In this document: positions 1-64,000 of the stretch, piece after piece
Layout of the letters: each line of letters starts with the position of its first letter
How positions within the stretch are numbered: the first letter of the stretch is position 1
NCBI RefSeq assembly: GCF_030345095.1
Contig: NZ_CP128360.1
Location: forward strand, 930,001 to 994,000
Source of the DNA: Solwaraspora sp. WMMA2056
Lineage (GTDB): Bacteria > Actinomycetota > Actinomycetes > Mycobacteriales > Micromonosporaceae
DNA: 64,000 bases
Reading direction: 5' to 3'
Position numbers and translations under genes: made by a program
Notes under the pieces: generated by a model
What the model saw: only the letters and a program-made list of their open reading frames with translations
Told to the model about the DNA's origin: nothing
Databases searched by the model: none

Positions 1-1675
1 AGTGCGGGCAGGTCGCGACGATCTTGCGCTTCGCCGGCTCCCGGTCGCCGAACGCCTCGTTGAGGGTCTCCACGTTCTGCTGGGCCAGCATCTGGAAGAC
101 GAACTCGTTGCCGATGCGCCGGGCCGGGTCGCCGGAGCAGGTCTCGCCCTCGCCGAGGATGGCGAAGTCGACGCCGGCGGAGTGCAGCAGGGTCGCCACC
201 GCCCGGGTGGTCTTCTTGGCCCGGTCCTCGAAGGCACCGGCGCAGCCGACCCAGAACAGGTACTCGAAGTCGTCCACCTCGCCGACCCGGGGCACCTCGA
301 AGTCGAGGCCCTTGGTCCAGTCCTCGCGGGTGTTCGGCGGTGCGCCCCACGGGTTGCCCTTGTTCTCCAGGTTACGCAGCATCACGCCGGCCTCGCTGGG
401 GAAGCTCGACTCGATCAGCACCTGGTAGCGACGCATGTCGACGATGTGGTCGACGTGCTCGATGTCGACCGGGCACTGCTCGACGCAGGCGCCACAGGTG
501 GTGCAGGACCACAGCACGTCCGGGTCGATGACCCCGCCGTCGTCCGCCCCGCCGATCAGCGGGCGGTCGGCCTCGGCCAGGGCCAGGGCGTCGACCGTGG
601 CGAGCTGCTCGGCGGTGGCCTTCTCCTCGCCGGTGAGGTCCTTGCCGCCGCCGGCGAGCAGGTACGGCGCCTTGGCGTACGCGTGGTCGCGCAGCGACAG
701 TACGAGCAGCTTCGGTGACAGTGGCTTGCCGGTGTTCCAGGCCGGGCACTGCGACTGGCAGCGGCCGCACTCCGTACAGGTGGTGAAGTCGAGCAGACCC
801 TTCCAGCTGAACTGTTCGACCTGGGCGACCCCGAACTGGTCTTTCTCGGGGTCGGCCTCTTCGAAGTCGAGCGGCTTGCCGTTGCTGGTCATCGGTCGCA
901 GCGCGCCGAGGCCGGAGTTCGGTGTGCCCGGGTCCCGCTTGAAGTAGATGTTGAAGAAGGCGGCGAACCGGTGCCAGGCGACGCCCATGGTCAGGGTCAG
1001 CGCGATGACGATCAGCCAGGTCATCGAGATGAGGATCTTGACGAGGGCGGTGATGCTGATCGCCGCGTCTGAGGCGGGCAGCAGCGCACCGAGGGCGTGG
1101 CTGACCGGGGTGGCCCACACCGGGAAGTCGAAGTGGTCGGTGGCGACCCGGAAGCCGCGGATCAGGAACCCGCAGACCAGTACGGCGAGCACGACCGCTT
1201 CGACGAAGTAGCCCTGCCACATGGTGGAGCCGGTGAACCGGGAACGGCCGCCGGCCCGGCTCGGCCGGTTCGCCAGCCGGATGCCGATCAGCACCAGGAT
1301 GCCGGCCAGGCCGAGGATGGAGACGTACTCGGTCACCAGGCCGTAGAGCAGCCAGCCACCGATCACCGGGATGCCGCCGCCGGCGTCGACGACCTCGAAG
1401 TACGCCTCCAGCACCAGGATGGAGAGCAGGACGAAGGCGACCATGACGAACCAGTGCGCGGCGCCGACGACGCTCCAGCGCAGCATCCGGGTGTGGCCGA
1501 GGGTCTCGCGGAGCATCACGGTGGCGCGGGTCGCCGGGTCACCGGTGCGGGTGGGGTCGGGCTGGCCGAGCCGGATGATCGAGACGAACTGCCAGACCGC
1601 TCGGCCGGCGAGCGCCACCGCCACCACGGTGACGATGGCGGCGACGACCGTGGTGACGATCTGAACCGTGCCCAT
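1..1675 (-). CDS. Membrane-bound (Fe-S) heterodisulfide-reductase-like oxidoreductase, 3' end outside window
   Basis: The reading frame is open from an ATG at 1675 to the window edge (about 558 codons), so the C-terminus is missing. The N-terminal part has several hydrophobic membrane segments, resembling a NarI/respiratory membrane domain. Two ferredoxin-type motifs follow, CTECGRCQSQCP and CTTCGACVEQCP, the pattern of two [4Fe-4S] clusters, and then the start of a CCG-type domain (TCPHC at the window edge, WVGCAGAFEDRA before it). This order matches the actinobacterial iron-sulfur-binding reductase family (as in M. tuberculosis Rv0338c), which is thought to pass electrons between the membrane and a cytoplasmic acceptor; the substrate is unknown. 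The family is about 750-880 residues, so roughly a third is missing here. Confidence 0.85.
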   Translation of the reverse strand, partial: MGTVQIVTTVVAAIVTVVAVALAGRAVWQFVSIIRLGQPDPTRTGDPATRATVMLRETLGHTRMLRWSVVGAAHWFVMVAFVLLSILVLEAYFEVVDAGGGIPVIGGWLLYGLVTEYVSILGLAGILVLIGIRLANRPSRAGGRSRFTGSTMWQGYFVEAVVLAVLVCGFLIRGFRVATDHFDFPVWATPVSHALGALLPASDAAISITALVKILISMTWLIVIALTLTMGVAWHRFAAFFNIYFKRDPGTPNSGLGALRPMTSNGKPLDFEEADPEKDQFGVAQVEQFSWKGLLDFTTCTECGRCQSQCPAWNTGKPLSPKLLVLSLRDHAYAKAPYLLAGGGKDLTGEEKATAEQLATVDALALAEADRPLIGGADDGGVIDPDVLWSCTTCGACVEQCPVDIEHVDHIVDMRRYQVLIESSFPSEAGVMLRNLENKGNPWGAPPNTREDWTKGLDFEVPRVGEVDDFEYLFWVGCAGAFEDRAKKTTRAVATLLHSAGVDFAILGEGETCSGDPARRIGNEFVFQMLAQQNVETLNEAFGDREPAKRKIVATCPH

Positions 1676-1987
1676 GCGCTGGCCTCCCGGTGTGCTGCGG
1701 ACGCGCGGCGGGTGACCGGGTCGCCGGTCCCGTCGTCAGCCTACCGTCAGGTTACCCGGCAGTAACGTAAGGAGCAGCGTCACCGATCCGTCGGTCACCG
1801 CAACACTAGGGCAGCACCACGCCGAGCCGATCGGCCGGGGCGACCAAAACAGCAGGTCAGACCGCCAGCCAGCACCGGCTGGTCAGCCAAGGGGAGACCG
1901 GACGGGAAACCGACTGGTCAGCCCGACGGGAAACCGGTTGGTCAGCCCGACGGGAAACCGGCCGGGCCGACCGCACATCCGACTGTC
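1676..1987. other. Intergenic region with short tandem repeats
   Basis: Gap between the Fe-S oxidoreductase start and the crgA stop; both are minus-strand genes. It should hold the promoter of the oxidoreductase gene, but I see no convincing -35/-10 pair. Its right half is occupied by the 24-bp repeats listed separately. Confidence 0.5.
1880..1968. repeat. 24-bp tandem repeat downstream of crgA
   Basis: Two near-identical 24-bp units lie at 1901-1924 and 1925-1948, differing at two positions. A partial third unit follows at 1949-1968 and a diverged partial one precedes at 1880-1900. The repeated core is GACGGGAAACCG followed by TGGTCAGCCC. It directly follows the crgA stop codon. No coding function is apparent. 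Confidence 0.7.
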
Positions 1988-2251
1988 TCAGCGCCAGCGG
2001 GACAACAGGATCAGCGAGCTGACCATCGCCCCGAAACCGACCGCGAGGTTCCAGTAACCCCAGGTCGCCACGGGGTACGCCGTCTCCGACAGGTAGTAGA
2101 CGACGAGCCAACCGATCCCGAAGACGATCAACGAGACCGCAGCGATCGGCAGCCAGATCGGGCTCGGCTTGCGGGTGGCAGCCGTCTGGGTGGGCCGGAC
2201 ATCGGTCGGCGGGGTGTAGACCTTCTTCTTGCGAACCTGCGACTTGGGCAC
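1988..2251 (-). CDS. crgA: Cell division protein CrgA
   Basis: An 87-residue protein with a basic N-terminus (MPKSQVRKKK) and two transmembrane segments separated by a short loop with SETAYPVATWGYWNL, the arrangement and length of the CrgA family. In Streptomyces and mycobacteria CrgA interacts with FtsZ-dependent division proteins and penicillin-binding proteins and coordinates septum formation with growth. Its place next to the trpG-pknB locus matches M. tuberculosis Rv0011c. It is transcribed divergently from the DUF881 gene. Confidence 0.95.
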   Translation of the reverse strand: MPKSQVRKKKVYTPPTDVRPTQTAATRKPSPIWLPIAAVSLIVFGIGWLVVYYLSETAYPVATWGYWNLAVGFGAMVSSLILLSRWR

Positions 2252-2313
2252 GACGCTCTCCTGGTGGCAATCATCCGGCCCGGTAACCGGACGCAGCGGC
2301 GACGGTCCATGGC

Positions 2314-2342
2314 CAATAATGTTCAGGAGCTAGCGTAGTCAA
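2314..2342 (-). promoter_or_regulatory. Candidate crgA promoter
   Basis: On the minus strand a TTGACT -35 box (2337-2342) is followed after about 17 bp by the AT-rich hexamer TTATTG (2314-2319). Transcription would start near 2307, leaving a short leader before the crgA ATG at 2251. It is one of the few clear sigma-70-like pairs in this GC-rich DNA. Assigned by eye. Confidence 0.4.
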
Positions 2343-2481
2343 GTTGGCGCGTTCCGGCCATGGACGTCGGCGGAGCAGCGGCGACATTTGGACACAACCA
2401 GGGACACCAGGTGCGATACGCACCAACGGAAGTCCACTATGCGGACAGTTGTCGATGGCTACCGGGCCGGAAGGGGCTGCA

Positions 2482-3294
2482 GTGGAATACACCTCCGGCA
2501 GCGCGTCCTGGCGGGACGTCGTACGCCGAGCGCTGGGCGGGCTCCACCGCCGGCGGCCCGGCCGCCGACAGTTCGGCTGGTCCAGCGGAGTGCCGCTGAT
2601 CGCCCTGCTCGCCGGGCTGCTCTTCACCACCACCGCCACCACCGCCGGCGGCACCAGCCTGCGGGAGGACCGCCGCCCCCAGCTCACCCAGCTGATCGTG
2701 GACAGCCGCAGCCAACTGGCGGTCGCCGAGGAACGCGCCGCCGCGCTGCGCGAGCAGGTCGACCAGCAGGCGAACATCGTCGCCGGGTCCGACCAGCCGA
2801 TCGCCGACCAGCGGGCCCGGGTCGAGGCCAACCGCGCCGCGGCCGGCTTCACCGCACTGGCCGGACCGGGCATCGTCGTCGAGCTCGACGACGCACCCCG
2901 GCTGGCCGATCTACCCGACGGCGCCAGCAACGACGACCTGGTCGTGCACCAGGGGGACGTTCAGGCCGTGGTGAACGCACTGTGGGCCGGCGGCGCGGAG
3001 GCCATGTCAATCATGGATGTACGGGTGTTGTCCACCAGCGCGGTACGCTGTGTCGGAAACACGCTGCTGTTGCACGGCGGGGTCTACTCGCCGCCCTTCC
3101 GGATAGCCGCCATCGGCGACCCGACCGCCCTGCAGCAGGCGCTGGACGACTCCGAAGGGGTGCAGTTGTTCCGGGACGCGGTGACCCACTTCCAGCTCGG
3201 CTACCAGCAGACGGTCGAGTCGGAGCTGGGCGTCCCGGCGTTCGACGGCTCGACCGCCCTGCACCACACGACAGTGCCGGAGACAGCCAGATGA
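2482..3294 (+). CDS. DUF881 family membrane-anchored protein
   Basis: About 270 residues: a short cytoplasmic stretch, one transmembrane segment ([21 protein letters not shown]), a coiled-coil-like region rich in charged residues ([30 protein letters not shown]) and the DUF881 domain with [11 protein letters not shown] and [12 protein letters not shown] chose the GTG at 2482 because AAGGGG sits 5 nt upstream; an ATG at 2455 is the alternative. It lies in the same place as M. tuberculosis Rv0012. The family function is unknown; an extracytoplasmic role in envelope growth is inferred from conserved location. Its stop overlaps the sortase start (ATGA), so the two are translationally coupled. Confidence 0.85.
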
Positions 3295-4520
3295 CCTGGG
3301 CAGGGCCGCAGCAGCAGGCTGGCAGGCCGGATGAGGTGGACCCGCACCAGGCCTACCGGCCACCGGACGACGCCACCGCCGTGCTGCCCCGGTTCACCGG
3401 CCAGCAGCAACCGGGCCGCCACCAGCCGGGCCACCACCACCAGCCGGGCCGCCACCAGCGGGGCCAGCAGGAACCGGGGCAGCAGCCGTACCAGCAGCAA
3501 CAGCAGCCGGGCCAGCGGCACTTCACCCCGCCGCCGGCGGTCCCGCCCAGCGCGGCCCTCACTGCGGCGATCCCGGCATACCCGACGGAGTCGGCCGCCT
3601 CCACCACCGTGCTACCGGTCGTGGTCAGCAGCTATCAGCCGCCGACGGACGGCAGCATCCCGCCGTCGACCAGGCGCGCGGGCGCGGACCGCGCCGGGAC
3701 GGGCGGTACGGGTGCCGACGGCGCAGGGGCCGAGGACGGAAAGCCGCCGGCCCGCCGGGGCGAGCGGGTGGTCAAGCTCCGGCCCGAACGCACCGACAGC
3801 GGCTACAAGAGCGTCTACTCGGAGCTGACCCGACCCACGGTCTGGACCCGGCTGCGGACCGCCGCCCGGGTCAGCGGCGAGCTGTTGATCACGTTCGGCA
3901 TGATCGTGCTGCTCTTCGCCGGCTACGAGATCTGGGGCAAGTCCGTCATCGTCAACGCCCACCAGAACGATCTGAGCGAACAACTCGCCCAGCAGTGGGC
4001 CGAGGTCCCCGCGCCGGTGGTCAGCGACGGGCCGTCACCGTCACCGGAGCCCGCCGCCCCCCAGGTCCAGGGCACCCCGGTCGCCGGGCTCTACATCCCG
4101 AAACTGGACAAGAACTGGGTCGTGGTGGAGGGCGTCGAGCAGGACGACATCCGGTACGCACCCGGTCACTACCCGGACAGCGCCCAGCCCGGCCAGGTCG
4201 GCAACTTCTCGGTCGCCGGGCACCGGAACCGGGCCACCTTCTGGCGGCTGGACGAGCTGCGCGACGGCGACACCATCGTCGTCGAGGACCGCGACACCTG
4301 GCACATCTACGCCGTCACCCGTAACCACATCGTGCTGCCCAACCAGACCGAGGTCGTCGCCCCGGTCCCCGGCGACCGCCGGGCGCAGCCCACCGAGGCG
4401 ATGCTCACCTTGACCACCTGCCACCCGAAGTTCGACAACTACCAGCGGCTCATCGTCCACGCCGAGCTGGTCCGCAGCCAGCCCAAGGCCGACGGCCGGC
4501 CGGCAGAACTCGGCGGCTGA
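3291..4520 (+). CDS. Class E sortase with long disordered N-terminus
   Basis: 409 residues. The first ~190 are cytoplasmic, rich in Gln, Pro and Gly (tracts such as [18 protein letters not shown]). One transmembrane helix follows ([18 protein letters not shown]), then an extracytoplasmic sortase domain. Catalytic residues are visible: His311 (VAGHRN), Cys377 (TLTTC) and Arg386 (YQRL). Class E sortases of high-GC actinobacteria join surface proteins with LAxTG-type signals to peptidoglycan or assemble pilins. The ATG overlaps the stop of the DUF881 gene and a small membrane protein gene follows after 2 nt, indicating one operon. The gene is an insertion relative to the mycobacterial version of this locus. 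Confidence 0.92.
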
Positions 4521-4522
4521 CC

Positions 4523-4837
4523 GTGTACGCCTGGATCTGGCGCAAGCTCCCCTTCGGCCTGCCCGGCAAGCTGATCGGTTCGGTGCTGCTGGCCGGGTTG
4601 TCGGTGGCGCTGCTCTGGTACGTCGTCTTCCCGTGGGCCGAGCCGCTGCTGCCGTTCGACGACGTACAGGTGACCGACAGCGGGGACGGGACCGGCGGCG
4701 ACCCCGGCGGCGGTCCGGCCGACGGCGGTGACCCGGCCGATGGTCAGGACCCGGATGGCGGCGGGCTCGACGAGCACGACCTGCCGTACGACACCGGGAC
4801 GAACAACCCCGTACCACCTGATGTGAACGTCGACTAG
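4523..4837 (+). CDS. Small membrane protein linked to class E sortase
   Basis: 104 residues starting at a GTG two nucleotides after the sortase stop. A basic N-terminus and one transmembrane helix (LIGSVLLAGLSVALLWYVVFPW) precede an acidic Gly/Asp-rich extracytoplasmic tail (GDGTGGDPGGG...). No enzymatic motif is visible. The position between sortase and trpG suggests it belongs to the sortase operon; its function is not known to me. Confidence 0.75.
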   Translation: MYAWIWRKLPFGLPGKLIGSVLLAGLSVALLWYVVFPWAEPLLPFDDVQVTDSGDGTGGDPGGGPADGGDPADGQDPDGGGLDEHDLPYDTGTNNPVPPDVNVD

Positions 4838-4851
4838 GGCGAGGCGGCCAC

Positions 4852-5502
4852 GTGCGCGTACTGGTGATCGACAACTACGACTCGTTCGTCTTCAACCTCG
4901 TGCAGTACCTGGGTCAGCTCGGGGCCGAGTGCGAGGTGCAGCGCAACGACCAGGTCACCGTCGACGAGGTGGGCCGGTTCGACGTCGCCGGCATCCTGCT
5001 CTCCCCCGGGCCCGGCGATCCGGACCGGGCCGGCATCTGCCTGGACGTGATCCGGCGGTACGCCGGACAGCTGCCGATCTTCGGTGTCTGCCTGGGGCAT
5101 CAGGCGATCGGTGCCGCGTACGGTGCCGTCGTCGAACGCGCGCCCGAGTTGCTGCACGGCAAGACCTCCCAGGTGCACCACACCGGGGCCGGGGTCCTGG
5201 CCGGTCTGCCGGAGCCGTTCACCGCGACCCGCTACCACTCGCTCGCCGTGCGCGCCGAGACGTTGCCGGACGAGATCGAGGTGACCGGTCGGACCCCGTC
5301 CGGGGTGGTGATGGCGATGCGGCACCGCCACCTGCCGGTGGAAGGCGTGCAGTTCCACCCGGAGTCGGTGCTCACCGAGGGCGGTCACCTGATGCTGGCG
5401 AACTGGCTGGCCGACTGCGGCCTGCCGCAGGCCCGGGAGCGGGCACCGCGACTGGCCGCCGAGGTCGACGCCAGGCGTCGGGCCGCGTTCGCCGCCGCCT
5501 GA
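4852..5502 (+). CDS. trpG: Glutamine amidotransferase subunit, aminodeoxychorismate/anthranilate synthase component II
   Basis: 216 residues with a complete class I glutamine amidotransferase fold: oxyanion-hole region LLSPGPGDP, nucleophile Cys80 in FGVCLGHQAIG, and His169/Glu171 in VQFHPESV. It hydrolyses glutamine to feed ammonia to the chorismate-using partner (PabB or TrpE) for folate or tryptophan synthesis; sequence alone does not say which. The GTG at 4852 follows the small membrane gene by 14 nt. The position beside pknB is conserved in Actinobacteria, where the gene is named trpG or pabA. Confidence 0.93.
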   Translation: MRVLVIDNYDSFVFNLVQYLGQLGAECEVQRNDQVTVDEVGRFDVAGILLSPGPGDPDRAGICLDVIRRYAGQLPIFGVCLGHQAIGAAYGAVVERAPELLHGKTSQVHHTGAGVLAGLPEPFTATRYHSLAVRAETLPDEIEVTGRTPSGVVMAMRHRHLPVEGVQFHPESVLTEGGHLMLANWLADCGLPQARERAPRLAAEVDARRRAAFAAA

Positions 5503-5530
5503 CGGCGCCGGACCCCGGCCCGGCGCCGTC
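5501..5530. terminator. Bidirectional hairpin terminator between trpG and pknB
   Basis: Perfect 11-bp arms (GACGGCGCCGG and its complement) with an 8-nt loop lie between the convergent trpG and pknB stop codons. The left arm overlaps the last bases of trpG. No U-tract follows, which is usual in actinobacteria. Confidence 0.75.
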
Positions 5531-5565
5531 AGCCGCCGGACCAGCGTCGGAGACCGGGACCCGCG

Positions 5566-7401
5566 TCAGCCGAGCAGCCCGGTGAGACTCGGCACGGGCA
5601 CGAGCGGGCTACCGGTGCCGCCGCCACCGGTGCCGCCCGTGCCGCCGCCCTCGCCGTCACCGTCGCCCGGGTCGGGCGGCGGAGTGGTCGGGGTGCTGCT
5701 GGGCGTCGGCGTGAGCGTCGGGCTCGGTGAAGCCTCGGGCTCACGCGCCTGGCTGACCACGATCTCGACCCGGGAGTTGACCCGCTGTTCGCCCCGGCTC
5801 GGATTCTGGCTGGTGACCCGGCCGGAGTCGGCGGGGTCGACCGGGTCTCCGTCGATGACCCGGACGTCGAAGCCGGCGTTCTCCAGCGCGGCGACCGCGT
5901 CGGCCTCGGTGCGGCCGACGACGTTGGGCACATCGCGCAGGTTGTTGAGCGAGACGTGCACCTCGACCACGGTGCCGGGCTCGACCGCCGTACCGGCCGC
6001 CGGCACGGCGACGACCTGGTCCTTGGGTGCGGAGCTGTCGACCTCCTCGAACTCGGCAACCAGGTCACGGTCGGCGAGCGCCCGCTCGGCGGCGTCCCGG
6101 GTGAAGCCGTCCAACGACGGGACCTGCACGGTCCCCGGGCCGGCGCAGACGGTGAGCGCGACCTCGCTGCCGGGCTCGACCTGGCCCGGCTCCGGGGACT
6201 GATCGAGGACCGTGTTCAAGGTGCAGTCCGGCTCCTCGCGAGTCGACTCCTCGGAGACCAGCCGGAGATTGTTGATCTCCAGGCGGGCCTGCTCGATCGG
6301 CAGACCGACCAGGCTCGGCAGCGCCACCGTCGGAGGCTCCTGCTCGTTCGTGGTGGCGTAGATCAGCCCGGCGGCGAGGGCGACCACCGCCATCACGCCG
6401 AGCACGCTGAGCCCGGCGATGACCGCCGGCGAGGTGCGCCGCGACGACGAGCCACCGCTGGCACCGGCCGGGATCCGTTGGGTGGAACCGGTCCGGCTCG
6501 TCGCACCCATCGCGACCGTCTCGTCCTGGCGCAGGACCGGGGTGGCCAGCACCGGCCGGCCGGTGGCGGCCCGTAGCAGGTCGGCGCGCATCTCGCCGGC
6601 GCTCTGGTAGCGGTTGACCGGATTCTTCGCCAGGGCCTTCAGCACGATCGCGTCGATCGCCGGCGTCACGTCCCGGTTGATGTCGCTGGGGGCCCGGGGA
6701 TCCTCCCGGACGTGCTGGTAGGCGACGCTGACCGGACTGTCGCCGACGAACGGCGGGTGGCCGCAGAGCAGTTCGAACAGCACGCAGCCGGCGGCGTAGA
6801 CGTCCGACCGGGCGTCCACCGACTCGCCCCGGGCCTGTTCCGGGGAGAGGTACTGCGCGGTGCCGATCACCGCCGAGGTCTGGGTCATCGTGGTGGCACC
6901 GCTGGCCAGCGCGCGGGCGATGCCGAAGTCCATCACCTTGACCTGGCCGGTCTGGGTGAGCATCACGTTGCCCGGCTTGATGTCCCGGTGGATGATGCCG
7001 TGCCGGTGGCTGAACTCCAGGGCGGCGCAGATGTCGGCGCAGTATTCCAGGGCGCGGCGCGGGTTCAGCCGGCCCTCGGCGGCGAGCACCTCCTTGAGGG
7101 TGCGCCCGTTGACGAACTCCATGACGATGAACGGCAGGGTCTCGCCGGTCGGGGCGTACTCCTCACCGGTGTCGTAGACCGCGACGATCGCCGGATGGTT
7201 GAGCGAGGCGGAGTTCTGTGCCTCCCGCCGGAAGCGCTCCTGGAACGTCCGGTCCCGGGCGAGGTCGGTACGCAACATCTTGATCGCGACGTCGCGTCCG
7301 AGTCGGAGGTCGCGGCCGCGATGGACCTCGGCCATGCCGCCATAGCCGAGCAACTCGCCGACCTGGTACCTGCCACCTAGCAGGCGAGCCTGCGCGGTCA
7401 T
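5566..7401 (-). CDS. pknB: Serine/threonine protein kinase PknB with PASTA repeats
   Basis: 611 residues. The N-terminal kinase domain carries the glycine loop (GYGGMAEV), Lys41 (VAIK), HRD with Asp140 and DFG with Asp158. A Pro/Ser-rich linker and one transmembrane helix (~325-349) lead to three extracellular PASTA domains (~357-557). PASTA domains bind muropeptides or lipid II; PknB phosphorylates division and cell-wall proteins. A Ser/Thr/Pro then Gly-rich tail ends in VPSLTGLLG, which looks like the first residues of a further PASTA domain. Mycobacterial PknB has four. The start overlaps the pknA stop by ATGA; this is the last gene of the fhaA-pknB operon. Confidence 0.96.
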   Translation of the reverse strand: MTAQARLLGGRYQVGELLGYGGMAEVHRGRDLRLGRDVAIKMLRTDLARDRTFQERFRREAQNSASLNHPAIVAVYDTGEEYAPTGETLPFIVMEFVNGRTLKEVLAAEGRLNPRRALEYCADICAALEFSHRHGIIHRDIKPGNVMLTQTGQVKVMDFGIARALASGATTMTQTSAVIGTAQYLSPEQARGESVDARSDVYAAGCVLFELLCGHPPFVGDSPVSVAYQHVREDPRAPSDINRDVTPAIDAIVLKALAKNPVNRYQSAGEMRADLLRAATGRPVLATPVLRQDETVAMGATSRTGSTQRIPAGASGGSSSRRTSPAVIAGLSVLGVMAVVALAAGLIYATTNEQEPPTVALPSLVGLPIEQARLEINNLRLVSEESTREEPDCTLNTVLDQSPEPGQVEPGSEVALTVCAGPGTVQVPSLDGFTRDAAERALADRDLVAEFEEVDSSAPKDQVVAVPAAGTAVEPGTVVEVHVSLNNLRDVPNVVGRTEADAVAALENAGFDVRVIDGDPVDPADSGRVTSQNPSRGEQRVNSRVEIVVSQAREPEASPSPTLTPTPSSTPTTPPPDPGDGDGEGGGTGGTGGGGTGSPLVPVPSLTGLLG

Positions 7402-8903
7402 CGTCCTTGTCGTCCTTCGCTCAGATGGTCGTGATCATGCCTGGCGGTGCCGTGTCCTTCCACAGACGGTACGGCCCCGACATGAATTTCGACGTGTCCG
7501 GATGCCATCTGGTTCTCAGCCGTGACCAATCGCTCCACGGGCTGGCCGAGGGCGCCCGTGCTGCCGAGGCTGTCCCTGATCAGGTAGATGGCCAGGCCGC
7601 TGCAGACCAGGGCGACGATCACGCCGAGAATGACGGCCAGGACGGTGAACAGCTGTCGGGACACCCCGCCGCCCGAGCGGGGCGGTGCGGTCGCCGGGCG
7701 CTGGTACCCGTACGGGTTGGGCTGCTGGTGCGGGCCGAGCGGCGGCCGGGCCGGCGCGGCGGGGCGCTGCTGGTACCCGGCCGGCGGGTAGCCGCCGGGC
7801 TGCGCCGGCGCGGGTGGCCGGTAGCCGGATGCCCCGGTGACCGGCGGGCCATAGCCGGGTGCCCCGGAGGTCGGCGGACCAGGCGGGCGGTAGCCGGGTG
7901 CCCCGGAGACCGGCGGGCCCTGCGGTGGCCGCGGTGCCGGCGGGAGCGGACCGGGTGACATCGGGCCGACAGGGGAGACCGGCGCGCCGGAGGTCGGCCG
8001 GGGTGCGACCGGCGGGCGGGGGGCGGCCCCCGGGTGGTGTCCGGCTCCCGGATGGTGTCCGGTGGCCGGTGGGCGGGGCTGCCCGGCGAGGGTGGTGGCG
8101 GCCTGCCGGGTGACCGCAGCCAGGGCGGCGGCGGTCGGCCAGCGGGCGGCCGGGTCCTTCGCCAACGACCGCTCGACGATGCTGCGGACCACGGGTGGGA
8201 TGTCCGACGGCAACGCGCGGGGCATCTCCCGTACGTGTTTCATGGCGATCTCGAGCGGATTGTCGCCTTCGAAGGGCCGTCGACCGGAGAGGCACTGGTA
8301 GGCGACGACCCCGAGCGCGTACACGTCCGACGCGGGCGTCGCCACCGCGCCGGACGCCTGTTCCGGCGAGATGTACGACGCGGTGCCCAGCACCGAGCCG
8401 GCGGCGGTCAACTGCCCCACCATTTCGGAACGGGCGATGCCGAAGTCGGTGAGCACCAGGGTGCCGTTCGGCCGGACCAGCAGGTTGCCCGGCTTGACGT
8501 CGCGGTGCACGATGCCCTTCTCGTGGGCGGCGTGCAGCGCGTCGGCGGCCTGGGCGACCAACGCCATCGTGCGGGCCGGGGTGAGCCGGCCGACCCGGGA
8601 CAGGGTGCGCGACAGTGCGTCGCCCTCGACGTACTCCATCACCAGGAAGGCGATGTGCTTGTCGCTGCCGTAGTCGTAGACGTCGACCACGCCCGGGTGG
8701 TTGATGGTGGCCATGGTCCGGGCCTCACCCCGGAACCGCTCGGCGAAGCCGGGCTCCTCCAGCAGCGCGGGGAGCAGGCTCTTGACCGCGACGGTACGGC
8801 CCAGCACCTCGTCGGTGCCGCGCCACACGTCGCCCATCCCGCCGCTGGCGATGCGCTCGTCGAGCCGGTACCGGCCACCGAGCAGGACCCCGGAGCTCAG
8901 CAT
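7398..8903 (-). CDS. pknA: Serine/threonine protein kinase PknA
   Basis: 501 residues from the ATG at 8903, one nucleotide after the pbpA stop. The kinase domain has a GSG-type loop (ASGGMGDV), Lys41, HRD with Asp135 and DFG with Asp153. A long Pro/Gly-rich linker of GYRPPGPP-like repeats precedes a transmembrane helix (LFTVLAVILGVIVALVCSGLAIYLI) and a short extracytoplasmic tail without PASTA domains. PknA acts with PknB in controlling cell shape and division and phosphorylates several of the proteins encoded beside it in mycobacteria. Confidence 0.94.
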   Translation of the reverse strand: MLSSGVLLGGRYRLDERIASGGMGDVWRGTDEVLGRTVAVKSLLPALLEEPGFAERFRGEARTMATINHPGVVDVYDYGSDKHIAFLVMEYVEGDALSRTLSRVGRLTPARTMALVAQAADALHAAHEKGIVHRDVKPGNLLVRPNGTLVLTDFGIARSEMVGQLTAAGSVLGTASYISPEQASGAVATPASDVYALGVVAYQCLSGRRPFEGDNPLEIAMKHVREMPRALPSDIPPVVRSIVERSLAKDPAARWPTAAALAAVTRQAATTLAGQPRPPATGHHPGAGHHPGAAPRPPVAPRPTSGAPVSPVGPMSPGPLPPAPRPPQGPPVSGAPGYRPPGPPTSGAPGYGPPVTGASGYRPPAPAQPGGYPPAGYQQRPAAPARPPLGPHQQPNPYGYQRPATAPPRSGGGVSRQLFTVLAVILGVIVALVCSGLAIYLIRDSLGSTGALGQPVERLVTAENQMASGHVEIHVGAVPSVEGHGTARHDHDHLSEGRQGR

Positions 8904-8904
8904 C

Positions 8905-10413
8905 TCATCGCCCCTCACGCTCGGCGATGATGGCCCGCATGATCTGGCCGGAGATCCGAGTCGCCTCGGCGCTGCCGCCGTCGCCGGCGTTCTCCAGTAC
9001 GACGCAGACGGCCGAGATCGGCTCCCCGTCGGCGGAGATGGCGAAGCCGATGAACCAGCCGTGGTCGCGGTCGTTCTCGCCGGCCTGTGCGGTGCCGGTC
9101 TTGCCGCCGACGGTGTAGCCGTCGATGCGGGCGTTACGGCCGGTGCCCTCACGGACGACGCTGACCATCATCTCCTGCAGGTCGGCGGCGACCGAGCCGC
9201 TCACCGACTCCCGCAGCTCGCGGGGGTCGGCCGTGTAGTAGCTGCTGGTCCGGTCCGCGTGCAGCAACTGCTGCACCAGGTACGGGCGCATCTGGCTGCC
9301 GCCGTTGGCGACCGCCGCCGCGATCATCGCGCCTTCCAGCGGGGTCATCCGGACGTTGTTCTGCCCGATCGACGACTGGGCCAGCGCGGCGCCGTCCTCG
9401 GAGCCGTCCGGGTTGGCGATGTCCCCGGTCCGGCTGGCGGCCACCGGCAGCCCACTGTCGCCGTTGGTGCGGCCGACCACCTGCTCCTCGTCCTCGAACC
9501 CGAAGTCGCGGGCCTTGGCCTTCACCGTCTCGGCGCCGAGCGCGACGCCCAGCTTCGCGAACCCGGTGTTGCAGGAGTCGGTCAACGCGGTGATCAGGGT
9601 CACCTCGTCCTGCGGGCAGATCGACGGGACGGCGTTGCGGATGTCGGTGCCGGAGTCGGGGTGACGGTAGACCGGTCCGGCGGAGATCGGCGTGTCGATC
9701 GTGGTGCCGTTCTCCAGGGCCGCCGCGGCGACGACCACCTTGAAGGTGGATCCGGGCGGCAGCACCTCACCGAGCGCGCGGTTACGCAGTGGCTTGTCCG
9801 GGTCGCCCTCCAGCGCGTTGTACGCCTCCTGTGCGGCATCGGAGTCGTGGCTGGACAGCGGGTTCGGGTCGTAGCTGGGCAGCGAGACCAGCGCCTGGAT
9901 CGCCCCGGTACGCGGGTCGACCGCGACCGCCGCTCCCCGGCTGACCCCGACCCGGTTCTCCAGCAACTGCTGGTACGCGGTCTCCTGGGCGCGGCGGTTG
10001 ATGGTCAGCAGCACGTTGCCGCCGCCGGTCTCCTCGCCGGTGAACAGGTCCCGTACCCGGTCGGCGAAGAGCTGGTCGCTGGTGCCGGCCAGGAACTCGT
10101 TCTCGGCCCGTTCGACGCCGAGCGCGGCCAGGTTGACCGGCTTGTAGCCGACGACGTGCGCGTAGAGCTCGTTGTCCGGGTAGGTACGCAGGAACTTCAG
10201 CTCGCCGTCGGTCTCGGTGCTGGTGGCCAGGGCCCGTCCGCCGGCTTCGATGTTGCCGCGCTGGCGGTCGTACTCGGCGACCTGGACCCGGCCGTTGTAG
10301 TCGCTGGTGCGGTACTCCTCGGCCTTGTAGCCCTGCACCCAGTTGAGATTGGCGAAGAGCAGGCCGAACAGGACCATGATGACCACGCCGACACGGCGCA
10401 ACGGGGCGTTCAT
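8905..10413 (-). CDS. pbpA: Class B penicillin-binding protein (peptidoglycan transpeptidase)
   Basis: 502 residues. An N-terminal membrane anchor (VGVVIMVLFGLLFANLNWVQ) is followed by a short dimerisation domain and a transpeptidase domain with all three penicillin-binding motifs: Ser222-Thr-Phe-Lys225, Ser280-Cys-Asn282 and Lys438-Thr-Gly440. It crosslinks peptidoglycan outside the membrane and probably works with the adjacent RodA polymerase. Its start overlaps the rodA stop by 4 nt, indicating translational coupling. Confidence 0.95.
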   Translation of the reverse strand: MNAPLRRVGVVIMVLFGLLFANLNWVQGYKAEEYRTSDYNGRVQVAEYDRQRGNIEAGGRALATSTETDGELKFLRTYPDNELYAHVVGYKPVNLAALGVERAENEFLAGTSDQLFADRVRDLFTGEETGGGNVLLTINRRAQETAYQQLLENRVGVSRGAAVAVDPRTGAIQALVSLPSYDPNPLSSHDSDAAQEAYNALEGDPDKPLRNRALGEVLPPGSTFKVVVAAAALENGTTIDTPISAGPVYRHPDSGTDIRNAVPSICPQDEVTLITALTDSCNTGFAKLGVALGAETVKAKARDFGFEDEEQVVGRTNGDSGLPVAASRTGDIANPDGSEDGAALAQSSIGQNNVRMTPLEGAMIAAAVANGGSQMRPYLVQQLLHADRTSSYYTADPRELRESVSGSVAADLQEMMVSVVREGTGRNARIDGYTVGGKTGTAQAGENDRDHGWFIGFAISADGEPISAVCVVLENAGDGGSAEATRISGQIMRAIIAEREGR

Positions 10414-11900
10414 CGGCGGATCACCTCCGTGGGGGCGCCGTGCAGCTGGGCTGGTGGTCCGGCGGGCGTACCGGGTGGGCGGGGTTCGGCGCCCACGACG
10501 GGGCGGCGGCCCGCGTCGGAGATCCGCAGCAGCATCGCCACCAGCAGCCAGTTCGCCATCAGCGAGGAGCCTCCGGCGGACAGGAACGGGGTGGTCTGGC
10601 CGGTCAGCGGGATCAGTCCGCTGATCCCGCCGACGATCACGAAGACCTGCAGGGACAGGGTGAACGCCAGGCCGCCGGCGAGCAGTTTGCCGAACGAGTC
10701 CCGGACCGCGAGCCCGGCCCGCAGCCCGCGCTCGGCGATCAGCAGGTAGATCACCAGCAGCGCGGAGAGGCCGAACAGCCCGATCTCCTCGCCGATGCCG
10801 GCGAAGATGAAGTCGTTGTGCACCTCGGGCACCTTCAGCGGCTGGCCGCCGCCCGGTCCGGCGCCGAACAGCCCGCCGGTGCCGAGCCCGAGCAGCCCTT
10901 GGACCAGTTGGTAGCCGTCGGCGTACGGGTCGGAGAACGGGTCGAGCCAGATGTTGGCCCGCTGGTAGAAGTTGGCGAACGGGCCGCCGACGATGCCGCC
11001 GAGGTAGTAGGCGAGGAACGCGCCGCCGAAGAACAGCAGCAGACCGATGATCAGCCAGCTGACCCGTTCGGTGGCGATGTACAGCGTCACCACGAACATG
11101 CCGAAGTACAGCAGCGAGGTGCCGAGGTCCTTCTGGAACACCAGGACCATCACGCTGAGCAGCCAGACCACCAGCACCGGGCCGAGGTCGCGGCCACGCG
11201 GGAAGTCGATGCCGAGCACCCGCCGACTGGCCAGTGAGAGAACCTCACGTTTACGGACCAGGTAGTACGCGAAGAACGACAGCAGCGCCAGTTTGGCGAA
11301 CTCGCCGGGCTGGATCGAGAAGCCGCCGACCAGGATCCACAGCTTGGCCCCGTTGACCTCGGAGTACCGGGCCGGCAGCACCGCCGGGATCATCACCAGC
11401 ACGATGCCGGCCAGGCCCAGGGTGTAGGCGTACCGGGCGACGATCTGGTGGTCGCGGACCAGGATCAGCAGTCCGGCGGCGAGCACGACGGCGGCCAGGG
11501 TCCAGGCCAGTTGCCGGCCGCCGGTCCCGGCGAAGATCGGAAAGTCGAGCCGCTCGGCGGCGGGTTCGCTGGCCAGGTCGAACCGGCGCAGGAAACCGAC
11601 GCCGATGCCGTTGAGCAGGGCCACCGCCGGCAGCAGCGCCGGGTCGGCGTACGGGGCGAAGAACCGGATGACCAGGTGCAGGCCGAGGAAGACGAGGCCG
11701 ACAACGGCGGTCGGCACCCAGAAACCGGCCCGTACGGTGCCGAGCACGGCCGCCTCGGTGGCCGCCGCGTAGAGCCCGACCACCACGAGGGCGAGAGCCA
11801 GCAGGCCGAGCTCGGCGTTGCGGCGGGTCCGCAGGGTGCGGACCCGCGGCATCTCACCGGTGATCGCCGGTGGTGGGGCGGGTCCGACAGGCGCCGTCAC
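10410..11900 (-). CDS. rodA: FtsW/RodA/SpoVE-family peptidoglycan glycosyltransferase
   Basis: 496 residues starting with GTG at 11900, with about ten to twelve transmembrane helices. SEDS-family signatures include NGAKLWILVGGFSIQPGEFAKL, FQKDLGTSLL, GLGTGGLFGAGPG and an essential-Asp region around PEVHNDFIFAGIGEE. SEDS proteins polymerise lipid II and pair with a class B PBP, here the overlapping downstream gene. Location matches M. tuberculosis rodA (Rv0017c). Confidence 0.95.
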   Translation of the reverse strand: MTAPVGPAPPPAITGEMPRVRTLRTRRNAELGLLALALVVVGLYAAATEAAVLGTVRAGFWVPTAVVGLVFLGLHLVIRFFAPYADPALLPAVALLNGIGVGFLRRFDLASEPAAERLDFPIFAGTGGRQLAWTLAAVVLAAGLLILVRDHQIVARYAYTLGLAGIVLVMIPAVLPARYSEVNGAKLWILVGGFSIQPGEFAKLALLSFFAYYLVRKREVLSLASRRVLGIDFPRGRDLGPVLVVWLLSVMVLVFQKDLGTSLLYFGMFVVTLYIATERVSWLIIGLLLFFGGAFLAYYLGGIVGGPFANFYQRANIWLDPFSDPYADGYQLVQGLLGLGTGGLFGAGPGGGQPLKVPEVHNDFIFAGIGEEIGLFGLSALLVIYLLIAERGLRAGLAVRDSFGKLLAGGLAFTLSLQVFVIVGGISGLIPLTGQTTPFLSAGGSSLMANWLLVAMLLRISDAGRRPVVGAEPRPPGTPAGPPAQLHGAPTEVIRR

Positions 11901-11931
11901 GGGAGTTCCTTCACGTCGTTCGCCCCGGATC

Positions 11932-13404
11932 TCAGTCGACCGTCCGGCAACCGGCCGGGTTGGTCACCGGCGGGACCGGCTCGACCGACTCGGTCGGCTC
12001 CACCGGCGGCGCGTCCGGGGTGGTCTGCGGCGCCTCTGGCGACGGGCTGTTCCCCGGCAGCGGCGTACCGGAGGCCACGGCGTCCGGGTCGGGCAGCGGC
12101 GTACCGGTCGGGTCGACCACCGGCGGCGGCGGGGTCGGCGACGGGGTGGGGGTCGGCGAGGGCGACGGCGGGCAGGTCGGCTTCAGGTTGGGATTGTCCG
12201 GTTCGTCGCGGGTGAGCTCCAGCAGGTGGCGCTGCGCGTCGACCTCGCTGCCGGCGTGGATGCCCCGCTTGACCCGGTCCTGGGCCACCGAGGTCAGGTC
12301 GGTGAGCGCGATCTCGCTGGTCTGGTGCACGGTGGAGAGGCTGACGCCGGCGACCTCACCGGGCATGCCCTGGAAGATCGCCAACTGGCCGTCGCTGGTG
12401 GCACCGACGTAGTACTGCCGTTGGGTGTAGTCCCACCCGGCCCAGACGCCGGCGCCGAGGATTCCGACGAGCGCGACCAGGACGAGCGCCGCGCGTACCG
12501 GGCGTCGTCGGGGCAGCTCGGGGTCGTCGTCCAGGCCGGTGGCGGGTTCGGCGGACTCGGGCGCGGCTGGCCGGGGGGCGGACAGCGCGGAAGCGCGGGC
12601 GGCGGGGGTGGACTCGTCGGCGGCGGTGGCCATGCCACGGTCGCGGGAGGCCGCCCCGCCGACGATCGGGGCCTGCTCGTGGATGCTCTGGTCGGTGGCG
12701 TCGGCGATGACGACGGTGATGTTGTCCGGCCCGCCGCCGCGCAGCGCCAGCTGGACCAGCCGCTCGACGCACTGCTGCGGGTCGGTGTACTCGCGCAGCG
12801 TCTCGGCGATGGTCTCCGCGCTGACCACGCCGGAGAGCCCGTCGCTGCAGATCAGGTAGCGGTCACCGGCGACGACCTGGCGTACGGAGTATTCGGGGTC
12901 GATGTCGCGCCCGTCGAGTGCCCGGGTCAGCAACGACCGTTGCGGGTGGCTGCTGGCCTCCTCGGCACTGATCCGGCCCTCGTCGACCAGCATCTGGACG
13001 TACGTGTCGTCCTTGGTGATCTGGGCGAACTCGCCGTTGCGCAGCAGGTACGCCCGGGAGTCCCCGATGTGCACCATGCCGATCTTGCTGCCGGAGAAGA
13101 GCGTCGCGGTCAGCGTGGTGCCCATCCCCTCCAGGTGGGGATTGGCGTCGACGGTGTCCCGTAGATGCTGGTTGGCCAGGCCGACGGCGCCGCGGAGGGC
13201 GTCGACCATGGCGTCGCCGGGGACGTCCTCGTCGAGGGGGGCCAGCGCCCCGATGACGATGTTGCTGGCGACGTCACCGGCGGCCATCCCGCCCATGCCG
13301 TCGGCCACGGCGAGCAGCCGCGGCCCGGCGTAGACGGAGTCCTGGTTCCCGTCACGGATCAGTCCGCGGTCACTGTGGGCGGCATAGCGCAGGGTCAGAG
13401 TCAT
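11932..13404 (-). CDS. pstP: PP2C-family serine/threonine phosphatase PstP
   Basis: 490 residues. The N-terminal PP2C domain shows the metal-binding motifs RDGNQDS, ADGMGGMAAGDVAS, HIGDSRAYLLR, SDGLSG and GGPDNITVVI. A linker, one transmembrane helix (AALVLVALVGILGAGVWAGW) and a Pro/Thr-rich extracytoplasmic tail follow. PstP reverses phosphorylation by PknA and PknB. Its start overlaps the stop of fhaB (ATGG/TAA region, 4 nt). Confidence 0.95.
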   Translation of the reverse strand: MTLTLRYAAHSDRGLIRDGNQDSVYAGPRLLAVADGMGGMAAGDVASNIVIGALAPLDEDVPGDAMVDALRGAVGLANQHLRDTVDANPHLEGMGTTLTATLFSGSKIGMVHIGDSRAYLLRNGEFAQITKDDTYVQMLVDEGRISAEEASSHPQRSLLTRALDGRDIDPEYSVRQVVAGDRYLICSDGLSGVVSAETIAETLREYTDPQQCVERLVQLALRGGGPDNITVVIADATDQSIHEQAPIVGGAASRDRGMATAADESTPAARASALSAPRPAAPESAEPATGLDDDPELPRRRPVRAALVLVALVGILGAGVWAGWDYTQRQYYVGATSDGQLAIFQGMPGEVAGVSLSTVHQTSEIALTDLTSVAQDRVKRGIHAGSEVDAQRHLLELTRDEPDNPNLKPTCPPSPSPTPTPSPTPPPPVVDPTGTPLPDPDAVASGTPLPGNSPSPEAPQTTPDAPPVEPTESVEPVPPVTNPAGCRTVD

Positions 13405-13883
13405 GGCCGTAACTCAAGAGATGTGCGGCCGATCCGGATCGGCACGGCGAGGGGTACGGGGGTAGGTCCGGTGACCTTAGCGCGGTCCAGGTAGGTCCCG
13501 TTAGTGGAACCCATGTCCTCGAGGACCCACTGGCCGTCCCGGGGCACGAGCCGGGCGTGCCGGGCCGACGCGTAATCATCGGTGATCACCAGGGTGGAGT
13601 CCTCCGCACGACCTATCGTGATCGGAGATTCACCCAAGGTGATCCGAGTGCCGGCCAACTGTCCGGCGGTCACCACCAGCTGGTGGGCCGCCCGCCCCCG
13701 TTTGACCTTGGCCGGCCGGGCTGGTGCCGCCGTGGTACCGACACCTCGCGGCGCCGCCACCAGGCGGCTGGCACGGGTGCCGGCGAACAGATCCCGCCGG
13801 ATCACACCGACCACCGTGAACACGAAGATCCACAGCAGGACGATGAAGCCGATCCGGGCAACGACGACGACGAATTCGGGCAA
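13401..13883 (-). CDS. fhaB: FHA-domain membrane protein FhaB (FipA-like)
   Basis: 160 residues from a TTG at 13883, two nucleotides after the fhaA stop. One N-terminal transmembrane helix (ARIGFIVLLWIFVFTVVGVIRRDLF) and a C-terminal forkhead-associated domain with TIGRAEDSTLVI and DMGSTNGTYLD. FHA domains bind phosphothreonine; this protein is a kinase substrate and links PknB signalling to division in mycobacteria. The non-ATG start is inferred from frame and spacing to fhaA; no strong ribosome binding site is visible. Confidence 0.92.
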   Translation of the reverse strand: MPEFVVVVARIGFIVLLWIFVFTVVGVIRRDLFAGTRASRLVAAPRGVGTTAAPARPAKVKRGRAAHQLVVTAGQLAGTRITLGESPITIGRAEDSTLVITDDYASARHARLVPRDGQWVLEDMGSTNGTYLDRAKVTGPTPVPLAVPIRIGRTSLELRP

Positions 13884-13885
13884 GG

Positions 13886-14680
13886 TTAGCCATCCACTCG
13901 GAACGTGAGCGTGGTCGTTCCGAGCTGGATCATGTCACCAGGGTTCAGCGCCACCGCGGAGACCCGCTGCCCGTTGACCATGGTTCCGTTGGTCGACCCT
14001 AGATCGGTCAGCACGACCTGTGATCCGTCGAAGTCCAGCCGGGCGTGTCGGCGGGAGATCCCGACGTCCGGCAGGCGCAGGTTGGCCTGGTCGCCACGGC
14101 CGATCACGGTCGAGCCCATCTGCAACGGGTAGGTCCGGCCGTCACCGGAGACCAGCCGGATGTTGCGGCCACCGCCATGACCCTGCGGCGGCGGGCCGTA
14201 CCCGCCGGGCTGCTGCTGCTCGTACGGGGAGTAGCCGCCGCCGTGGCCGGCACCGCCACCGCCGCCGTGCATGTCGTACCCCGGCTGCTGCACCGGCGCG
14301 ACGTCGCCGCCGGTGAAGACCTCGGCGGTGACCCGGAACATCCCGGTGTCCAGCCCGTCGCCGCGCTCGATCTCGACGATCACGTCGCCGTAGACCGTCC
14401 AGGCCTGCTCACCGATGAACTCGGCCTGCGACTGGGCGAGCTCCTGGGCCAGGGCCGCCGCGTACGGAGCCAGCCGGCTGTGGTCGTACGGCGAGAGATC
14501 GATCACGTAGCGGTTGGGCACCAGCGTGCGCCCACCGGCAAGGATCGCCTTGTGGGCCTCAGCCTCCCGCTGCATCGCGTTGAGGATCTCCACCGGGTGC
14601 ACGACACCCTTGAACACCTTGGCGAAGGCCCCTTCGACTAGGCCTTCCAGACGCTTCTCGAAGCGTTGCAGCACGCTCAC
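13886..14680 (-). CDS. fhaA: DUF3662 and FHA domain protein FhaA
   Basis: About 264 residues: an N-terminal DUF3662 domain ([30 protein letters not shown]), a Gly/Tyr/Gln-rich linker and a C-terminal FHA domain with [14 protein letters not shown] and [12 protein letters not shown]. FhaA is phosphorylated by PknB and binds MviN/MurJ and PBPs, restraining peptidoglycan synthesis. I prefer the GTG at 14680 because AGGAGG stands 5 nt upstream; the frame also extends to an ATG at 14707. It is first in the operon running to pknB. Confidence 0.9.
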
Positions 14681-14954
14681 CGGCTCCTCCTCGGGTTCCG
14701 AGGACATGATGGTATCCGGCCGTCGCCCGTGCCACCCGCACGCCGATCGACCACTGCTCCCGGCCTGTCCCGAACGACCGGCCCGCCCCGTGCTACTCTT
14801 CGCCAGGCGTCGCGGGCGATATCAAGCTCGGGGCGACCAGGGACAGCGTAGTATGTCCCAGCACCTGCCAGCGGGTGGCCCCGACCGACACCCCCACCGG
14901 GATCGGGAAGGACCGGCCGGGTTAGTCTTCTACCGACTGTCCCGGACAGCATCC

Positions 14955-15040
14955 GGGGAAGTGGCGGAATGGCAGACGCGCACGGTTCAGGTCCGTGTGC
15001 CCGAAAGGGCGTGGGGGTTCAACTCCCCCCTTCCCCACCA
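14955..15040 (+). tRNA. tRNA-Leu (anticodon CAG)
   Basis: Acceptor arms GGGGAAG (14955-14961) and CTTCCCC (15030-15036) pair, followed by discriminator A and an encoded CCA (15038-15040). The anticodon loop TTCAGGT gives CAG. A T-arm GGGGG-TTCAACT-CCCCC and a long variable arm (GCCCGAAAGGGC) fit a class II leucine tRNA of 86 nt. Confidence 0.97.
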
Positions 15041-15086
15041 GCAGGTCGGGCGGCTGATGCCGCCCGGACCAGCTAGCAACGATCAA

Positions 15087-15114
15087 GAAGGCTCCGCCCG
15101 ACGGCGGGGCCTTC
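15087..15114 (+). terminator. Hairpin terminator after tRNA-Leu
   Basis: Twelve-bp arms (GAAGGCTCCGCC and GGCGGGGCCTTC, one wobble pair) with a 4-nt loop lie 47 nt after the tRNA, followed by TTC. It separates the tRNA from the epimerase gene. Confidence 0.8.
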
Positions 15115-15176
15115 TTCACATATCGCCCGGATATCCTGTTGACCGTTTACTCCACCCCCCAGCTCAGGAGTGTCGT

Positions 15177-16250
15177 GTGAGCGTCGCGTTGGTTACCGGT
15201 TCCGGCGGTCTGATCGGATCGGAGGCGGCCCGGCACTTCGCCGGACTTGGCCTGGACGTGGTGGGCATCGACAACGACATGCGCCGCGAGTTCTTCGGCC
15301 CCGAGGCGTCCACCGCCTGGAACGTCGAGACGTTGCGGCGCGACCTCGGTGCGGCGTACACCCATCAGGCGGTCGACATCCGCGACCGCGACGCCCTGGC
15401 GGGCCTGTTCCGGCGGTACGGCCGGGACATCGCCGTGGTGATCCACACCGCCGCGCAGCCGTCGCACGACTGGGCGGTCCGTGACCCGTTCACCGACTTC
15501 GACGTCAACGCCGGCGGCACCCTCAACGTGCTGCAGAACGTCCGGGAACACTGCCCGGAGGCGCCGGTGATCCACTGCTCCACCAACAAGGTGTACGGCG
15601 ACCGGCCGAACAGCCTGCCGCTGATCGAGCAGGAGACCCGGTGGGAGATCGCCCCGGACCACCCGTACGCCGGTGGGATCACCGAGGACATGTCGATCGA
15701 CGCCTGCCTGCACTCGGTCTTCGGCGCGTCGAAGGTCGCCGCCGACATCATGGTGCAGGAGTACGGCCGCTACTTCGGCATCCGTACCGCCTGCTTCCGG
15801 GGCGGCACGCTGACCGGCCCGGCGCACTCGGCGACCGAGCTGCACGGCTTCCTCGGCTACCTGATGCGCTGCAACATGGAGCGACGCACCTACAAGATCT
15901 TCGGGTACGGCGGCAAAATGGTCCGCGACGCGATCCACAGCCACGACGTGGTCTCCGCGTTCGAGGCGTTCTTCCGCGACCCGCGCCCGGCGGCGGTCTA
16001 CAACCTCGGCGGCGGCCGGCACTCCAACTGCTCGCACCTGGAGGCGTTCGCCCTGGCCGAGCAGATCACCGGCGAAAAGATGATCACCGAGTACCAGGAG
16101 GCGAACCGGGTCGGCGACCACCAGTGGTGGATCGGCTCGAACGCCGCTTTCCAGCGGGACTACCCTGGCTGGAAGCAGGTCTACGACGTACCGATGATCC
16201 TGCAGGAGATCTACCAGGCCAACGTCGACAAGTGGGTGCCCGGGAAATGA
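15177..16250 (+). CDS. NAD-dependent nucleotide-sugar epimerase/dehydratase (CDP-paratose/tyvelose epimerase-like)
   Basis: 357 residues from a GTG at 15177 with AGGAG 6 nt upstream. The N-terminus has the extended-SDR nucleotide loop [12 protein letters not shown] (GxxGxxG) and the family motif [17 protein letters not shown]. The usual catalytic YxxxK is here F182-G-A-S-K186: Phe replaces the Tyr. Members of this subgroup act on nucleotide sugars, probably for surface polysaccharide or a glycosylated metabolite. The stop overlaps the next gene by ATGA, so the epimerase and glycosyltransferase are coupled. Exact substrate unknown. Confidence 0.85.
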
Positions 16251-17053
16251 TCGACCAGGGCAAACGCAACCTGCTCGGGGTGCTGGTCGACGCCGTCGAC
16301 TACGAGACCGCCACCGAGCGGGTGATCGACGCCGCCCGGGAGCGCCGGCCGTTGGCGTTGACCGCACTCGCCGTACACGGGGTGATGACCGGGGTCCTGG
16401 ACCCGGCGCACAACGCCCGGCTCAACTCGTTCGACCTGGTCACCCCGGACGGCCAACCGGTGCGCTGGGGACTCAACCTGCTGCACGGTGTCGGGCTGAA
16501 AGACCGGGTGTACGGGCCGACGCTCACCCTGCGGGTGCTGCAGCGCTGCGCCGACGAAGGGCTGCCGGTCTACCTGTACGGCTCCACCGAGGAGACGCTG
16601 GACCGGCTGGTGCCGAAGCTGGAGCAGATGTTCCCGGCGTTGAAGTTCGCCGGGGTCGAGCCGTCGAAGTTCCGCGCCGTCCAGCCTGGCGAAGAGGTGG
16701 AAATCGCTGACCGGATCCGGGACTCGGGTGCCCGGCTGGTGCTGGTCGGGCTCGGCTGCCCGCGTCAGGAGGTCTTCGCGTACGCCATGCGCCCGTTGCT
16801 GGACATGCCGCTGATGGCGGTCGGCGCGGCCTTCGACTACCACGCCGGCCTGCTGCGCAAGCCGCCATCCTGGATGCAGCGGTACGGCCTGGAGTGGCTG
16901 TGGCGGCTCGGGCTGGAGCCGAAACGCCTGTGGCGCCGGTACGTGATCCTCAACCCGGCGTACCTGAGCCGGCTGGGCGCGCAGAAGCTGGGTATGTGGC
17001 AGGCCACGCCGCCGCCGGCGGCCACTGACCGCCCCGCCACCTTCGCCGTCTGA
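16247..17053 (+). CDS. WecB/TagA/CpsF-family glycosyltransferase
   Basis: 268 residues. Family signatures include [11 protein letters not shown] near the N-terminus, [13 protein letters not shown] in the middle and [13 protein letters not shown] plus [31 protein letters not shown] in the C-terminal half, typical of N-acetylmannosaminyl transferases that add the second sugar to a lipid-linked intermediate. It lacks a transmembrane helix. Coupling to the upstream epimerase suggests joint action in an envelope glycan; the donor sugar is not evident. Confidence 0.9.
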
Positions 17054-17107
17054 CCCCGCTCACCGGCTCCAGCAAGACGACCGACACGACCGACTCGGGG
17101 AGGATTG

Positions 17108-17509
17108 GTGGAAGTGACAACCTACTCCGTGTCCTGCGGGCGGGTCGATAACTGGTGGGCCATCAGTGTGCCCGAACTCAAAGGCGTCCACACGCAGGCC
17201 CGCCGGCTCGACCAGGTCGCCACCATGGCCCGCGAGGCGATCGCTCTGCTGCTTGAGATCGATCCGGCCACAGTAGACATTGAGGTACGTCCAGAGCTAC
17301 CCGGAACAGTCACGGCAGCACTGGACGCCAGGCAGGCCGCTCGGGACGCTGACGAGAAGGCCGAACAAGCGACCGCCACGGCTATACGGGCTCTCCTGAG
17401 CGACGGTTACACCGTCCGGGATGCGGGTGCCCTTTTGGGACTGTCACCCCAACGCATCTCACAGATCGCCGCTCGAAACACTACGCGACCCACGTCAAGC
17501 GCAGCGTAG
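17108..17509 (+). CDS. HicB-like protein with C-terminal helix-turn-helix, no HicA partner
   Basis: About 133 residues. The N-terminal half (TTYSVSCGRVDNWWAISVPELKGVHTQARRLD) has the beta-strand pattern of HicB antitoxins. An Ala/Glu-rich helix follows and a C-terminal HTH (YTVRDAGALLGLSPQRISQIAAR). The GTG at 17108 has GGGGAGG 4 nt upstream; a GTG at 17114 is possible. No HicA-like toxin gene lies beside it, so it may be an orphan antitoxin or a plain regulator. Confidence 0.7.
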   Translation: MEVTTYSVSCGRVDNWWAISVPELKGVHTQARRLDQVATMAREAIALLLEIDPATVDIEVRPELPGTVTAALDARQAARDADEKAEQATATAIRALLSDGYTVRDAGALLGLSPQRISQIAARNTTRPTSSAA

Positions 17510-17534
17510 GGATACGATTCGCTGCTGCCTCCGG

Positions 17535-17966
17535 CTACATGTACTGGGCGGCGGTCTGCTCGACTTCGCGGATGAACTCCTCCAGCTCGGCCTCGGTCCA
17601 CTGTTCGTCTTGTAGCAGCGTACCGAGGATCACGATCTGCGCTGGGAAGGAGACCTCGGCATCGACCCCGTCGAGAAGTTCCGCCTCTCCCAGCGCCGCA
17701 CGGATGAGACCTTCCAGCTGAAGTGCAGGCAGATCCTTGCCCCGTTGGTACTGGTCACGGACCTGTGCGACGAACGCAGACACCTTGTTGAGGTCAGGCT
17801 CCGGCCCAAAGTGGCGGTCGACGGCGATCGCGAACGCCGCGCCGATCACCGGGACCGCGCCGTGCCAGTTCGTCCTGCCAAGAACCTCAGTCAACCGGTC
17901 GATCGTTCCCCAGTCCCGTCGAGCCATTGCCCGGATCAGATCGCCGAGTTCAGTCGGAACGCTCAC
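17535..17966 (-). CDS. Hypothetical protein, third gene of an unknown operon
   Basis: 143 residues, acidic, mostly helical, starting with GTG (MSVPTELGDLIRAMARRDWG). No domain is recognised and no signal or membrane segment is visible. Its start lies inside the 3' end of the upstream gene (17-nt overlap), so the three genes from 18878 down to 17535 are translated as one unit. Confidence 0.7.
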   Translation of the reverse strand: MSVPTELGDLIRAMARRDWGTIDRLTEVLGRTNWHGAVPVIGAAFAIAVDRHFGPEPDLNKVSAFVAQVRDQYQRGKDLPALQLEGLIRAALGEAELLDGVDAEVSFPAQIVILGTLLQDEQWTEAELEEFIREVEQTAAQYM

Positions 17967-18624
17967 GTTGACGCAACCTCGCTAAACCTTGTCGGATGTA
18001 TCGGTCAGCCCGGCGGGCTGCCAACCCAGCGATAAGAGCTGCCACGACGAGGTGGCCCGCCGCGTCGCCGGCTTCGAGCTTCGGTCTCGTGTCCGTGAAG
18101 GCCACTGTAGGGGCCGATGTGCCCGTGGTTGACTGCGACCCTGGCGGGGGAGTCGCCAGGTCCCGCAGGATGTTGAGACCCGAGTCGCCCAGCTCAGCGG
18201 TTGTCTTGGCCGTGTCCTGAACATCCTCCGTTCGACGCGCCAGACGGTCCAAGAAGCTGCCGACGCCTCGGCGGGACTCGGAGCGGCGGGTGGTGTCGGC
18301 CAGGAGTTCTTCGCCGGTCGGGCCGGCGAGCGTGGGTTCGGTGGGTGCCGAGCCGGGGGCGATACGGTTGGCGTAGGCGTTGAGGTGCCCGGCGGCCTCA
18401 ATGAGCAGGCGGGCGACCTTTCCGGCCTTGTCTGCGGCGGTCTTCCACTCGGTGGTGGCGTTCGTGACAGCGCGCGCCGACGCTCCTGCGCTCGCGGCGG
18501 AAAGGGACTGGTGCGCGTCGGTCACTTCCTGTTGGGCACGCAGGGCCGTCGCGGCGGCCGAGCTGAGGCCGGTCGATGCCCGAGCGATCTGGGCGATGAC
18601 TTCGGCAACCGTCCCAGCCATCAC
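17950..18624 (-). CDS. Hypothetical helical protein, second gene of an unknown operon
   Basis: 224 residues. The first ~90 are Ala-rich helices (VAEVIAQIARASTGLSSAAATALRAQQEVTDAHQ) resembling the preceding 85-residue protein and, loosely, WXG100-like helical bundles, though without a WXG motif. A Pro/Ser/Thr linker leads to a hydrophobic stretch (AGHLVVAALIAGLAA) and a very basic C-terminus. GTG 18624 overlaps the previous stop (GTGA); ATG at 18621 is equally possible. Function unknown. Confidence 0.7.
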   Translation of the reverse strand: MMAGTVAEVIAQIARASTGLSSAAATALRAQQEVTDAHQSLSAASAGASARAVTNATTEWKTAADKAGKVARLLIEAAGHLNAYANRIAPGSAPTEPTLAGPTGEELLADTTRRSESRRGVGSFLDRLARRTEDVQDTAKTTAELGDSGLNILRDLATPPPGSQSTTGTSAPTVAFTDTRPKLEAGDAAGHLVVAALIAGLAARRADRYIRQGLARLRQRERSD

Positions 18625-18878
18625 AAATCCGTGCGGTACGTGTCGACCAGTTCCTCACCGACGTCCAGTCGGGCGATCGCCAACTTGATCTCGCGGAGCG
18701 CGGACCTGGCCTCGGTCAGCGCGTCGGTAGCCAGTTCATGGTTGCTGCCCTGACAGGTGTAAGTCGCCAACTCCAGGGCCTCGCCCGCTGTAGCGGCAGC
18801 CTGTTGCAAAGTGTTCATGCCGCTGCGGGCGCTCTCCAGGCCCCTGCCCAGCTGAGCCTTGACCTCGTCGACGCTCAC
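18621..18878 (-). CDS. Small helical protein, first gene of an unknown operon
   Basis: 85 residues (MSVDEVKAQLGRGLE...), predicted all-helical, with no signal peptide or membrane segment. The size and helix pattern are like WXG100/ESAT-6-type small proteins, but no WXG turn is present and no type VII secretion genes are nearby. It leads an operon of three overlapping genes. Confidence 0.7.
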   Translation of the reverse strand: MSVDEVKAQLGRGLESARSGMNTLQQAAATAGEALELATYTCQGSNHELATDALTEARSALREIKLAIARLDVGEELVDTYRTDL

Positions 18879-19211
18879 CGAGCCGGCCTCCCCGGTCGCG
18901 GAGCCGCCGTACCGGAAGGCGACTCACGTTCGTCAGGTACGCCCGACCATAGTCGACCAGCTACGGACCGGCGACCCTGCGCGACGGATATCCGTCACCC
19001 GGGCTGGGGTCGCTGCGGCCCACCCGGCCCAGCCATCTTGTCGACGCACCGGCCCTGCTGAGGTAGGCACGGCAGCAAGCAGGCGTCCAAGTAGGGCTGC
19101 GTCCAGCTGGGCTGACCGCTCCCTTCGCGTCCGGACCTGCCGATGTCAGGATGTTCGCTCGGCGACTTCGTGGTGTGATGACAGGGCCAGCACTATGAGG
19201 AGGCGTCGTCA
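18879..19211. other. Intergenic region, nothing recognised
   Basis: About 330 bp between the divergent unknown operon and the VOC gene. It must hold both promoters. I see no clear promoter elements, repeats or short gene apart from the GAGGAGG ribosome binding site of the VOC gene at 19197-19203. Confidence 0.5.
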
Positions 19212-19631
19212 GTGTCCGACTATCCGGTTCTCATGCACACCGTCCTGGACGCCACCGACGCCCGAGCCCTCGCTGAGTTCTACCGGGAGTTCCTCGGACT
19301 GCAATACCGTCCTGGTGACGAACCTCCGGCTGACGGAACCACCGATGACGAAGACTGGCTCGTCCTGGTCGACGGCAACGGCAACCGCAAGCTTGCCTTT
19401 CAACAGGTGCCTATATTGGCGCGGCCAACCTGGCCGTCACACGACGTTCCGAAGCAGATGCACCTGGATCTCCACGTACCAACCGTCAACGAGTTGGAGC
19501 GACACCGTCGACGAGCCGAGCAGCTCGGAGCCAGCTTGCTTCACGACCGCACCCAGAATTCAGAGGAGCCTCTCTACGTTCTCGCCGATCCGGAGGGACA
19601 TCCGTTCTGCATCCTCGTCGGCTCGGGGTAG
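19212..19631 (+). CDS. VOC (glyoxalase/bleomycin resistance/dioxygenase) superfamily protein
   Basis: 139 residues from a GTG with GAGGAGG about 8 nt upstream. The two beta-alpha-beta-beta-beta modules of the VOC fold are visible: LDATDARALAEFYREFLGLQY and a second half ending LADPEGHPFCILV. Candidate metal ligands are the N-terminal His (LMHTVLDA), MHLDLHV and the C-terminal region. Members bind metals and may be lyases, dioxygenases or drug-binding resistance proteins; the role here is undetermined. Confidence 0.85.
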   Translation: MSDYPVLMHTVLDATDARALAEFYREFLGLQYRPGDEPPADGTTDDEDWLVLVDGNGNRKLAFQQVPILARPTWPSHDVPKQMHLDLHVPTVNELERHRRRAEQLGASLLHDRTQNSEEPLYVLADPEGHPFCILVGSG

Positions 19632-19774
19632 GCCAACGTACGGATCTGCCGCAATCCGGTGCGAGCACCTAACCCAGCTGTTACGGAGCGTAGCCGGCAT
19701 ACACTACGCGGCGCTCTAGGCTGTGGGCATTCGCCGGGAGCGTGGCAGCCTTGCCACGAACTCGGCAGCGAGGA

Positions 19775-20008
19775 TTACATCTCCATGGCTTGCTCGGCGA
19801 CGTACGTGCCCTTGCCCTGGTGGCCTTCGACCAGGCCACGGTCGCGCAGCAGCCGCAGGGCGGCTTGGGCTGTGGAGACGCTGACCTTGTACGTGTCGGA
19901 GAGCTGGGCGTATGTCGGCAGCTTGTCGCCCGGCGACAGCTCACCGGACCGGATCTGCTGGGTGATGTCATCGACGACACGTAGGTAGTCGGCAGGTCGA
20001 CTGGGCAT
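19775..20008 (-). CDS. Miniature GntR-type winged-helix regulator (copy 1)
   Basis: 77 residues from the ATG at 20008 with AGGAG 8 nt upstream; a GTG at 20032 overlapping the previous stop is the alternative. It consists only of a GntR wHTH (DYLRVVDDITQQIRSGELSPGDKLPTYAQLSDTYKVSVSTAQAALRLLRDRGLVEGHQGKGTYVAE) with no effector-binding domain. It is paralogous to the protein at 20326-20547 and may form an operon with it and the intervening small gene. Confidence 0.85.
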   Translation of the reverse strand: MPSRPADYLRVVDDITQQIRSGELSPGDKLPTYAQLSDTYKVSVSTAQAALRLLRDRGLVEGHQGKGTYVAEQAMEM

Positions 20009-20028
20009 TTCAGGTACTCCTCGCAACT

Positions 20029-20301
20029 TCACCTCATGTGCCCATCATGCAAATATCGCACATTTCCAGTCTTCAGTACGTCAAGCGCCACGGCAACGCG
20101 CCGCCATACATAGGGACGGAGCCGCTGCTGCGCCTTCTCCGCCGTACAAGACTCGAATGTAGACAGCTCAGTATCCGAAATCTTGAGCCCGGTAATCTGC
20201 TCATCGGTCAGCTCGCCGCCGTCAAAGATGAACGAGAGCAGGTCGTCCCAGGGTCCGTGTGGTGACACCCAATCGACCACCAGCAGCCCGGCTACGTGCA
20301 C
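20029..20301 (-). CDS. Small hypothetical protein between two GntR genes
   Basis: 90 residues from a GTG at 20301. Hydrophobic N-terminus (VAGLLVVDWVSPHG), then an acidic stretch and a basic C-terminus. The frame is open back to the codon right after the stop of the upstream GntR gene, and its own stop overlaps a possible GTG start of the downstream one. No family recognised; the coding case rests on spacing and codon use. Confidence 0.5.
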   Translation of the reverse strand: MHVAGLLVVDWVSPHGPWDDLLSFIFDGGELTDEQITGLKISDTELSTFESCTAEKAQQRLRPYVWRRVAVALDVLKTGNVRYLHDGHMR

Positions 20302-20325
20302 GTCCAGCCGCAGGTAGGACGGCAG

Positions 20326-20547
20326 CTACTTCTCCGCTACGTACACGCCGCGACCGGAATGTCCGACGACGAGGTCTCGGTCGTGCAGGAGTGAGACGGC
20401 GCGGTACACGGTTGCTGGGCTGACGTCGTACTGGTCGGCAAGCTGGGCGGTACTGGGCAGCTTGGTGCCAGGCGGTAGTTCGCCGCTCTTGATCTTCGCG
20501 GTCAGTTCGTCTGCGATCCGTCGGTAATCGGCTGGTGCTGAGGGCAT
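20326..20547 (-). CDS. Miniature GntR-type winged-helix regulator (copy 2)
   Basis: 73 residues, only the GntR DNA-binding domain (DYRRIADELTAKIKSGELPPGTKLPSTAQLADQYDVSPATVYRAVSLLHDRDLVVGHSGRGVYVAEK). About half of its residues match the copy at 19775-20008. An AAGGGG ribosome binding site precedes the ATG. The lack of an effector domain suggests it works as a simple DNA-binding switch or through a partner protein. Confidence 0.85.
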   Translation of the reverse strand: MPSAPADYRRIADELTAKIKSGELPPGTKLPSTAQLADQYDVSPATVYRAVSLLHDRDLVVGHSGRGVYVAEK

Positions 20548-20896
20548 GGCACATCCCCTTGGTTCGGCACCACTATTCGATCACGCACAACCTCCGTCAG
20601 CAAGTGATGCAAGAAACCTGGGGTCCGAGGGTTTACCTACATCAGCTGTTGACGTAGGTTGGTGCTCGGTCAGCCCCTTGGTTCGGCAAACCCGGCGGTC
20701 GACCCCGTCAGGGCGGCACCAGCTCTGCCGTCCTGACGGCCCTCACCACGCGGCCCTGCGTGCGTACCGCCGATTGAGGCTGCGCGCGCAGGGCGGGCGG
20801 CCCGACCTCCGCACCCCCGTTCGGGGTCGGGCCGCCCTTCCACCCGCTCTACCCCGAAGACCATGCACGACCCGCGTGCTTGAAAGGCGACCTACC
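20548..20896. other. Intergenic region upstream of the DivIVA-like cassette
   Basis: About 350 bp between the divergent GntR gene and the plus-strand cassette. A frame of 134 codons crosses it on the plus strand but is Arg/Pro-rich with no domain, and I do not accept it. The notable element is the 13-bp inverted repeat at 20795-20837. Confidence 0.5.
20795..20837. terminator. Strong inverted repeat, possible terminator or leader hairpin
   Basis: Perfect 13-bp arms GGGCGGCCCGACC and GGTCGGGCCGCCC with a 17-nt loop, ending 60 nt before the small reading frame at 20897. It could end a transcript from the left or act as a leader hairpin of the plus-strand cassette. Confidence 0.5.
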
Positions 20897-20950
20897 ATGC
20901 GCAGACTCCTCGACTTCCTCCGCGTGAAGATGCCGGCGGCTGATCGGTAG
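20897..20950 (+). pseudogene. 17-codon reading frame resembling the 5' end of the DivIVA-like gene
   Basis: The frame MRRLLDFLRVKMPAADR is preceded by a GAAAGG-type ribosome binding site. Both the leader (CTTGAAAGGCGACC) and the first codons resemble the start of the gene at 21298 (CTTGGAAGGTGG, VRRFFDLFRRP). It may be a degenerate duplicate of that start or a short leader peptide. The next gene begins 1 nt after its stop. Confidence 0.35.
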
Positions 20951-20951
20951 C

Positions 20952-21209
20952 GTGCCGGCCGACCGGTCGCCGGCGGACCCCCGGCCCGGCGACGAGTTGA
21001 TCATCGACGGCAGGGCGAGTGTGCAGTTCGCGGCCGGGCGAGGTTTCCGGTTCCGGGTGACGACAGTGGACAAGCGCTGGACATACGAGGGCTGGGTCTG
21101 GTTGGCCGGGTACGTGTTGGCACCGGACGGTGAAGCCCGCGAACGGCGGGAGATCTTCGTCCAGCGCGACGGTCTCCGCTGGGCTCGCACCCCACCCCGA
21201 CACCGCTGA
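20952..21209 (+). CDS. Small conserved hypothetical protein, paralogue of the 29260-29547 product
   Basis: 85 residues from a GTG at 20952. The core GDELIIDGRASVQFAAGRGF and TYEGWVWLAGYVL...RREIFVQRDGLR aligns with the protein at 29260-29547, giving a small beta-rich family with Trp and Tyr residues in a GW(V/I)WL motif. No signal peptide. It precedes the DivIVA-like gene by 88 nt and probably shares its transcript. Function unknown. Confidence 0.7.
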   Translation: MPADRSPADPRPGDELIIDGRASVQFAAGRGFRFRVTTVDKRWTYEGWVWLAGYVLAPDGEARERREIFVQRDGLRWARTPPRHR

Positions 21210-21297
21210 CCAGGGCGGCGGCACAACTGCGACGTAAGCCGCGCCGTCTCGACCCGTACCCCTGAAGGTTCCCGACTCTTGGAAGGTGGTTCCTGCT

Positions 21298-21708
21298 GTG
21301 CGTAGGTTCTTTGACCTGTTCCGTCGACCGCCGGTGCGGAGCCGTCGCAACCGGCGGTTGCTCGCCGAAATCGCCCGTCACAACCAGCGGCCGACCGACT
21401 CTGCCGCCGGCGAGCGCCGGCCGGTGCGGCGGGCCCCGAACACCGTCGGCCACCTGTACGGCAGGCCGGTGCGGCCGTCGATCAGTCCCGGCCTGGTCCG
21501 CGAGCGCCGGTTCACCGGCCGGACCCGGCGCGGCTGCGACCCCACCGAGGTACGCACGTTCCTGCACCTGGTCGCCGACGAGCTGACCGCCCTGCGCGCC
21601 GAACTGCACTCCACCCGCGACGAAAACGTGCGGATCAAGCAGGCGTTGCGGGAGTGGCAGTCACAGCAGTTCCAACAGTTTCAGGCAGGGACGGGGGTGG
21701 CCGGGTGA
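21298..21708 (+). CDS. DivIVA-domain protein (cassette 1)
   Basis: 136 residues from a GTG with GGAAGG upstream. A basic N-terminus is followed by a DivIVA-like motif, RFTGRTRRGCDPTEVRTFL, and a coiled coil (VADELTALRAELHSTRDENVRIKQALREWQSQQFQQF). The C-terminal 70 residues closely match the protein at 63571-63933, including VADE and ALREWQ. DivIVA-like proteins bind curved membrane or form scaffolds for polar growth; with a basic, disordered N-terminus this short form may be an adaptor. It overlaps the next gene by GTGA. Confidence 0.8.
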   Translation: MRRFFDLFRRPPVRSRRNRRLLAEIARHNQRPTDSAAGERRPVRRAPNTVGHLYGRPVRPSISPGLVRERRFTGRTRRGCDPTEVRTFLHLVADELTALRAELHSTRDENVRIKQALREWQSQQFQQFQAGTGVAG

Positions 21709-23480
21709 CCGGGGTCAACGGAGTGCCCGCCGGCCCGGTCGTCCGTGTCGTCGGGTTCGGGTCCGAACGGCGGCGGGCGCAACTCGTGGTCACCGTCGCC
21801 AACCTCGACACCGGGGCGGTGGCCTCGACCAGCCTCGTCCCCGGCTCGTTCACGCCGCTGCCGACACCAAACGGCACCTGGTGGCTGCCGTACGCCCCGA
21901 TCGTCACCGACCTCGCCCAGCGTGCCGGGGTGGCCGCCGCGACGCTGCGCGACCCGGACTTCCCCGACGAACCCGGCCGGCTCCCGTCGTCCGGGCTTAC
22001 CCTGCCGATCCAGTGGCAGCCCGGCACCCCGGAGCGGGACCGCCACCGGTGGGAGGCGTCGGCGCTCGCCAACCGGATCACCGCGCCGTGGCTGGTCCTG
22101 ATCGGCCGCAGCGCCGAACCACCGCCACCGGGCGACCCTGCCCGGCTGCTCGGCCGGCTGTGCGCGCTCGCCAACCAACTTCACGTCGACCTGGTCCTCG
22201 AAGCCCGACCAGCGTCGACTCCGAGTGGGCTGAGCTGGGACATCCGGTACGAACTCGCCGGCGGGAAAGTGCCCGACTACCCGCACCGCCGGGTAGCCGA
22301 CCTGCCGGCGGCGATCGCCGCAATCAGCCCGGATCGGGCCGCGTCCGGGCTGGCCGTGGCCGACTGGAACCTGCCCGCCCACTACCTCACCGAGGCTGCC
22401 CTCACCCCGCACCCGGTGCCGGTCGGGCTCGACGGTCACCCCGGCGGCCACGACCTCGACCAACTCGAACGACGCATGATCGCCGACGCCGAGCAGCACG
22501 GCGGCGCGCAGGCGATCTGGCGGAACCGGCACTGGTGGCACACCAGCCTGCGACCCGACGACACCGAGCCGGGCGGGGTCGGCGGCAGGTTCCGGCGCGG
22601 CTGGGAGCCACCAGCGCCGAGATACTGGGGCGAGCCGATCCCCACCCACCCGTGCCGACGATGCACCGACGCGGCAGATCCGCCCTACTGCACCGACTGC
22701 TACGGCACCCGCCGGGTCCGCCACGGCGCCGTCGTCACCGTCACCGACCTGCGCGGCCGGACCGTGCACCGCAACTGGCGACCCGACGACGGCACCCCAC
22801 CCGCCCTCGCCCACACCGACCAGGCGTCCGGCACCAGCGTGTGGCAGCTCCCCGAGCACTACCGGATCGGCCCACTCGCCGCCGAGTTCGGCGTACAGCC
22901 GACCGACCTGACCGACATCGACGGCGAACACGTCATCGACCAGCACCTGCGCAACGGCATCAGCCAGATCCCCCACACCGGCGGGGACCCGGTCGCCGCG
23001 TACCTTGCCGAAGCCGCCGCCGCCCACGACGGCGCCCGCATCATCGCCCGCGCCACCGACTGGCCCGGCCCCACGCTCGACCAGTTGGCCCGACTCGTCA
23101 CTGGGCTCGGCCTCGCCCTGGACGTCACCGCCGTCGACCACCGCGACAGCGTCGGCCGGCCGGAGCTGATGCAGGGTCACACCTGGTCGGTCCAGGTCGC
23201 CGACCCTGCCACACCCATGACCGTCGACCCGGTCCCCACCAGCGCCGCCCTCCCCGAAGCCGTCGCCCTGTGCAATCGCTACCTCTACGGCGCACTCCGC
23301 GCCACCATCCCCACCGACCCCCAACAACCCATCCCCGCCCCACAACAGCCTGCCACCACCGGCCCAGCGCCCGACACCACCAGCTACGTCACCGAGGTAC
23401 GCAGCCTCGCCGCCGACCACCCCGGCGAACCTGTCACCATCCGCATCCAACCCGACGGGACCCACACCACGAGCTGCTGA
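21705..23480 (+). CDS. Large hypothetical protein with zinc-ribbon-like CxxC pairs
   Basis: 591 residues, GTG start overlapping the DivIVA-like stop. No membrane segments. A central pair of motifs, PCRRCTDAADPPYCTDCYGTRR (about residues 319-340), has the CxxC-x8-CxxC spacing of a DnaJ-type zinc ribbon. Regions on either side are Trp-rich (IWRNRHWWHTSLRP, SVWQLPEHYRIGPLAAEFGV). I do not recognise the family. Coupling to the DivIVA-like protein suggests they act together. Confidence 0.75.
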   Translation: MTGVNGVPAGPVVRVVGFGSERRRAQLVVTVANLDTGAVASTSLVPGSFTPLPTPNGTWWLPYAPIVTDLAQRAGVAAATLRDPDFPDEPGRLPSSGLTLPIQWQPGTPERDRHRWEASALANRITAPWLVLIGRSAEPPPPGDPARLLGRLCALANQLHVDLVLEARPASTPSGLSWDIRYELAGGKVPDYPHRRVADLPAAIAAISPDRAASGLAVADWNLPAHYLTEAALTPHPVPVGLDGHPGGHDLDQLERRMIADAEQHGGAQAIWRNRHWWHTSLRPDDTEPGGVGGRFRRGWEPPAPRYWGEPIPTHPCRRCTDAADPPYCTDCYGTRRVRHGAVVTVTDLRGRTVHRNWRPDDGTPPALAHTDQASGTSVWQLPEHYRIGPLAAEFGVQPTDLTDIDGEHVIDQHLRNGISQIPHTGGDPVAAYLAEAAAAHDGARIIARATDWPGPTLDQLARLVTGLGLALDVTAVDHRDSVGRPELMQGHTWSVQVADPATPMTVDPVPTSAALPEAVALCNRYLYGALRATIPTDPQQPIPAPQQPATTGPAPDTTSYVTEVRSLAADHPGEPVTIRIQPDGTHTTSC

Positions 23481-23488
23481 TCCCACCA

Positions 23489-23929
23489 TTGGCGGTTCGG
23501 CGGGCCGGGTTCCTGCGAGGTCCGTCGCAGGTCCTGCCGTCGTTGGCGGATGCCGACGTGATCCTGGAGCGCCGTGACGAGGAGAACCTCGTGCTGATGC
23601 GGGCCGAGCGGTTCGACGCGGTGGCGGCCGGGCTGCGGATCGCGGCCCGGTCGTTGGCGCTGCTGGCCCGCCGGCAGCGCGGTCTCGCCGAGGAGCTGCC
23701 GTGGCTGACCTGGCTCCCGCCGGAGGAGCGCGTGTCATGCGTACGGGAACTGCTCGCCGATCTGGTCGCCGGTGCCGACACCGGGCTGTTGACGCCGTTC
23801 GCCCGCAACCTCGCCTCGTGGCGGTCCACGGCCGAGGCGTGGGCCGACCCGAGCCTCGCCCGGGACCTGCAGGGTCCGTTCGACGGTGACGGCCCGGTGA
23901 TCGACAAGCCGATGTCGGAGGCGGCGTGA
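23489..23929 (+). CDS. Hypothetical protein with Phd/YefM-like N-terminal segment
   Basis: About 146 residues if the TTG at 23489 is used, eight nucleotides after the previous stop; an internal ATG would give ~113. The stretch VLPSLADADVILERRDEENLVLMRAERFDAV resembles the strand-helix core of Phd/YefM antitoxins (VITRRG...VLMSLEDYDA). The C-terminal part is helical and ends VIDKPMSEAA. No toxin is directly attached, although a separate toxin-antitoxin pair follows. The start codon and family are both uncertain. Confidence 0.55.
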   Translation: MAVRRAGFLRGPSQVLPSLADADVILERRDEENLVLMRAERFDAVAAGLRIAARSLALLARRQRGLAEELPWLTWLPPEERVSCVRELLADLVAGADTGLLTPFARNLASWRSTAEAWADPSLARDLQGPFDGDGPVIDKPMSEAA

Positions 23930-23972
23930 CCGGCCGGGGTGAGCAGATCCTGCTGCCGCAGCCGAAGCAGAC

Positions 23973-24014
23973 TTGACTCTGCAGTCATAACGCATTCAAA
24001 ATGAAGTCATGACT
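23973..24014 (+). promoter_or_regulatory. Promoter and palindromic operator of the toxin-antitoxin pair
   Basis: A TTGACT box (23973-23978) precedes an AT-rich stretch (CATTCAAAAT). The palindrome AGTCATGACT (24005-24014) spans the antitoxin ATG, and a half-site AGTCAT lies at 23983-23988. Ribbon-helix-helix antitoxins usually bind such sites to repress their own operon. Confidence 0.5.
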
Positions 24015-24296
24015 GTGGTGCTCACCATCCGCGACGTGCCGGAGGAGGTGCGGGACCTCCTAGCCCAGCAGGCCCGCGAACGCGGCCAGTCGCTGCAGGC
24101 GTACCTGCTGGCCGTCCTCAACCGGCAGGCTGACTTCTGCCGCAACCGGCAGCTCCTCGCCGAGCTCAGCGACGAACTCGACGGCGGCAGCAGCGGAGCC
24201 GGACCGACCTCGGCCGACGCCTCCGACCTGCTCGCCCGTTCCCGCGCTGAACGGGATTTCCCGGACTCCGCGCCATCCGGGCGGGACGTCGCGTGA
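24009..24296 (+). CDS. FitA/VapB-type ribbon-helix-helix antitoxin
   Basis: 95 residues. The N-terminus TVVLTIRDVPEEVRDLLAQQARERGQSLQAYLLAVLNRQ is a ribbon-helix-helix DNA-binding domain of the FitA kind. The rest is a disordered acidic tail that would wrap the PIN toxin. The stop overlaps the toxin GTG (4 nt). It likely neutralises the toxin and represses the operon through the palindrome over its own start codon. Confidence 0.88.
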   Translation: MTVVLTIRDVPEEVRDLLAQQARERGQSLQAYLLAVLNRQADFCRNRQLLAELSDELDGGSSGAGPTSADASDLLARSRAERDFPDSAPSGRDVA

Positions 24297-24688
24297 TCGT
24301 CGTCGACGCCTCGGTCCTCGCGAGCGTGCTCGTCTACAGCGACGACCGCGGTCGCAAGGCCCGCGCCGTCCTGGGTCGCGATCCCGAGTGGGCTGCACCG
24401 GAGCACTGGAAGGTCGAGGTCTTCTCCGTCATGCGAGGGCTCGCCCTCGGCGGGAAGATCACCAACGAGATGGCGGCGCGGGCGGTCGACCGGATCAGCC
24501 GCCTCGGCGTCGACACCGTGCCGATCGACGATCTGCTCACCCGGATGTGGCAGGTCAAGGCGAACATCAGCGCGTACGACGCCCCCTACGTCGCCCTCGC
24601 GGAACGCCGCGCCCTGACGCTGGTGACCGCCGACGGCAAACTCGCCCGCGCGGCGAGCGCGTACTGCCGGGTCGAACTCGTCGCGTAG
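24293..24688 (+). CDS. PIN-domain ribonuclease toxin (VapC/FitB type)
   Basis: 131 residues from a GTG. The acidic PIN residues are visible: Asp5 (MIVVDASVL), Glu (WKVEVFSVMRG), Asp (SAYDAPYVALAE) and Asp (LVTADGKLARAA). PIN toxins cut RNA, often tRNA or rRNA. It follows its antitoxin with a 4-nt overlap, the standard order for a type II system. Confidence 0.9.
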   Translation: MIVVDASVLASVLVYSDDRGRKARAVLGRDPEWAAPEHWKVEVFSVMRGLALGGKITNEMAARAVDRISRLGVDTVPIDDLLTRMWQVKANISAYDAPYVALAERRALTLVTADGKLARAASAYCRVELVA

Positions 24689-24723
24689 CGGGACGCGGGT
24701 TCGGCGGCCTGGTCTTCCGCCCA

Positions 24724-24737
24724 GGCAAGCGCTTTCC
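24724..24737 (+). promoter_or_regulatory. LacI-family operator upstream of the GH88-like gene
   Basis: GGCAAGCGCTTTCC matches the LacI/GalR consensus palindrome GGAAGCGCTTCC with central AAGCGCTT. It ends 12 nt before the ATG at 24750, where a repressor would block the hydrolase-SDR operon. No lacI gene is in the window. Confidence 0.55.
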
Positions 24738-24749
24738 TATGCTGATCCG

Positions 24750-26186
24750 ATGATTCGGATCGACGACGCGCTGACCCCGGCCAGCCTGCAAACCAGGATC
24801 GACCGCCTCTGGGAAGCCTCCGCCCACAAGATCGACTCGATCGAGAAGACCTGCCCGCCCGGGTCGGCGTCGCCGGTCTTCACCGTCGACGGCCGGTACG
24901 CCGCGCGTGGCTGGACCGAATGGACCCAGGGCTTCCAGTACGGCTCGGCGCTGCTGCAGTTCGACGCCACCGGCGAACAGCGGTTCCTGGACTCCGCCCG
25001 CGAGTTGACCGTCGCCGTGATGGCCAGCCACGTCAGCCACATCGGCGTGCACGACCACGGCTTCAACAACGTCAGCACGTACGGCAACCTGTGGCGGCTG
25101 ATGGCCGAAGGACGGCTCCCGCACGACCGCGCCGAGCGCGACTTCTACGAGCTGGCGTTGAAGCTGACCGGGGCGGTCCAGGCGGCCCGCTGGCGGGACA
25201 CCGCCGACAGCACCGGCTACATCTACTCGTTCAACGGGCCGCAGTCGCTGTTCGTCGACACGATCCGCTCCTGCCGGGCGCTGGCCGTGTCGCACCTGCT
25301 CGGCCACGCGCTCATGGGTGAACAGGACGAGCGGATCTCGCTGCTCGGCCGGCTCATCGAGCATGCCACCAACACGGCCCGGTACAACGTCTTCTACGGC
25401 GAGGGGCGGGACAGCTACGACACCCGGGGCCGCACCGCCCACGAGTCGATCTTCAACGTCAACGACGGCCGGTTCCGCTGCCCGAGCACCCAGCAGGGCT
25501 ACTCGCCGTTCACCACCTGGACCCGAGGCCTGGCCTGGGCGATGCTCGGCTTCCCGGAGCAGCTGGAATACCTGGCCGTGCTGCCGGACAGCGACCTCGA
25601 ACCGTACGGCGGGCGGGCCGAAGTGACCGCGATGATGCTGCGGGCCGCCACCGCCACCTGCGACTTCTACCTCGAGCACACCCCGACCGACGGCATCCCG
25701 TACTGGGACACCGGCGCACCCGGTCTGGCCGCTCTCGGCGACTACCTGGACCGGCCGGCGGACCCGTACAACGATCATGAGCCGGTCGATTCGTCGGCCG
25801 CCTGCATCGGTGCACAGGGTCTGCTGCGACTCGGCCGCTACCTGACCGACGCCGGGCAGCCCGACGCCGGTCGCCGCTACTGGCAGGCCGGGCTGACCGT
25901 GGCCGGCACCCTGCTCGACGAGCCGTACCTGAGCACCGACACCCGCCACCAGGGACTGATCCTGCACTCGATCTACCACCGGCCGAACGGCTGGGACCAC
26001 GTGCCGGCCGGCAGTCGGGTGCCGCACGGCGAGTCGAGCATGTGGGGCGACTACCATGCCCGTGAGCTGGCGCTCTACCTGCAGCGGGTGGCGCGCGACG
26101 AGCCGTACTACACGTTCTTCGGCCCGGCCGGCACCGACGGCGCGGGCATCGCCGACAGCGCGGGCACCGTCGGGGGCGCACGGTGA
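24750..26186 (+). CDS. Glycoside hydrolase family 88-like protein (unsaturated glucuronyl hydrolase type)
   Basis: 478 residues, cytoplasmic, an alpha/alpha-barrel-like sequence with motifs [37 protein letters not shown] and [18 protein letters not shown] seen in GH88 unsaturated uronyl hydrolases, which cleave the unsaturated uronic acid left by polysaccharide lyases. The C-terminus [21 protein letters not shown] is also typical. Coupling with an SDR (4-nt overlap) and a LacI-type operator point to catabolism of a plant or microbial uronate oligosaccharide. Specific substrate unknown. Confidence 0.85.
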
Positions 26187-26983
26187 CCGCCGCGGACCAG
26201 GCCGGCAGCGCGGACCAGGTCGCCATCGTCACCGGCGGCTCGCGCGGCATCGGGCGCGGGATCGTGCTGGCGTTGGCGGCCGCCGGGTACGACGTCGTGG
26301 TCAACTACGCCCGCAACGCCGACGCCGCCCGCGAGGTCGGCGAGCAGGTCGAGGCGCTGGGTCGCCGGGTGCTGCTGGTCGGCGCGGACGTGTCGGTCGG
26401 CGCGGACCGGCAGCGGCTGGTCGATCAGACCGTGGCGACCTTCGGCCGGATCGATCTGCTGGTCAACAACGCGGGCGTGGCCCCGGACGTACGGGCGGAC
26501 CTGCTCGACGCGACCGAGGAGTCCTTCGACCGGCTGATCGACATCAATCTGAAGGGTCCGTACTTTCTGACCCAGCAGGTCAGTCGGGCGATGATCGACA
26601 TGGTCGCGGCCGGCACCGTCACCGCGCCGAAGATCGTCATCGTCTCGTCGATCAGCGCCTACACCGCGAGCGTCAACCGGGGTGACTACTGCGTGGCCAA
26701 GGCCGGTCTGGCGATGACCGCCCAGCTGTACGCGGCCCGACTGGCTGAGCACGGGATCAACGTGTATGAGATCCGGCCCGGCATCGTGGCCACCGACATG
26801 ACCGGACCGGTCCAGGCGAAGTACGACGATCTGATCTTCAACCAGGGTCTGACGCCGATCCGCCGCTGGGGCCGACCGGACGACGTGGGCCGGGCGGTGG
26901 TGGCGGTCGCCACCGACCTGCTGCCGTTCAGCACCGGCCAGGTGCTCGACGTGGACGGTGGATTCCACCTGCGGACGCTGTAA
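26183..26983 (+). CDS. Short-chain dehydrogenase/reductase (3-oxoacyl-ACP reductase-like)
   Basis: 266 residues, GTG start overlapping the hydrolase stop. Classical SDR motifs: TGGSRGIG for the dinucleotide, NNAG, catalytic Ser in IVSSISAY and YCVAK (YxxxK). The end [15 protein letters not shown] is standard. Although annotated as ketoacyl-ACP reductase by family, the operon implies oxidation or reduction of a sugar product from the GH88-like enzyme. Confidence 0.9.
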
Positions 26984-27001
26984 ACCGGCCGGACGCGGGA
27001 A

Positions 27002-27027
27002 GCCGGCAGGCGCTCCAGTCTGCCGGC
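27002..27027 (+). terminator. Hairpin after the hydrolase-SDR operon
   Basis: GCCGGCAG and CTGCCGGC arms (8 bp) with a 10-nt loop, 18 nt after the SDR stop. Confidence 0.6.
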
Positions 27028-27108
27028 ACCCCTACGGGTGACCGATGGGGGGTCGACCAGGGCTACGCCCGGAGGTGCCGGCGTCGACCGGCCGGCAGGA
27101 TTCGGGGC

Positions 27109-27645
27109 ATGGACATCGCTCTGGTCGGCTGGTTGGCTCTGGCCGGCGGCTGGCTCGCCGCCGCCGTGATCGCCGAGTCGCTGCCGTCGGTGGGCAGCCC
27201 GGCGGCGCTGCGGCGCCGGGTCGGCTGGCTGACCGCGTTCGTGCTGGCCGGCCTGGGCGGGGTCGCCGGGTTGATCGGGGGCGGGGCGGCCAGCGCGCAG
27301 GTGCTGCTGGTCGCCGTACCGGCGGCGGCGGTCGCGGTGGTGACCCTGCCGCGCCTGCGGCGGCTGTACGGCGGGTCGGCGGCGTTCGTCACCGCGCCCG
27401 CCGCGCCGAGTCCACCGGGGCTGCTGGCCCGCGCGGCGCACCCGCTGGTGGCGTTGCCGGTGCAGGTGACGGCGGTGGCGCTGGTGCCGGTCGCGGCGTG
27501 GTACTTCGGCGGCGGGCCGGGGCTGGGGTTGGTCGACGACGGGCTGGTGCTGGCGGCAGCGGTGGCCCTGCTGGTCGTGGTCGGGGTGCGGCATGCGCTG
27601 CGGCACAGCGCGCTGGCCGAGCGGGCGTTGGCTCGGCACGGTTGA
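27109..27645 (+). CDS. Hypothetical integral membrane protein
   Basis: 178 residues with about five hydrophobic segments (LVGWLALAGGWLAAAVIAESL, GWLTAFVLAGLGGVAGLIGGG, VLLVAVPAAAVAVVTL and two near the C-terminus). No catalytic or transport motif. It stands alone between the SDR operon and a strong bidirectional terminator. Function unknown. Confidence 0.65.
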   Translation: MDIALVGWLALAGGWLAAAVIAESLPSVGSPAALRRRVGWLTAFVLAGLGGVAGLIGGGAASAQVLLVAVPAAAVAVVTLPRLRRLYGGSAAFVTAPAAPSPPGLLARAAHPLVALPVQVTAVALVPVAAWYFGGGPGLGLVDDGLVLAAAVALLVVVGVRHALRHSALAERALARHG

Positions 27646-27692
27646 GCCACGGGGGCACGGCCGCGTCGGGGGCACCGTCGGGGCAGGGGGGA

Positions 27693-27732
27693 ACGATTGA
27701 GCCCCGGGGGTACGCCCCCGGGGCTCAATCGT
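27693..27732. terminator. Perfect 18-bp bidirectional hairpin terminator
   Basis: Arms of 18 bp (ACGATTGAGCCCCGGGGG and its complement) with a TACG tetraloop lie between the convergent membrane-protein gene and the DUF397 gene. The arms include an A/T-rich base, and the symmetric form serves both strands. Confidence 0.9.
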
Positions 27733-27747
27733 GGCCCAACCGTTGAC

Positions 27748-27975
27748 TCAGTCCAGGTCGAACTCGCCGTCGCGGGCTCCGCCGAGGAACGCGTCCCACT
27801 CGTCGGCGGTGAAGATCAACGCCGGCCCGGTCGGGTTCTTCGAGTCGCGGATCGCGATCGCCTGGTCGACGAAGGCGACCTCCACGCAGTTGTCGCAGTT
27901 CGGTCCGCTGCGTGAGCTCTTCTGCCAGACCGCCCGGGTGAGGTCTACCCGGAGCCCCTTAACCTCGATGTCCAC
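27748..27975 (-). CDS. DUF397 domain protein
   Basis: 75 residues with the DUF397 hallmarks WQKSSRSGPNCDNCVEVAF, IAIRDSKNPTGPALIFTADEWDAFL. Such proteins are paired with XRE/DUF5753 regulators throughout actinomycetes, for example in BldB/WhiJ-type systems affecting development; the small protein may modulate the regulator. Its start lies 31 nt inside the regulator gene. Confidence 0.92.
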   Translation of the reverse strand: MDIEVKGLRVDLTRAVWQKSSRSGPNCDNCVEVAFVDQAIAIRDSKNPTGPALIFTADEWDAFLGGARDGEFDLD

Positions 27976-28820
27976 AATGGCTCCTTAGCACGTTTCGCGA
28001 TCATGGCGACGGACTCCTCGGGGGCGAGAGCCGCCGCGCGTATGTGATCGAAGATGAAGATGTATTTGCGTAGTTCCTCGGTCTTCTCCAGGAAGAGCCC
28101 ACCGGTGGCGTTCTCCGCGTAGACCACGTCCGCGTCGCTCGGCTCCGGGAAGTCGAGGATCGTGAACGTGCCGTCCATGCCGGCGTGTGCGCCCACCTCG
28201 AAGGGCAGGATCTGCAACGTGACGTTCGGCAGGTCTGCCGCTTCGACGAGGCGGTGCAGTTGTGCCCGCATCACCGCGTCCCCACCGACCGGCCGACTCA
28301 GCACCGCCTCATCGAGCACCGCCCATACGTCGATCTGATCTTCCTGAGTCAACAACGACTGACGCTTCAGTCGGACATGGACGCGGTGGTCGACTTCTTC
28401 GGCGGTGATGTCGGGGCGGGCGGCGCAGATCATCGCGCGGGCGTAGTCCGCGGTCTGCAGCAGCCCTGGGACGACCTGTTGCTCGTACGCCCGCACCGAC
28501 CTGGCCGCCGCCTCGAAGCCCACGTAGGCCCCGGTCAGCACCGTCGAGTACGGATGCCACCAGCCCTTCTGCCGGGCCTCCCGGGCGATCTGCACCAACT
28601 CCTCGGCCTCGGTGCCGGTCACGCCGTAGATCTCCAGCATGTCGCGGACGTCGCGGGGCGTCGCAGTCGTGTGCCCGGTCTCGATCCGGGAAACTTTCGA
28701 CGAGGAGCACTCCAGGCGCTCCGCGACAGCATCGATCGTGACGCCCGCAGCGTCCCGCCGCCGGCGCAGTTCGGCGCCGAGACGGCGGCGCCGGACGGTC
28801 GGGCTTCGGCGCTCGGTCAC
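27945..28820 (-). CDS. XRE-family regulator with DUF5753 domain
   Basis: 291 residues, GTG start. An N-terminal HTH (LGAELRRRRDAAGVTIDAVAERLECSSSKVSRIETGH) is followed by DUF5753 (VPGLLQTADYARAMI, LSRPVGGDAVMRAQLHRLVEAA, LQILPFEVGAHAGMDGTFTILDF). These regulators form the WhiJ-like group and act with DUF397 proteins. Signals sensed by DUF5753 are unknown. Confidence 0.93.
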   Translation of the reverse strand: MTERRSPTVRRRRLGAELRRRRDAAGVTIDAVAERLECSSSKVSRIETGHTTATPRDVRDMLEIYGVTGTEAEELVQIAREARQKGWWHPYSTVLTGAYVGFEAAARSVRAYEQQVVPGLLQTADYARAMICAARPDITAEEVDHRVHVRLKRQSLLTQEDQIDVWAVLDEAVLSRPVGGDAVMRAQLHRLVEAADLPNVTLQILPFEVGAHAGMDGTFTILDFPEPSDADVVYAENATGGLFLEKTEELRKYIFIFDHIRAAALAPEESVAMIAKRAKEPLWTSRLRGSG

Positions 28821-29259
28821 CGGTCACCTCCGGTCAGGGGTGTAGGGGCAGTCGGCGGACCCCGCTCACGCAGCTGAGGGGCGACGATGGGACCGTCGCG
28901 AGCGGTAGTACGGGGCGGGGGAGGTCGCCGACGCGGGAAGAATCCCGTTCAGTCTGCCGTGGGTACACGTAGGACTTCAAGCAGCAATCTAGCGAGTGAC
29001 TCTCGCACCACGCCAGACCCAACTTGCAACTTGCATTGATCGCGGCAGTGGTGCACCCTTTCCGTAGGCCTAAGGTCACTCAGCGTTGATGCATGATCGT
29101 TCCTTCCCGGTTGCGCCGTGCCGGGTCGGCGCGACCTGCCGCCACGTCCGCATCCGGTCGCCGACGACCGACCCCGCCGGGTCCGCCGTCGGTGACGGTG
29201 TCGACGTACGTGCCGCTGGGTGGCGACCTCGACAACGGCAATCCACCACAGGAGTCGCG
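28821..29259. other. Intergenic region upstream of the XRE regulator and a small conserved gene
   Basis: About 440 bp between divergent genes, less GC-rich from 28960 to 29095. A heptamer ACTTGCA is tandemly repeated at 29022-29028 and 29029-29035 and could be a regulator site. A plus-strand frame runs through 29086-29259 into the next gene, but lacks codon bias and I start that gene at 29260. Confidence 0.5.
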
Positions 29260-29547
29260 ATGCTGCTGCCCCGCTCAGGAGAGGTACTCCACGTGACCCG
29301 TGCGGCCAGCGTGCAGTTCACCGAACCGCTGCTGTTCCGGGTGATCAGGGTGCACGACTGGCCGACGTACCAGGGCTGGATCTGGCTCGACGGCTACGAG
29401 CTCAACGCCGCCGGCGACGCGGTGGACCGGCGGTCGATCTTCGTGCAGATCGACGGGCTGCGGCGGCTGCGGGTGGTGGCCGACCTGCCGGGCCGGGCAG
29501 CGCAACGCCGCCCGGCGGCCCAGGCGATGTCCGCGCGGGCCAGCTGA
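29260..29547 (+). CDS. Small conserved hypothetical protein, paralogue of the 20952-21209 product
   Basis: 95 residues from an ATG with AGGAG 5 nt upstream. GEVLHVTRAASVQF and TYQGWIWLDGYEL...RRSIFVQIDGLRRL match the protein at 20952. The C-terminus is Ala/Arg-rich. The same family occurs here beside an XRE/DUF397 pair rather than a DivIVA-like gene. Function unknown. Confidence 0.75.
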   Translation: MLLPRSGEVLHVTRAASVQFTEPLLFRVIRVHDWPTYQGWIWLDGYELNAAGDAVDRRSIFVQIDGLRRLRVVADLPGRAAQRRPAAQAMSARAS

Positions 29548-29586
29548 CCTCAGCAGGCCGGCCCGCCAGCCCGCGCGGCGCCGCGT

Positions 29587-30510
29587 TCAGTCGTCCTCGT
29601 CGTCGGACTCCCCGGTGGGGGTCGCCGACGGACTCGGCTCCGGTGACGGCTCGCTGTCGGACGCGGCGAGCACGAGCTCGATCTCGGTGCCCGGCGGCAC
29701 CTCGCTGCCGGCCGGCGGATTCGTCTCGATGACCGTGCCTGCCGGCTGGTCCGAGTCCCGGAAGGTCAGCCGGTAGCCAAGGTCGCTCTCGTCCAGCAGT
29801 TGCCGCGCCTGCGCCTCGGTCATCCCCACCAGGTTCGGTACGGCGACCTCGGTGGGCGCGCTGCTCTGCTCCGGCTCCGGCTCGGTCGGCTCCGCTTCGG
29901 TCGGCTCGGGCTGGCCCGTCGGCTCCGTCGGAGCGGACGCGGTCGGTGCCGTCGTCGGGCCGGGACCGCCCGGGTCCTGCGTGTCGTCCAGGTTGGCCAC
30001 CCACCAGATCAGGGTGCCGACCAGGGCGATCACGACCAGTACCAGTACGCCCAGCAGGATCGGCAACCACCACGGCCGGCCAGCCTGACCGGGGCGCTCC
30101 GGCTCGCCCCAGCCGCCGCCGGTGCCGCCACCGCCCGCACCGGGCCAGCCCTCGGCGGCGTCACCGCCCGCCGGCCGCACCGGCACCCCGGCCCGACCCG
30201 ACCAGGCCGGTTCCCGGTCGCCGCCGGTCGGTGGCATCGCTGCGGTCCCCGCGCCGGCCGGCGGCATGGCACCGGTCCCCGGGCCGGGCGGCACCGCCCC
30301 GGTGCCGGGCCCGGCCGGCGACGCCGTGCCGGGCCCAGGGCCCGGTTGGTCCGCCCTGGTCGGCCCGCCCGCGTCGCCGTCGCCGTCGCCGTCGGGGTCG
30401 CCGGCCCGGGTGGCCCACGGGTCGACCGGGCGGGGCAGTTGACTCGTGTAGTCCCCGACGTCGCGACCTGCCGAGCCGTCCTGGGCAGGATCTCTCGGTC
30501 TGTCGGCCAT
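29587..30510 (-). CDS. PASTA-domain membrane protein
   Basis: 307 residues. A disordered cytoplasmic part rich in Gly, Pro and Asp (about 145 residues) precedes one transmembrane helix (LPILLGVLVLVVIALVGTLIWWV), a Thr/Pro/Glu-rich spacer and one extracellular PASTA domain (VAVPNLVGMTEAQARQLLDESDLGYRLTF...PPGTEIELVLA). There is no kinase domain. It may sense peptidoglycan fragments; the partner is unknown. Confidence 0.85.
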   Translation of the reverse strand: MADRPRDPAQDGSAGRDVGDYTSQLPRPVDPWATRAGDPDGDGDGDAGGPTRADQPGPGPGTASPAGPGTGAVPPGPGTGAMPPAGAGTAAMPPTGGDREPAWSGRAGVPVRPAGGDAAEGWPGAGGGGTGGGWGEPERPGQAGRPWWLPILLGVLVLVVIALVGTLIWWVANLDDTQDPGGPGPTTAPTASAPTEPTGQPEPTEAEPTEPEPEQSSAPTEVAVPNLVGMTEAQARQLLDESDLGYRLTFRDSDQPAGTVIETNPPAGSEVPPGTEIELVLAASDSEPSPEPSPSATPTGESDDEDD

Positions 30511-30634
30511 GCTCGTCCTCTCCGTACCACCCGGTGTGACATTCGGTAAGGCTCAAGATAGCCAGCCGCCGCCCGCACAGCGTGCCGACGCCCACGAGTC
30601 GCCTCGGCCCGCGCTGACCGCTACAGTGCCCGGC

Positions 30635-31816
30635 ATGGCCGTACGAGGCTGGGGAAGATCGGTCGCCACGGCGACCGGCGTAGCTGCGGGCGCGGGTGCC
30701 GCACAGCTCGGCCTGGGCTACGGCCTCGGCATAGTCGCCTGGTTACCGTCCGTCGACATCGGCGGGGAGTCGGCCTGGGTCGCCAGCCTCGCCTGGGCCA
30801 CCTGGATCGTGGCGACGTCGGTGGTGATCGGTGCCGTGGCCGCCGACCGGCTGGCCCCGTCGGCGACAACGGACGGATCGGCACCGGACGCACGCTGGCA
30901 GCCGGAGAGTCTGCTCACCGCGAGCCTGTGGCGACTGGCGCTGGCCGCCGCCGCAGCGGTCGGCGGCATGTTGATCGTGGCGCTGATCGCCGTACCGGCG
31001 CGCAGCGCGACCCGGGCCGACACCTTCTCGCCGCAGACGATCGCCGCCGGTTACGCGATGGTCGGCGCGGTCGTCGGACTGCTGATGGCGATCTGGGCGG
31101 TCGCCTCCCGGGCGGCGGCGGTCAACGTGATCGCGACCGTCGGCTGGTTGTGGCTGCTGGCCGTGGTGGCCGTGGTCGATTCGGTGCTGGCCGGCACCGG
31201 GCTGACCAGCGCCCAGCTCGGGGTCTGGCAGATCACCGCCGACGACGAGCGGTACTGGTTCCGCAACATCTACTGGCCGGGTGCGGCGTTGTCGCTGGGC
31301 TCGGCGTTCATCATCGGCGCGGTGTCGGCCTGGCCGGCCGCCCGTGACGCCCGTCGCCGGATCGGCGCGGCGATCTCCGGATGCGTCGGCCCGGTGCTGA
31401 TCGCCGCCGCGTACTTCCTGGCCGCACCCCGGCTGGTCGGGCCACGCGCGGAGCAGTTGTCGGCGCACCTGCTGGCGCCGTACGCGGTGATCGCCGGGCT
31501 GGCGGGCTCGGTGCTGGTCACCGCGATCGCCCAGCGGCTGGAGGTCTCCCGGCAGCGGGCCGACCGCACCGACGCCGACCCGCCGAGCGTGGCCGACGGC
31601 GACGGCACGGGCAGCGCCGGCGCCGGCGACGGCTCGGGCGACGCCGACGACCGGCAGGCCGCGCCGGTGCCGACCCAGCCGGCGGGCAGCCCAACCGGCA
31701 GCCCGACGGGCAGCGCGGCCGGTGCGACCGGTCAGGCGCCGGCGCGCGGTACGGCGTCGGTGTCCGGACCCGGTCGTGGGCGCCCGTCCGCATCCGGTGG
31801 CGGCAGCCCGTCGTAG
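30635..31816 (+). CDS. Polytopic membrane protein with disordered C-terminus
   Basis: About 393 residues with roughly eight transmembrane helices over the first 310, then a Gly/Ser/Ala-rich tail with PTGSPTGS repeats. The ATG at 30635 is preferred over an upstream start because a Met-rich N-terminus and codon bias begin there. No family recognised. It is divergent from the PASTA gene (124-bp gap). Confidence 0.7.
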   Translation: MAVRGWGRSVATATGVAAGAGAAQLGLGYGLGIVAWLPSVDIGGESAWVASLAWATWIVATSVVIGAVAADRLAPSATTDGSAPDARWQPESLLTASLWRLALAAAAAVGGMLIVALIAVPARSATRADTFSPQTIAAGYAMVGAVVGLLMAIWAVASRAAAVNVIATVGWLWLLAVVAVVDSVLAGTGLTSAQLGVWQITADDERYWFRNIYWPGAALSLGSAFIIGAVSAWPAARDARRRIGAAISGCVGPVLIAAAYFLAAPRLVGPRAEQLSAHLLAPYAVIAGLAGSVLVTAIAQRLEVSRQRADRTDADPPSVADGDGTGSAGAGDGSGDADDRQAAPVPTQPAGSPTGSPTGSAAGATGQAPARGTASVSGPGRGRPSASGGGSPS

Positions 31817-31824
31817 GCAGCCCG

Positions 31825-31854
31825 CGCCGGCAGGACACGTAGGCGCTGCCGGCG
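31825..31854. terminator. Bidirectional hairpin between convergent genes
   Basis: CGCCGGCAG and CTGCCGGCG arms (9 bp) with a 12-nt loop fill the 40-bp gap between the stops at 31816 and 31857. Confidence 0.7.
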
Positions 31855-31856
31855 GA

Positions 31857-33338
31857 TCAGTCGACCGGCCAGGTGTGCACCGGCTCGTTGCTGCGCTGCA
31901 ACTCGGCGTAGCGCTGCAGCATGTGGTGCAGCGCCTCGGGCCGGGCCAGCCCGTGCTCACGCTCGGCACGCCAGACCGACTCGGTCTGCCAGACCGCGCC
32001 GTTGCGACCAGTACGGCACCGCTGCTCGATGATGCCGAGGAGCCGGTCGCGCTGCGCCGGGGCGACACCGAACCGGTCCAGCCCGGCGTACGCCTTCGGC
32101 AGCAGGACCTCCAGCACCAGGTCGGTGACCGCGATCTCGCCGAGCTGCGGCCAGTGTAGTTGGGCGGCGAGACCACGGCGGGCCGCCTGGTGGAAGTTCT
32201 CCTCGGCGGCGGCGAAGGTGAGCTGGGTCCAGACCGGGCGGTCGGCCTCCGCCAGCTCGCGGGCCAGGCCGAAGTAGAAGGCGGCGTTGGCCAGCATGTC
32301 GACGACGGTCGGCCCGGCGGGCAGCACCCGGTTCTCGACCCGCAGGTGCGGGCGGCCGCTCATGATGTCGTACACCGGTCGGTTCCACCGGTAGACGGTG
32401 CCGTTGTGCAGCCGTAGTTCGCTCAGCTCCGGCACGCCGCCGTTCTGCAGGACCTCGACCGGGTCCTCGTCGGCGCAGATCGGCAACAGCGGCGGGAAGT
32501 ACCGGACGTTCTCCTCGAACAGGTCGAAGATCGAGGTGATCCACCGTTCGCCGAACCAGACCCGGGGCCGTACGCCCTGGGCCTTCAGCTCGTCGGGCCG
32601 GGTGTCGGTGGCCTGTTCGAACAGCACGATCCGGGTCTCCGACCAGAGCTGCTTGCTGTAGAAGAACGGCGCGTTGGCGCCGAGGGCGACCTGCACCCCG
32701 GCGATGGCCTGGGACGCGTTCCAGTACGCGGCGAACGTGTCGGGCGAGACCTGCAGATGGAACTGGACGCTGGTGCAGCCGGCCTCGGGGGCGATCGAGT
32801 CGGTGTACGCCTGCAACCGCTCGACGCCCCGGATGTCCAGCCGGATGTCCTCGCCACGGGCGGCGACGATCTGCTCGTTGAGCACCCGGTACCGCCCGTT
32901 GGTGGAGAGGTTGTTGAGCACCAGGTGTTGCGGGGTCAGGGTGGGCAGGATGCCGATCAGGATGATCGCGGCGTCGGCCTTGGCCGCCCGGTCGCCGGCA
33001 CGGGCCAGGCTGGCCTGCAGGTCTGCCTCGTAGTCGGCGAAGCCGTCGCCCTCGATCAGCCGGGGTCGGGCGTTCAGCTCCAGGTTGAACTGGCCCAGCT
33101 CCGTCTGAAATGTCGGATCAGCGAGGTTGGCGAGAATTTCCGCGTTCCGCATGGCGGGCTCCGCGTACGGGTCGATCAGGTTCAGTTCCACCTCGAGGCC
33201 CGTGGTGGGGCGGTCGGCGTCGAACTTGAAGTCGTCGAGCATCAACGCGAACACGTCGAGACACCGACGGACCTTCTGCCGGTACCGGACGCGGTCCTCC
33301 CGGGTGAACGGCGCGCGTGATGCGACATCCCTGCCCAT
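31857..33338 (-). CDS. Glutamate-cysteine ligase-like ATP-grasp-type ligase (GCS2 superfamily)
   Basis: 493 residues from the ATG at 33338, with GGGGAGGG just upstream; the frame extends to 33488 without sense. Motifs GLEVELNLIDP, FNLELNARP, STNGRYRVLN, TSVQFHLQVSP and GRPHLRVENRVLPAGPT are typical of glutamate-cysteine ligase-like proteins found widely in actinomycetes. Whether it makes gamma-glutamylcysteine (as in ergothioneine synthesis) or joins another amine is not resolved: no ergothioneine genes are nearby. Confidence 0.85.
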   Translation of the reverse strand: MGRDVASRAPFTREDRVRYRQKVRRCLDVFALMLDDFKFDADRPTTGLEVELNLIDPYAEPAMRNAEILANLADPTFQTELGQFNLELNARPRLIEGDGFADYEADLQASLARAGDRAAKADAAIILIGILPTLTPQHLVLNNLSTNGRYRVLNEQIVAARGEDIRLDIRGVERLQAYTDSIAPEAGCTSVQFHLQVSPDTFAAYWNASQAIAGVQVALGANAPFFYSKQLWSETRIVLFEQATDTRPDELKAQGVRPRVWFGERWITSIFDLFEENVRYFPPLLPICADEDPVEVLQNGGVPELSELRLHNGTVYRWNRPVYDIMSGRPHLRVENRVLPAGPTVVDMLANAAFYFGLARELAEADRPVWTQLTFAAAEENFHQAARRGLAAQLHWPQLGEIAVTDLVLEVLLPKAYAGLDRFGVAPAQRDRLLGIIEQRCRTGRNGAVWQTESVWRAEREHGLARPEALHHMLQRYAELQRSNEPVHTWPVD

Positions 33339-33647
33339 AATGCCCTCCCCGGCGCGTCGACACCCCGCCCCGCCGGCCCGATGGCCGAGCGGCGCGGCGA
33401 AGCCGTCTACGACTGTTGGTGGTGCAGCCCCTGCTCGACCGCGACTGTCGTCGGCCCCCCGAGCCGGGACAGGCGGTGATCGCCCCAAAGTGAGCGGGTC
33501 GAAGCGCTCGGTTTCACCTTTTCACATCCGGCGGGCGTCTTCTACTGGGCTTATCACACACAGCGGCACCCCGGTCACCGTCGACGGTGACCGGGGTGCC
33601 GCTGTAAGGTGCGGGGCTCAGGCAGGGCTCCGCTGCCGCAGCCGGGC
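33339..33647. other. Intergenic region between yceI and the ligase gene
   Basis: About 310 bp, both flanking genes on the minus strand. It contains the 46-bp palindrome listed separately at its upstream end and, closer to the ligase, the ligase promoter which I cannot define. Confidence 0.5.
33560..33605 (-). terminator. Perfect 46-bp palindrome after yceI
   Basis: Two 23-bp arms are exact reverse complements with no intervening loop (centre at 33582/33583), 43 nt downstream of the yceI stop. In RNA it would form a long stem with a small forced loop and act as a terminator. Its perfect symmetry is unusual. Confidence 0.75.
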
Positions 33648-34223
33648 TCACGCCTGGCGGATGGCCTCACCCTCGATCTCGATCTTGATCTTCTTGGCCA
33701 CCAGGACGCCGCCGGTCTCCAGCGCGACGTTCCACGTCAGGCCGAACTCCTCGCGGTCGATCTCGGTGGTCGCGGTGAATCCGAAGATGTCCTGGCCGAA
33801 CGGGCTACGGCCGGCACCCTCGAACTCGACGGCCAGCTCGACCGGGCGGGTGACGTCCTTGATCGTCAGCTCACCGGCGAGAACGAACTCGTTGCCGTCG
33901 ACCGAGGCGATCCCGGTGCTGCGGAACTCCAGCGTGGTGAACTTCTCGGTGTCCAGGAAGTCACCGCTGCGCAGGTGGGCGTCACGGTCGGCCTGTCCGG
34001 TGGTGATACTGGCGGCCTGCAGCACTGCGGTGACCGAGGACTGCAGCGGGTCCTCGGCGACCGTGATGGTGGCCGTGGCCTCGGCGAACTCACCCCGGAC
34101 CTTGCTGACCATCATGTGCCGGGCGACGAAGCCGACCCGCTTGTGCGCCTGGTCGAGCTCGTAGGTGCCGGCCGTCGGGATGGTGATGCCGTTCCACTCG
34201 CGGGTGTTCTGGTCGGTGCTCAT
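33648..34223 (-). CDS. YceI-family lipocalin-like protein
   Basis: 191 residues without a signal peptide. YceI motifs: GTYELDQAHKRVGFVARHMMVSKVRGEF, HLRSGDFLDTEKFTTLEFRS, LAGELTIKDVTRPVELAVEF and EFGLTWN. YceI proteins bind isoprenoids or fatty acyl amides in a beta-barrel. It is divergent from a MarR regulator, likely its repressor, through the operator in the 98-bp gap. Confidence 0.93.
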   Translation of the reverse strand: MSTDQNTREWNGITIPTAGTYELDQAHKRVGFVARHMMVSKVRGEFAEATATITVAEDPLQSSVTAVLQAASITTGQADRDAHLRSGDFLDTEKFTTLEFRSTGIASVDGNEFVLAGELTIKDVTRPVELAVEFEGAGRSPFGQDIFGFTATTEIDREEFGLTWNVALETGGVLVAKKIKIEIEGEAIRQA

Positions 34224-34267
34224 GGCTGCCTCTCGGGGACAAGCGGTTGAGGGATGACGTGTGCAGC

Positions 34268-34291
34268 AGCAATATTAGACTAAGCAATATT
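34268..34291. promoter_or_regulatory. Candidate MarR operator between yceI and marR
   Basis: Two direct copies of AGCAATATT (34268-34276 and 34283-34291) flank the palindrome TTAGACTAA (34275-34283). This AT-rich block stands out in otherwise GC-rich DNA and lies where the divergent promoters must be. Confidence 0.55.
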
Positions 34292-34321
34292 CCCCGTGTC
34301 AAGCACTGCTAGGATGACCTG

Positions 34322-34813
34322 GTGACCGAGCACCTCGCCGACGATCCGCGGATCACCGCGATCGGGCTCCTCTTCGAAGTCCATGCTGGCCTGGCTGCCC
34401 GCTTCGCGGCGCAGTTCGAGGAGCAAGGGCTCTCCTCCGTCGAGTTCGAGGTGCTGATGCGGTTGCGTCGCTCCCCGAGCCACCAACTGCGGATGACCGA
34501 CCTTGCCGCACAGGCCGCCCTGTCCACCAGCGGCGCCACCCGGGTCGTCGACCGGATGGTCCGCGACGGGCTGGTCTGTCGCCGGGCCTGTCCGACCGAC
34601 CGACGCAGTTCGTACGCCGTACTGACCCGCGCCGGCCAGCAACGCCTCGACGAGACGCTGCCCCGGCACCTGGAGCTGATCGAGCAGTGGTTCACCGGCC
34701 AGCTGCAACCGGCCGAACTCGCGGCGTTCCTCGGCACTCTCCGGCGGCTTCGCGACGCCGTGCACCCCGGCGCCACCGCTGGCAGTGACGAGACGCTCGC
34801 GGAGACAGCCTGA
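34322..34813 (+). CDS. MarR-family transcriptional regulator
   Basis: 163 residues from a GTG. Winged-helix motifs: FEVLMRLRRSPSHQLRMTDLAAQAALSTSGATRVVDRMVRDGLVCRRACPTDRRSSYAVLT, with the DRR wing. MarR proteins are usually repressors released by small hydrophobic or phenolic ligands. Divergence from yceI suggests that gene is the target. Confidence 0.93.
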   Translation: MTEHLADDPRITAIGLLFEVHAGLAARFAAQFEEQGLSSVEFEVLMRLRRSPSHQLRMTDLAAQAALSTSGATRVVDRMVRDGLVCRRACPTDRRSSYAVLTRAGQQRLDETLPRHLELIEQWFTGQLQPAELAAFLGTLRRLRDAVHPGATAGSDETLAETA

Positions 34814-35111
34814 CCGACCGGCGGGACCGGCAGAAGGACCGGCAGAAACCAACAGCGGACACCTTCATAAGCCCACGAAAGTCGCATTCAGCTCGGAACT
34901 TCTGGATACCGTACTGACGGCCGGGAACGTAACGGGGGGTGCGGCGCGAAGATCCAGGGCACCGCTGTGGATCGGGGGCGGCTCCGCGCCAACCCGGGGG
35001 GCGTGTCGACGTCCGGCGGGTGATCACCCGATCCCCGCCGGACGTCCGCGTCGACCCGCCGGCACCGACACCTCATCCACCGGCGGCACCCTCGCCGCCG
35101 CGCTGGCATAC

Positions 35112-37778
35112 TCACACCTGCTCCGGCCAGCCGATCTCCTGCCGTTCCCGGGGCAGCAACGTGATCCCGCTCTCCTGCGCCGCAGCCGCCAACCGGTCCA
35201 GGGCCGCCTGCCGGGCGGCCGCTGTCTCCGTACCCGCCACCAGAGCGACCAGGGCCTCGACCGCGTCCCGAGGCTGGCTGCCGCCGCACCGCGACCGGGC
35301 CGCCACGGCGTACCACTCCACCGCCAACTCCCGGTCACCCCGGCCTGCGGCGATCGTCGCCTCGATCAACGCGCACCGAGGGTCGTCGCCGGCACCGGCC
35401 GGGTCCACCGGTCGCACCGGACCCCGGTCCAGCTCGTCGACCGGCACCGAGTAACTGCGCAGCTGCGTCAACGCCGCGACCGCCTCGGCCAGCCGGCCGT
35501 CCTGGGCCAACGCCAGCGCCAACGTGCCGAGGACCCGCCTCCGGTGGCTCGGGTCGCCGACCGCGGTCAGTGCGGCCAGCACCCGACGGGCCAGGTCGAC
35601 CGCCCGCGCGTACCGCCCCTCCAGCCGCGCGACCTCGGCGAGGTTGGCCCGGGCCAGCAGCCGCAGCCGGTCCTCACCGGTGCGTGCCGCCAGCCGGTCG
35701 ACGGCGGCCAGCCGACGCCGGGCCGCCCGCAGGTCCCCGACCCGGACCTCGTGCCAGGCAAGGTCGTGCTGGGCCAGGGTCATGTCCCGCACCCGGCCGG
35801 TCCGCCCGGCGATCGCCAGAACCGCCTGGGCGTGGTCGCGGGCCTCGGTGAACTGGCCGGCGGCCAGGCACGCCGCGCTGAGCACCGTACGGGTGGCCAG
35901 CTCGCCGGCGGTGTCGCCGAGCTGGGCGAACGTGGCCAGCGCCGCCCGGGCGGCCGGCAGCTCCTGGGCGCCGGCACCATGTTCGACCGCCAGTTGCACC
36001 ACGCCGACCTGCGCCCAGGCCCGCACGCTCGGATCCACGTCGACCATCCGTGGATCGTCGAGCAGTCTGCGCAGCCACCGTCGGCCGGCGACGTCGCGGC
36101 CCCGGAACCGCCACCACCTCGGCAGCGCCGCCGCCAGGCGCAGCGCGGTGTGCGGGTCGTCGTTGGCCGAGTGCGCCAACGCCGCCCACAGGTCGCTGGC
36201 CACCTCGTCGAGCCGGTTGACCGTCGCCACCAGCTTCGGCCCGGCGAGATCCGCGGTGGCGCGCTCCGCGAGCCCGGCGAACAGGACCGCGTGCCGACGC
36301 CGGATGGCGGACAGCTCGCCGTGCGCCGCCGCCCGTTCGGTGGCCAGGTCCCGGATCACGTCGATCAGACGGAACCGGTAGGGGCCGACCCCCCGGGCGC
36401 CGAGCAGTCCCAACGACATGAGCCGGTCGAGAAACGGCACCGGGTCGACCGGACCGCCGGCGTCGTCGGTGCCGGTGCCGGTGCCGGTGGTGGTGCCGGT
36501 GGTGGTGCCGGTGGTGGTGCCGGGGGTGCCGGTGGCGTCGGGGGTGCCGTCCGCTGCCAGCATGCCCTCGGCGAGCTCCACCGACCACCGGTTGCGCAGC
36601 ACCGAAAGCCGGCGTACCCCGCGCCGCTCCGCCGGTGTCAGCAGCGTGTAACTGGCCGCGACCGCGTCGCGCAGGGTCACCGCCACCGCTTCCCGCGACG
36701 GTGCTCCGGTCAGGTCGAGTGGACGGTCGCCGTACCGGTTGAAGATCTCGTTGAGGTCGAGTGCCCGGCCACGGGCCGCCGCCAGTTCCAACGCCAACGG
36801 CAGCCCGCCGAGTCGACGGACCAGCCCGACCAGGGCGCCGACCTCGGTGAGGTGGACCTGTTCCCGCCGTACCTTGCGCAGTCGGGCCAGGAAGAGTTTC
36901 ACCGCCGGGTAGTCGGCGACCGCGGCGAGGTCCGCCTCGGTGTCTGCCGGCGGCACCTCCAGCGGAGCGACCGGCCACACCCGCTCGCCCGGCAGGCCGA
37001 CCGGGTGCCGACCGGTGGCGACCACCCGCAGCGTGGGCGCCACCCGCAGCAGCCAGTGCAGCGCGTCGGCGGTGGCGACCGGGGCCCGTTCGACGGCGTC
37101 CACCAGCAGCAGGGCGGGAGCGTCGGCGAGCCGGCCCGCCAGGTCGTGGAGGCGGCCGACGTCGAACACGGTCGCGGTCGCGGTGAGTACGTCGCTGACG
37201 GACGAGCCTTCGGTGACGACGATCCCGCCGGCCCCGCCCGGCAACTGCCCCGTCACCCTGGCCGCCACCGCCAGCGCCAGGCTGGTCTTGCCGACCCCGG
37301 CGAGACCGACCAGGCTGGTCAGTCCCGCGCCGGAGCTGTCGGCCGCGGTGAGGATGTTCGCGAGCTCCGCCACGTCGCAGTCGCGGCCGATCAGCTCCGC
37401 TGGCGGCGGCACGCCGCGGCTGCCGCCGCCGGTGGTGCCCGGAGCAGGGTCGTCGCCGTCTGCCCCGGCAGCGACGGCGGCGAGCGTCGGAGCGTACTGG
37501 CGGGGGACCGCGGGGCGCAGCGCCGCCGCGTGGCCACGGGCGGCGGCGGCGAACCCGGCCAGGTCCGCGCCGGTCAGGCCGAGCGCGGCGGCGAGCAGCT
37601 CCACGGTGGTGCGCTGCGGCCGGGAGGATCGGGCCCGCTCCAGGTCACGGACCGTACGGACGCCGATGCCGGCCCGGGCGGCAAGCTCCGCCTGGGTCAG
37701 CCCGGCGGCCAGCCGGCACCCACGGAGCAGTTCGTCGAACCCGACCGTGCTCTGGTCAGGAGCATGATCCGGACTCAT
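35112..37778 (-). CDS. XRE-NB-ARC-TPR (STAND) transcriptional regulator
   Basis: 888 residues. An N-terminal HTH (LAAGLTQAELAARAGIGVRTVRDLERARSSRPQ), a P-loop NTPase of NB-ARC type (SLVGLAGVGKTSLALAVA, then LLLVDAVERAP), a winged-helix region and TPR-like repeats to the C-terminus. It is related to AfsR/SARP-like STAND regulators but starts with an XRE HTH instead of an OmpR-type domain. A Thr/Gly simple repeat (TTTGTTTGTTTGTGTG) lies mid-protein. It sits alone, with about 300 bp upstream of its neighbour marR holding nothing recognised. Target unknown. Confidence 0.9.
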   Translation of the reverse strand: MSPDHAPDQSTVGFDELLRGCRLAAGLTQAELAARAGIGVRTVRDLERARSSRPQRTTVELLAAALGLTGADLAGFAAAARGHAAALRPAVPRQYAPTLAAVAAGADGDDPAPGTTGGGSRGVPPPAELIGRDCDVAELANILTAADSSGAGLTSLVGLAGVGKTSLALAVAARVTGQLPGGAGGIVVTEGSSVSDVLTATATVFDVGRLHDLAGRLADAPALLLVDAVERAPVATADALHWLLRVAPTLRVVATGRHPVGLPGERVWPVAPLEVPPADTEADLAAVADYPAVKLFLARLRKVRREQVHLTEVGALVGLVRRLGGLPLALELAAARGRALDLNEIFNRYGDRPLDLTGAPSREAVAVTLRDAVAASYTLLTPAERRGVRRLSVLRNRWSVELAEGMLAADGTPDATGTPGTTTGTTTGTTTGTGTGTDDAGGPVDPVPFLDRLMSLGLLGARGVGPYRFRLIDVIRDLATERAAAHGELSAIRRRHAVLFAGLAERATADLAGPKLVATVNRLDEVASDLWAALAHSANDDPHTALRLAAALPRWWRFRGRDVAGRRWLRRLLDDPRMVDVDPSVRAWAQVGVVQLAVEHGAGAQELPAARAALATFAQLGDTAGELATRTVLSAACLAAGQFTEARDHAQAVLAIAGRTGRVRDMTLAQHDLAWHEVRVGDLRAARRRLAAVDRLAARTGEDRLRLLARANLAEVARLEGRYARAVDLARRVLAALTAVGDPSHRRRVLGTLALALAQDGRLAEAVAALTQLRSYSVPVDELDRGPVRPVDPAGAGDDPRCALIEATIAAGRGDRELAVEWYAVAARSRCGGSQPRDAVEALVALVAGTETAAARQAALDRLAAAAQESGITLLPRERQEIGWPEQV
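36467..36533. repeat. Simple sequence repeat inside the STAND regulator gene
   Basis: GGTGCCGGTGGT-type units (12 bp) repeat about five times and encode a Thr/Gly tract on the minus strand. Units are multiples of three, so gain or loss would keep the frame. Confidence 0.8.
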
Positions 37779-37871
37779 GGCAGGAGAGAGTACGCAGCCA
37801 GGTGTCGTCCAGTCAGCTATCCGTCAGGCTGACGACCCGAATGGAACGGATTTCCGACACAACCGGGGACT

Positions 37872-39032
37872 TCACTCCACGTCGACAAGTCCAAGATCAC
37901 GAGCGATGACCATCCGCTGAATCTCCGAGGTACCTTCGCCGATCTCCAGGATTTTCGCATCCCGCCAAAAGCGGCCAACCGGAAACTCGTTCATGAAACC
38001 GTAGCCACCATGTACCTGGGCGGCCTCCCGGGCGTTCTGCACGGCGCACTCGCTGGCGTGCAGCTTCGCCACCGCCGCCTGCCGTTTGAACTGCTCACCG
38101 GCGAGCATCCGGGCCGCCGCGTCGTAGTACGCCAACCGGGCGGTGTGCGCCCGTACCTCCATGTCCGCGATCTTGAACTGAATCGCCTGGAAGCCGCTGA
38201 TCGGCCGACCGAAAGCACGCCGCTGCCCGGCGTACCGGACCGACTCGTCGACACAGCCCTGGGCCAGCCCGACCGCCAGCGCCGCGATCGCTATCCGTCC
38301 CTCGTCGAGGATCCGCAGAAACTGTGCGAACCCTCTACCCCGCTCACCCAGCAGATTCTCCGCCGGCACCCGACAATCGTCGAACGTCAACTCGTGAGTG
38401 TCCGACGCGCACCAGCCGACCTTCGCGTACCCGGGGGCGACGGTGAAGCCGGGCGTACCGGACGGGACGATGATCGTCGACAGTTCCTTCGAGCCGTCCG
38501 GCCGGGTCCCGGTCACTGCGGTGACCGTCACCAGCGAGGTGATGTCGGTGCCCGAGTTGGTGATGAACGCCTTCGCGCCGTTGATCACCCACTGGTCGCC
38601 GTCGAGCACCGCCCGGGTCGTGGTGCCACCGGCGTCCGAGCCGAAGCCCGGCTCGGTCAGCCCGAACCCGGCCAGCGCCTCGCCACTGATCAACTGCGGC
38701 AGCCACCGCCGACGCTGCTCCTGCGTGCCGAACCGGTAGATCGGCATCGCCCCCAACGAGACCGCCGCCTCCAGGGTGATCGCCGTGCTGGAATCGACCC
38801 GGGCCAGCTCCTCCAGCGCCAGGCAGAGCGTGAAGTAGTCGCCGCCCATCCCGCCGTACTCCTCCGGGAACGGCAGCCCGAACAGCCCCATCTTGCCCAT
38901 CTGGCGGACGATCTCGTACGGGAAGGCGTGCCGCTCGTAGTAGTCGCCGATCACCGGCGCGACCACCTCTTGGGCGAACTCGCGGACACTGTCGCGCAGC
39001 GCCACCTGCTCGTCGGTGAGCCGGAAGTCCAT
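37872..39032 (-). CDS. Acyl-CoA dehydrogenase (isovaleryl-CoA dehydrogenase-like)
   Basis: 386 residues from the ATG at 39032 (AAAGGA 7 nt upstream). Flavin-enzyme signatures: GFGLTEPGFGSDAGGTTT, the Arg-rich RIAIAALAVGLAQG, QVHGGYGFMNEFPVGRFWRDAKILEIGEGTSEIQ with the catalytic-Glu region typical of the family. Neighbouring carboxylase and HMG-CoA lyase genes suggest isovaleryl-CoA (leucine pathway) as substrate: isovaleryl-CoA to 3-methylcrotonyl-CoA with transfer of electrons to ETF. The substrate is inferred from context. Confidence 0.9.
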   Translation of the reverse strand: MDFRLTDEQVALRDSVREFAQEVVAPVIGDYYERHAFPYEIVRQMGKMGLFGLPFPEEYGGMGGDYFTLCLALEELARVDSSTAITLEAAVSLGAMPIYRFGTQEQRRRWLPQLISGEALAGFGLTEPGFGSDAGGTTTRAVLDGDQWVINGAKAFITNSGTDITSLVTVTAVTGTRPDGSKELSTIIVPSGTPGFTVAPGYAKVGWCASDTHELTFDDCRVPAENLLGERGRGFAQFLRILDEGRIAIAALAVGLAQGCVDESVRYAGQRRAFGRPISGFQAIQFKIADMEVRAHTARLAYYDAAARMLAGEQFKRQAAVAKLHASECAVQNAREAAQVHGGYGFMNEFPVGRFWRDAKILEIGEGTSEIQRMVIARDLGLVDVE

Positions 39033-39067
39033 GTCCAGGTCCTTTCTGGAGATGCCGGGAGGTGCCG

Positions 39068-40600
39068 CTACACCGGGGTGACGCCGTGCCGGCGGCGGGA
39101 GAAGTGCCGGTCCCGGCCGGCCGCCGCCGCGTACCGCCGGACCAGTTCGGCGCGCAACTGCTCGGGTCGGACGATGTCGTCGACGACGAGTTCGCTGGCG
39201 AGCCGGGTGAGGTCGATGTCCTGCTCGTACTCGGCGCGGCGCTGGGCCACGAACGCCGCCCGCTGCTCCGGATCCTCGATCGCCGCGATCTTGTTGGCGT
39301 AGACCGCGTTGACCGCGGCCTCCGCGCCCATCACCGCGATCTTCGCGGTGGGCAGGGCCAGCGTGGCGTCCGGCGCGAACCCGGGGCCGGCCATCGCGTA
39401 CAGCCCGGCGCCGTAGGCTTTGCGGACCACGACGCAGATCTTCGGTACGGTGGCCTCGGAGATCGCGCTGATCATCTTCGCGCCGTGCCGGATGATGCCC
39501 TGCTTCTCCACCGTGCTGCCGACCATGAAGCCGGGCACGTCGGCCAGGAACAGCAGCGGTACGTTGAACGCGTCGCAGAGCTGCACGAACCGGGCCGCCT
39601 TGTCGGCGGAGTCGACGAAGAGCACCCCGCCCTTGAACATCGAGTTGTTGGCGACCACGCCGACCACCTGGCCGGCCAGCCGACCGAAGCCGACGGTCAG
39701 CTCGCGGGCCCACAACGCCTGGATCTCCAGGAAGCTGCCCTCGTCGAGCAGCCCTTTGACGAACCGGCGCATGTCGAACGCCTGCCGTTCACTCGCCGGC
39801 ACCAGCGCGGCCAGGTCGACACCGGCCGGCGGCTCGACGGCCGCCGTCGCCGGTGGCGGCTGGTGCCAGTTGGCCGGCAGGTAGGACAGGTAGCGGCGGA
39901 CCACGTCGAGCGCGTCGTCCTCGGTCTTGCAGAGGAAGTGCCCGACGCCGGACTCGGCGCAGTGCACCCGGGCACCGCCCATCGCCTCCAGCGTGGTCTT
40001 CTCGCCGGTGACCATCTCGACCATCCGGTCCGACCCGAGGTACATGCTGGCGTTGCCCTCGACCATCGCCACCACGTCGCAGAACGCCGGAATGTAGGCG
40101 CCGCCGGCGGCGGACGGCCCGAACAGGGCGCACACCTGCGGAATCGCGCCGGAGGCCCGCACCTGGTTCCAGAAGATCCGGCCGGCACCGCGCCGGCCGG
40201 GAAACAGATCGACCTGGTCGGTGATCCGGGCGCCGGCGGAATCGACCAGGTAGACCATCGGCAGACCGGCGTCGTACGCCCGCTCGATGATCCGGATGAT
40301 CTTCTCGACGGTACGGGCACCCCACGAGCCGGCCTTGACGGTGGAGTCGTTGGCCATCAGGCAGACCTGTCGACCGTCGATGGTGGCTGTGCCGGTGATC
40401 ACGCCGTCGGCGGGCAGCCCGTCGGCGAGGGCGTTGGCGTACCGGCCGTCCTCCACGAAGGAGCCCGCGTCGACAAGCCGGTCCACTCGCTCCCGGGCGA
40501 ACAGCTTGCCCCGGTCGGCGTTCGCCGCGTGGTACTTCTCCGCGCCGCCGGCCCGGATCCGCTTGTCCAGCCGGTCCAGCGCCTCACCGTCCAGTGTCAC
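39068..40600 (-). CDS. Acyl-CoA carboxylase beta subunit (methylcrotonyl-CoA carboxylase type)
   Basis: 510 residues from a GTG at 40600 with GAGGGGG upstream (GTG at 40615 is possible). The carboxyltransferase fold has the paired oxyanion motifs: GPSAAGGAYIPAFCD and, in the second half, MAGPGFAPDATLALPTAKIAVMGAEAAV. VPGFMVGSTVEKQGIIRHGAKMI resembles methylcrotonyl-CoA carboxylases. It transfers CO2 from biotin to the acyl-CoA. It needs a biotin carboxylase and carrier; the former is encoded upstream. Confidence 0.9.
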   Translation of the reverse strand: MTLDGEALDRLDKRIRAGGAEKYHAANADRGKLFARERVDRLVDAGSFVEDGRYANALADGLPADGVITGTATIDGRQVCLMANDSTVKAGSWGARTVEKIIRIIERAYDAGLPMVYLVDSAGARITDQVDLFPGRRGAGRIFWNQVRASGAIPQVCALFGPSAAGGAYIPAFCDVVAMVEGNASMYLGSDRMVEMVTGEKTTLEAMGGARVHCAESGVGHFLCKTEDDALDVVRRYLSYLPANWHQPPPATAAVEPPAGVDLAALVPASERQAFDMRRFVKGLLDEGSFLEIQALWARELTVGFGRLAGQVVGVVANNSMFKGGVLFVDSADKAARFVQLCDAFNVPLLFLADVPGFMVGSTVEKQGIIRHGAKMISAISEATVPKICVVVRKAYGAGLYAMAGPGFAPDATLALPTAKIAVMGAEAAVNAVYANKIAAIEDPEQRAAFVAQRRAEYEQDIDLTRLASELVVDDIVRPEQLRAELVRRYAAAAGRDRHFSRRRHGVTPV

Positions 40601-40624
40601 GCCGCCCCCTCGCACCCGCCCGCA

Positions 40625-40639
40625 CTAAACGATCGTTAG
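40625..40639. promoter_or_regulatory. TetR-type operator upstream of the carboxylase beta gene
   Basis: CTAAACGATCGTTAG contains the perfect palindrome AACGATCGTT and is followed by a TTA-rich spacer. It overlaps the probable promoter of the beta-subunit gene. The same core AACG-NT-CGTT occurs before tetR. Confidence 0.6.
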
Positions 40640-40694
40640 GTTACCGCACGACGGTCACCCTCGCGACCCCGACACCCCACCGAACGTAGGCGGG

Positions 40695-41618
40695 TCAGCT
40701 GGTCGGGGTCAGCCGGGTACGGGGCCCGGCGCGCAGCACCCCGGAGGGAAGCTGCCGGCCGACCAGCTCCTCGGCCAGCTCGGCGGCGGCCAGCAGCGCA
40801 TCCAGGTCGATCCCGGTCTCGACGCCCATGTCGTGCAGCATGTGCACCACCTCCTCGGTGGCCACGTTTCCGCTGGCCCCGGGCGCGTACGGGCAGCCGC
40901 CCAGGCCACCGACGCTGGCGTCGAACTCGGTGACCCCCAGCTCCAGGGCGGCCAGCAGGTTCGCCAACGCCGCACCCCGGGTGTTGTGGAAATGCAACAG
41001 CACCGGCACGGCGGCCTGCCGGTCGCGCACCGCCGTGACCAGCTCGCGGACCCGGCGCGGGGTCGCCATCCCGGTGGTGTCACCGAACGCGAGCCGGTCC
41101 GCCCCGTCGGCCACCACCCGGTCGACGATCCCGGCGACCCGACCAGGTTCGATGTCCCCTTCGTACGGGCAGCCGAAGCTGGTCGCCACGATCACCTCGA
41201 CGTGTGCCCGCGCGGCATGCAGCAGCGGGATCAGCTCGGCGATGTCGTCGAGGGACTCGGCGGTGCCCCGGTTGACGTTGCGCCGGTTGTGCGTGTCGCT
41301 GGCCGACACCACCACCTCGACCTCGGTGAAGCCGGCGTCGATCGCCCGCCGGGCACCGCGCAGGTTCGGCACCAACGCCGAGTAGCGCACGCCGGGGGCA
41401 CGCCGGGCCCGCTGCCACACCTCGTCGGCGTCGGCCATCTGCGGGATCGCTTTCGGGTGGACGAACGAGACAGCTTCGATCCGGCGTACGCCGGTCGCGG
41501 AGAGCGCGTCCAGCAGGCGGACCTTGCCGTCGGTCGGCACCGGCTGCTCGTTCTGCAGGCCGTCGCGGGGGCCGACCTCGCGGATCGACACGGACTCGGG
41601 AAGGGGCGTCGTTGCCAT
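40695..41618 (-). CDS. Hydroxymethylglutaryl-CoA lyase
   Basis: 307 residues. DRE-TIM-like barrel with VGPRDGLQNE (catalytic R/D), EAVSFVHPKAIPQM, ATSFGCPYEGD, GDTTGMA, HFHNTRG and the lyase signature GGLGGCPYAPGASGNVATE, containing the catalytic Cys. It cleaves HMG-CoA to acetyl-CoA and acetoacetate, the last step of leucine breakdown. Located between the two carboxylase genes. Confidence 0.94.
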   Translation of the reverse strand: MATTPLPESVSIREVGPRDGLQNEQPVPTDGKVRLLDALSATGVRRIEAVSFVHPKAIPQMADADEVWQRARRAPGVRYSALVPNLRGARRAIDAGFTEVEVVVSASDTHNRRNVNRGTAESLDDIAELIPLLHAARAHVEVIVATSFGCPYEGDIEPGRVAGIVDRVVADGADRLAFGDTTGMATPRRVRELVTAVRDRQAAVPVLLHFHNTRGAALANLLAALELGVTEFDASVGGLGGCPYAPGASGNVATEEVVHMLHDMGVETGIDLDALLAAAELAEELVGRQLPSGVLRAGPRTRLTPTS

Positions 41619-41711
41619 CTGCCCAGCATCGCGCGCCCGGGCCGTCCACTCAATGGGATCCGACGAAGGTCACCGATGGGATACCGCGCCGACCGGCGTC
41701 GGTGCCGGGCC

Positions 41712-43061
41712 TCACCGCATCCGGCCGACGATGCCGGTGTCGTAGTCACCGGAGACGAACTCCGGGTGCTCCAGCAGCTCGGCGAAGAACGGCAGGTTGC
41801 ACTTCGGCCCGGCCACCTCGAAGGCGGCGACCGCCGCCCGGGCGCGGGCGATCGCCTCGGCCCGGTCGGCGCCGGAGACGATCAGTTTGGCCATCAGCGA
41901 GTCGTAGAACGGCGTCACGGTGGTGCCGACGGCGTACCCGGAATCGACCCGGACCCCGTCGCCGGTCGGCTCCGTCCAGACGGTGATCGCGCCCGGACCG
42001 GGCAGGAAGCGTTTCGGGTCCTCGGCGTTGATCCGCAGCTCGATCGCGTGCCCGCGCGGGGCGAGCGTGTCCGGGTCGAACGTCGGCTCCAGGCCGGCGG
42101 CCACCCGCAGCTGCTCCTCGACCAGGTCGACGCCGTAGACCAGCTCGGTCACCGGGTGCTCGACCTGCAGCCGGGTGTTCATCTCCAGGAAGAAGAACTC
42201 GCCGGAGGTGGGGTCCAGCAGGCACTCGACCGTGCCGGCGTTGCGGTAGCCGACCGCCTCCCCGGCCCGTACGGCGGCGGCGAGCAGCCCGGCCCGCATC
42301 TCGTCGGTGACCGCTGGCGACGGCGACTCCTCCACCAGCTTCTGGTTGCGCCGCTGCACCGAGCACTCCCGCTCGCCGAGGGCGACGACCCGGTCGGTGC
42401 CGTCGGCCGTACGCCAGCCGAGGATCTGCACCTCGACGTGGCGTACCCGGGGGAAGTAGCGCTCGATCAGCACGGACCCGTCACCGAACATGCGGGCGGC
42501 GAACGCCCGGACCTTGTCGAACTCGGTCCGCAGCGCGTCGGCGTCGGCAGCGACGCCCATGCCCATCCCGCCGCCGCCGGCAGCGGCCTTGACCATCACC
42601 GGGTAGCCGATGGTGGCGGCGGCGTCGAGTGCGGCGTCGACGGTTTCGGCGGGCTCGGTGGTGCCGGCGGCGACCGGTACGCCGGCGGCGGACATCAAGT
42701 TCCGCGCGTTGATCTTGTCACCCATCGCCTCGATGGCGTCGCCACCGGGACCGACCCAGATCAGCCCGGCCGCTTGCACCGCGCGGGCGAACTCGGCGTT
42801 CTCCGACAGGAACCCGTAGCCGGGGTGGATCGCCTCGGCGCCGCTGCTCCTGGCGGCGGCCAGGATGGCGGCCTGGTCGCGGTAGCTCTGCGCCGGCTGG
42901 GCCGGCCCGACGCAGATCGCCTGGTCCGCTTCGGTGACGAAGGGCAGCCCGGCGTCGGCCTCGGAGTGCACGGCGACGGTGCGCACCCCCAGCCGCCGGG
43001 CGGTACGGATGATCCGTCGGGCGATCTCGCCCCGGTTCGCCACCAGCAACGACTCGATCAT
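41712..43061 (-). CDS. Biotin carboxylase subunit lacking a biotin carrier domain
   Basis: 449 residues from the ATG at 43061 (AGGAG 4 nt upstream). Biotin carboxylase features: LVANRGEIARRIIRTARRLG, HPGYGFLSENAEFARA, KAAAGGGGMGM, the ATP-grasp HVEVQ region, EMNTRLQVEHPVTE with RQNQK. The protein ends at ...GDYDTGIVGRMR, right after the biotin carboxylase C-domain. Acyl-CoA carboxylase alpha subunits are normally ~600-670 residues with a carrier carrying a biotinylated Lys in an AMKM motif; none is present here or in the following 90 nt. Confidence 0.92.
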   Translation of the reverse strand: MIESLLVANRGEIARRIIRTARRLGVRTVAVHSEADAGLPFVTEADQAICVGPAQPAQSYRDQAAILAAARSSGAEAIHPGYGFLSENAEFARAVQAAGLIWVGPGGDAIEAMGDKINARNLMSAAGVPVAAGTTEPAETVDAALDAAATIGYPVMVKAAAGGGGMGMGVAADADALRTEFDKVRAFAARMFGDGSVLIERYFPRVRHVEVQILGWRTADGTDRVVALGERECSVQRRNQKLVEESPSPAVTDEMRAGLLAAAVRAGEAVGYRNAGTVECLLDPTSGEFFFLEMNTRLQVEHPVTELVYGVDLVEEQLRVAAGLEPTFDPDTLAPRGHAIELRINAEDPKRFLPGPGAITVWTEPTGDGVRVDSGYAVGTTVTPFYDSLMAKLIVSGADRAEAIARARAAVAAFEVAGPKCNLPFFAELLEHPEFVSGDYDTGIVGRMR

Positions 43062-43094
43062 GCTTCTCCTCGCGGTCGTGACACCAGGTGCGGC

Positions 43095-43157
43095 GGGGCT
43101 GCGGTCAGCCCCGTGCAGGGCTGCGGTCAGCCGTGCGGGGCTGCGGTCAGCCGTGCA
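43095..43157 (-). repeat. Triple tandem hairpin repeat between tetR and the biotin carboxylase
   Basis: Three units of about 20 bp (43095-43117, 43118-43136, 43137-43157) each contain GGCTGCGGTCAGCC, a stem of 5-7 bp with a CGGT loop. The third overlaps the tetR stop. In mRNA it would form three small hairpins in a row. Confidence 0.75.
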
Positions 43158-43758
43158 GCGCGGCCAGGGTGGCGGCCCGCAGCAGGGCGGCCCGCCGGTC
43201 CCGGTCGACCTCGCCACCGAGGAACGGGGTGGAGTTCATCAGGCCGAACGCCGCGTGGGCCAGCACCCGTGCCTCGGCGGCGTCGAGCTCGCGGCGCAGG
43301 CCGGTCAGCACCCCGACCCACTCCTCGACGTAGAGCCGCTGCAGTCGGCGGATCCGGCGGCGCGGCTCCTCCGGGAGCCGGTCGAGCTCGTGCAGGTGCA
43401 GAGCGATGACCGCCGGGTTGGCCAGGGCGAACTCCACATGGAACTCGATCAGCGAGGCAAGGGCGGCGTCGGCGTCCGTGGAGTTCGCCGCCACCCGGGC
43501 CCGCCCGCCGTCGAGCAGTTCCTCGCTGACCGGAATCAGCGCGGCGGCGAGCATCGCCTCCTTGCCGGCGAAATGGTGATATAGGGCCGGACCGGTGACA
43601 CCGGCGGCGGCACCGATGTCGTCCATCGAGACGCCGTGGTAGCCACGGGCCGCGAAGAGTCCGACCGCGATCTGGAGAATCTCGTCGCGGCGTGACCGTC
43701 GACGAGGTGCGACCGTCTCTGCCCCGTCCGCCGTCGTCGCCTGCTGATCTACCGTCAC
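43147..43758 (-). CDS. TetR-family regulator of the acyl-CoA catabolic cluster
   Basis: 203 residues. N-terminal HTH: RRDEILQIAVGLFAARGYHGVSMDDIGAAAGVTGPALYHHFAGKEAMLAAAL. The C-terminal half is a helical ligand domain, probably for an acyl-CoA. It is upstream of the biotin carboxylase gene in the same orientation, and inverted repeats with the same core lie upstream of itself and of the beta-subunit gene, so it is inferred to repress the cluster. Confidence 0.92.
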   Translation of the reverse strand: MTVDQQATTADGAETVAPRRRSRRDEILQIAVGLFAARGYHGVSMDDIGAAAGVTGPALYHHFAGKEAMLAAALIPVSEELLDGGRARVAANSTDADAALASLIEFHVEFALANPAVIALHLHELDRLPEEPRRRIRRLQRLYVEEWVGVLTGLRRELDAAEARVLAHAAFGLMNSTPFLGGEVDRDRRAALLRAATLAALHG

Positions 43759-43790
43759 CTGGCCAGCCTAACCCTGAATCGATCCCGAGT

Positions 43791-43804
43791 TGAACGCTCG
43801 TTCA
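43791..43804. promoter_or_regulatory. TetR-type operator upstream of tetR
   Basis: TGAACGCTCGTTCA is a palindrome with 6-bp arms around CT, 32 nt before the tetR start. Its core AACGCTCGTT differs by one base from the site at 40628-40637. Confidence 0.6.
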
Positions 43805-43932
43805 GCCATTTCAAGCGCTGCCGGCTGATCCGCCGGTGGTCCACGCTGACCCGGCGCTGATATGTGACGATCACCGTACCGTCAGCGGGGGAATGCGTTC
43901 ACCCCCGGCGGCCGGCCACGACGGCCTACCGG

Positions 43933-44502
43933 TCACCCGGCGGCGACCGCCAGGCCGTCGACGACCTGCGCCTGCGGCAGCACCCCCAGGGCCGGACCGG
44001 GCAGCACGATCTTGCTGGCCCGGATCCCGGAACCGATCACCACGTGCGGCACCGCCACCACCCGGGCGTCCACCAGGATCGGCCACTGCGGCGGCAGCCC
44101 GATCGGTGTGATGCCGCCGTACTCCATGCCGGTCGCCGTCACCGCGTCGGCCATCGGGGCGAAACTGGCCTTACGGACGTCCATCAGCCGCCGGACCACC
44201 CCGTTGACGTCGGCGCGGGTGGTGGCCAGCACCATGCACGCCGCGTAGCGGACGACACCGCCCCGTTTACCGGCGATCACCACGCAGTTGGCCGACTCCT
44301 CGAGCCCCACCTCGTAGGCGGCGCAGAATGCGGCGGTGTCGGCGAGGTCGGGGGCGATGGCGGCCACAGTGATGTCGTCGACGTCCACCGGGACGTCGGA
44401 CGACCACTGCTCGATCGCGGCGGACACCGGGTCGGCGACCAGGTCGAGTCGGTTCCGGACCGGTTCGGTCCGCAGTCTGCCCAGCACACCGCCATCATGC
44501 AC
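43933..44502 (-). CDS. YbaK/EbsC-family aminoacyl-tRNA deacylase-like protein
   Basis: 189 residues from a GTG (alternative GTG at 44487). YbaK-domain motifs: CVVIAGKRGGVVRYAACMVLATTRADVNGVVRRLMDVRKASFAPMADAVTATGMEYGGITPIGLPP and VIGSGIRASKIVLPG. Such proteins hydrolyse mischarged tRNAs, like Cys-tRNA(Pro). A lone gene; role in editing is by family only. Confidence 0.88.
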   Translation of the reverse strand: MHDGGVLGRLRTEPVRNRLDLVADPVSAAIEQWSSDVPVDVDDITVAAIAPDLADTAAFCAAYEVGLEESANCVVIAGKRGGVVRYAACMVLATTRADVNGVVRRLMDVRKASFAPMADAVTATGMEYGGITPIGLPPQWPILVDARVVAVPHVVIGSGIRASKIVLPGPALGVLPQAQVVDGLAVAAG

Positions 44503-44564
44503 CGGCTTGGCGCTGCCCGCCGACCGGGGTTGGCCGGCCCGGCCGGTACCGTGGATGTGCCGTC

Positions 44565-44646
44565 ACACCGACTTCGTCGGCGACACTGACTCCGTCGACG
44601 GCACCGAATCCATCTGTGACACCGACTCCGTCGAGCACACCGAGAG
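44565..44646. repeat. Degenerate ~18-bp tandem repeat before a glycosyltransferase gene
   Basis: Four imperfect copies of a CACCGACTCCGTCGA-type unit follow each other (for example ACACCGACTTCGTCGG, ACACTGACTCCGTCGA, ACACCGACTCCGTCGA) and end at the ribosome binding site of the gene at 44647. Confidence 0.6.
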
Positions 44647-46233
44647 GTGACCGTGGCTGCCCCGAGGGCGAGCGTCGTGGTGCCGGTCTACGACACGCAG
44701 GCCTGGTTGCCGGCCGCGTTGGCGTCGATCGACCGGCAACCGCACCGGGCGACGATCGAGGTGATCATCGTCGACGACGGGTCCACCGACGCGTCGGGCG
44801 AGATCGCGCAGGACTACGCCCGGCGGTCGCCCGGGGTGCGCTACGTCCGGCAGTCCAACGCCGGGCTCGGCGCGGCCCGAAACCATGGGGTACGCCTGGC
44901 CACCGGCGACTACCTGGGGTTTCTCGACTCCGACGATCTCTATCCGGACGACGGACTGGACCACCTGATCGCCGTCGCCACTGCGGCGCAGGCACCGATC
45001 GCCGTCGGTGACATGCACGGTTTCCCGCCACGACCCAGCCCGCCGTGGCGCGCCGAGATCGTCGGGGCGTCCCGGGTGATCGAATCCGTCGCGCAGGCAC
45101 CCCTGCTGGTCGGCAACCCGTCGGCCTGCAACAAGGTGTTCGCCCGGGACTTCGTCGCCGACGTCGGTGCCACCTTCACCGAAGGCAGCGCCTTCGAGGA
45201 CGTCCTGTTCACCCTGCCGCTGCTGCTGCGCGCTCCGCGTACCGTGCTCAGCCCCCAGCTGGTCTACCTGTACCGCCAGCGCGGCAACGGCTCCTCGATC
45301 ATGGACAGCCGGTTCCAGCCGGCCAAGATCCTGCAGCACCTGACGATCATCGAACGACTCGTCGCCGACCTCGACGGCGTCGACCCGGCGAGCCTGCCGG
45401 CGGTGCGCCGGTGGGTCGCGTACATGCAGCTCAGCTACGCCCGCCGGGCCGCCGTGAACCTCGACGACGCGCAGCTGGCCGACTTCACCCGCCGGATGTC
45501 GACACTGCTCGCCGACATCGCCGTCCCGGTAGCCGCCGAGTTCGTCGGGGATCCGGCCGCCGGGCTGCGGGCGGTCGCGCTCTACGAAGGACAACCCGAT
45601 GCGGTACGCCGACCGCGCCACGACGGCCCGGTCCGGCTGCACGGCGGACAGCTGCACCTCGACCATCCCCACTTCGACCGTTACCGGGAGCTGCTGCGGG
45701 TGCCCCGGCCCACGGTCGCGGTGCACCGCGTCCGCCGAGGCGACCCGGTAACCGGCGAGTCCGTCCGGCTGACCGGCCACTGCGCCCTGCCCGGTCCCGG
45801 CGGCGCACCCGGCAGGGTGCGCGACGACCTGCTGCTGGAGGTGGGCGACACCCGGCTACGGCTGCCGCTGGTGGTCGCCGACGGTGACCCCGACCGGCTG
45901 CGCTGGCAGGTCGACCTGCCGCTCGACGGGCTGCCCCGGGGGCGCTACGCGCTGCGCGTGGTGGCCCGCGACGGCGGTGCCGAGCTGGTCCTGCCGCCGG
46001 CGGGTGGGACACCGGGCACCCGGGCCGCGCTCACCACCCGGGGCCGGGCGGTGTGGGTCGCGCCCGGCCGCCGTGGCCTGCGGCTGGTGGTCACCGACCC
46101 GCTGGTCACCGCAGCAGCGACCCCGGCCCGGTGGACCCGACTGGCCCGGCACCGGGCCGAACGTGCGGCCCGGCAGGGCGTGCGGGCCGCGCGGCACGGC
46201 CGGCAACACCTGCGTCGGCTCACCGGACGCTGA
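44647..46233 (+). CDS. Family 2 glycosyltransferase
   Basis: 528 residues from a GTG after GAGAGG. N-terminal GT-A domain: ASVVVPVYDTQAWLPAALASI, VIIVDDGSTDASGEI, QSNAGLGAARNHGV and FLDSDDLY (DxD for metal-nucleotide binding). A C-terminal beta-rich extension (~330-500) of unknown fold ends in a basic tail RHRAERAARQGVRAARHGRQ. Likely transfers sugars to an extracellular polymer; it is soluble or peripheral. Convergent with the lipoprotein gene, gap of 5 bp. Confidence 0.85.
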   Translation: MTVAAPRASVVVPVYDTQAWLPAALASIDRQPHRATIEVIIVDDGSTDASGEIAQDYARRSPGVRYVRQSNAGLGAARNHGVRLATGDYLGFLDSDDLYPDDGLDHLIAVATAAQAPIAVGDMHGFPPRPSPPWRAEIVGASRVIESVAQAPLLVGNPSACNKVFARDFVADVGATFTEGSAFEDVLFTLPLLLRAPRTVLSPQLVYLYRQRGNGSSIMDSRFQPAKILQHLTIIERLVADLDGVDPASLPAVRRWVAYMQLSYARRAAVNLDDAQLADFTRRMSTLLADIAVPVAAEFVGDPAAGLRAVALYEGQPDAVRRPRHDGPVRLHGGQLHLDHPHFDRYRELLRVPRPTVAVHRVRRGDPVTGESVRLTGHCALPGPGGAPGRVRDDLLLEVGDTRLRLPLVVADGDPDRLRWQVDLPLDGLPRGRYALRVVARDGGAELVLPPAGGTPGTRAALTTRGRAVWVAPGRRGLRLVVTDPLVTAAATPARWTRLARHRAERAARQGVRAARHGRQHLRRLTGR

Positions 46234-46238
46234 GCCGG

Positions 46239-46892
46239 TCATCCGGCCAGGGCGGTGGCCATCTGGTCCAGGGTTCGGATGACCGCCGGCACGGAGCCGG
46301 GATCCGGCAGGCTCAGCGTGGCGACCGTGTCGCCGTGGCGGACCGCCAGGAAGTAGGAGACGGTCGGCGCGGACTGCGGATGGTCGATGCGGCCCCGGAC
46401 CAGCAACGCAGCCTCCCGCTCGGGGTCGAGCAGCTCGAACGTGATGGTGCCGGGCCCGAACCGGTACGTCGGGCAGGTCCGTACCACCTGCTCGGCGTCG
46501 GCGATCGCCCGCGCCGCCCAGTCCGGCTGGAACACCTCGACGACGGCGAGCGCCAGCCCGGTGGCGGTCGGGTGGTGGTAGCGCCGTTGCGCGGCGGCTA
46601 CCCGGTGCAACTGCGCGGGATAGTCCGCGTCGCGGTAGGTCGGGCAGTCGTCCTGGGCCCAGGGCCAGCGGGGCACCCCGAGCTGTCGTGGCTGGTACGA
46701 CCAGCCGGGACCGAGCGCGGTGGGGGCGACGAACCAGGTGTCGCGTACCGCCGGGGTGGTGGTGCCGCCGGCGGCCCCTGCGGCCGGCGCGGAGCCGGCA
46801 CCCGACGCGGCCCCGCTGTCCGGCGTCGCGCATCCGGTGATCAGCAGGGTGGCCACCAGCACCGCCCCGACGAGCCGGGCCGGCGGTGTCAC
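46239..46892 (-). CDS. Lipoprotein cotranscribed with a sigma factor
   Basis: 217 residues from a GTG. A signal peptide ends in a lipobox LLITGC with Cys21, then an Ala/Gly linker and a globular domain without recognised family (DTWFVAPTALGPGWSYQP, CPTYRFGPGTITFELLD). Its start overlaps the sigma-factor stop (GTGA), so the two are coupled; a regulatory or target relationship is inferred. Confidence 0.8.
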   Translation of the reverse strand: MTPPARLVGAVLVATLLITGCATPDSGAASGAGSAPAAGAAGGTTTPAVRDTWFVAPTALGPGWSYQPRQLGVPRWPWAQDDCPTYRDADYPAQLHRVAAAQRRYHHPTATGLALAVVEVFQPDWAARAIADAEQVVRTCPTYRFGPGTITFELLDPEREAALLVRGRIDHPQSAPTVSYFLAVRHGDTVATLSLPDPGSVPAVIRTLDQMATALAG

Positions 46893-47506
46893 GACTCCTC
46901 GACCAGCAGGTCGGCGCGGCTGTCACCGAGCAGCTCCCGCAGCCGGGCGAGGGACCGTCGGCTCTGGGTCTTGACCACCGACACCGACACGCCCAACGTC
47001 TCCGCCACCGTCTCCACGCTCTGGTCCTCCCAGTAGCGCAGCACCACGATCGCCCGATCGCGTGGCGGCAGGCAGCCGAGCGCGTCGATCATGGTGAGCC
47101 GCAGTGCGGGCTGCTCCGGCCGGGCCGGGTCACTGTCGAGCGCCGGCCCGGGCACCACCAGTTCCTGACCGCTGAGCCGGCGACGGTGGTCCAGCACCAC
47201 CCGCAGCAACACCTTGCGGCTGTAGGCGTCGATGTTGTCGGCCCGCACCACCCGCGACCACGCCGCGTACATCTTCGCCAGGGCGGTCTGGGTGAAATCC
47301 TGTGCCAGATGCCAGTCCCGGCACATCAGGTAGGCGGTCCGACGCAGCCGGGGCGCGGCCGCCTCGGCGAACGCCACGAACTCCTCGTCCGAGGCGTCGG
47401 CCGACGTACCCGCCGACGACCGGACCCGGGCCGCCGCTTGGTCCACGGCCGGCCGTGGCTTGCCCACCAGCGGCGCCGGCAGCGTCACCTCAACCGCGCC
47501 GTACAC
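46889..47506 (-). CDS. RNA polymerase sigma factor, SigE-like ECF family
   Basis: 205 residues, GTG start. Region 2: FVAFAEAAAPRLRRTAYLMCRDWHLAQDFTQTALAKMYAAWSRV; region 4: LGCLPPRDRAIVVLRYWEDQSVETVAETLGVSVSVVKTQSRRSLARLREL. It is close to the SigE-like ECF sigma factors common in Micromonospora and Streptomyces. No cognate anti-sigma gene is clear; the coupled lipoprotein is the only companion. Confidence 0.9.
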   Translation of the reverse strand: MYGAVEVTLPAPLVGKPRPAVDQAAARVRSSAGTSADASDEEFVAFAEAAAPRLRRTAYLMCRDWHLAQDFTQTALAKMYAAWSRVVRADNIDAYSRKVLLRVVLDHRRRLSGQELVVPGPALDSDPARPEQPALRLTMIDALGCLPPRDRAIVVLRYWEDQSVETVAETLGVSVSVVKTQSRRSLARLRELLGDSRADLLVEES

Positions 47507-47744
47507 ACTGCACCCTCATGCCTGGGCACCCCTCCCCGGTGTGGTTCCTCGGTGTCCGCCCCCGCAGACATAGACGTCGCACCGTCGGAAGAAGGTGACA
47601 GGCCTAGGGTTCTGCCTGACGTTCACTCTCCGCTCGCTGCCTGTTAGCTTTGCGATAGGGCCCCCTTCCCCTGCCCGGCGGATGCTGTCCGCCCACCGGC
47701 CGACTCCTGCGCCGGACCGACGGTATGGAAGGCGAGCTTCTCCG

Positions 47745-48854
47745 ATGGCCCTGTTGAGCCTGATCATCCCGGTCTACCGGGTCGAGAAGTACCTCGCCGC
47801 CTGCCTCGACTCGATCCTCGACCAGCAGTGCGACGAGGTGGAGATCGTCGCCGTCGACGACGCCTCCGACGACCGGTCGGGCGCGATCCTGGCCGAGTAC
47901 GCGCAGCGCCACCGGCAGATCACGGTGGTCACGATGGACCGCAACTCGGGGCTGGGCGCCGCCCGCAACGCCGGGATCGCCCACGCCAGCGGGCGCTACG
48001 TCTGGTGTGTCGACAGTGACGACTGGCTGCCGGCCGGGTCGCTCGCGGCGGTGGTCGAACGGCTCCGCCGGACCGACCCGGAGATCCTGATCACCGGGTA
48101 CGCGCGGGTGTACCCCGACGGCCGGGCCGAGGAGCACCCGGTCACCGACATCGCGCCGGGGCGGCAGTTGCCGGCGGTCTTCTCCTTCGCCGACGAGCCG
48201 GGTCTACTCGACGTCCTGTGGATCGCCTGCAACAAGATCGTCGATCGGGAGTGGCTGGCCGGGACCGGCATCACCTTCCAGTCCGGCTGGTACGAGGACG
48301 TGTCGTCCGTGATCCCGCTGATGGTCGCCGCCGACCGGATCGCCGTACTGGACCGGGACTGCTACGCGTACCGGCAGCACCACGACGGCGCGATCACCCG
48401 TACCGTCAGTGACCGCCACTTCGAGGTGTTCGACCAGTGGCAGCGGGTCTTCACCTACCTCGACTCCGACCCTGGCCGGGCCGCACCGGTCCGGTCGTTG
48501 ATCTTCGGCCGGATGATCTGGCACTGCCTGCAGGTGCTCGGCCACCCGCACCGGGTGCCCCGGTCCAGCCGGCGGCGCTACTTCCGCGGCACCGCCGCGC
48601 TGTACCGCCGGTACCGGCCCGGCGGCGCCTACCCGGTGCCGGGCGGCGCCAACGAGGCGGTCAAGCACCGGCTCGTCGCGGCGAACGCCTATCCTCTGTA
48701 CGAACTGCTGATGGCCTGCTGGCTGGTGCGGAAACGGCTGTTCGGCTCCCCTGCCCGGGGGATGGCCGCCGCCACGCGACCACGACCTGCGGCGATGACC
48801 GGTGCCGGGGCCGGAGCCGGTGGCGGGCAGAACCGGGAGGAGACCCTCAGGTGA
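47745..48854 (+). CDS. Family 2 glycosyltransferase
   Basis: 369 residues; ATG at 47745 begins the family start MALLSLIIPVYRVEKYLAACL. GT-A motifs: EIVAVDDASDDRSGAI, MDRNSGLGAARNAGI and CVDSDDWL (DxD). Similar to capsular polysaccharide or teichuronic-type transferases. It overlaps the next gene by 4 nt and is divergent from the sigma-factor gene (238-bp gap). Confidence 0.87.
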   Translation: MALLSLIIPVYRVEKYLAACLDSILDQQCDEVEIVAVDDASDDRSGAILAEYAQRHRQITVVTMDRNSGLGAARNAGIAHASGRYVWCVDSDDWLPAGSLAAVVERLRRTDPEILITGYARVYPDGRAEEHPVTDIAPGRQLPAVFSFADEPGLLDVLWIACNKIVDREWLAGTGITFQSGWYEDVSSVIPLMVAADRIAVLDRDCYAYRQHHDGAITRTVSDRHFEVFDQWQRVFTYLDSDPGRAAPVRSLIFGRMIWHCLQVLGHPHRVPRSSRRRYFRGTAALYRRYRPGGAYPVPGGANEAVKHRLVAANAYPLYELLMACWLVRKRLFGSPARGMAAATRPRPAAMTGAGAGAGGGQNREETLR

Positions 48855-50848
48855 CACGTGGTGCCGGATCCGACACCAGCGGGCCGGCCGGCGTCGAGGT
48901 CACCTGGCGACTACGCGGGCTCGCCCCGCCGCGTCCCGCCGAGCGGCTCGGCCGCGCCGTGGGCCTGCGGGTGCTGCGCGTACCCGGGACCGGGCAGGCC
49001 CTCGTCGTCGCCGGCACCGTGGACCGGCTCCGCGACCTGACCCACCATCCGGCCGCCGGCTCGCCGGTACGGTCGGTGACCGTGGTCGTCGCCTGGTGGC
49101 GGTCCCCCCGGGTCGGCTGGGGCGGTACGGTCGGCATGCTGCCGCGACTGCGCCGGCACCGGGTGGGGCTGCCCCGGCTGCGTCGGGGCGCGGCCACCGT
49201 CCGGCTCGCCGTCGCCGCCCCGGTGGCGCTGCGCGATGCCGTACGGTCGGCGCTGAACGCCCTGGACGGTGCCCGGCCGATGCCGGCCCCCGGCAGCCCG
49301 GACGTCACCGGCGTCGTCCCCGCCCGCAGCGGCGGCAGGGCCGGTGGCCGCAGCGGCGGTGGGCCGGCGTTCCTGTCGGCGACCGCGACCGTCACCACCG
49401 GTGAACTCACCGCCCGTGACGAGATCCGCGCCCACGACCTGGTCGTCACGCCGGCAGCGGTGGCGCCCCGACCCGACGACGCCGGCACCGTGCTGGCTGG
49501 CACCGTGCTGGCCGGTAGCGGACACCGCGTCACCGTCACCGAGGGTGCGCCGATGGTGCTCGTCGACGCCACCCGGATCAACCCACGGGGCCGACCAGTG
49601 ACGGCGTACCGGTCTTCGGCGCCCGAGGCCACCCTGGAGTTCGCCCGGGGCGGCCGGTCGGCGGCCCGGTTCCGCGCCGACCCGGCCACCGGGCCGGCCG
49701 GTGGCCGCACCCTGCAGGGGGCCTTGACCGGGCCCGGCCTGGACGCGACCGCGCTCGCCGCGCTGCGCCAGGTCCGCGCGGTGCACTGCCGACTGGTGCC
49801 GGGCGAACACCCGGCGCAGACCGCCGGGCTGCTGGTGCAGATCGCCGCCACCGGGGTGCTGCTGCACGCCCCGGTGCTGCCACCGGCCGTCGCCGACCTG
49901 CTCGACCCGGACCTGCGGGCACTGGTGAGCACACCGCCGCCGACCCCCGACCACGACGACCCGGCCGGCACCGCGCTGGCCGTCGAGGCGCGCAGCGTAC
50001 GGCAGCGCCGGGCCGCGCTGCGCGGGCACGCCGCCGGGCTGCGGCTACCCGCCCTGGCCACCGGCGGGCTGCCGGTACTCGGCCAGCCACCCTCGGTCAG
50101 CGCGATCCTGGTCACCCGCCGGGCGGAGCTGGTGCCGGTGGCGCTGGCCGCGATCGCCGCGCAGACCTACCCGGAGTTGGAGATCGTCCTCGGGCTGCAC
50201 GGCATCGACCTGCCCGAGCCGGCCCGGCGGATGCTGTCCGACTGCGGCCGCCCGTTCGAGGTGGTCCGACTGCCGGCCAGCGCCGACTTCGGCGCGGCGC
50301 TCGGCGCGGTGACCCGGCGCGCCCGGGGCACCCTGGTCACCAAGTTCGACGACGACGACAGCTACGGCGTCGAACACGTCTGGGACCTGGTCCTGGCCCG
50401 GCACTACTCCGGCGCGGTGCTGGTCGGCAAGGGTGCCGAACTCGTCCACCTGGAACGTGAAGGGGTCACCCTGCGCCGCAGCTCCGGGGTGCCCGAAGCG
50501 TACGGCGACGTGGTGGCCGGCGGCACGATGCTGCTCGCCAAGGGCGATCTGGAGGCCGTCGGCGGGTGGCGCCCGGTGCCCCGCTCGGTCGACCTCGGCC
50601 TGATCGAGCGGCTGCGCGCGGCGGGGGCGAGCGTCTACCGCACCCACCCGCTCGGCTACCTGTACCACCGCCGACCCACCGGGCACACCTGGGATCCGGG
50701 CGAGGCGTACTTCGTGGACAGTGCGTACGCCCGCTGGCCCGGGGTGCCGCCGGACGCGATGGCCGACCCGGTCAGATCACCATCGACGGCAGCGGCCAGC
50801 GACGCAGCCGGTGCGGCAGCCACACCAACTGGTCCCCCACCTTCGTGA
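48851..50848 (+). CDS. Multidomain protein with C-terminal family 2 glycosyltransferase domain
   Basis: 665 residues from a GTG overlapping the preceding stop. The N-terminal ~400 residues are unlike known families (low-complexity, beta-rich). The C-terminal part is a GT2 domain: VSAILVTRRAELVPVALAAIAAQTYPELEIVLGLHG and TLVTKFDDDDSYG (DxD). Its 3' end overlaps the DUF5825 gene by 77 bp in convergent orientation. Probably works with the upstream GT2. Confidence 0.8.
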   Translation: MTRGAGSDTSGPAGVEVTWRLRGLAPPRPAERLGRAVGLRVLRVPGTGQALVVAGTVDRLRDLTHHPAAGSPVRSVTVVVAWWRSPRVGWGGTVGMLPRLRRHRVGLPRLRRGAATVRLAVAAPVALRDAVRSALNALDGARPMPAPGSPDVTGVVPARSGGRAGGRSGGGPAFLSATATVTTGELTARDEIRAHDLVVTPAAVAPRPDDAGTVLAGTVLAGSGHRVTVTEGAPMVLVDATRINPRGRPVTAYRSSAPEATLEFARGGRSAARFRADPATGPAGGRTLQGALTGPGLDATALAALRQVRAVHCRLVPGEHPAQTAGLLVQIAATGVLLHAPVLPPAVADLLDPDLRALVSTPPPTPDHDDPAGTALAVEARSVRQRRAALRGHAAGLRLPALATGGLPVLGQPPSVSAILVTRRAELVPVALAAIAAQTYPELEIVLGLHGIDLPEPARRMLSDCGRPFEVVRLPASADFGAALGAVTRRARGTLVTKFDDDDSYGVEHVWDLVLARHYSGAVLVGKGAELVHLEREGVTLRRSSGVPEAYGDVVAGGTMLLAKGDLEAVGGWRPVPRSVDLGLIERLRAAGASVYRTHPLGYLYHRRPTGHTWDPGEAYFVDSAYARWPGVPPDAMADPVRSPSTAAASDAAGAAATPTGPPPS

Positions 50849-51461
50849 CCAGGCCCTCCTCCCCGAACTCGCGGGCGATGTCGATGTCCACGCCGGTGAC
50901 CGGTGCGCCGTCGACCAGTTGCGCCAACACGGCAAGGTAGGCCGGGTCGTCGATGGTCAGCAGGTTCAGCTGACCGGTGCGCCGGTCCCGTACCTGCACG
51001 AAACCCGGGCCCTGGCGGTAGGTGCACTTGTCGAAGTAGAAGGCGTCCCGCCAGGCGGTGGTGGCCGCCGCCGACGTCGCGGCGTCGGCCCCGACCAACT
51101 CGACGGCGACCGGCGGGCGCAGGTGCCCGTACACCCGCCACAGGTCGTCGTCGCCGCCGGGCAGCCGCACCGACCAGTCGATCTCGATGGCGTAACTGGT
51201 CGCCTCCCGGACCAGCACGAGTCGGCGTACCGCGTCGGCCGCCGCCGCCGGATCGGCCACGGTGAGATCGACGACGCCGGGCAGGACGAGCTTGCGGACA
51301 CCGTCGGCGTGCCAGTCGGCGACGGCGTCACCGACCGGCCCGGTCACCTCGGCCGGGCCGAGGTCGATGCCGGGGATGTCGGCCACCGCCGGATCATGGT
51401 CGCGGTGCCGCCGTACGGTGATCGGCCGGGACGGCCCGGCGGCGACGGGGGTGGTGGTCAA
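50772..51461 (-). CDS. DUF5825 family protein, RiPP operon accessory
   Basis: 229 residues from a TTG at 51461 with AGGAG 7 nt upstream. Sequence features: RKLVLPGVVDLTVADPAAAADAVRRL, SYAIEIDWSVRLP and FYFDKCTYRQGPGFVQVRDRR. DUF5825 proteins are found next to B12-radical SAM RiPP maturases in actinobacteria; a function as precursor recognition or partner subunit is my inference. It starts 30 nt after the radical SAM stop and overlaps a convergent glycosyltransferase gene by 77 bp. Confidence 0.75.
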   Translation of the reverse strand: MTTTPVAAGPSRPITVRRHRDHDPAVADIPGIDLGPAEVTGPVGDAVADWHADGVRKLVLPGVVDLTVADPAAAADAVRRLVLVREATSYAIEIDWSVRLPGGDDDLWRVYGHLRPPVAVELVGADAATSAAATTAWRDAFYFDKCTYRQGPGFVQVRDRRTGQLNLLTIDDPAYLAVLAQLVDGAPVTGVDIDIAREFGEEGLVTKVGDQLVWLPHRLRRWPLPSMVI

Positions 51462-51491
51462 CGGGCTGCTCCTGTCAGAAGGCGGTTCCGG

Positions 51492-53462
51492 TCAGACGGC
51501 GGTGAGCGCGGGCACTGGCTCCGGCGCGGCGTTACCGGCGGCCCCGACGGCGTCGGCGGACGCCGCCTCTTCCTGCGCGGCCGCCCGCTCCTGATGCAGG
51601 TGGTCGATCCGGATCAGCTCCTGGTTCATCGCCCTGGGGGCGATCTGGATGAACTGGTCCGCGTCGGCGAAGACGATGCCGAGTTCCCGCCAGCGGGCCA
51701 GCAGCGCGGCGACGGCCGGCTCCGGTACGTCGATGCGCCGGGCCAGTGAGGCGACGCTGTGCGGCTGGTCCAGTTGGCGGAACGCGGCGATCTCGGCCGG
51801 GTCGGTCAGCCGCAGCACATGCCAGTCGAAGTGCCGTCGCTGGCTGACCAGCACGATCTCGTCGCCGAGGTCGTGGTGGGTGAGCCGGCTACGGGCGTAC
51901 TCGTGCTGCCAGTGGGTGACGGCCCGGTCCAGCTCGTCGCCGACGTCGTCGCCGATGCCCTGGGTCGGGGTGTCGAAAATGTATGCCAGGTCCATCAACT
52001 CGGATTCGGGCAGGTCGTAGATGAGCCGGTACTGGGCGGCCGGGCGCAGGTCGGTGAAGCCGAGCGCCGGGTTGACGAAGTACGGGCTGAACCGTTCGAT
52101 GGCGATCCGGGTGCTGCCGTCGGCCGGGCAGAGGTGGTGCAGGGCCGGCATCTGCTCGATGATCGACCGGTAGTCGGCGTCGGTTTCGCCGGGGAAGCCG
52201 TACAGGTAGTTCCAGGCGATGGTGATGCCGCTGGTCTCGGCGTCGCGCAGCATCCGCACGTTGAGGCAGCCGGTCACCCCCTTGTCCATGATCTTGAGTA
52301 CCCGGCTGTTCAGGTTCTCGATGCCGGGCTGCACGCTGACCAGGCCGGCGTCGGCGAGCGCCTGCACCTGCGGGCCGCGCATGTTCGACTTGATCTCGTA
52401 CTGCAGCCGCAGGTCGTAGCCGGACTCGGCCAGCCGGGGCAGCAGCGAGGTCACGTAGCTCATGTCGAGGATGTTGTCGACGACGAACATGTCCAGCACC
52501 TGGTGCCGCTGCACCAGGTCGATGATCTCGTCGTAGAACCGCCCCGGATGCTTGCTGCGGAACTGCATGAACGACCCGTTGAGGCCGCAGAAGGTGCAGT
52601 GGTGCTTCTCGCCCCACCAGCAGCCCCGGGCGCCTTCGACGACCAGCCGGGGTTCGACCCAGTGGTTGGCCCGGGAGCTGGCCAGCCGCTCGAAGTAGCC
52701 GGTGTAGTCGGGGCTGACGATCTCGGCGGGGGGCAGCGGGGCGGTGCTCATCGGGTTGGCCACGTGCCGTCCGGCGGCGTCGGCCCAGCAGAGACCTTCG
52801 ATCCCGGCCAGGTCGGGCCGACTGTCGGTGTCGATGCCTGTGTCGGTGTCGCGCAGGGCGGTCAGCAGCTTCGGGAACGCCGCCTCGCCTTCGCCGCGTA
52901 CCACGTAGTCGATGAAGGAGAAGTTGCGGTGCATCGCCGCGCCCTGCTCGCCGTCGCAGTTGGCGCCGCCGAGCACGGTACGGATCCGCGGGTCGAGCCG
53001 CTTGACCGCCCGCGCGGTGGCCAGGGCGGCGGCGTTCTGCTGGAACGTCGAGGTGAACCCGACGATGTCCGGCTGCCGCTCGACGATCCGGGCGGCCACC
53101 TCGGCGACGAACTCGGGCACCGTACGGTGCAGCTCCAGGTTGCGGGTGAGGTCCCGTTCGGACATCTGGCCCTGCACCCGGGTGACGAACTCGTCGACCC
53201 GCCACTGCGGATCGTCGTAGAGCGCGGAGGAGAAGACCCAGTCGCCGCAGCCGGAGAAGTAGGTGAACAGCGAATAGTAGTAGTAGTCGCTCAGGCCGAA
53301 CTCGGTGCGCTCGACCACCCAGTCGACGAAGTCGAGGTTGGCGTGCATCACGTCGACCTGCGCGTCCGGCACCTTCTGGCGGACGCTGTTGGTGAGGATG
53401 CCCAACGCCAGCGACGGGACATCGATCGATGACCACGGCATGTTGACCAGCAGGATCCGCAT
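51492..53462 (-). CDS. RiPP maturation B12-radical SAM C-methyltransferase
   Basis: 656 residues from the ATG at 53462 preceded by GAGGAGAAGAAGGG. The N-terminus (MRILLVNMPWSSIDVPSLALGIL) and ~200 residues form a cobalamin-binding Rossmann domain (VGFTSTFQQNAAALATARAVKR, VLGGANCDGE). The radical SAM domain has the unusual CX7CX2C motif: Cys281-WWGEKHH-Cys289-TF-Cys292, typical of the RiPP maturation family. These enzymes methylate unactivated sp3 carbons of precursor peptides using methylcobalamin and SAM. A C-terminal helical HTH-like region (VASLARRIDVPEPAVAALLARW) may bind the precursor. It follows the precursor gene. Confidence 0.92.
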   Translation of the reverse strand: MRILLVNMPWSSIDVPSLALGILTNSVRQKVPDAQVDVMHANLDFVDWVVERTEFGLSDYYYYSLFTYFSGCGDWVFSSALYDDPQWRVDEFVTRVQGQMSERDLTRNLELHRTVPEFVAEVAARIVERQPDIVGFTSTFQQNAAALATARAVKRLDPRIRTVLGGANCDGEQGAAMHRNFSFIDYVVRGEGEAAFPKLLTALRDTDTGIDTDSRPDLAGIEGLCWADAAGRHVANPMSTAPLPPAEIVSPDYTGYFERLASSRANHWVEPRLVVEGARGCWWGEKHHCTFCGLNGSFMQFRSKHPGRFYDEIIDLVQRHQVLDMFVVDNILDMSYVTSLLPRLAESGYDLRLQYEIKSNMRGPQVQALADAGLVSVQPGIENLNSRVLKIMDKGVTGCLNVRMLRDAETSGITIAWNYLYGFPGETDADYRSIIEQMPALHHLCPADGSTRIAIERFSPYFVNPALGFTDLRPAAQYRLIYDLPESELMDLAYIFDTPTQGIGDDVGDELDRAVTHWQHEYARSRLTHHDLGDEIVLVSQRRHFDWHVLRLTDPAEIAAFRQLDQPHSVASLARRIDVPEPAVAALLARWRELGIVFADADQFIQIAPRAMNQELIRIDHLHQERAAAQEEAASADAVGAAGNAAPEPVPALTAV

Positions 53463-53546
53463 GTGCCCTTCTTCTCCTCGTCGGACTTGTTTCGATCGCA
53501 CCAAGGTGTGGTGGGACTCGCGTGCGGTGGGACTCGCTCGCGCAGT

Positions 53547-53601
53547 GGATGGAGGCGGTCGGTCGCGCCGGCAGACAGCGGTGGTCCGCCCGCCTCCACC
53601 C
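53547..53601 (-). terminator. Hairpin between precursor and radical SAM genes (attenuator)
   Basis: The arms TGGAGGCGG and CCGCCTCCA pair over 9 bp with 2 further pairs beyond a mismatch; the ~31-nt loop is GC-rich. It lies 13 nt after the precursor stop. It could end most transcripts and let the precursor be made in excess over the enzymes. Confidence 0.55.
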
Positions 53602-53613
53602 CGTACGGCCGGA

Positions 53614-53715
53614 TCAGAACTTGATCTTGACCGTGACCGTGACCTGGACGCCCGCGCTGCGAAGCTGGTCGCGGTTGCCGTTGATCGGGTCGTTCTCGAC
53701 AACGTTCTTCCGCAT
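53614..53715 (-). CDS. Putative RiPP precursor peptide, 33 residues
   Basis: A 33-codon gene from the ATG at 53715 with a strong ribosome binding site (GAGAGGAGGTGAAC). The product begins MRKNVVENDPINGNRDQLRS and ends AGVQVTVTVKIKF. From Val23 to Phe33 residues alternate without exception between hydrophobic (Val, Val, Val, Val, Ile, Phe) and polar or cationic (Gln, Thr, Thr, Lys, Lys). There is no Cys and no signal peptide. It stands between an S9 peptidase gene and a B12-radical SAM enzyme gene, both in the same direction. I read the first ~22 residues as leader and the rest as core. A longer frame back to 53796 lacks a ribosome binding site. Confidence 0.75.
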   Translation of the reverse strand: MRKNVVENDPINGNRDQLRSAGVQVTVTVKIKF

Positions 53716-53770
53716 GCCGTTCACCTCCTCTCCGATCGACGATGGACCTGTCAACGTGCGGAAACGCGGG

Positions 53771-55612
53771 TCAACCGACCGGCCTGGCCATCGCAAGCGC
53801 GACCGGGGTCCCCTCCTCCTGCACGCCGTCGAAGTGCCGCTGCATGAACAGCAGCACGGTCTGCGTCAACGCGAGATGGCTGTGCGCGTCGAAGTCGTCG
53901 TGCCCGGCCCGCCGCCGGACCACCTGGTGCGGCACCCGCCGCGCCGCGAGCAGACCCGCGTACCGCTCCACCGGCTCCGGCGGGCAGCGCACGTCGTCGC
54001 TGGAGACAGCGAGCAGCACCGGCGCCCGGACCTGGTCGACGTAGGTCACCGGGGACGACCGGGCGTACGCCTGCGGCACCTGCTGCGGGCTGCCGCCGAA
54101 CAACGTCACGTCCAGCGCCTGGACCGCCGGCGAGGCGGCGTGGAACGCGGCGACGTAGTCGGCGACCGGGCTGATCGCCACCCCCAACCGCCACAGCTGC
54201 GGCTGCACACCGAGGGCCAGCAGCGTCAGGTAGCCGCCCCACGACGTACCCCACAGGGCGACCCGGCCGGACTCGATCGCGCCGGCCGCGACCAGGTGTT
54301 CGCGGACCGCCGCGAGGTCGGCGATCTGGGTCAGCCCGACCCCGTCGCTGAAGTCGTTGCGCCACGCCGAGCCGTACCCGCTGGACCCCCGGTAGTTGAC
54401 CCGCACCACCGCGCATCCGGTGCTGGCCAGCACCTCCACCAGCGGGTCGTACGCGTCCCGGGCGTGCTGGGACGGCCCACCATGGACCAGGAAGACGGCC
54501 GGATGGGTGGCACGACCGTCGTTCGGCACGGTCAGCAGGACGTGGATCCGTCCGCCCGGACCCGGCACCCACAGCTCCTGGCGGGTGTTGTCGTCGACCG
54601 GCACCGCCGCCGCGGCCGGATCCGACTGCGCGCCGCTGTCCGGCAACCGCACCCCGCTGTCCGGCAACCGCACCCCGCTCGCCGACCGCAGCTGAGGGGG
54701 CGTCAGCGAATCCGTCCAGATATAGACGAGCTCGCCGTCGGGCCAGACCGCCGCGTCGAGCACGCTGCCCGCCGGGGTCGGCGACACCACACTGGTACGG
54801 GCGGTGAGGTCCGCCTCGTGCAGCACCGTCCGCGCGTACCGGTCCTGCCGGATCAGGATCCGCCGACCGTCCGGGAACCAGCTCGCGGTGATCTCGGTGT
54901 CGTACCAGCACCATTCGTACGTGGTCAGTCCGCCGTCGGCGGTCCAGGTCGCCGGGAAGTAGCGTCCGTCGGACTCGACCACCAGCAGCAACCGCGCCTC
55001 GCCTCCGCCGGGCGCGAAGCCCAGCGCCCAGACCCGCCGACTGGTGCGGCCGGCGATCCGGCTGACCGGCGTACCGTCGCGGTCCAGGACGGTGACCGCG
55101 TCGGGGGCCGCCGCGTCGGTGCCGACCACGGCGAGGTCACCGGCCGGATCCAGGTCGACCAGGTACGCGTACCCGTCGATCCGGGTCACCTCGGTGATCC
55201 GGCCGTGCGGCTGGCGGCGGTGCAGCGTCAGACCGTCGTCGTCGGCGAGCCCGACCAGGGCCGTCCCGTCGTCGGCCATCGCGATGCCCGCGTGCCGGGC
55301 GGGCGCCACCCCGGGCAGCGCCGGCGTCGTGGCGAAGCTGGTGGTGGGGCCGTCGGGAAAATCGGTGGTACGCCAGACACCGACCCCGGCCAGGTCGTCG
55401 TCGAACCACCACACCGTTTCACCGGCCGGGTCGAGCGCAGCCCGGATCGTGCCGGTCGGCCGGTCGGTCAGCTGCGTCAGGGCACCGGCCCGGCGGTCCC
55501 AGGCGAAGATCTGGCACCGCCCGTCGGCGTCACCGACGTACACCAGCCGGTGCGGTGCGTGTTCGGCGACGACCGGCAGCGCCGGGTAGAACAGCCGGTA
55601 CTCGCGACTCAT
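53771..55612 (-). CDS. S9 family prolyl-oligopeptidase-like peptidase
   Basis: 613 residues, ATG overlapping the MFS stop. The N-terminal two-thirds are a beta-propeller (repeats with DPAGETVWWFDDD, DPAGDLAVVGTDA). The C-terminal alpha/beta-hydrolase has HGGP (377-380), Ser457 in GTSWGG, Asp540 and His571 (AGHDDFDAHSH). Cytoplasmic, with no signal peptide. S9 enzymes cut small peptides. In this operon it may remove the leader of the precursor or break down shunt peptides; this is inferred. A 24-nt direct repeat encodes GVRLPDS twice (residues 313-327). Confidence 0.9.
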   Translation of the reverse strand: MSREYRLFYPALPVVAEHAPHRLVYVGDADGRCQIFAWDRRAGALTQLTDRPTGTIRAALDPAGETVWWFDDDLAGVGVWRTTDFPDGPTTSFATTPALPGVAPARHAGIAMADDGTALVGLADDDGLTLHRRQPHGRITEVTRIDGYAYLVDLDPAGDLAVVGTDAAAPDAVTVLDRDGTPVSRIAGRTSRRVWALGFAPGGGEARLLLVVESDGRYFPATWTADGGLTTYEWCWYDTEITASWFPDGRRILIRQDRYARTVLHEADLTARTSVVSPTPAGSVLDAAVWPDGELVYIWTDSLTPPQLRSASGVRLPDSGVRLPDSGAQSDPAAAAVPVDDNTRQELWVPGPGGRIHVLLTVPNDGRATHPAVFLVHGGPSQHARDAYDPLVEVLASTGCAVVRVNYRGSSGYGSAWRNDFSDGVGLTQIADLAAVREHLVAAGAIESGRVALWGTSWGGYLTLLALGVQPQLWRLGVAISPVADYVAAFHAASPAVQALDVTLFGGSPQQVPQAYARSSPVTYVDQVRAPVLLAVSSDDVRCPPEPVERYAGLLAARRVPHQVVRRRAGHDDFDAHSHLALTQTVLLFMQRHFDGVQEEGTPVALAMARPVG

Positions 55613-56937
55613 CGACGTGCCTCCTCGACCTGTGACTCCGGCTTGGGCTCTGCCTCGGACTCTGGGCCCGACGACGGCTCGGGCCCGGGGGGCGGTTCGC
55701 TCCCGTCCTCGCCCTCTTCCGTGCCGGCACGCAGATGCCGCAGGCTGGCGGTGGTGTAGACGGCCAGCAGGGCCAGCAGGGCGGCGAACACCAGCGCCAC
55801 GGCCGACGGGCTGTACCACGCCACCAGCAGCCCGGCGAGCAGCGGCGCCGGGGTCTGCAGCACCTCCCCGGCGGTGCCCATCACGGTGCCGACCCGGCCC
55901 TGCAGCTCGTCCGGGGTCAACGCGATGACCCGGGACTGGAAGATCACCCCGAGCAGCGGGCTGAGCAGGAACACCAGGCCGAACAGCAGGCCGTACGTCC
56001 AGGTCTGCCGAGCCTGTGACATGGCGACGACCAGGGCCACCATCGCCCATGACGAGACGACGATGACGGTCATCGGTCGGACCCGGGCGAACACGGCCGG
56101 CGCTGCCAACGCGCCGGTGAGGCCGCCGATGCTGGCGACGGCGAGAATGAGCCCGATTGACGCGGCCGGAGCGCCCTGCTGGCCAGAAGTCAGAATTGCG
56201 TAGTAGATCAGTGCGCCGAAAGTGAAGTTGATGGCGGCGGCCCAGATGGTGACGAATCTCAAGAATGGCTGCTGCCAGACGAAACGCAACCCGTTCCGCA
56301 GATCAGCGAGAAATGACGTACGTTCCGCGCGCACCGGTGTGAGGTCGGTACGAATTGCCGACACCAGACAGGCGGAGACGACGTAGGAAACCGCATCCAC
56401 CAGAAATGGCACCCATCGCCCGAGCTGGTAGAGCGCACCGCCGATCACCGGCCCGACGACCTGTACGGCGTGATTGCGCGCCTCCAGCCGGGACAGGGCC
56501 AGCTTGTCGTCGGCAGGGAGGACCCGCCGGATGGACCCGGCACCGGCGGCCTCGTACCCGCTCTGTGCGACGCCTTCCACGAACGCCGCACCGGCCAGCA
56601 ATGCCAGGGTGACCGCGCCGACGGCGACCCCGGCGAACAGAGTCGCCATCACCACGGCCGCCACCACCAACGAAACGACCATCATCTGCTTGCGTGGCAG
56701 CCGGTCGGCCAGGACGCCGGCCACCGGAGCGGCGGCCAGCCGGCCGGCCAGCGCGAGCGCGCCGACGAGTCCGGCGGCTGCCGGCGACCCGGTGACCGCC
56801 AGCGTCACCAACGGGAACACGATCCCCGATGTCTGAGATCCCAGTTGATCGACCGCACCAGCGATCCAGTACAGACGGAAATCTCTTCTTCGCGTTGCTT
56901 CAGCTGCCGTCACATTCGGCGTCGAGGACGCGTGCAT
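55609..56937 (-). CDS. MFS transporter, probable RiPP exporter
   Basis: 442 residues from the ATG at 56937, about 12 transmembrane helices in two halves (LYWIAGAVDQLGSQTSGIVFPLVTLAVTG..., LADRLPRKQMMVV). It resembles the Bcr/enterobactin-exporter-like MFS group (TransP_EntS type) used for antibiotic export. The C-terminus is a Glu/Pro/Ser-rich tail. First gene of the RiPP operon; its stop overlaps the S9 peptidase start, so export and processing are coupled in translation. Confidence 0.87.
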   Translation of the reverse strand: MHASSTPNVTAAEATRRRDFRLYWIAGAVDQLGSQTSGIVFPLVTLAVTGSPAAAGLVGALALAGRLAAAPVAGVLADRLPRKQMMVVSLVVAAVVMATLFAGVAVGAVTLALLAGAAFVEGVAQSGYEAAGAGSIRRVLPADDKLALSRLEARNHAVQVVGPVIGGALYQLGRWVPFLVDAVSYVVSACLVSAIRTDLTPVRAERTSFLADLRNGLRFVWQQPFLRFVTIWAAAINFTFGALIYYAILTSGQQGAPAASIGLILAVASIGGLTGALAAPAVFARVRPMTVIVVSSWAMVALVVAMSQARQTWTYGLLFGLVFLLSPLLGVIFQSRVIALTPDELQGRVGTVMGTAGEVLQTPAPLLAGLLVAWYSPSAVALVFAALLALLAVYTTASLRHLRAGTEEGEDGSEPPPGPEPSSGPESEAEPKPESQVEEARR

Positions 56938-57330
56938 CAGATAGACCAAATCATCGGCGTCAGTGTCCCAGATCGTTGATTGAGACTTTCCCTACGAACG
57001 CTGATCAGGCGCATTCAATCGACTGGCCGCCCCCGATGTGGCCGTGCACAGAGGCTAACAGCGACACCAGCCCAAAGCAAGCATGTAAATACGTTGAGCC
57101 ACCGGACAGCAGTTCACCAGGTGATTCAATCTGAACTTATGGTCATTCACCCTGAGAATCGATGCTAAGCCGCAGGACCGACTATTACGGAACGTCCCAT
57201 ACACAACAACGACGCGCGGCCATCTTTACCCGCCAAGTAGCCGATGTCAGTCGCAAGACCGGCATCGGTAATATTGTAGGGACAAGACGGTTGTCTACCG
57301 TAAGTCGGATTCTGCCCGGGAGGGGAGCAG
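56938..57330. other. Intergenic promoter region of the RiPP operon and methyltransferase gene
   Basis: About 390 bp between divergent genes and clearly richer in A/T than the surroundings. It must carry the promoter for the RiPP operon. TAATAT at 57269-57274 could be the -10 of the methyltransferase. No repeats or regulator gene seen. Confidence 0.5.
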
Positions 57331-58014
57331 TTGACCACCGAACGCATCCCCGACCAGCAGCCACTATGGGATGCCTGGCATGCCTCGGGCAGGTCCACCG
57401 GGCGGTACGCCGGCCATCAGCGGCTGCGACAGACCTTCACCGAGCGAATGACCCGGCTGCCGGCCGCGCGACGGGTACTCGACGTCGGCTGCGGACAGGG
57501 CCACGACATGCTGGCCATGGCGGCGGCCGGCTGGCACGTGACCGGCGTCGATCTCTCGCCGGAAGCGATCCGGTTGGCGCGGGCCCGCGTACCTGAGCAG
57601 TCAGGCCAGCCGGACGCGGCGGCGACCGAACTCCACGTACACGACATCGCCGCGGGCCTCCCGTTCGCCACCGGCCGCTTCGACGGTGTCTACTCGCACC
57701 TCGCGCTGCACTACTTCACCGAGCGGACCACCCAGCACGTGTTCGATGAGATCGGCAGGGTGCTGCGGCCCGACGGCGTCCTGGCCTTCTGCGTCAAGTC
57801 GACCGCCGACCCCAACTACGGCAAGGGCGAGCAGTTCGGTCCTCGGATCTTCAGCGTCGACGGCCATGTCCGGCATTTCTTCGACGAGGAGTACACCCGT
57901 AAGTTGCTCACCGGCTGGCGCATCGAGATGCTGGACCACTACGACGGCAGGTTCGAGTCCGGCCGGTCCAGTGCTTTCATAGGTGTCGTCGCGACACGGG
58001 CCGACGCCGGTTGA
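57331..58014 (+). CDS. Class I SAM-dependent methyltransferase
   Basis: 227 residues from a TTG with GGGAGGGGAG upstream. Rossmann methyltransferase motifs: VLDVGCGQGHDMLAMAAAGWHVTGVDLS, FDGVYSHLALHYF and LRPDGVLAFCVK. Small-molecule methyltransferase of the methyltransf_11/25 type. Divergent from the RiPP operon across a shared promoter region; possibly a tailoring enzyme of the RiPP, but unproven. Confidence 0.85.
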   Translation: MTTERIPDQQPLWDAWHASGRSTGRYAGHQRLRQTFTERMTRLPAARRVLDVGCGQGHDMLAMAAAGWHVTGVDLSPEAIRLARARVPEQSGQPDAAATELHVHDIAAGLPFATGRFDGVYSHLALHYFTERTTQHVFDEIGRVLRPDGVLAFCVKSTADPNYGKGEQFGPRIFSVDGHVRHFFDEEYTRKLLTGWRIEMLDHYDGRFESGRSSAFIGVVATRADAG

Positions 58015-58024
58015 CGCCAGCGCG

Positions 58025-58825
58025 ATGCGGATCGTCAGTGTGAACACCTGGGGCGGGGCATTGGCCGACGAACTGCTGCCCTGGCTGGCCGACTGCGCGG
58101 CGGACGTCGCCTGCCTGCAGGAGGTGACCCGGACGCCGGGCCTGACCGGCTGGACCCGTTTCGACGACGGCGACCGCGCCCTGCCGCAGCGCGCGAACCT
58201 GTTCGACGACGTGCGCGCCGTACTGCCCCGCCACCAGGCGTTCTTCCTGACCAGTGACTCCGGGCCGGTGACCGACGGGACGGGTGCCCGGCACCGGCAG
58301 GACTTCGGCGTGGCGACGATGACCGCCGAGCGGCTGCCCGTCGTCGGTGTCGACTCCGCCTTCGTGCACGGGGAGTTCATCGCCCATGGCAAGTGGACCG
58401 TCGCGGACCGTCCACGGGTGGCGCTCGCTGTCGGGACAGTCGGCCGCGCCGACGGTCGGCGGGTCTGGGTGGTGCAGGTGCACGGGCTACGTGATCCGGC
58501 GGGCAAGGCGGACACCCCGGCACGTCGGGCCCAGGCGGTACGGCTGGCCGAGCTGGTCCAGCGGGTACGCGACCCGAACGATCTGGTGGTGGTGTGCGGA
58601 GACTTCAACCTGCTGCCCGACAGCGCGACGTTCGACGTACTGGGTGATATCGGACTGACCGAGCTGGTCGGCGCGGCGGACACCCGTACGTCGCATTATC
58701 CGAAGCCGGTCCGGCACGCGAGCTATCTGCTCGTCTCCGACGTCGCCGCCGTCGAACGGTTCGAAATCGTGCGTCAGCCGGAAGTCTCCGACCACCGCGC
58801 CCTGCTCCTCGACCTGCGGGGCTGA
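58025..58825 (+). CDS. Endonuclease/exonuclease/phosphatase-fold protein
   Basis: About 266 residues from the ATG at 58025, 10 nt after the methyltransferase stop. Motifs: RIVSVNTWGG, CLQEV, VVQVHGLRD, DLVVVCGDFNLLPDS and VSDHRALLLDL (EEP family metal and catalytic residues). Members are DNase I-like nucleases or phosphodiesterases. Substrate unknown. Confidence 0.87.
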   Translation: MRIVSVNTWGGALADELLPWLADCAADVACLQEVTRTPGLTGWTRFDDGDRALPQRANLFDDVRAVLPRHQAFFLTSDSGPVTDGTGARHRQDFGVATMTAERLPVVGVDSAFVHGEFIAHGKWTVADRPRVALAVGTVGRADGRRVWVVQVHGLRDPAGKADTPARRAQAVRLAELVQRVRDPNDLVVVCGDFNLLPDSATFDVLGDIGLTELVGAADTRTSHYPKPVRHASYLLVSDVAAVERFEIVRQPEVSDHRALLLDLRG

Positions 58826-58889
58826 CCTCGTCGGACGCCGGCTGTTCCCGCCCCGGTATGACCGCCCTGACGGTGGGTACCCATCGGTC

Positions 58890-59621
58890 ATGGTAGGCAC
58901 CTCCAATACCCTGTCGCGGTCCCGCGCCGAGGTGACGAGGTCGGGTCGCAGCGAAGCCGCCGTGCGGCCGGCCGGGTACGCCGATCTGCCCGTCACGGCC
59001 CGTACGCATGTGGAGTTCCTGCCGGTCGGGCTGTTTCCGTCGCTCGGGGCAGGCTTCGTCCGCCGCTGGCACCGCACCTACCTCGACTCCCGGCACGGTG
59101 TCGGCTACGTGGTCACCGACCCGACGACACCACACGGTGACGTTGTCGGATTCCTGCTGGGCACCACCGACCAGGCCGCGCACATGGCGGCACTGTTCGC
59201 CGATCGGCGGGCGCTGGCCGCACTGTCGGTAGCCGGTGCTGGTGCCTTGGTCCGCCGCCCACGGCTGGCCAGTCAGCTGGCTTCCCGGGCCGTTCCCTGG
59301 GCCCGCCAGATCGCGCAGCGCCGGTCCGGCCAGCCGGCTCCAGCAGCCGGGCCGGCCGACAATCCGCAGGTCGCGGTAATGGTCGCGGTGGCGGTGCAGC
59401 CGCAGTGGCGGGGCAGCGGAATCGGGGCGGAACTCGTCCGCCGGTTCGTCGAGGACGCCCGGCGCGCCGGGGCGGCGGAGGCCGAGCTGGTCACCCCGGT
59501 CGGGTCGGCCGGGGCGACGGGCTTCTACGAACGGCTCGGCTGGGAGCTCGGGCCGTGCTGGCACACCCGCGACGGTGACCAGCTTCAGGCGTACCGTCAG
59601 CGCCTTGACGCCGACAACTGA
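58890..59621 (+). CDS. GNAT-family N-acetyltransferase
   Basis: 243 residues. Acetyl-CoA binding loop at the C-terminus: MVAVAVQPQWRGSGIGAELVRRFVEDARRAGAAEAELVTPV followed by FYERLGW. A central insert carries RRPRLASQLASRAVPWARQ. It ends one base before the convergent ATPase gene. Confidence 0.88.
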   Translation: MVGTSNTLSRSRAEVTRSGRSEAAVRPAGYADLPVTARTHVEFLPVGLFPSLGAGFVRRWHRTYLDSRHGVGYVVTDPTTPHGDVVGFLLGTTDQAAHMAALFADRRALAALSVAGAGALVRRPRLASQLASRAVPWARQIAQRRSGQPAPAAGPADNPQVAVMVAVAVQPQWRGSGIGAELVRRFVEDARRAGAAEAELVTPVGSAGATGFYERLGWELGPCWHTRDGDQLQAYRQRLDADN

Positions 59622-61058
59622 TCAGCCGCCGGCCGGTTGCCAGGCGGCGAGCAGGTCGATGGGCTGGTAGAGCACGTCGAGCCCACGGCAGGACGCGCCG
59701 CTGCGGGAGACGGCGACGGTCGGCACCGGCTCGTCGGTCAGTGCTGCCCGGTGCCGGAACAGCGCGGACAGGTCGTGCCCGTCGAACGGCGCCTGGTCAT
59801 GCCATTTGATCGAGCCGACGAAGTACAACTCGCGGGCGATCGGTGCCCGGTCGGCACCGACGATGTCGATCTCGACGTCGTTCGATCTGGTCCAGTACGC
59901 CCCGATGGCGGGTGCCGCCGGCAGCGAGTCGTCGGGCAGCAGCCGGGCGAGTGCGTCGCGGATCAGCGGCTCGACCGCCCGGCCCCGCCAGCTCGGGAAG
60001 CTCGTCCGGATGCGGGCCAGGGTCAGGTCACCCCGGCCGCGTTCGATTTCCGGCATCGCGGCGGCGAGAAACCGCAGCCAGAAGCGCAGGTACGGGTCGA
60101 CGATCCGGTAGCGGCGGTCCTTCGACGGGCGGGTGGACAGCGGCAGTTCACCGGTGACGAGCCGCTTGACCTGCAGGGTTTCCAGGGACCGGTGCAGCGA
60201 CGTCGAGGACAGTTCGCCGGCCGTACGGGCGATGTTGGTGAACGTCCGCTCGCCGGAGCCGATCGCGGTCAGCACCTCGCGGGCCTGGAGCTGGGCGGGG
60301 AACTCGGCGGCGAGTGACCGTTCCGCGGAGACCAGCAGCGCCGATGTCGGGTCGGCCAGCGCCACGCCGAGGAAGTCCCAGAGGCTGGTGCCGGGCGGCC
60401 ATTCGGCGGCGACCAGCGGCAGCCCACCGGTGATCAGGGCGGCGTCGATCGCGTCGGCGGGTGGCAGGTCGAGCATGGTGGCGAGGTCGGCCGGGTTGAG
60501 CGGGCCGAGCACCATCTCGCGGCCGCGCTGGTGGAACGGCCGACGGTAGTCGTTGAGCGCCTCCATCATCGCCAGGTCGGAGCCGATGAGGACGAGCAGC
60601 ACCGGCTTGCGGGACAGCAGCCGGTCCCAGGCCCGCTGCAGGATGCCTTCGAACTGCTGCTCGGGATCCATCAGACAGGGCACTTCGTCGAGGACGACGA
60701 CGCTGGGAGTGTCGTCGGGTAGCGCCGCTGCCAGCAGCCGAAACGCGGCGTCCCAGTCTGACGGGTTGGCGGCGGCGATCAGGTCCCGGCCGGGCAGGGT
60801 GGATTCGGCTGCGTCGGCGACGAGTTGCCGCAGCTCGGTGGCGGTGCCGGCACCGGCGGCGGTGAAGTAGAGGTACGGCACCTGCGCGTCGTCGACGAAC
60901 CGCTCGACCAGGCGGGACTTGCCGACCCGCCGCCGCCCTCGGATGAGCAGGCAGCGGCCGGGCCGGTCGTCCCGGGCCGAGGCGATGCGGTCCAGCTCGG
61001 CGGCGAGGGTGCCGAGTTCCCGGGTACGCCCGACGAAGCCCGCCACGCTAACTCCCAT
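59622..61058 (-). CDS. AAA ATPase with DUF234-like C-terminal domain
   Basis: 478 residues. Walker A GRRRVGKS (41-48), Walker B VVVLDEV, and the sensor/winged helix part (GERTFTNIARTAGELSSTSLHRSLETLQVKRLV), then a C-terminal domain of the kind found after archaeal-type ATPases (DPYLRFWLRFL, YWTRSNDVEIDIVGADR). The PD-(D/E)xK-like end E-x-D could be a nuclease (ELYFVGSIKWH). The start codon is covered by tandem palindromes, listed separately. Function unknown; similar genes are mobile and often autoregulated. Confidence 0.85.
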   Translation of the reverse strand: MGVSVAGFVGRTRELGTLAAELDRIASARDDRPGRCLLIRGRRRVGKSRLVERFVDDAQVPYLYFTAAGAGTATELRQLVADAAESTLPGRDLIAAANPSDWDAAFRLLAAALPDDTPSVVVLDEVPCLMDPEQQFEGILQRAWDRLLSRKPVLLVLIGSDLAMMEALNDYRRPFHQRGREMVLGPLNPADLATMLDLPPADAIDAALITGGLPLVAAEWPPGTSLWDFLGVALADPTSALLVSAERSLAAEFPAQLQAREVLTAIGSGERTFTNIARTAGELSSTSLHRSLETLQVKRLVTGELPLSTRPSKDRRYRIVDPYLRFWLRFLAAAMPEIERGRGDLTLARIRTSFPSWRGRAVEPLIRDALARLLPDDSLPAAPAIGAYWTRSNDVEIDIVGADRAPIARELYFVGSIKWHDQAPFDGHDLSALFRHRAALTDEPVPTVAVSRSGASCRGLDVLYQPIDLLAAWQPAGG

Positions 61059-61084
61059 GTTAGTAACACTGATGTTAGTAACAT
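61057..61084. promoter_or_regulatory. Tandem palindromes over the ATPase start
   Basis: ATGTTAGTAACAC (61057-61069) and ATGTTAGTAACAT (61072-61084) are direct repeats with a 15-bp period, and the second is a palindrome (ATGTTA-g-TAACAT). The first covers the ATPase start codon, so binding of a regulator would block the gene. Confidence 0.5.
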
Positions 61085-61287
61085 CCAGGCTAGCTCAAAC
61101 GTGAGGTGATGCGCCACCACCGCGAGGACTGCAATATTCGGCTCAGCTACTGCAAAACTTGCCTGTACGACTAATATTGCAGAAGGCAGCGAAATTTCGC
61201 AGCAGGGAGCGGTGGCTAAAACGAACAAGTCTCACAGTCCTTGCTGACCCTGCCACACCCCACACAGACCGCCCGGAGATTGCGACC

Positions 61288-61728
61288 TCACAAATCAGGG
61301 TGAATGAGTCTCAGGTCAGGGAAAGATTTCGAGATCGTCCCGAAGTCGCTCAGGTTGTTCGTGGCGACCGGCAGTTGCGGACGAAGCGCCAGGGCACACG
61401 CAGCGGTCCAAAGGTCGTTCGTGCCGCCCTTCTGTAGATGCCCGGAGAGCTTCGCGTGCATCTCTGCCCAAAGCTCTACGACCTGGTAGGTGTAGGGAAC
61501 CACGACAAAGGACTTGAGCCGGCTGCGCAGGTCCTCTATGCGACGAGCACCCCACCGTCGACGGTGGGCGTTGGCGAGCAGCTCACCGTACGTAGCGAAA
61601 CTCACGGCTTGCTCGTGACCTGCAGTGAGGCTAATGAACGCCCTGCCATGATCGGCCCCCATCAGCCAATAGCTCACAACGTCCGTGTCAATGAGCAGTG
61701 GCCCATTGGGGACGTCCTCCGGCCCCAT
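61288..61728 (-). CDS. PIN-domain ribonuclease toxin
   Basis: 146 residues. PIN acidic motifs: LLIDTDVVSYW, TYGELLAN, GTNDLWTAACALA and a final VATNNLSDF. It is preceded by a 55-bp overlap with the 321-codon gene, which would act as its antitoxin partner if this is a toxin-antitoxin module. Classical VapB-like antitoxins are much smaller. Confidence 0.75.
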   Translation of the reverse strand: MGPEDVPNGPLLIDTDVVSYWLMGADHGRAFISLTAGHEQAVSFATYGELLANAHRRRWGARRIEDLRSRLKSFVVVPYTYQVVELWAEMHAKLSGHLQKGGTNDLWTAACALALRPQLPVATNNLSDFGTISKSFPDLRLIHPDL

Positions 61729-62639
61729 TCGGCGAGAGCCGCGAGGAATGCGGCTCGCTCATCGTCCGTCAAATCGGTCATCCCTAGCTCGGCCGCGTTG
61801 ACCCAGCCGTCCGTTCCTTGTGCTGTCTGGAGTCCAGCAAAGGTCTGGGGCTCCCAGAACGAGTCAACGTCAAGCTCCAGTTGGGTGCTTCGGGAGACTG
61901 CGCGCAGGTCGACGCTGGTAGCCTGCGCTGTCCGAGGGTGGTAACGCACGTAGCCCTCAAGATTCGCGCGGGAGCGCAGTGCCTCCTGAATCTGGTCAGC
62001 AAGCTCGGAGGAGAAGTTGACTGCTACAGCGTCGCCGCTGGCAAGACGCAACCGAGCGGTGTGGCTTTCGAAATCTGCCTCGAAAAGCACCCCGGTCAGG
62101 GTCTCATCCCTGCTCGTGGGCACCCGGTCACCGATGCGCTGCAGGCGTTCCCGAACTGCAGCATCGATAGTCGCTTGGCGTGAAGCCTGTCCCGTCGACA
62201 TCGGGGAGTCATCGATCAAGGTCATCGCTGTGTTTCGGTCGCCGATCCCTAGATCTGCGGCTAACCGAGCGACCGCGGCGGCCAGCTCCGCGTCTGTTTC
62301 CGGGCCACCGCCGGTGATCACGGCTAGCAGCCGATCAAAAGCAAGAGAACTCAGGTCCGCGACGGAGATAGGCAGCTCGTCGTCGTTTGGCTCTGCCGCT
62401 TCCGGCAAGGCGAAGACTCCGACAAAGCTTCCGCTCTGGATATCTACCATGCGAAGTCGCGCCGCGCTTTCGATAGCCTGGACGTGCCGACCGGTCCCAC
62501 GCCGGGCCTTTCCGAGGACCAAGTACGCCGCGTGGGCTATGGCACGTTCAAGACCAAGAATCATGCGGGCGACGTCGGCCGCCGCGACGCGGCCGGGCTG
62601 GGCGTTGACGCCTTCCAGCTTCGCCCGGACGATCCTCAT
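61674..62639 (-). CDS. Hypothetical protein upstream of a PIN toxin
   Basis: 321 residues. Helical N-terminal half (LEGVNAQPGRVAAADVARMILGLERAIAHAA), a middle region with an Asp-rich loop and a beta-rich part (FESHTARLRLASGDAVAVNFSSELADQIQEALRSRANLEGYVRY). No family recognised. Its 3' end overlaps the PIN gene by 55 bp, a sign of strict coupling; it may be an atypical antitoxin. Confidence 0.6.
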   Translation of the reverse strand: MRIVRAKLEGVNAQPGRVAAADVARMILGLERAIAHAAYLVLGKARRGTGRHVQAIESAARLRMVDIQSGSFVGVFALPEAAEPNDDELPISVADLSSLAFDRLLAVITGGGPETDAELAAAVARLAADLGIGDRNTAMTLIDDSPMSTGQASRQATIDAAVRERLQRIGDRVPTSRDETLTGVLFEADFESHTARLRLASGDAVAVNFSSELADQIQEALRSRANLEGYVRYHPRTAQATSVDLRAVSRSTQLELDVDSFWEPQTFAGLQTAQGTDGWVNAAELGMTDLTDDERAAFLAALAEWGRRTSPMGHCSLTRTL

Positions 62640-62691
62640 GAGCCGCGACTCCTACATCTGATCCCTGTCGTCGAGGACCTGGTGCCTCGCC

Positions 62692-62916
62692 ATGCAGTCT
62701 AGAAGGAACCACGCAGGGTCGTGGTCCCCTGACCGGCCGACGACAGACCTTGATTCGCCGGTCGGCTGGGGCAGCCGCCACAGGGCGGCAGGTGACTCGA
62801 CCGGCCGGCGCTGGTTCGTCACCGTCGACGATCTGACGCTGCGGCGGCACTCGGATCACGAGCCGCCGCTGGCGGCGTACCGCCGGTTAGAGACCCGCGC
62901 TCGGCGCGGCGGGTGA
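62692..62916 (+). CDS. Possible small gene of unknown function
   Basis: A 74-codon frame with an ATG start. Its C-terminal part (RRWFVTVDDLTLRRHSDHEPPLAAYRRLETRARRGG) has codon bias of a real gene; the N-terminal part does not. No ribosome binding site or family. It may be a remnant of a longer gene. Confidence 0.25.
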   Translation: MQSRRNHAGSWSPDRPTTDLDSPVGWGSRHRAAGDSTGRRWFVTVDDLTLRRHSDHEPPLAAYRRLETRARRGG

Positions 62917-62999
62917 CTTGCGCGTGGGGGGTGGCAGATGCTGCGTGACTATCTGGAGCCGATGAACGGCGACGGCGCTGCCGGTTGAGACCGGCCGAC

Positions 63000-63332
63000 T
63001 CATCTGACGGTTCGTCGGGCCTGTTCGGCTCGCCACAGCAGTTCGCCCTGCTCGGCGGCTGCCTCGTTGGCGGCGATCCATTCGTCGATCTCGGCCCGGT
63101 GGTCGGCGTAGTAGCGCAGCGCGACGTCGACGCTGTGCCGGGTCAGCCCGGTGCTGGCCATCATCTCGGTGACCAGCTCGTCGCCGTCCAGCTCCGGGGA
63201 TGCGGCCTTGATGGCGTGCCGCGCGGCGATGACCTCCCACACGTCGGGGCCGCCGGCCAGCGCGGCCCGCTGCCCGGCCGGCCCGTCGCGCACCAGGATG
63301 CCGGGGTACGTCGCGCCGTCGTACAAGCTCAT
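63000..63332 (-). CDS. Small hypothetical protein, DivIVA cassette 2 downstream gene
   Basis: 110 residues; GAGGAGGAG ribosome binding site ~8 nt upstream of the ATG. Predominantly helical, MSLYDGATYPGILVRDGP... resembling DUF433-like or YefM-type small proteins only weakly. Last of three genes from 63933. Unknown function. Confidence 0.65.
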   Translation of the reverse strand: MSLYDGATYPGILVRDGPAGQRAALAGGPDVWEVIAARHAIKAASPELDGDELVTEMMASTGLTRHSVDVALRYYADHRAEIDEWIAANEAAAEQGELLWRAEQARRTVR

Positions 63333-63337
63333 GGGAG

Positions 63338-63574
63338 CTACTCCTCCTCGTCGGTAGGAAGTGCGGGTCCGTCGTCGGTGACTCCGTCGGGGAGCCGGCC
63401 GGCGGCGGCAAGCCGCTCGTACGCCCAGCGCCAGTCGTCGCAGCGGCTCCGCAGGCAGGACACGCAGACCTTGAGCGTCGGCGAGTCGGTATGGGCGGCC
63501 AGCATGTCCCGGTAGACGGCGACGAGGTCTTCACGGACCGGCACCGCCTCCCCGACGGACGGCCCGCTGCTCAC
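63338..63574 (-). CDS. Small cysteine-containing hypothetical protein, DivIVA cassette 2
   Basis: 78 residues from a GTG overlapping the DivIVA-like stop (GTGA). It has VCVSCLRSRCDDWRW, with three closely spaced Cys residues (CxxC) like a small zinc-binding site. Ends acidic (DEEE). Function unknown. Confidence 0.65.
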   Translation of the reverse strand: MSSGPSVGEAVPVREDLVAVYRDMLAAHTDSPTLKVCVSCLRSRCDDWRWAYERLAAAGRLPDGVTDDGPALPTDEEE

Positions 63575-63933
63575 CGTGCGCCCGCGTAGTAGTGGTGCTG
63601 GCCGTTGGCCTGCCGCTGCGGGTCGAACCGGGCCTCGAACTGCTCGGTCTGCCATTCGCGCAGCGCGTTGCGCACCCGGTCGGCTTCGGTCCAGGCCATC
63701 CGCAGCTCACGGCGCAGCTCGTCGACCTCGTCGGCGACCCGTTCCAGGTAGCCGTACACCTCGTCCGGGTCGAGGCCGCCGCGCCAGCGGCGCGGCAGGA
63801 ACCGCATGGCGCGCACCGCCGGCCCGGTCAGCCGCGATCGCCGTACGCCGTTGCGTCCGCTGTTGCTCTGGTAGTCGCCGCCGGTCGCCGCCGTCAGCCG
63901 GTGCCGTACGGTCGCCGCGTTGCGCCTGAACAC
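63571..63933 (-). CDS. DivIVA-domain protein (cassette 2)
   Basis: 120 residues from a GTG with AAGGAGG 6 nt upstream. After a basic N-terminus the motif RFLPRRWRGGLDPDEVYGYLERVADEVDELRRELRMAWTEADRVRNALREWQTEQFE matches the DivIVA-like protein at 21298-21708. A His/Gly/Gln-rich C-terminus follows. The gene opens a three-gene operon on the minus strand and the window ends 67 nt upstream of it. Confidence 0.8.
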   Translation of the reverse strand: MFRRNAATVRHRLTAATGGDYQSNSGRNGVRRSRLTGPAVRAMRFLPRRWRGGLDPDEVYGYLERVADEVDELRRELRMAWTEADRVRNALREWQTEQFEARFDPQRQANGQHHYYAGAR

Positions 63934-64000
63934 GTCGTGCCTCCTTGGGGGAAAGAATCGTGGAGAGGCGCCGGGGCGGGCGGGATCACGCCAACCGAGT

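What the first reader, a model, noticed from the sequence alone, without database searches (positions are those of the whole stretch)
50772..56937. Compact RiPP operon with an unrecognised 33-residue precursor
Five genes on one strand encode an MFS exporter, an S9 peptidase, a short peptide, a B12-radical SAM enzyme with the CX7CX2C motif of RiPP maturation C-methyltransferases, and a DUF5825 protein. Several overlap or nearly touch. Known B12-radical SAM RiPPs (polytheonamides, bottromycins) have different precursors and different partners. The peptide gene has a strong ribosome binding site and no similarity I recognise, so this looks like a new RiPP class.
Basis: partly seen in the sequence, partly recalled or inferred. 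Interest (0 to 1): 0.92.

Follow-up and report, generated by a model that had tools for sequence, protein, structure and literature searches.

The report
Clavusporin-like C-methylated peptide operon
This five-gene operon most likely makes a short, oily, extra-methylated peptide of the recently described clavusporin type, in a bacterial family that seldom forms the aerial filaments such peptides are thought to help raise; it is a distinct variant of a known kind, not a new class.

Summary
Five minus-strand genes (MFS exporter, S9 peptidase, 33-residue peptide, B12-radical SAM enzyme, DUF5825 protein) lie at the stated coordinates, and the small ORF is a real gene: a profile of 24 Streptomyces-type precursors picks it as the best match in its 7.0-Mb genome (E 7e-4; next 2.0), and a recognisable precursor lies upstream of the radical SAM gene in 76 of 81 related loci. 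The 'new RiPP class' claim is not supported: the same genes in the same order occur in Streptomyces clavuligerus, and two papers, seen as passages, state that a homologous B12-rSAM/DUF5825 pair C-methylates clavusporins and that an S9-family protease, MpcP, removes their leader. The primary clavusporin paper is not held. The window belongs to a separate branch, mostly Micromonosporaceae, whose precursors lack the acidic tail, mostly lack the proline before the core, and end in an alternating V/I-polar core closed by Phe. Added here: a hairpin after the precursor gene in most relatives, a possible leader-binding (RRE-like) domain in the DUF5825 model (weak evidence), and occurrence in a family that rarely forms aerial hyphae.

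The parts
53614..53715 (-). Precursor peptide gene, 33 aa: leader MRKNVVENDPINGNRDQLRS, core about (A)(G)VQVTVTVKIKF
   Evidence: best match in the whole genome for a Streptomyces-type precursor profile (E 7.2e-4)
53547..53601 (-). Predicted stem-loop directly 3' of the precursor stop codon, no T tract; probable attenuator or mRNA-stabilising element setting the precursor:enzyme ratio
   Evidence: window z -1.94 over 73 bases (z -1.02 when the whole 151-base gap is folded); 84 distinct loci mean z -3.40
51492..53462 (-). B12-dependent radical SAM C-methyltransferase (TIGR03975), 656 aa, with a C-terminal winged-helix-like region (about residues 527-606, my reading of the model)
50772..51461 (-). 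DUF5825 protein, 229 aa, TTG start; winged-helix, possibly RRE-like, C-terminal domain in the model; constant neighbour of the radical SAM gene
53771..55612 (-). S9 peptidase (acylaminoacyl/prolyl oligopeptidase type), probable leader protease (MpcP counterpart)
   Evidence: PMC12951456 passage
55609..56937 (-). MFS transporter, probable exporter

Best explanation
A clavusporin-type RiPP operon of a separate, mainly Micromonosporaceae branch. The 33-aa precursor is translated; its conserved leader (MRKxVIxNDPIxGNRxQxR) is bound by the winged-helix/RRE-like domain of the DUF5825 protein and/or the C-terminal winged-helix region of the radical SAM enzyme. The B12-radical SAM enzyme then adds methyl groups to unactivated carbons of the core, most likely Cbeta of the alternating Val/Ile residues (giving tert-leucine-like residues). 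The S9 peptidase cuts the leader after about residue 19-22 and the MFS protein exports the 11-14-residue product, which would form an amphipathic beta strand with one branched face and behave as a surfactant. A hairpin after the precursor gene would keep precursor mRNA in excess over enzyme mRNA. Shown here: gene content, order, precursor homology, hairpin prediction, fold resemblance. From passages in the literature: C-methylation and leader removal in clavusporins. Inferred: translation, leader binding, sites of methylation, cleavage site, export, surfactant role, hairpin function.
Confidence: 0.85

Rival explanations
1. The operon makes a RiPP of a truly new class: the radical SAM enzyme here does something other than C-methylation, such as cross-linking or epimerisation.
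For: Another B12-rSAM, in biphenomycin-like clusters, cross-links ortho-tyrosines (PMC12257519 abstract). The precursor here differs from the Streptomyces type in leader, junction and tail.
Against: The radical SAM protein is 62.5% identical to the S. clavuligerus enzyme over 95% of its length, the same four genes keep the same order, and the DUF5825 partner is the one described for C-methylation. The core has no Tyr or Trp, and one Phe.
Confidence: 0.08
2. The operon is an inactive or decaying copy.
For: No product is known to me for this strain.
Against: The reading frames are open, the precursor is found in 6 of 7 held genomes of the genus, and (13 relatives given, 10 aligned) the first 18 precursor codons show no nonsynonymous change against 7 of 10 and the enzyme's pN is below its pS in all 10.
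Confidence: 0.04
3. The DUF5825 C-terminal domain is an ordinary winged helix used for contact with the radical SAM enzyme, and leader binding is done by the radical SAM enzyme's own C-terminal winged-helix region. (This concerns one step and can hold together with the main reading.)
Confidence: 0.4

Closest known systems
Clavusporins (Mpc system; Zhang et al. 2025, Nat Chem Biol, doi 10.1038/s41589-025-01882-8; not read, known from passages of PMC12257519 and PMC12951456)
   Same: B12-rSAM + DUF5825 pair and S9/POP-family protease (passages); in S. clavuligerus also MFS gene, same gene order and homologous precursor; cores align by eye as SVGITITVPFR / GVQVTVTVKIK.
   Different: Precursor 33 aa, not 39; leader MRKNVVENDPINGNRDQ rather than MQKDVIHNDPLAGDEENR; no Pro before the core; no acidic tail, the chain ends at Phe. 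Host family described as rarely bearing scant aerial hyphae (PMC6113628 passage).
Biphenomycin-like RiPP clusters with a second B12-rSAM + DUF5825 (YHxYxY precursors, PMC12257519)
   Same: DUF5825 beside a B12-rSAM in a RiPP cluster (passages).
   Different: Those clusters have an MNIO and its partner protein; none of the five window proteins matched such a family.
Polytheonamide-type C-methyltransferases (recalled)
   Same: B12-rSAM C-methylation of Val-rich cores (recalled).
   Different: Different precursor and partners; no epimerase or lanthipeptide-type enzyme among the family matches of the five proteins.

Membership tests
Clavusporin-type (mpc) RiPP operon | B12-rSAM C-methyltransferase encoded next to a DUF5825 protein | tested here: met
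Clavusporin-type (mpc) RiPP operon | S9 (prolyl-oligopeptidase family) leader protease gene | tested here: met
   Gene present, Peptidase_S9, closest solved relatives are acylamino-acid-releasing enzymes; activity not testable here
Clavusporin-type (mpc) RiPP operon | Precursor homologous to those of the Streptomyces loci | tested here: met
   E 7.2e-4, best of the genome; next 2.03
Clavusporin-type (mpc) RiPP operon | Same gene order as the S. clavuligerus locus | tested here: met
Clavusporin-type (mpc) RiPP operon | S. clavuligerus locus examined here is the published clavusporin locus | tested here: inconclusive
   Primary paper not held; inferred from name, gene set and the MpcP passage
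Clavusporin-type (mpc) RiPP operon | Product with C-methylated unactivated carbons | not testable with these tools
   Needs mass spectrometry
Clavusporin-type (mpc) RiPP operon | Surface activity and role in development | not testable with these tools
   Recalled from the clavusporin abstract, not read here
Streptomyces sub-type of the precursor | Pro at the leader/core junction and acidic C-terminal tail | tested here: not met
   Pro in 49 of 57 distinct Streptomyces-type sequences but in 1 of 12 distinct window-type sequences (L126), not in the window; acidic tail in none of the 12
TIGR03975 RiPP maturation radical SAM C-methyltransferase | Score over the curated cut-off and CX7CX2C | tested here: met
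   622.6 against 281.85 bits; C281, C289, C292 invariant in 37 sequences, window included
RRE (RiPP recognition element) fold in DUF5825 | TbiB1/PqqD-like winged-helix fold that binds a leader | tested here: inconclusive
Bottromycin-type RiPP | YcaO enzyme in the operon (recalled) | tested here: not met
   No YcaO match among the five proteins at E up to 0.001

The most novel reading that the evidence does not exclude
DUF5825 is a leader-binding (RRE-bearing) partner that presents short precursors to B12-radical SAM methylases across several dissimilar precursor families. The window's branch makes a follower-free, nearly fully beta-branched amphipathic strand whose job is not aerial hypha formation but some other surface function in Micromonosporaceae, such as spore release or colony spreading.
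Probability: 0.28. Interest if true: 0.6.

Novelty: new variant of a known kind. Interest (0 to 1): 0.42.

Why it matters
It extends a very recent RiPP class to a branch with a simpler precursor (no follower, no junction proline), which makes enzyme recognition and protease specificity directly testable. It also raises the question of what a clavusporin-like surfactant does in a family described as rarely bearing even scant aerial hyphae. The recurrent hairpin and the possible RRE-like DUF5825 domain are concrete, testable hypotheses for the whole class.

Tried and rejected
New class: rejected because of the clavusporin gene set. Neighbouring class I methyltransferase (57331-58014, divergent) as part of the system: rejected; tblastn with it gave one match in L113-L153 (L130, 84%; where an MFS gene was found on the operon strand these stretches reach about 3-4 kb, in L113 5.6 kb, beyond it; in the window the gap is under 0.4 kb) and five weak matches in L003-L112 (L009, L010, L016, L018, L062; 31-38%, 2.8-7.3 kb downstream of the radical SAM start; L083-L112 are too short to reach that far). 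Genes on the other side: a plus-strand ORF 48437-50848 overlaps the end of the DUF5825 gene and matches Glycos_transf_2 only weakly, below the cut-off; ORF 47595-48854 matches it clearly; opposite strand, not pursued. Sigma-70 and T-tract terminator scan: 1 promoter-like site (57297-57270, minus strand; expected 0.3) and 1 terminator-like site (expected 1.4), not at the precursor hairpin. Foldseek on the DUF5825 model: nothing with E up to 0.001. Sequence search of DUF5825 against solved structures: none up to E 1. HMM search of the DUF5825 C-terminal part: DUF5825 only (Pfam), nothing (NCBIfam). I first thought that the invariant GPGF/RDRR block of DUF5825 marks a leader-binding strand; it lies on the first two strands of that domain, while RREs as I recall bind leaders along their third strand, so I dropped it. 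Synonymous/nonsynonymous test of the precursor: uninformative as a coding test because synonymous sites are nearly frozen too (pS 0.079, pN 0.077 over the 45 pairs of ten 33-aa genes; 0 synonymous changes in about 11 leader sites against each of five same-genus relatives while the enzyme shows pS 0.12-0.26).
Full report
Observation. The five genes are at the given coordinates on the minus strand. The radical SAM protein scores 622.6 bits to TIGR03975 (cut-off 281.85), the DUF5825 protein 211.4 bits to PF19142 (cut-off 25), and the other two are Peptidase_S9 and MFS_1. The MFS and S9 genes overlap by four bases; the peptide gene starts 55 bases after the S9 stop; the radical SAM gene starts 151 bases after the peptide's stop. 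The peptide matches no Pfam or NCBIfam family at E up to 0.001.

Is the small ORF a gene? Yes. The search for related loci found 516 relatives of the radical SAM protein in genome contigs and kept the best 80. With the S. clavuligerus locus that makes 81; a short ORF with the pattern [MVL]xKx[VIF][IVF]xx(x)P[LI] lies upstream in 76 of 81 (pattern made). The five misses are L031 and L073 (only 106 and 37 bases of upstream sequence held), L014, L049 and L079. A profile of 24 Streptomyces-type precursors (A3; chosen out of 57 distinct ones; one from Streptantibioticus; no sequence of the window's branch) was run over the whole 7.0-Mb genome: the window's peptide came first with E 7.2e-4, the next match had E 2.03. 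The window-type profile (A4, 12 distinct sequences from 16 loci) hits 6 of 7 held genomes of the genus, window included, and 9 of 397 genomes of the order at E up to 0.01, three of these weak (E 0.005-0.009). L164, one of the stronger ones (E 1.3e-11), has MRKSVVHNNPLGGNREQSRTVTVSVSVRF (29 aa from an internal ATG; the ORF list gives 32 aa from GTG) beside an S9-like ORF.

What it is. Gene order MFS-S9-rSAM-DUF5825 holds in 68 of 80 loci; 5 of the 12 exceptions are cut by contig ends (L024, L031, L056, L068, L073), the others are L008, L039, L040, L049, L074, L078, L079. S. clavuligerus carries the same genes on large plasmids (16 of the 30 listed plasmid records hold its radical SAM gene); in the one opened (L113), the precursor MQKDVIHNDPLAGDEENRKPSVGITITVPFRNAEDADED at 8812-8931 is not in the gene table and overlaps the end of the annotated S9 gene, and the gene after the radical SAM gene, labelled hypothetical, matches the window's DUF5825 protein. 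[quoted passage not shown] The primary paper (doi 10.1038/s41589-025-01882-8) is not held; that clavusporins lower surface tension and aid aerial growth is recalled from its abstract.

The variant. In a quick 72-row radical SAM tree (window, 34 of the 81 loci, 37 of the 40 fetched stretches, three duplicates left out), 13 of the 15 other window-type rows lie with the window in one set of 15 rows (SH-aLRT 98) that also holds L140, a long-branched locus without a recognised precursor; the two Pseudonocardiaceae rows (L058, L072) and the Streptomyces clade attach next to it in an unresolved fork, so window-type precursors are not shown to be one clade. They are 31-33 aa in the 12 aligned, with M1 R2 K3 N8 D9 P10 I11 G13 N14 R15 Q17 R19 V25 V29 F33 invariant. 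The core alternates V/I with mostly polar residues: permutation p 0.0015-0.0024 in 11 of 12 and 0.013 in the twelfth; the sequences are related, so these are not independent. Pro stands before the core in 49 of 57 distinct Streptomyces-type sequences and in 1 of 12 window-type ones (L126). None of the 12 has the acidic tail. Three same-genus genomes (G079, G093, G114) carry, besides the window type, a second operon of a different precursor family, MKRRSVRHDPITTSERERGAVIVKMLLDMDRAVPARRH....

Hairpin. In 84 distinct loci the 70 bases after the precursor stop fold with mean z -3.40, below -2 in 70 (window -1.94). Controls on 83 loci without the window: after the precursor stop -3.44 (71 below -2), before the precursor -1.90 (34), radical SAM coding -0.05 (6), after the radical SAM stop +0.73 (0); after the S9 stop 0.01 (1 of 28). 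Folding the whole gap to the radical SAM start is less clear: z from -3.42 to +0.38 in 11 window-type loci, window -1.02; five more loci gave no gap in that script. By eye the stems are made of different sequences in different loci; covariation was not computed. Most KRR-type loci fall outside the pattern used, so the hairpin was not measured for them.

Host. The window genome shares its family group with G182, whose contig 1 has the length (328186) of the M. wenchangensis contig of L004, so the host is taken as Micromonosporaceae, genus unnamed. PMC6113628 (passages) describes that family as rarely bearing scant aerial hyphae, with Actinocatenispora as an exception, so an aerial-growth role is doubtful here.

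Literature limits. Searches for DUF5825, TIGR03975, clavusporin, MpcA/MpcP and related terms listed no paper whose title or abstract start shows the window-type precursor; I opened passages of two of them only, and most subscription papers are not held, so this is not proof of absence.

Noticed in passing
L146, ORF starting 259 bases upstream of the radical SAM start: A B12-rSAM/DUF5825 locus in another genome of the family (G031) has an ORF with five 8-residue repeats around YKV/YKI (DYKVDAVR SYKIDAAH SYKIGVAR GYKVGTAR SYKVGAMV), which looks like a multi-core precursor; an MFS gene lies upstream.
   Followed up: partly
L114-L120, L123, L125, L132, L135, L139: A second precursor family (such as MKRRSVRHDPITTSERERGAVIVKMLLDMDRAV...; L135 more divergent) with S9, rSAM and DUF5825 but no MFS match to the window's; its 12 radical SAM proteins form one side of a branch (support 100).
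   Followed up: partly
window 53662-53715: The first 18 codons of the precursor gene show no synonymous change against five same-genus relatives while the enzyme gene shows pS 0.12-0.26, suggesting constraint on the DNA or RNA itself.
   Followed up: partly
L066: Two tandem, different precursors in front of one radical SAM gene in Streptomyces sp. CBMA152.
   Followed up: no
L113 8812-8931: The S. clavuligerus precursor is not in the plasmid gene table (the table is incomplete by design), and in several S. clavuligerus records no feature is listed under the radical SAM match.
   Followed up: no
L138, 172 bases upstream of the radical SAM start: A 27-aa precursor-like ORF, MQKSVVLNDPQSERSVASVEVSVTVKF, beside rSAM and DUF5825 without S9 or MFS matches.
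   Followed up: no
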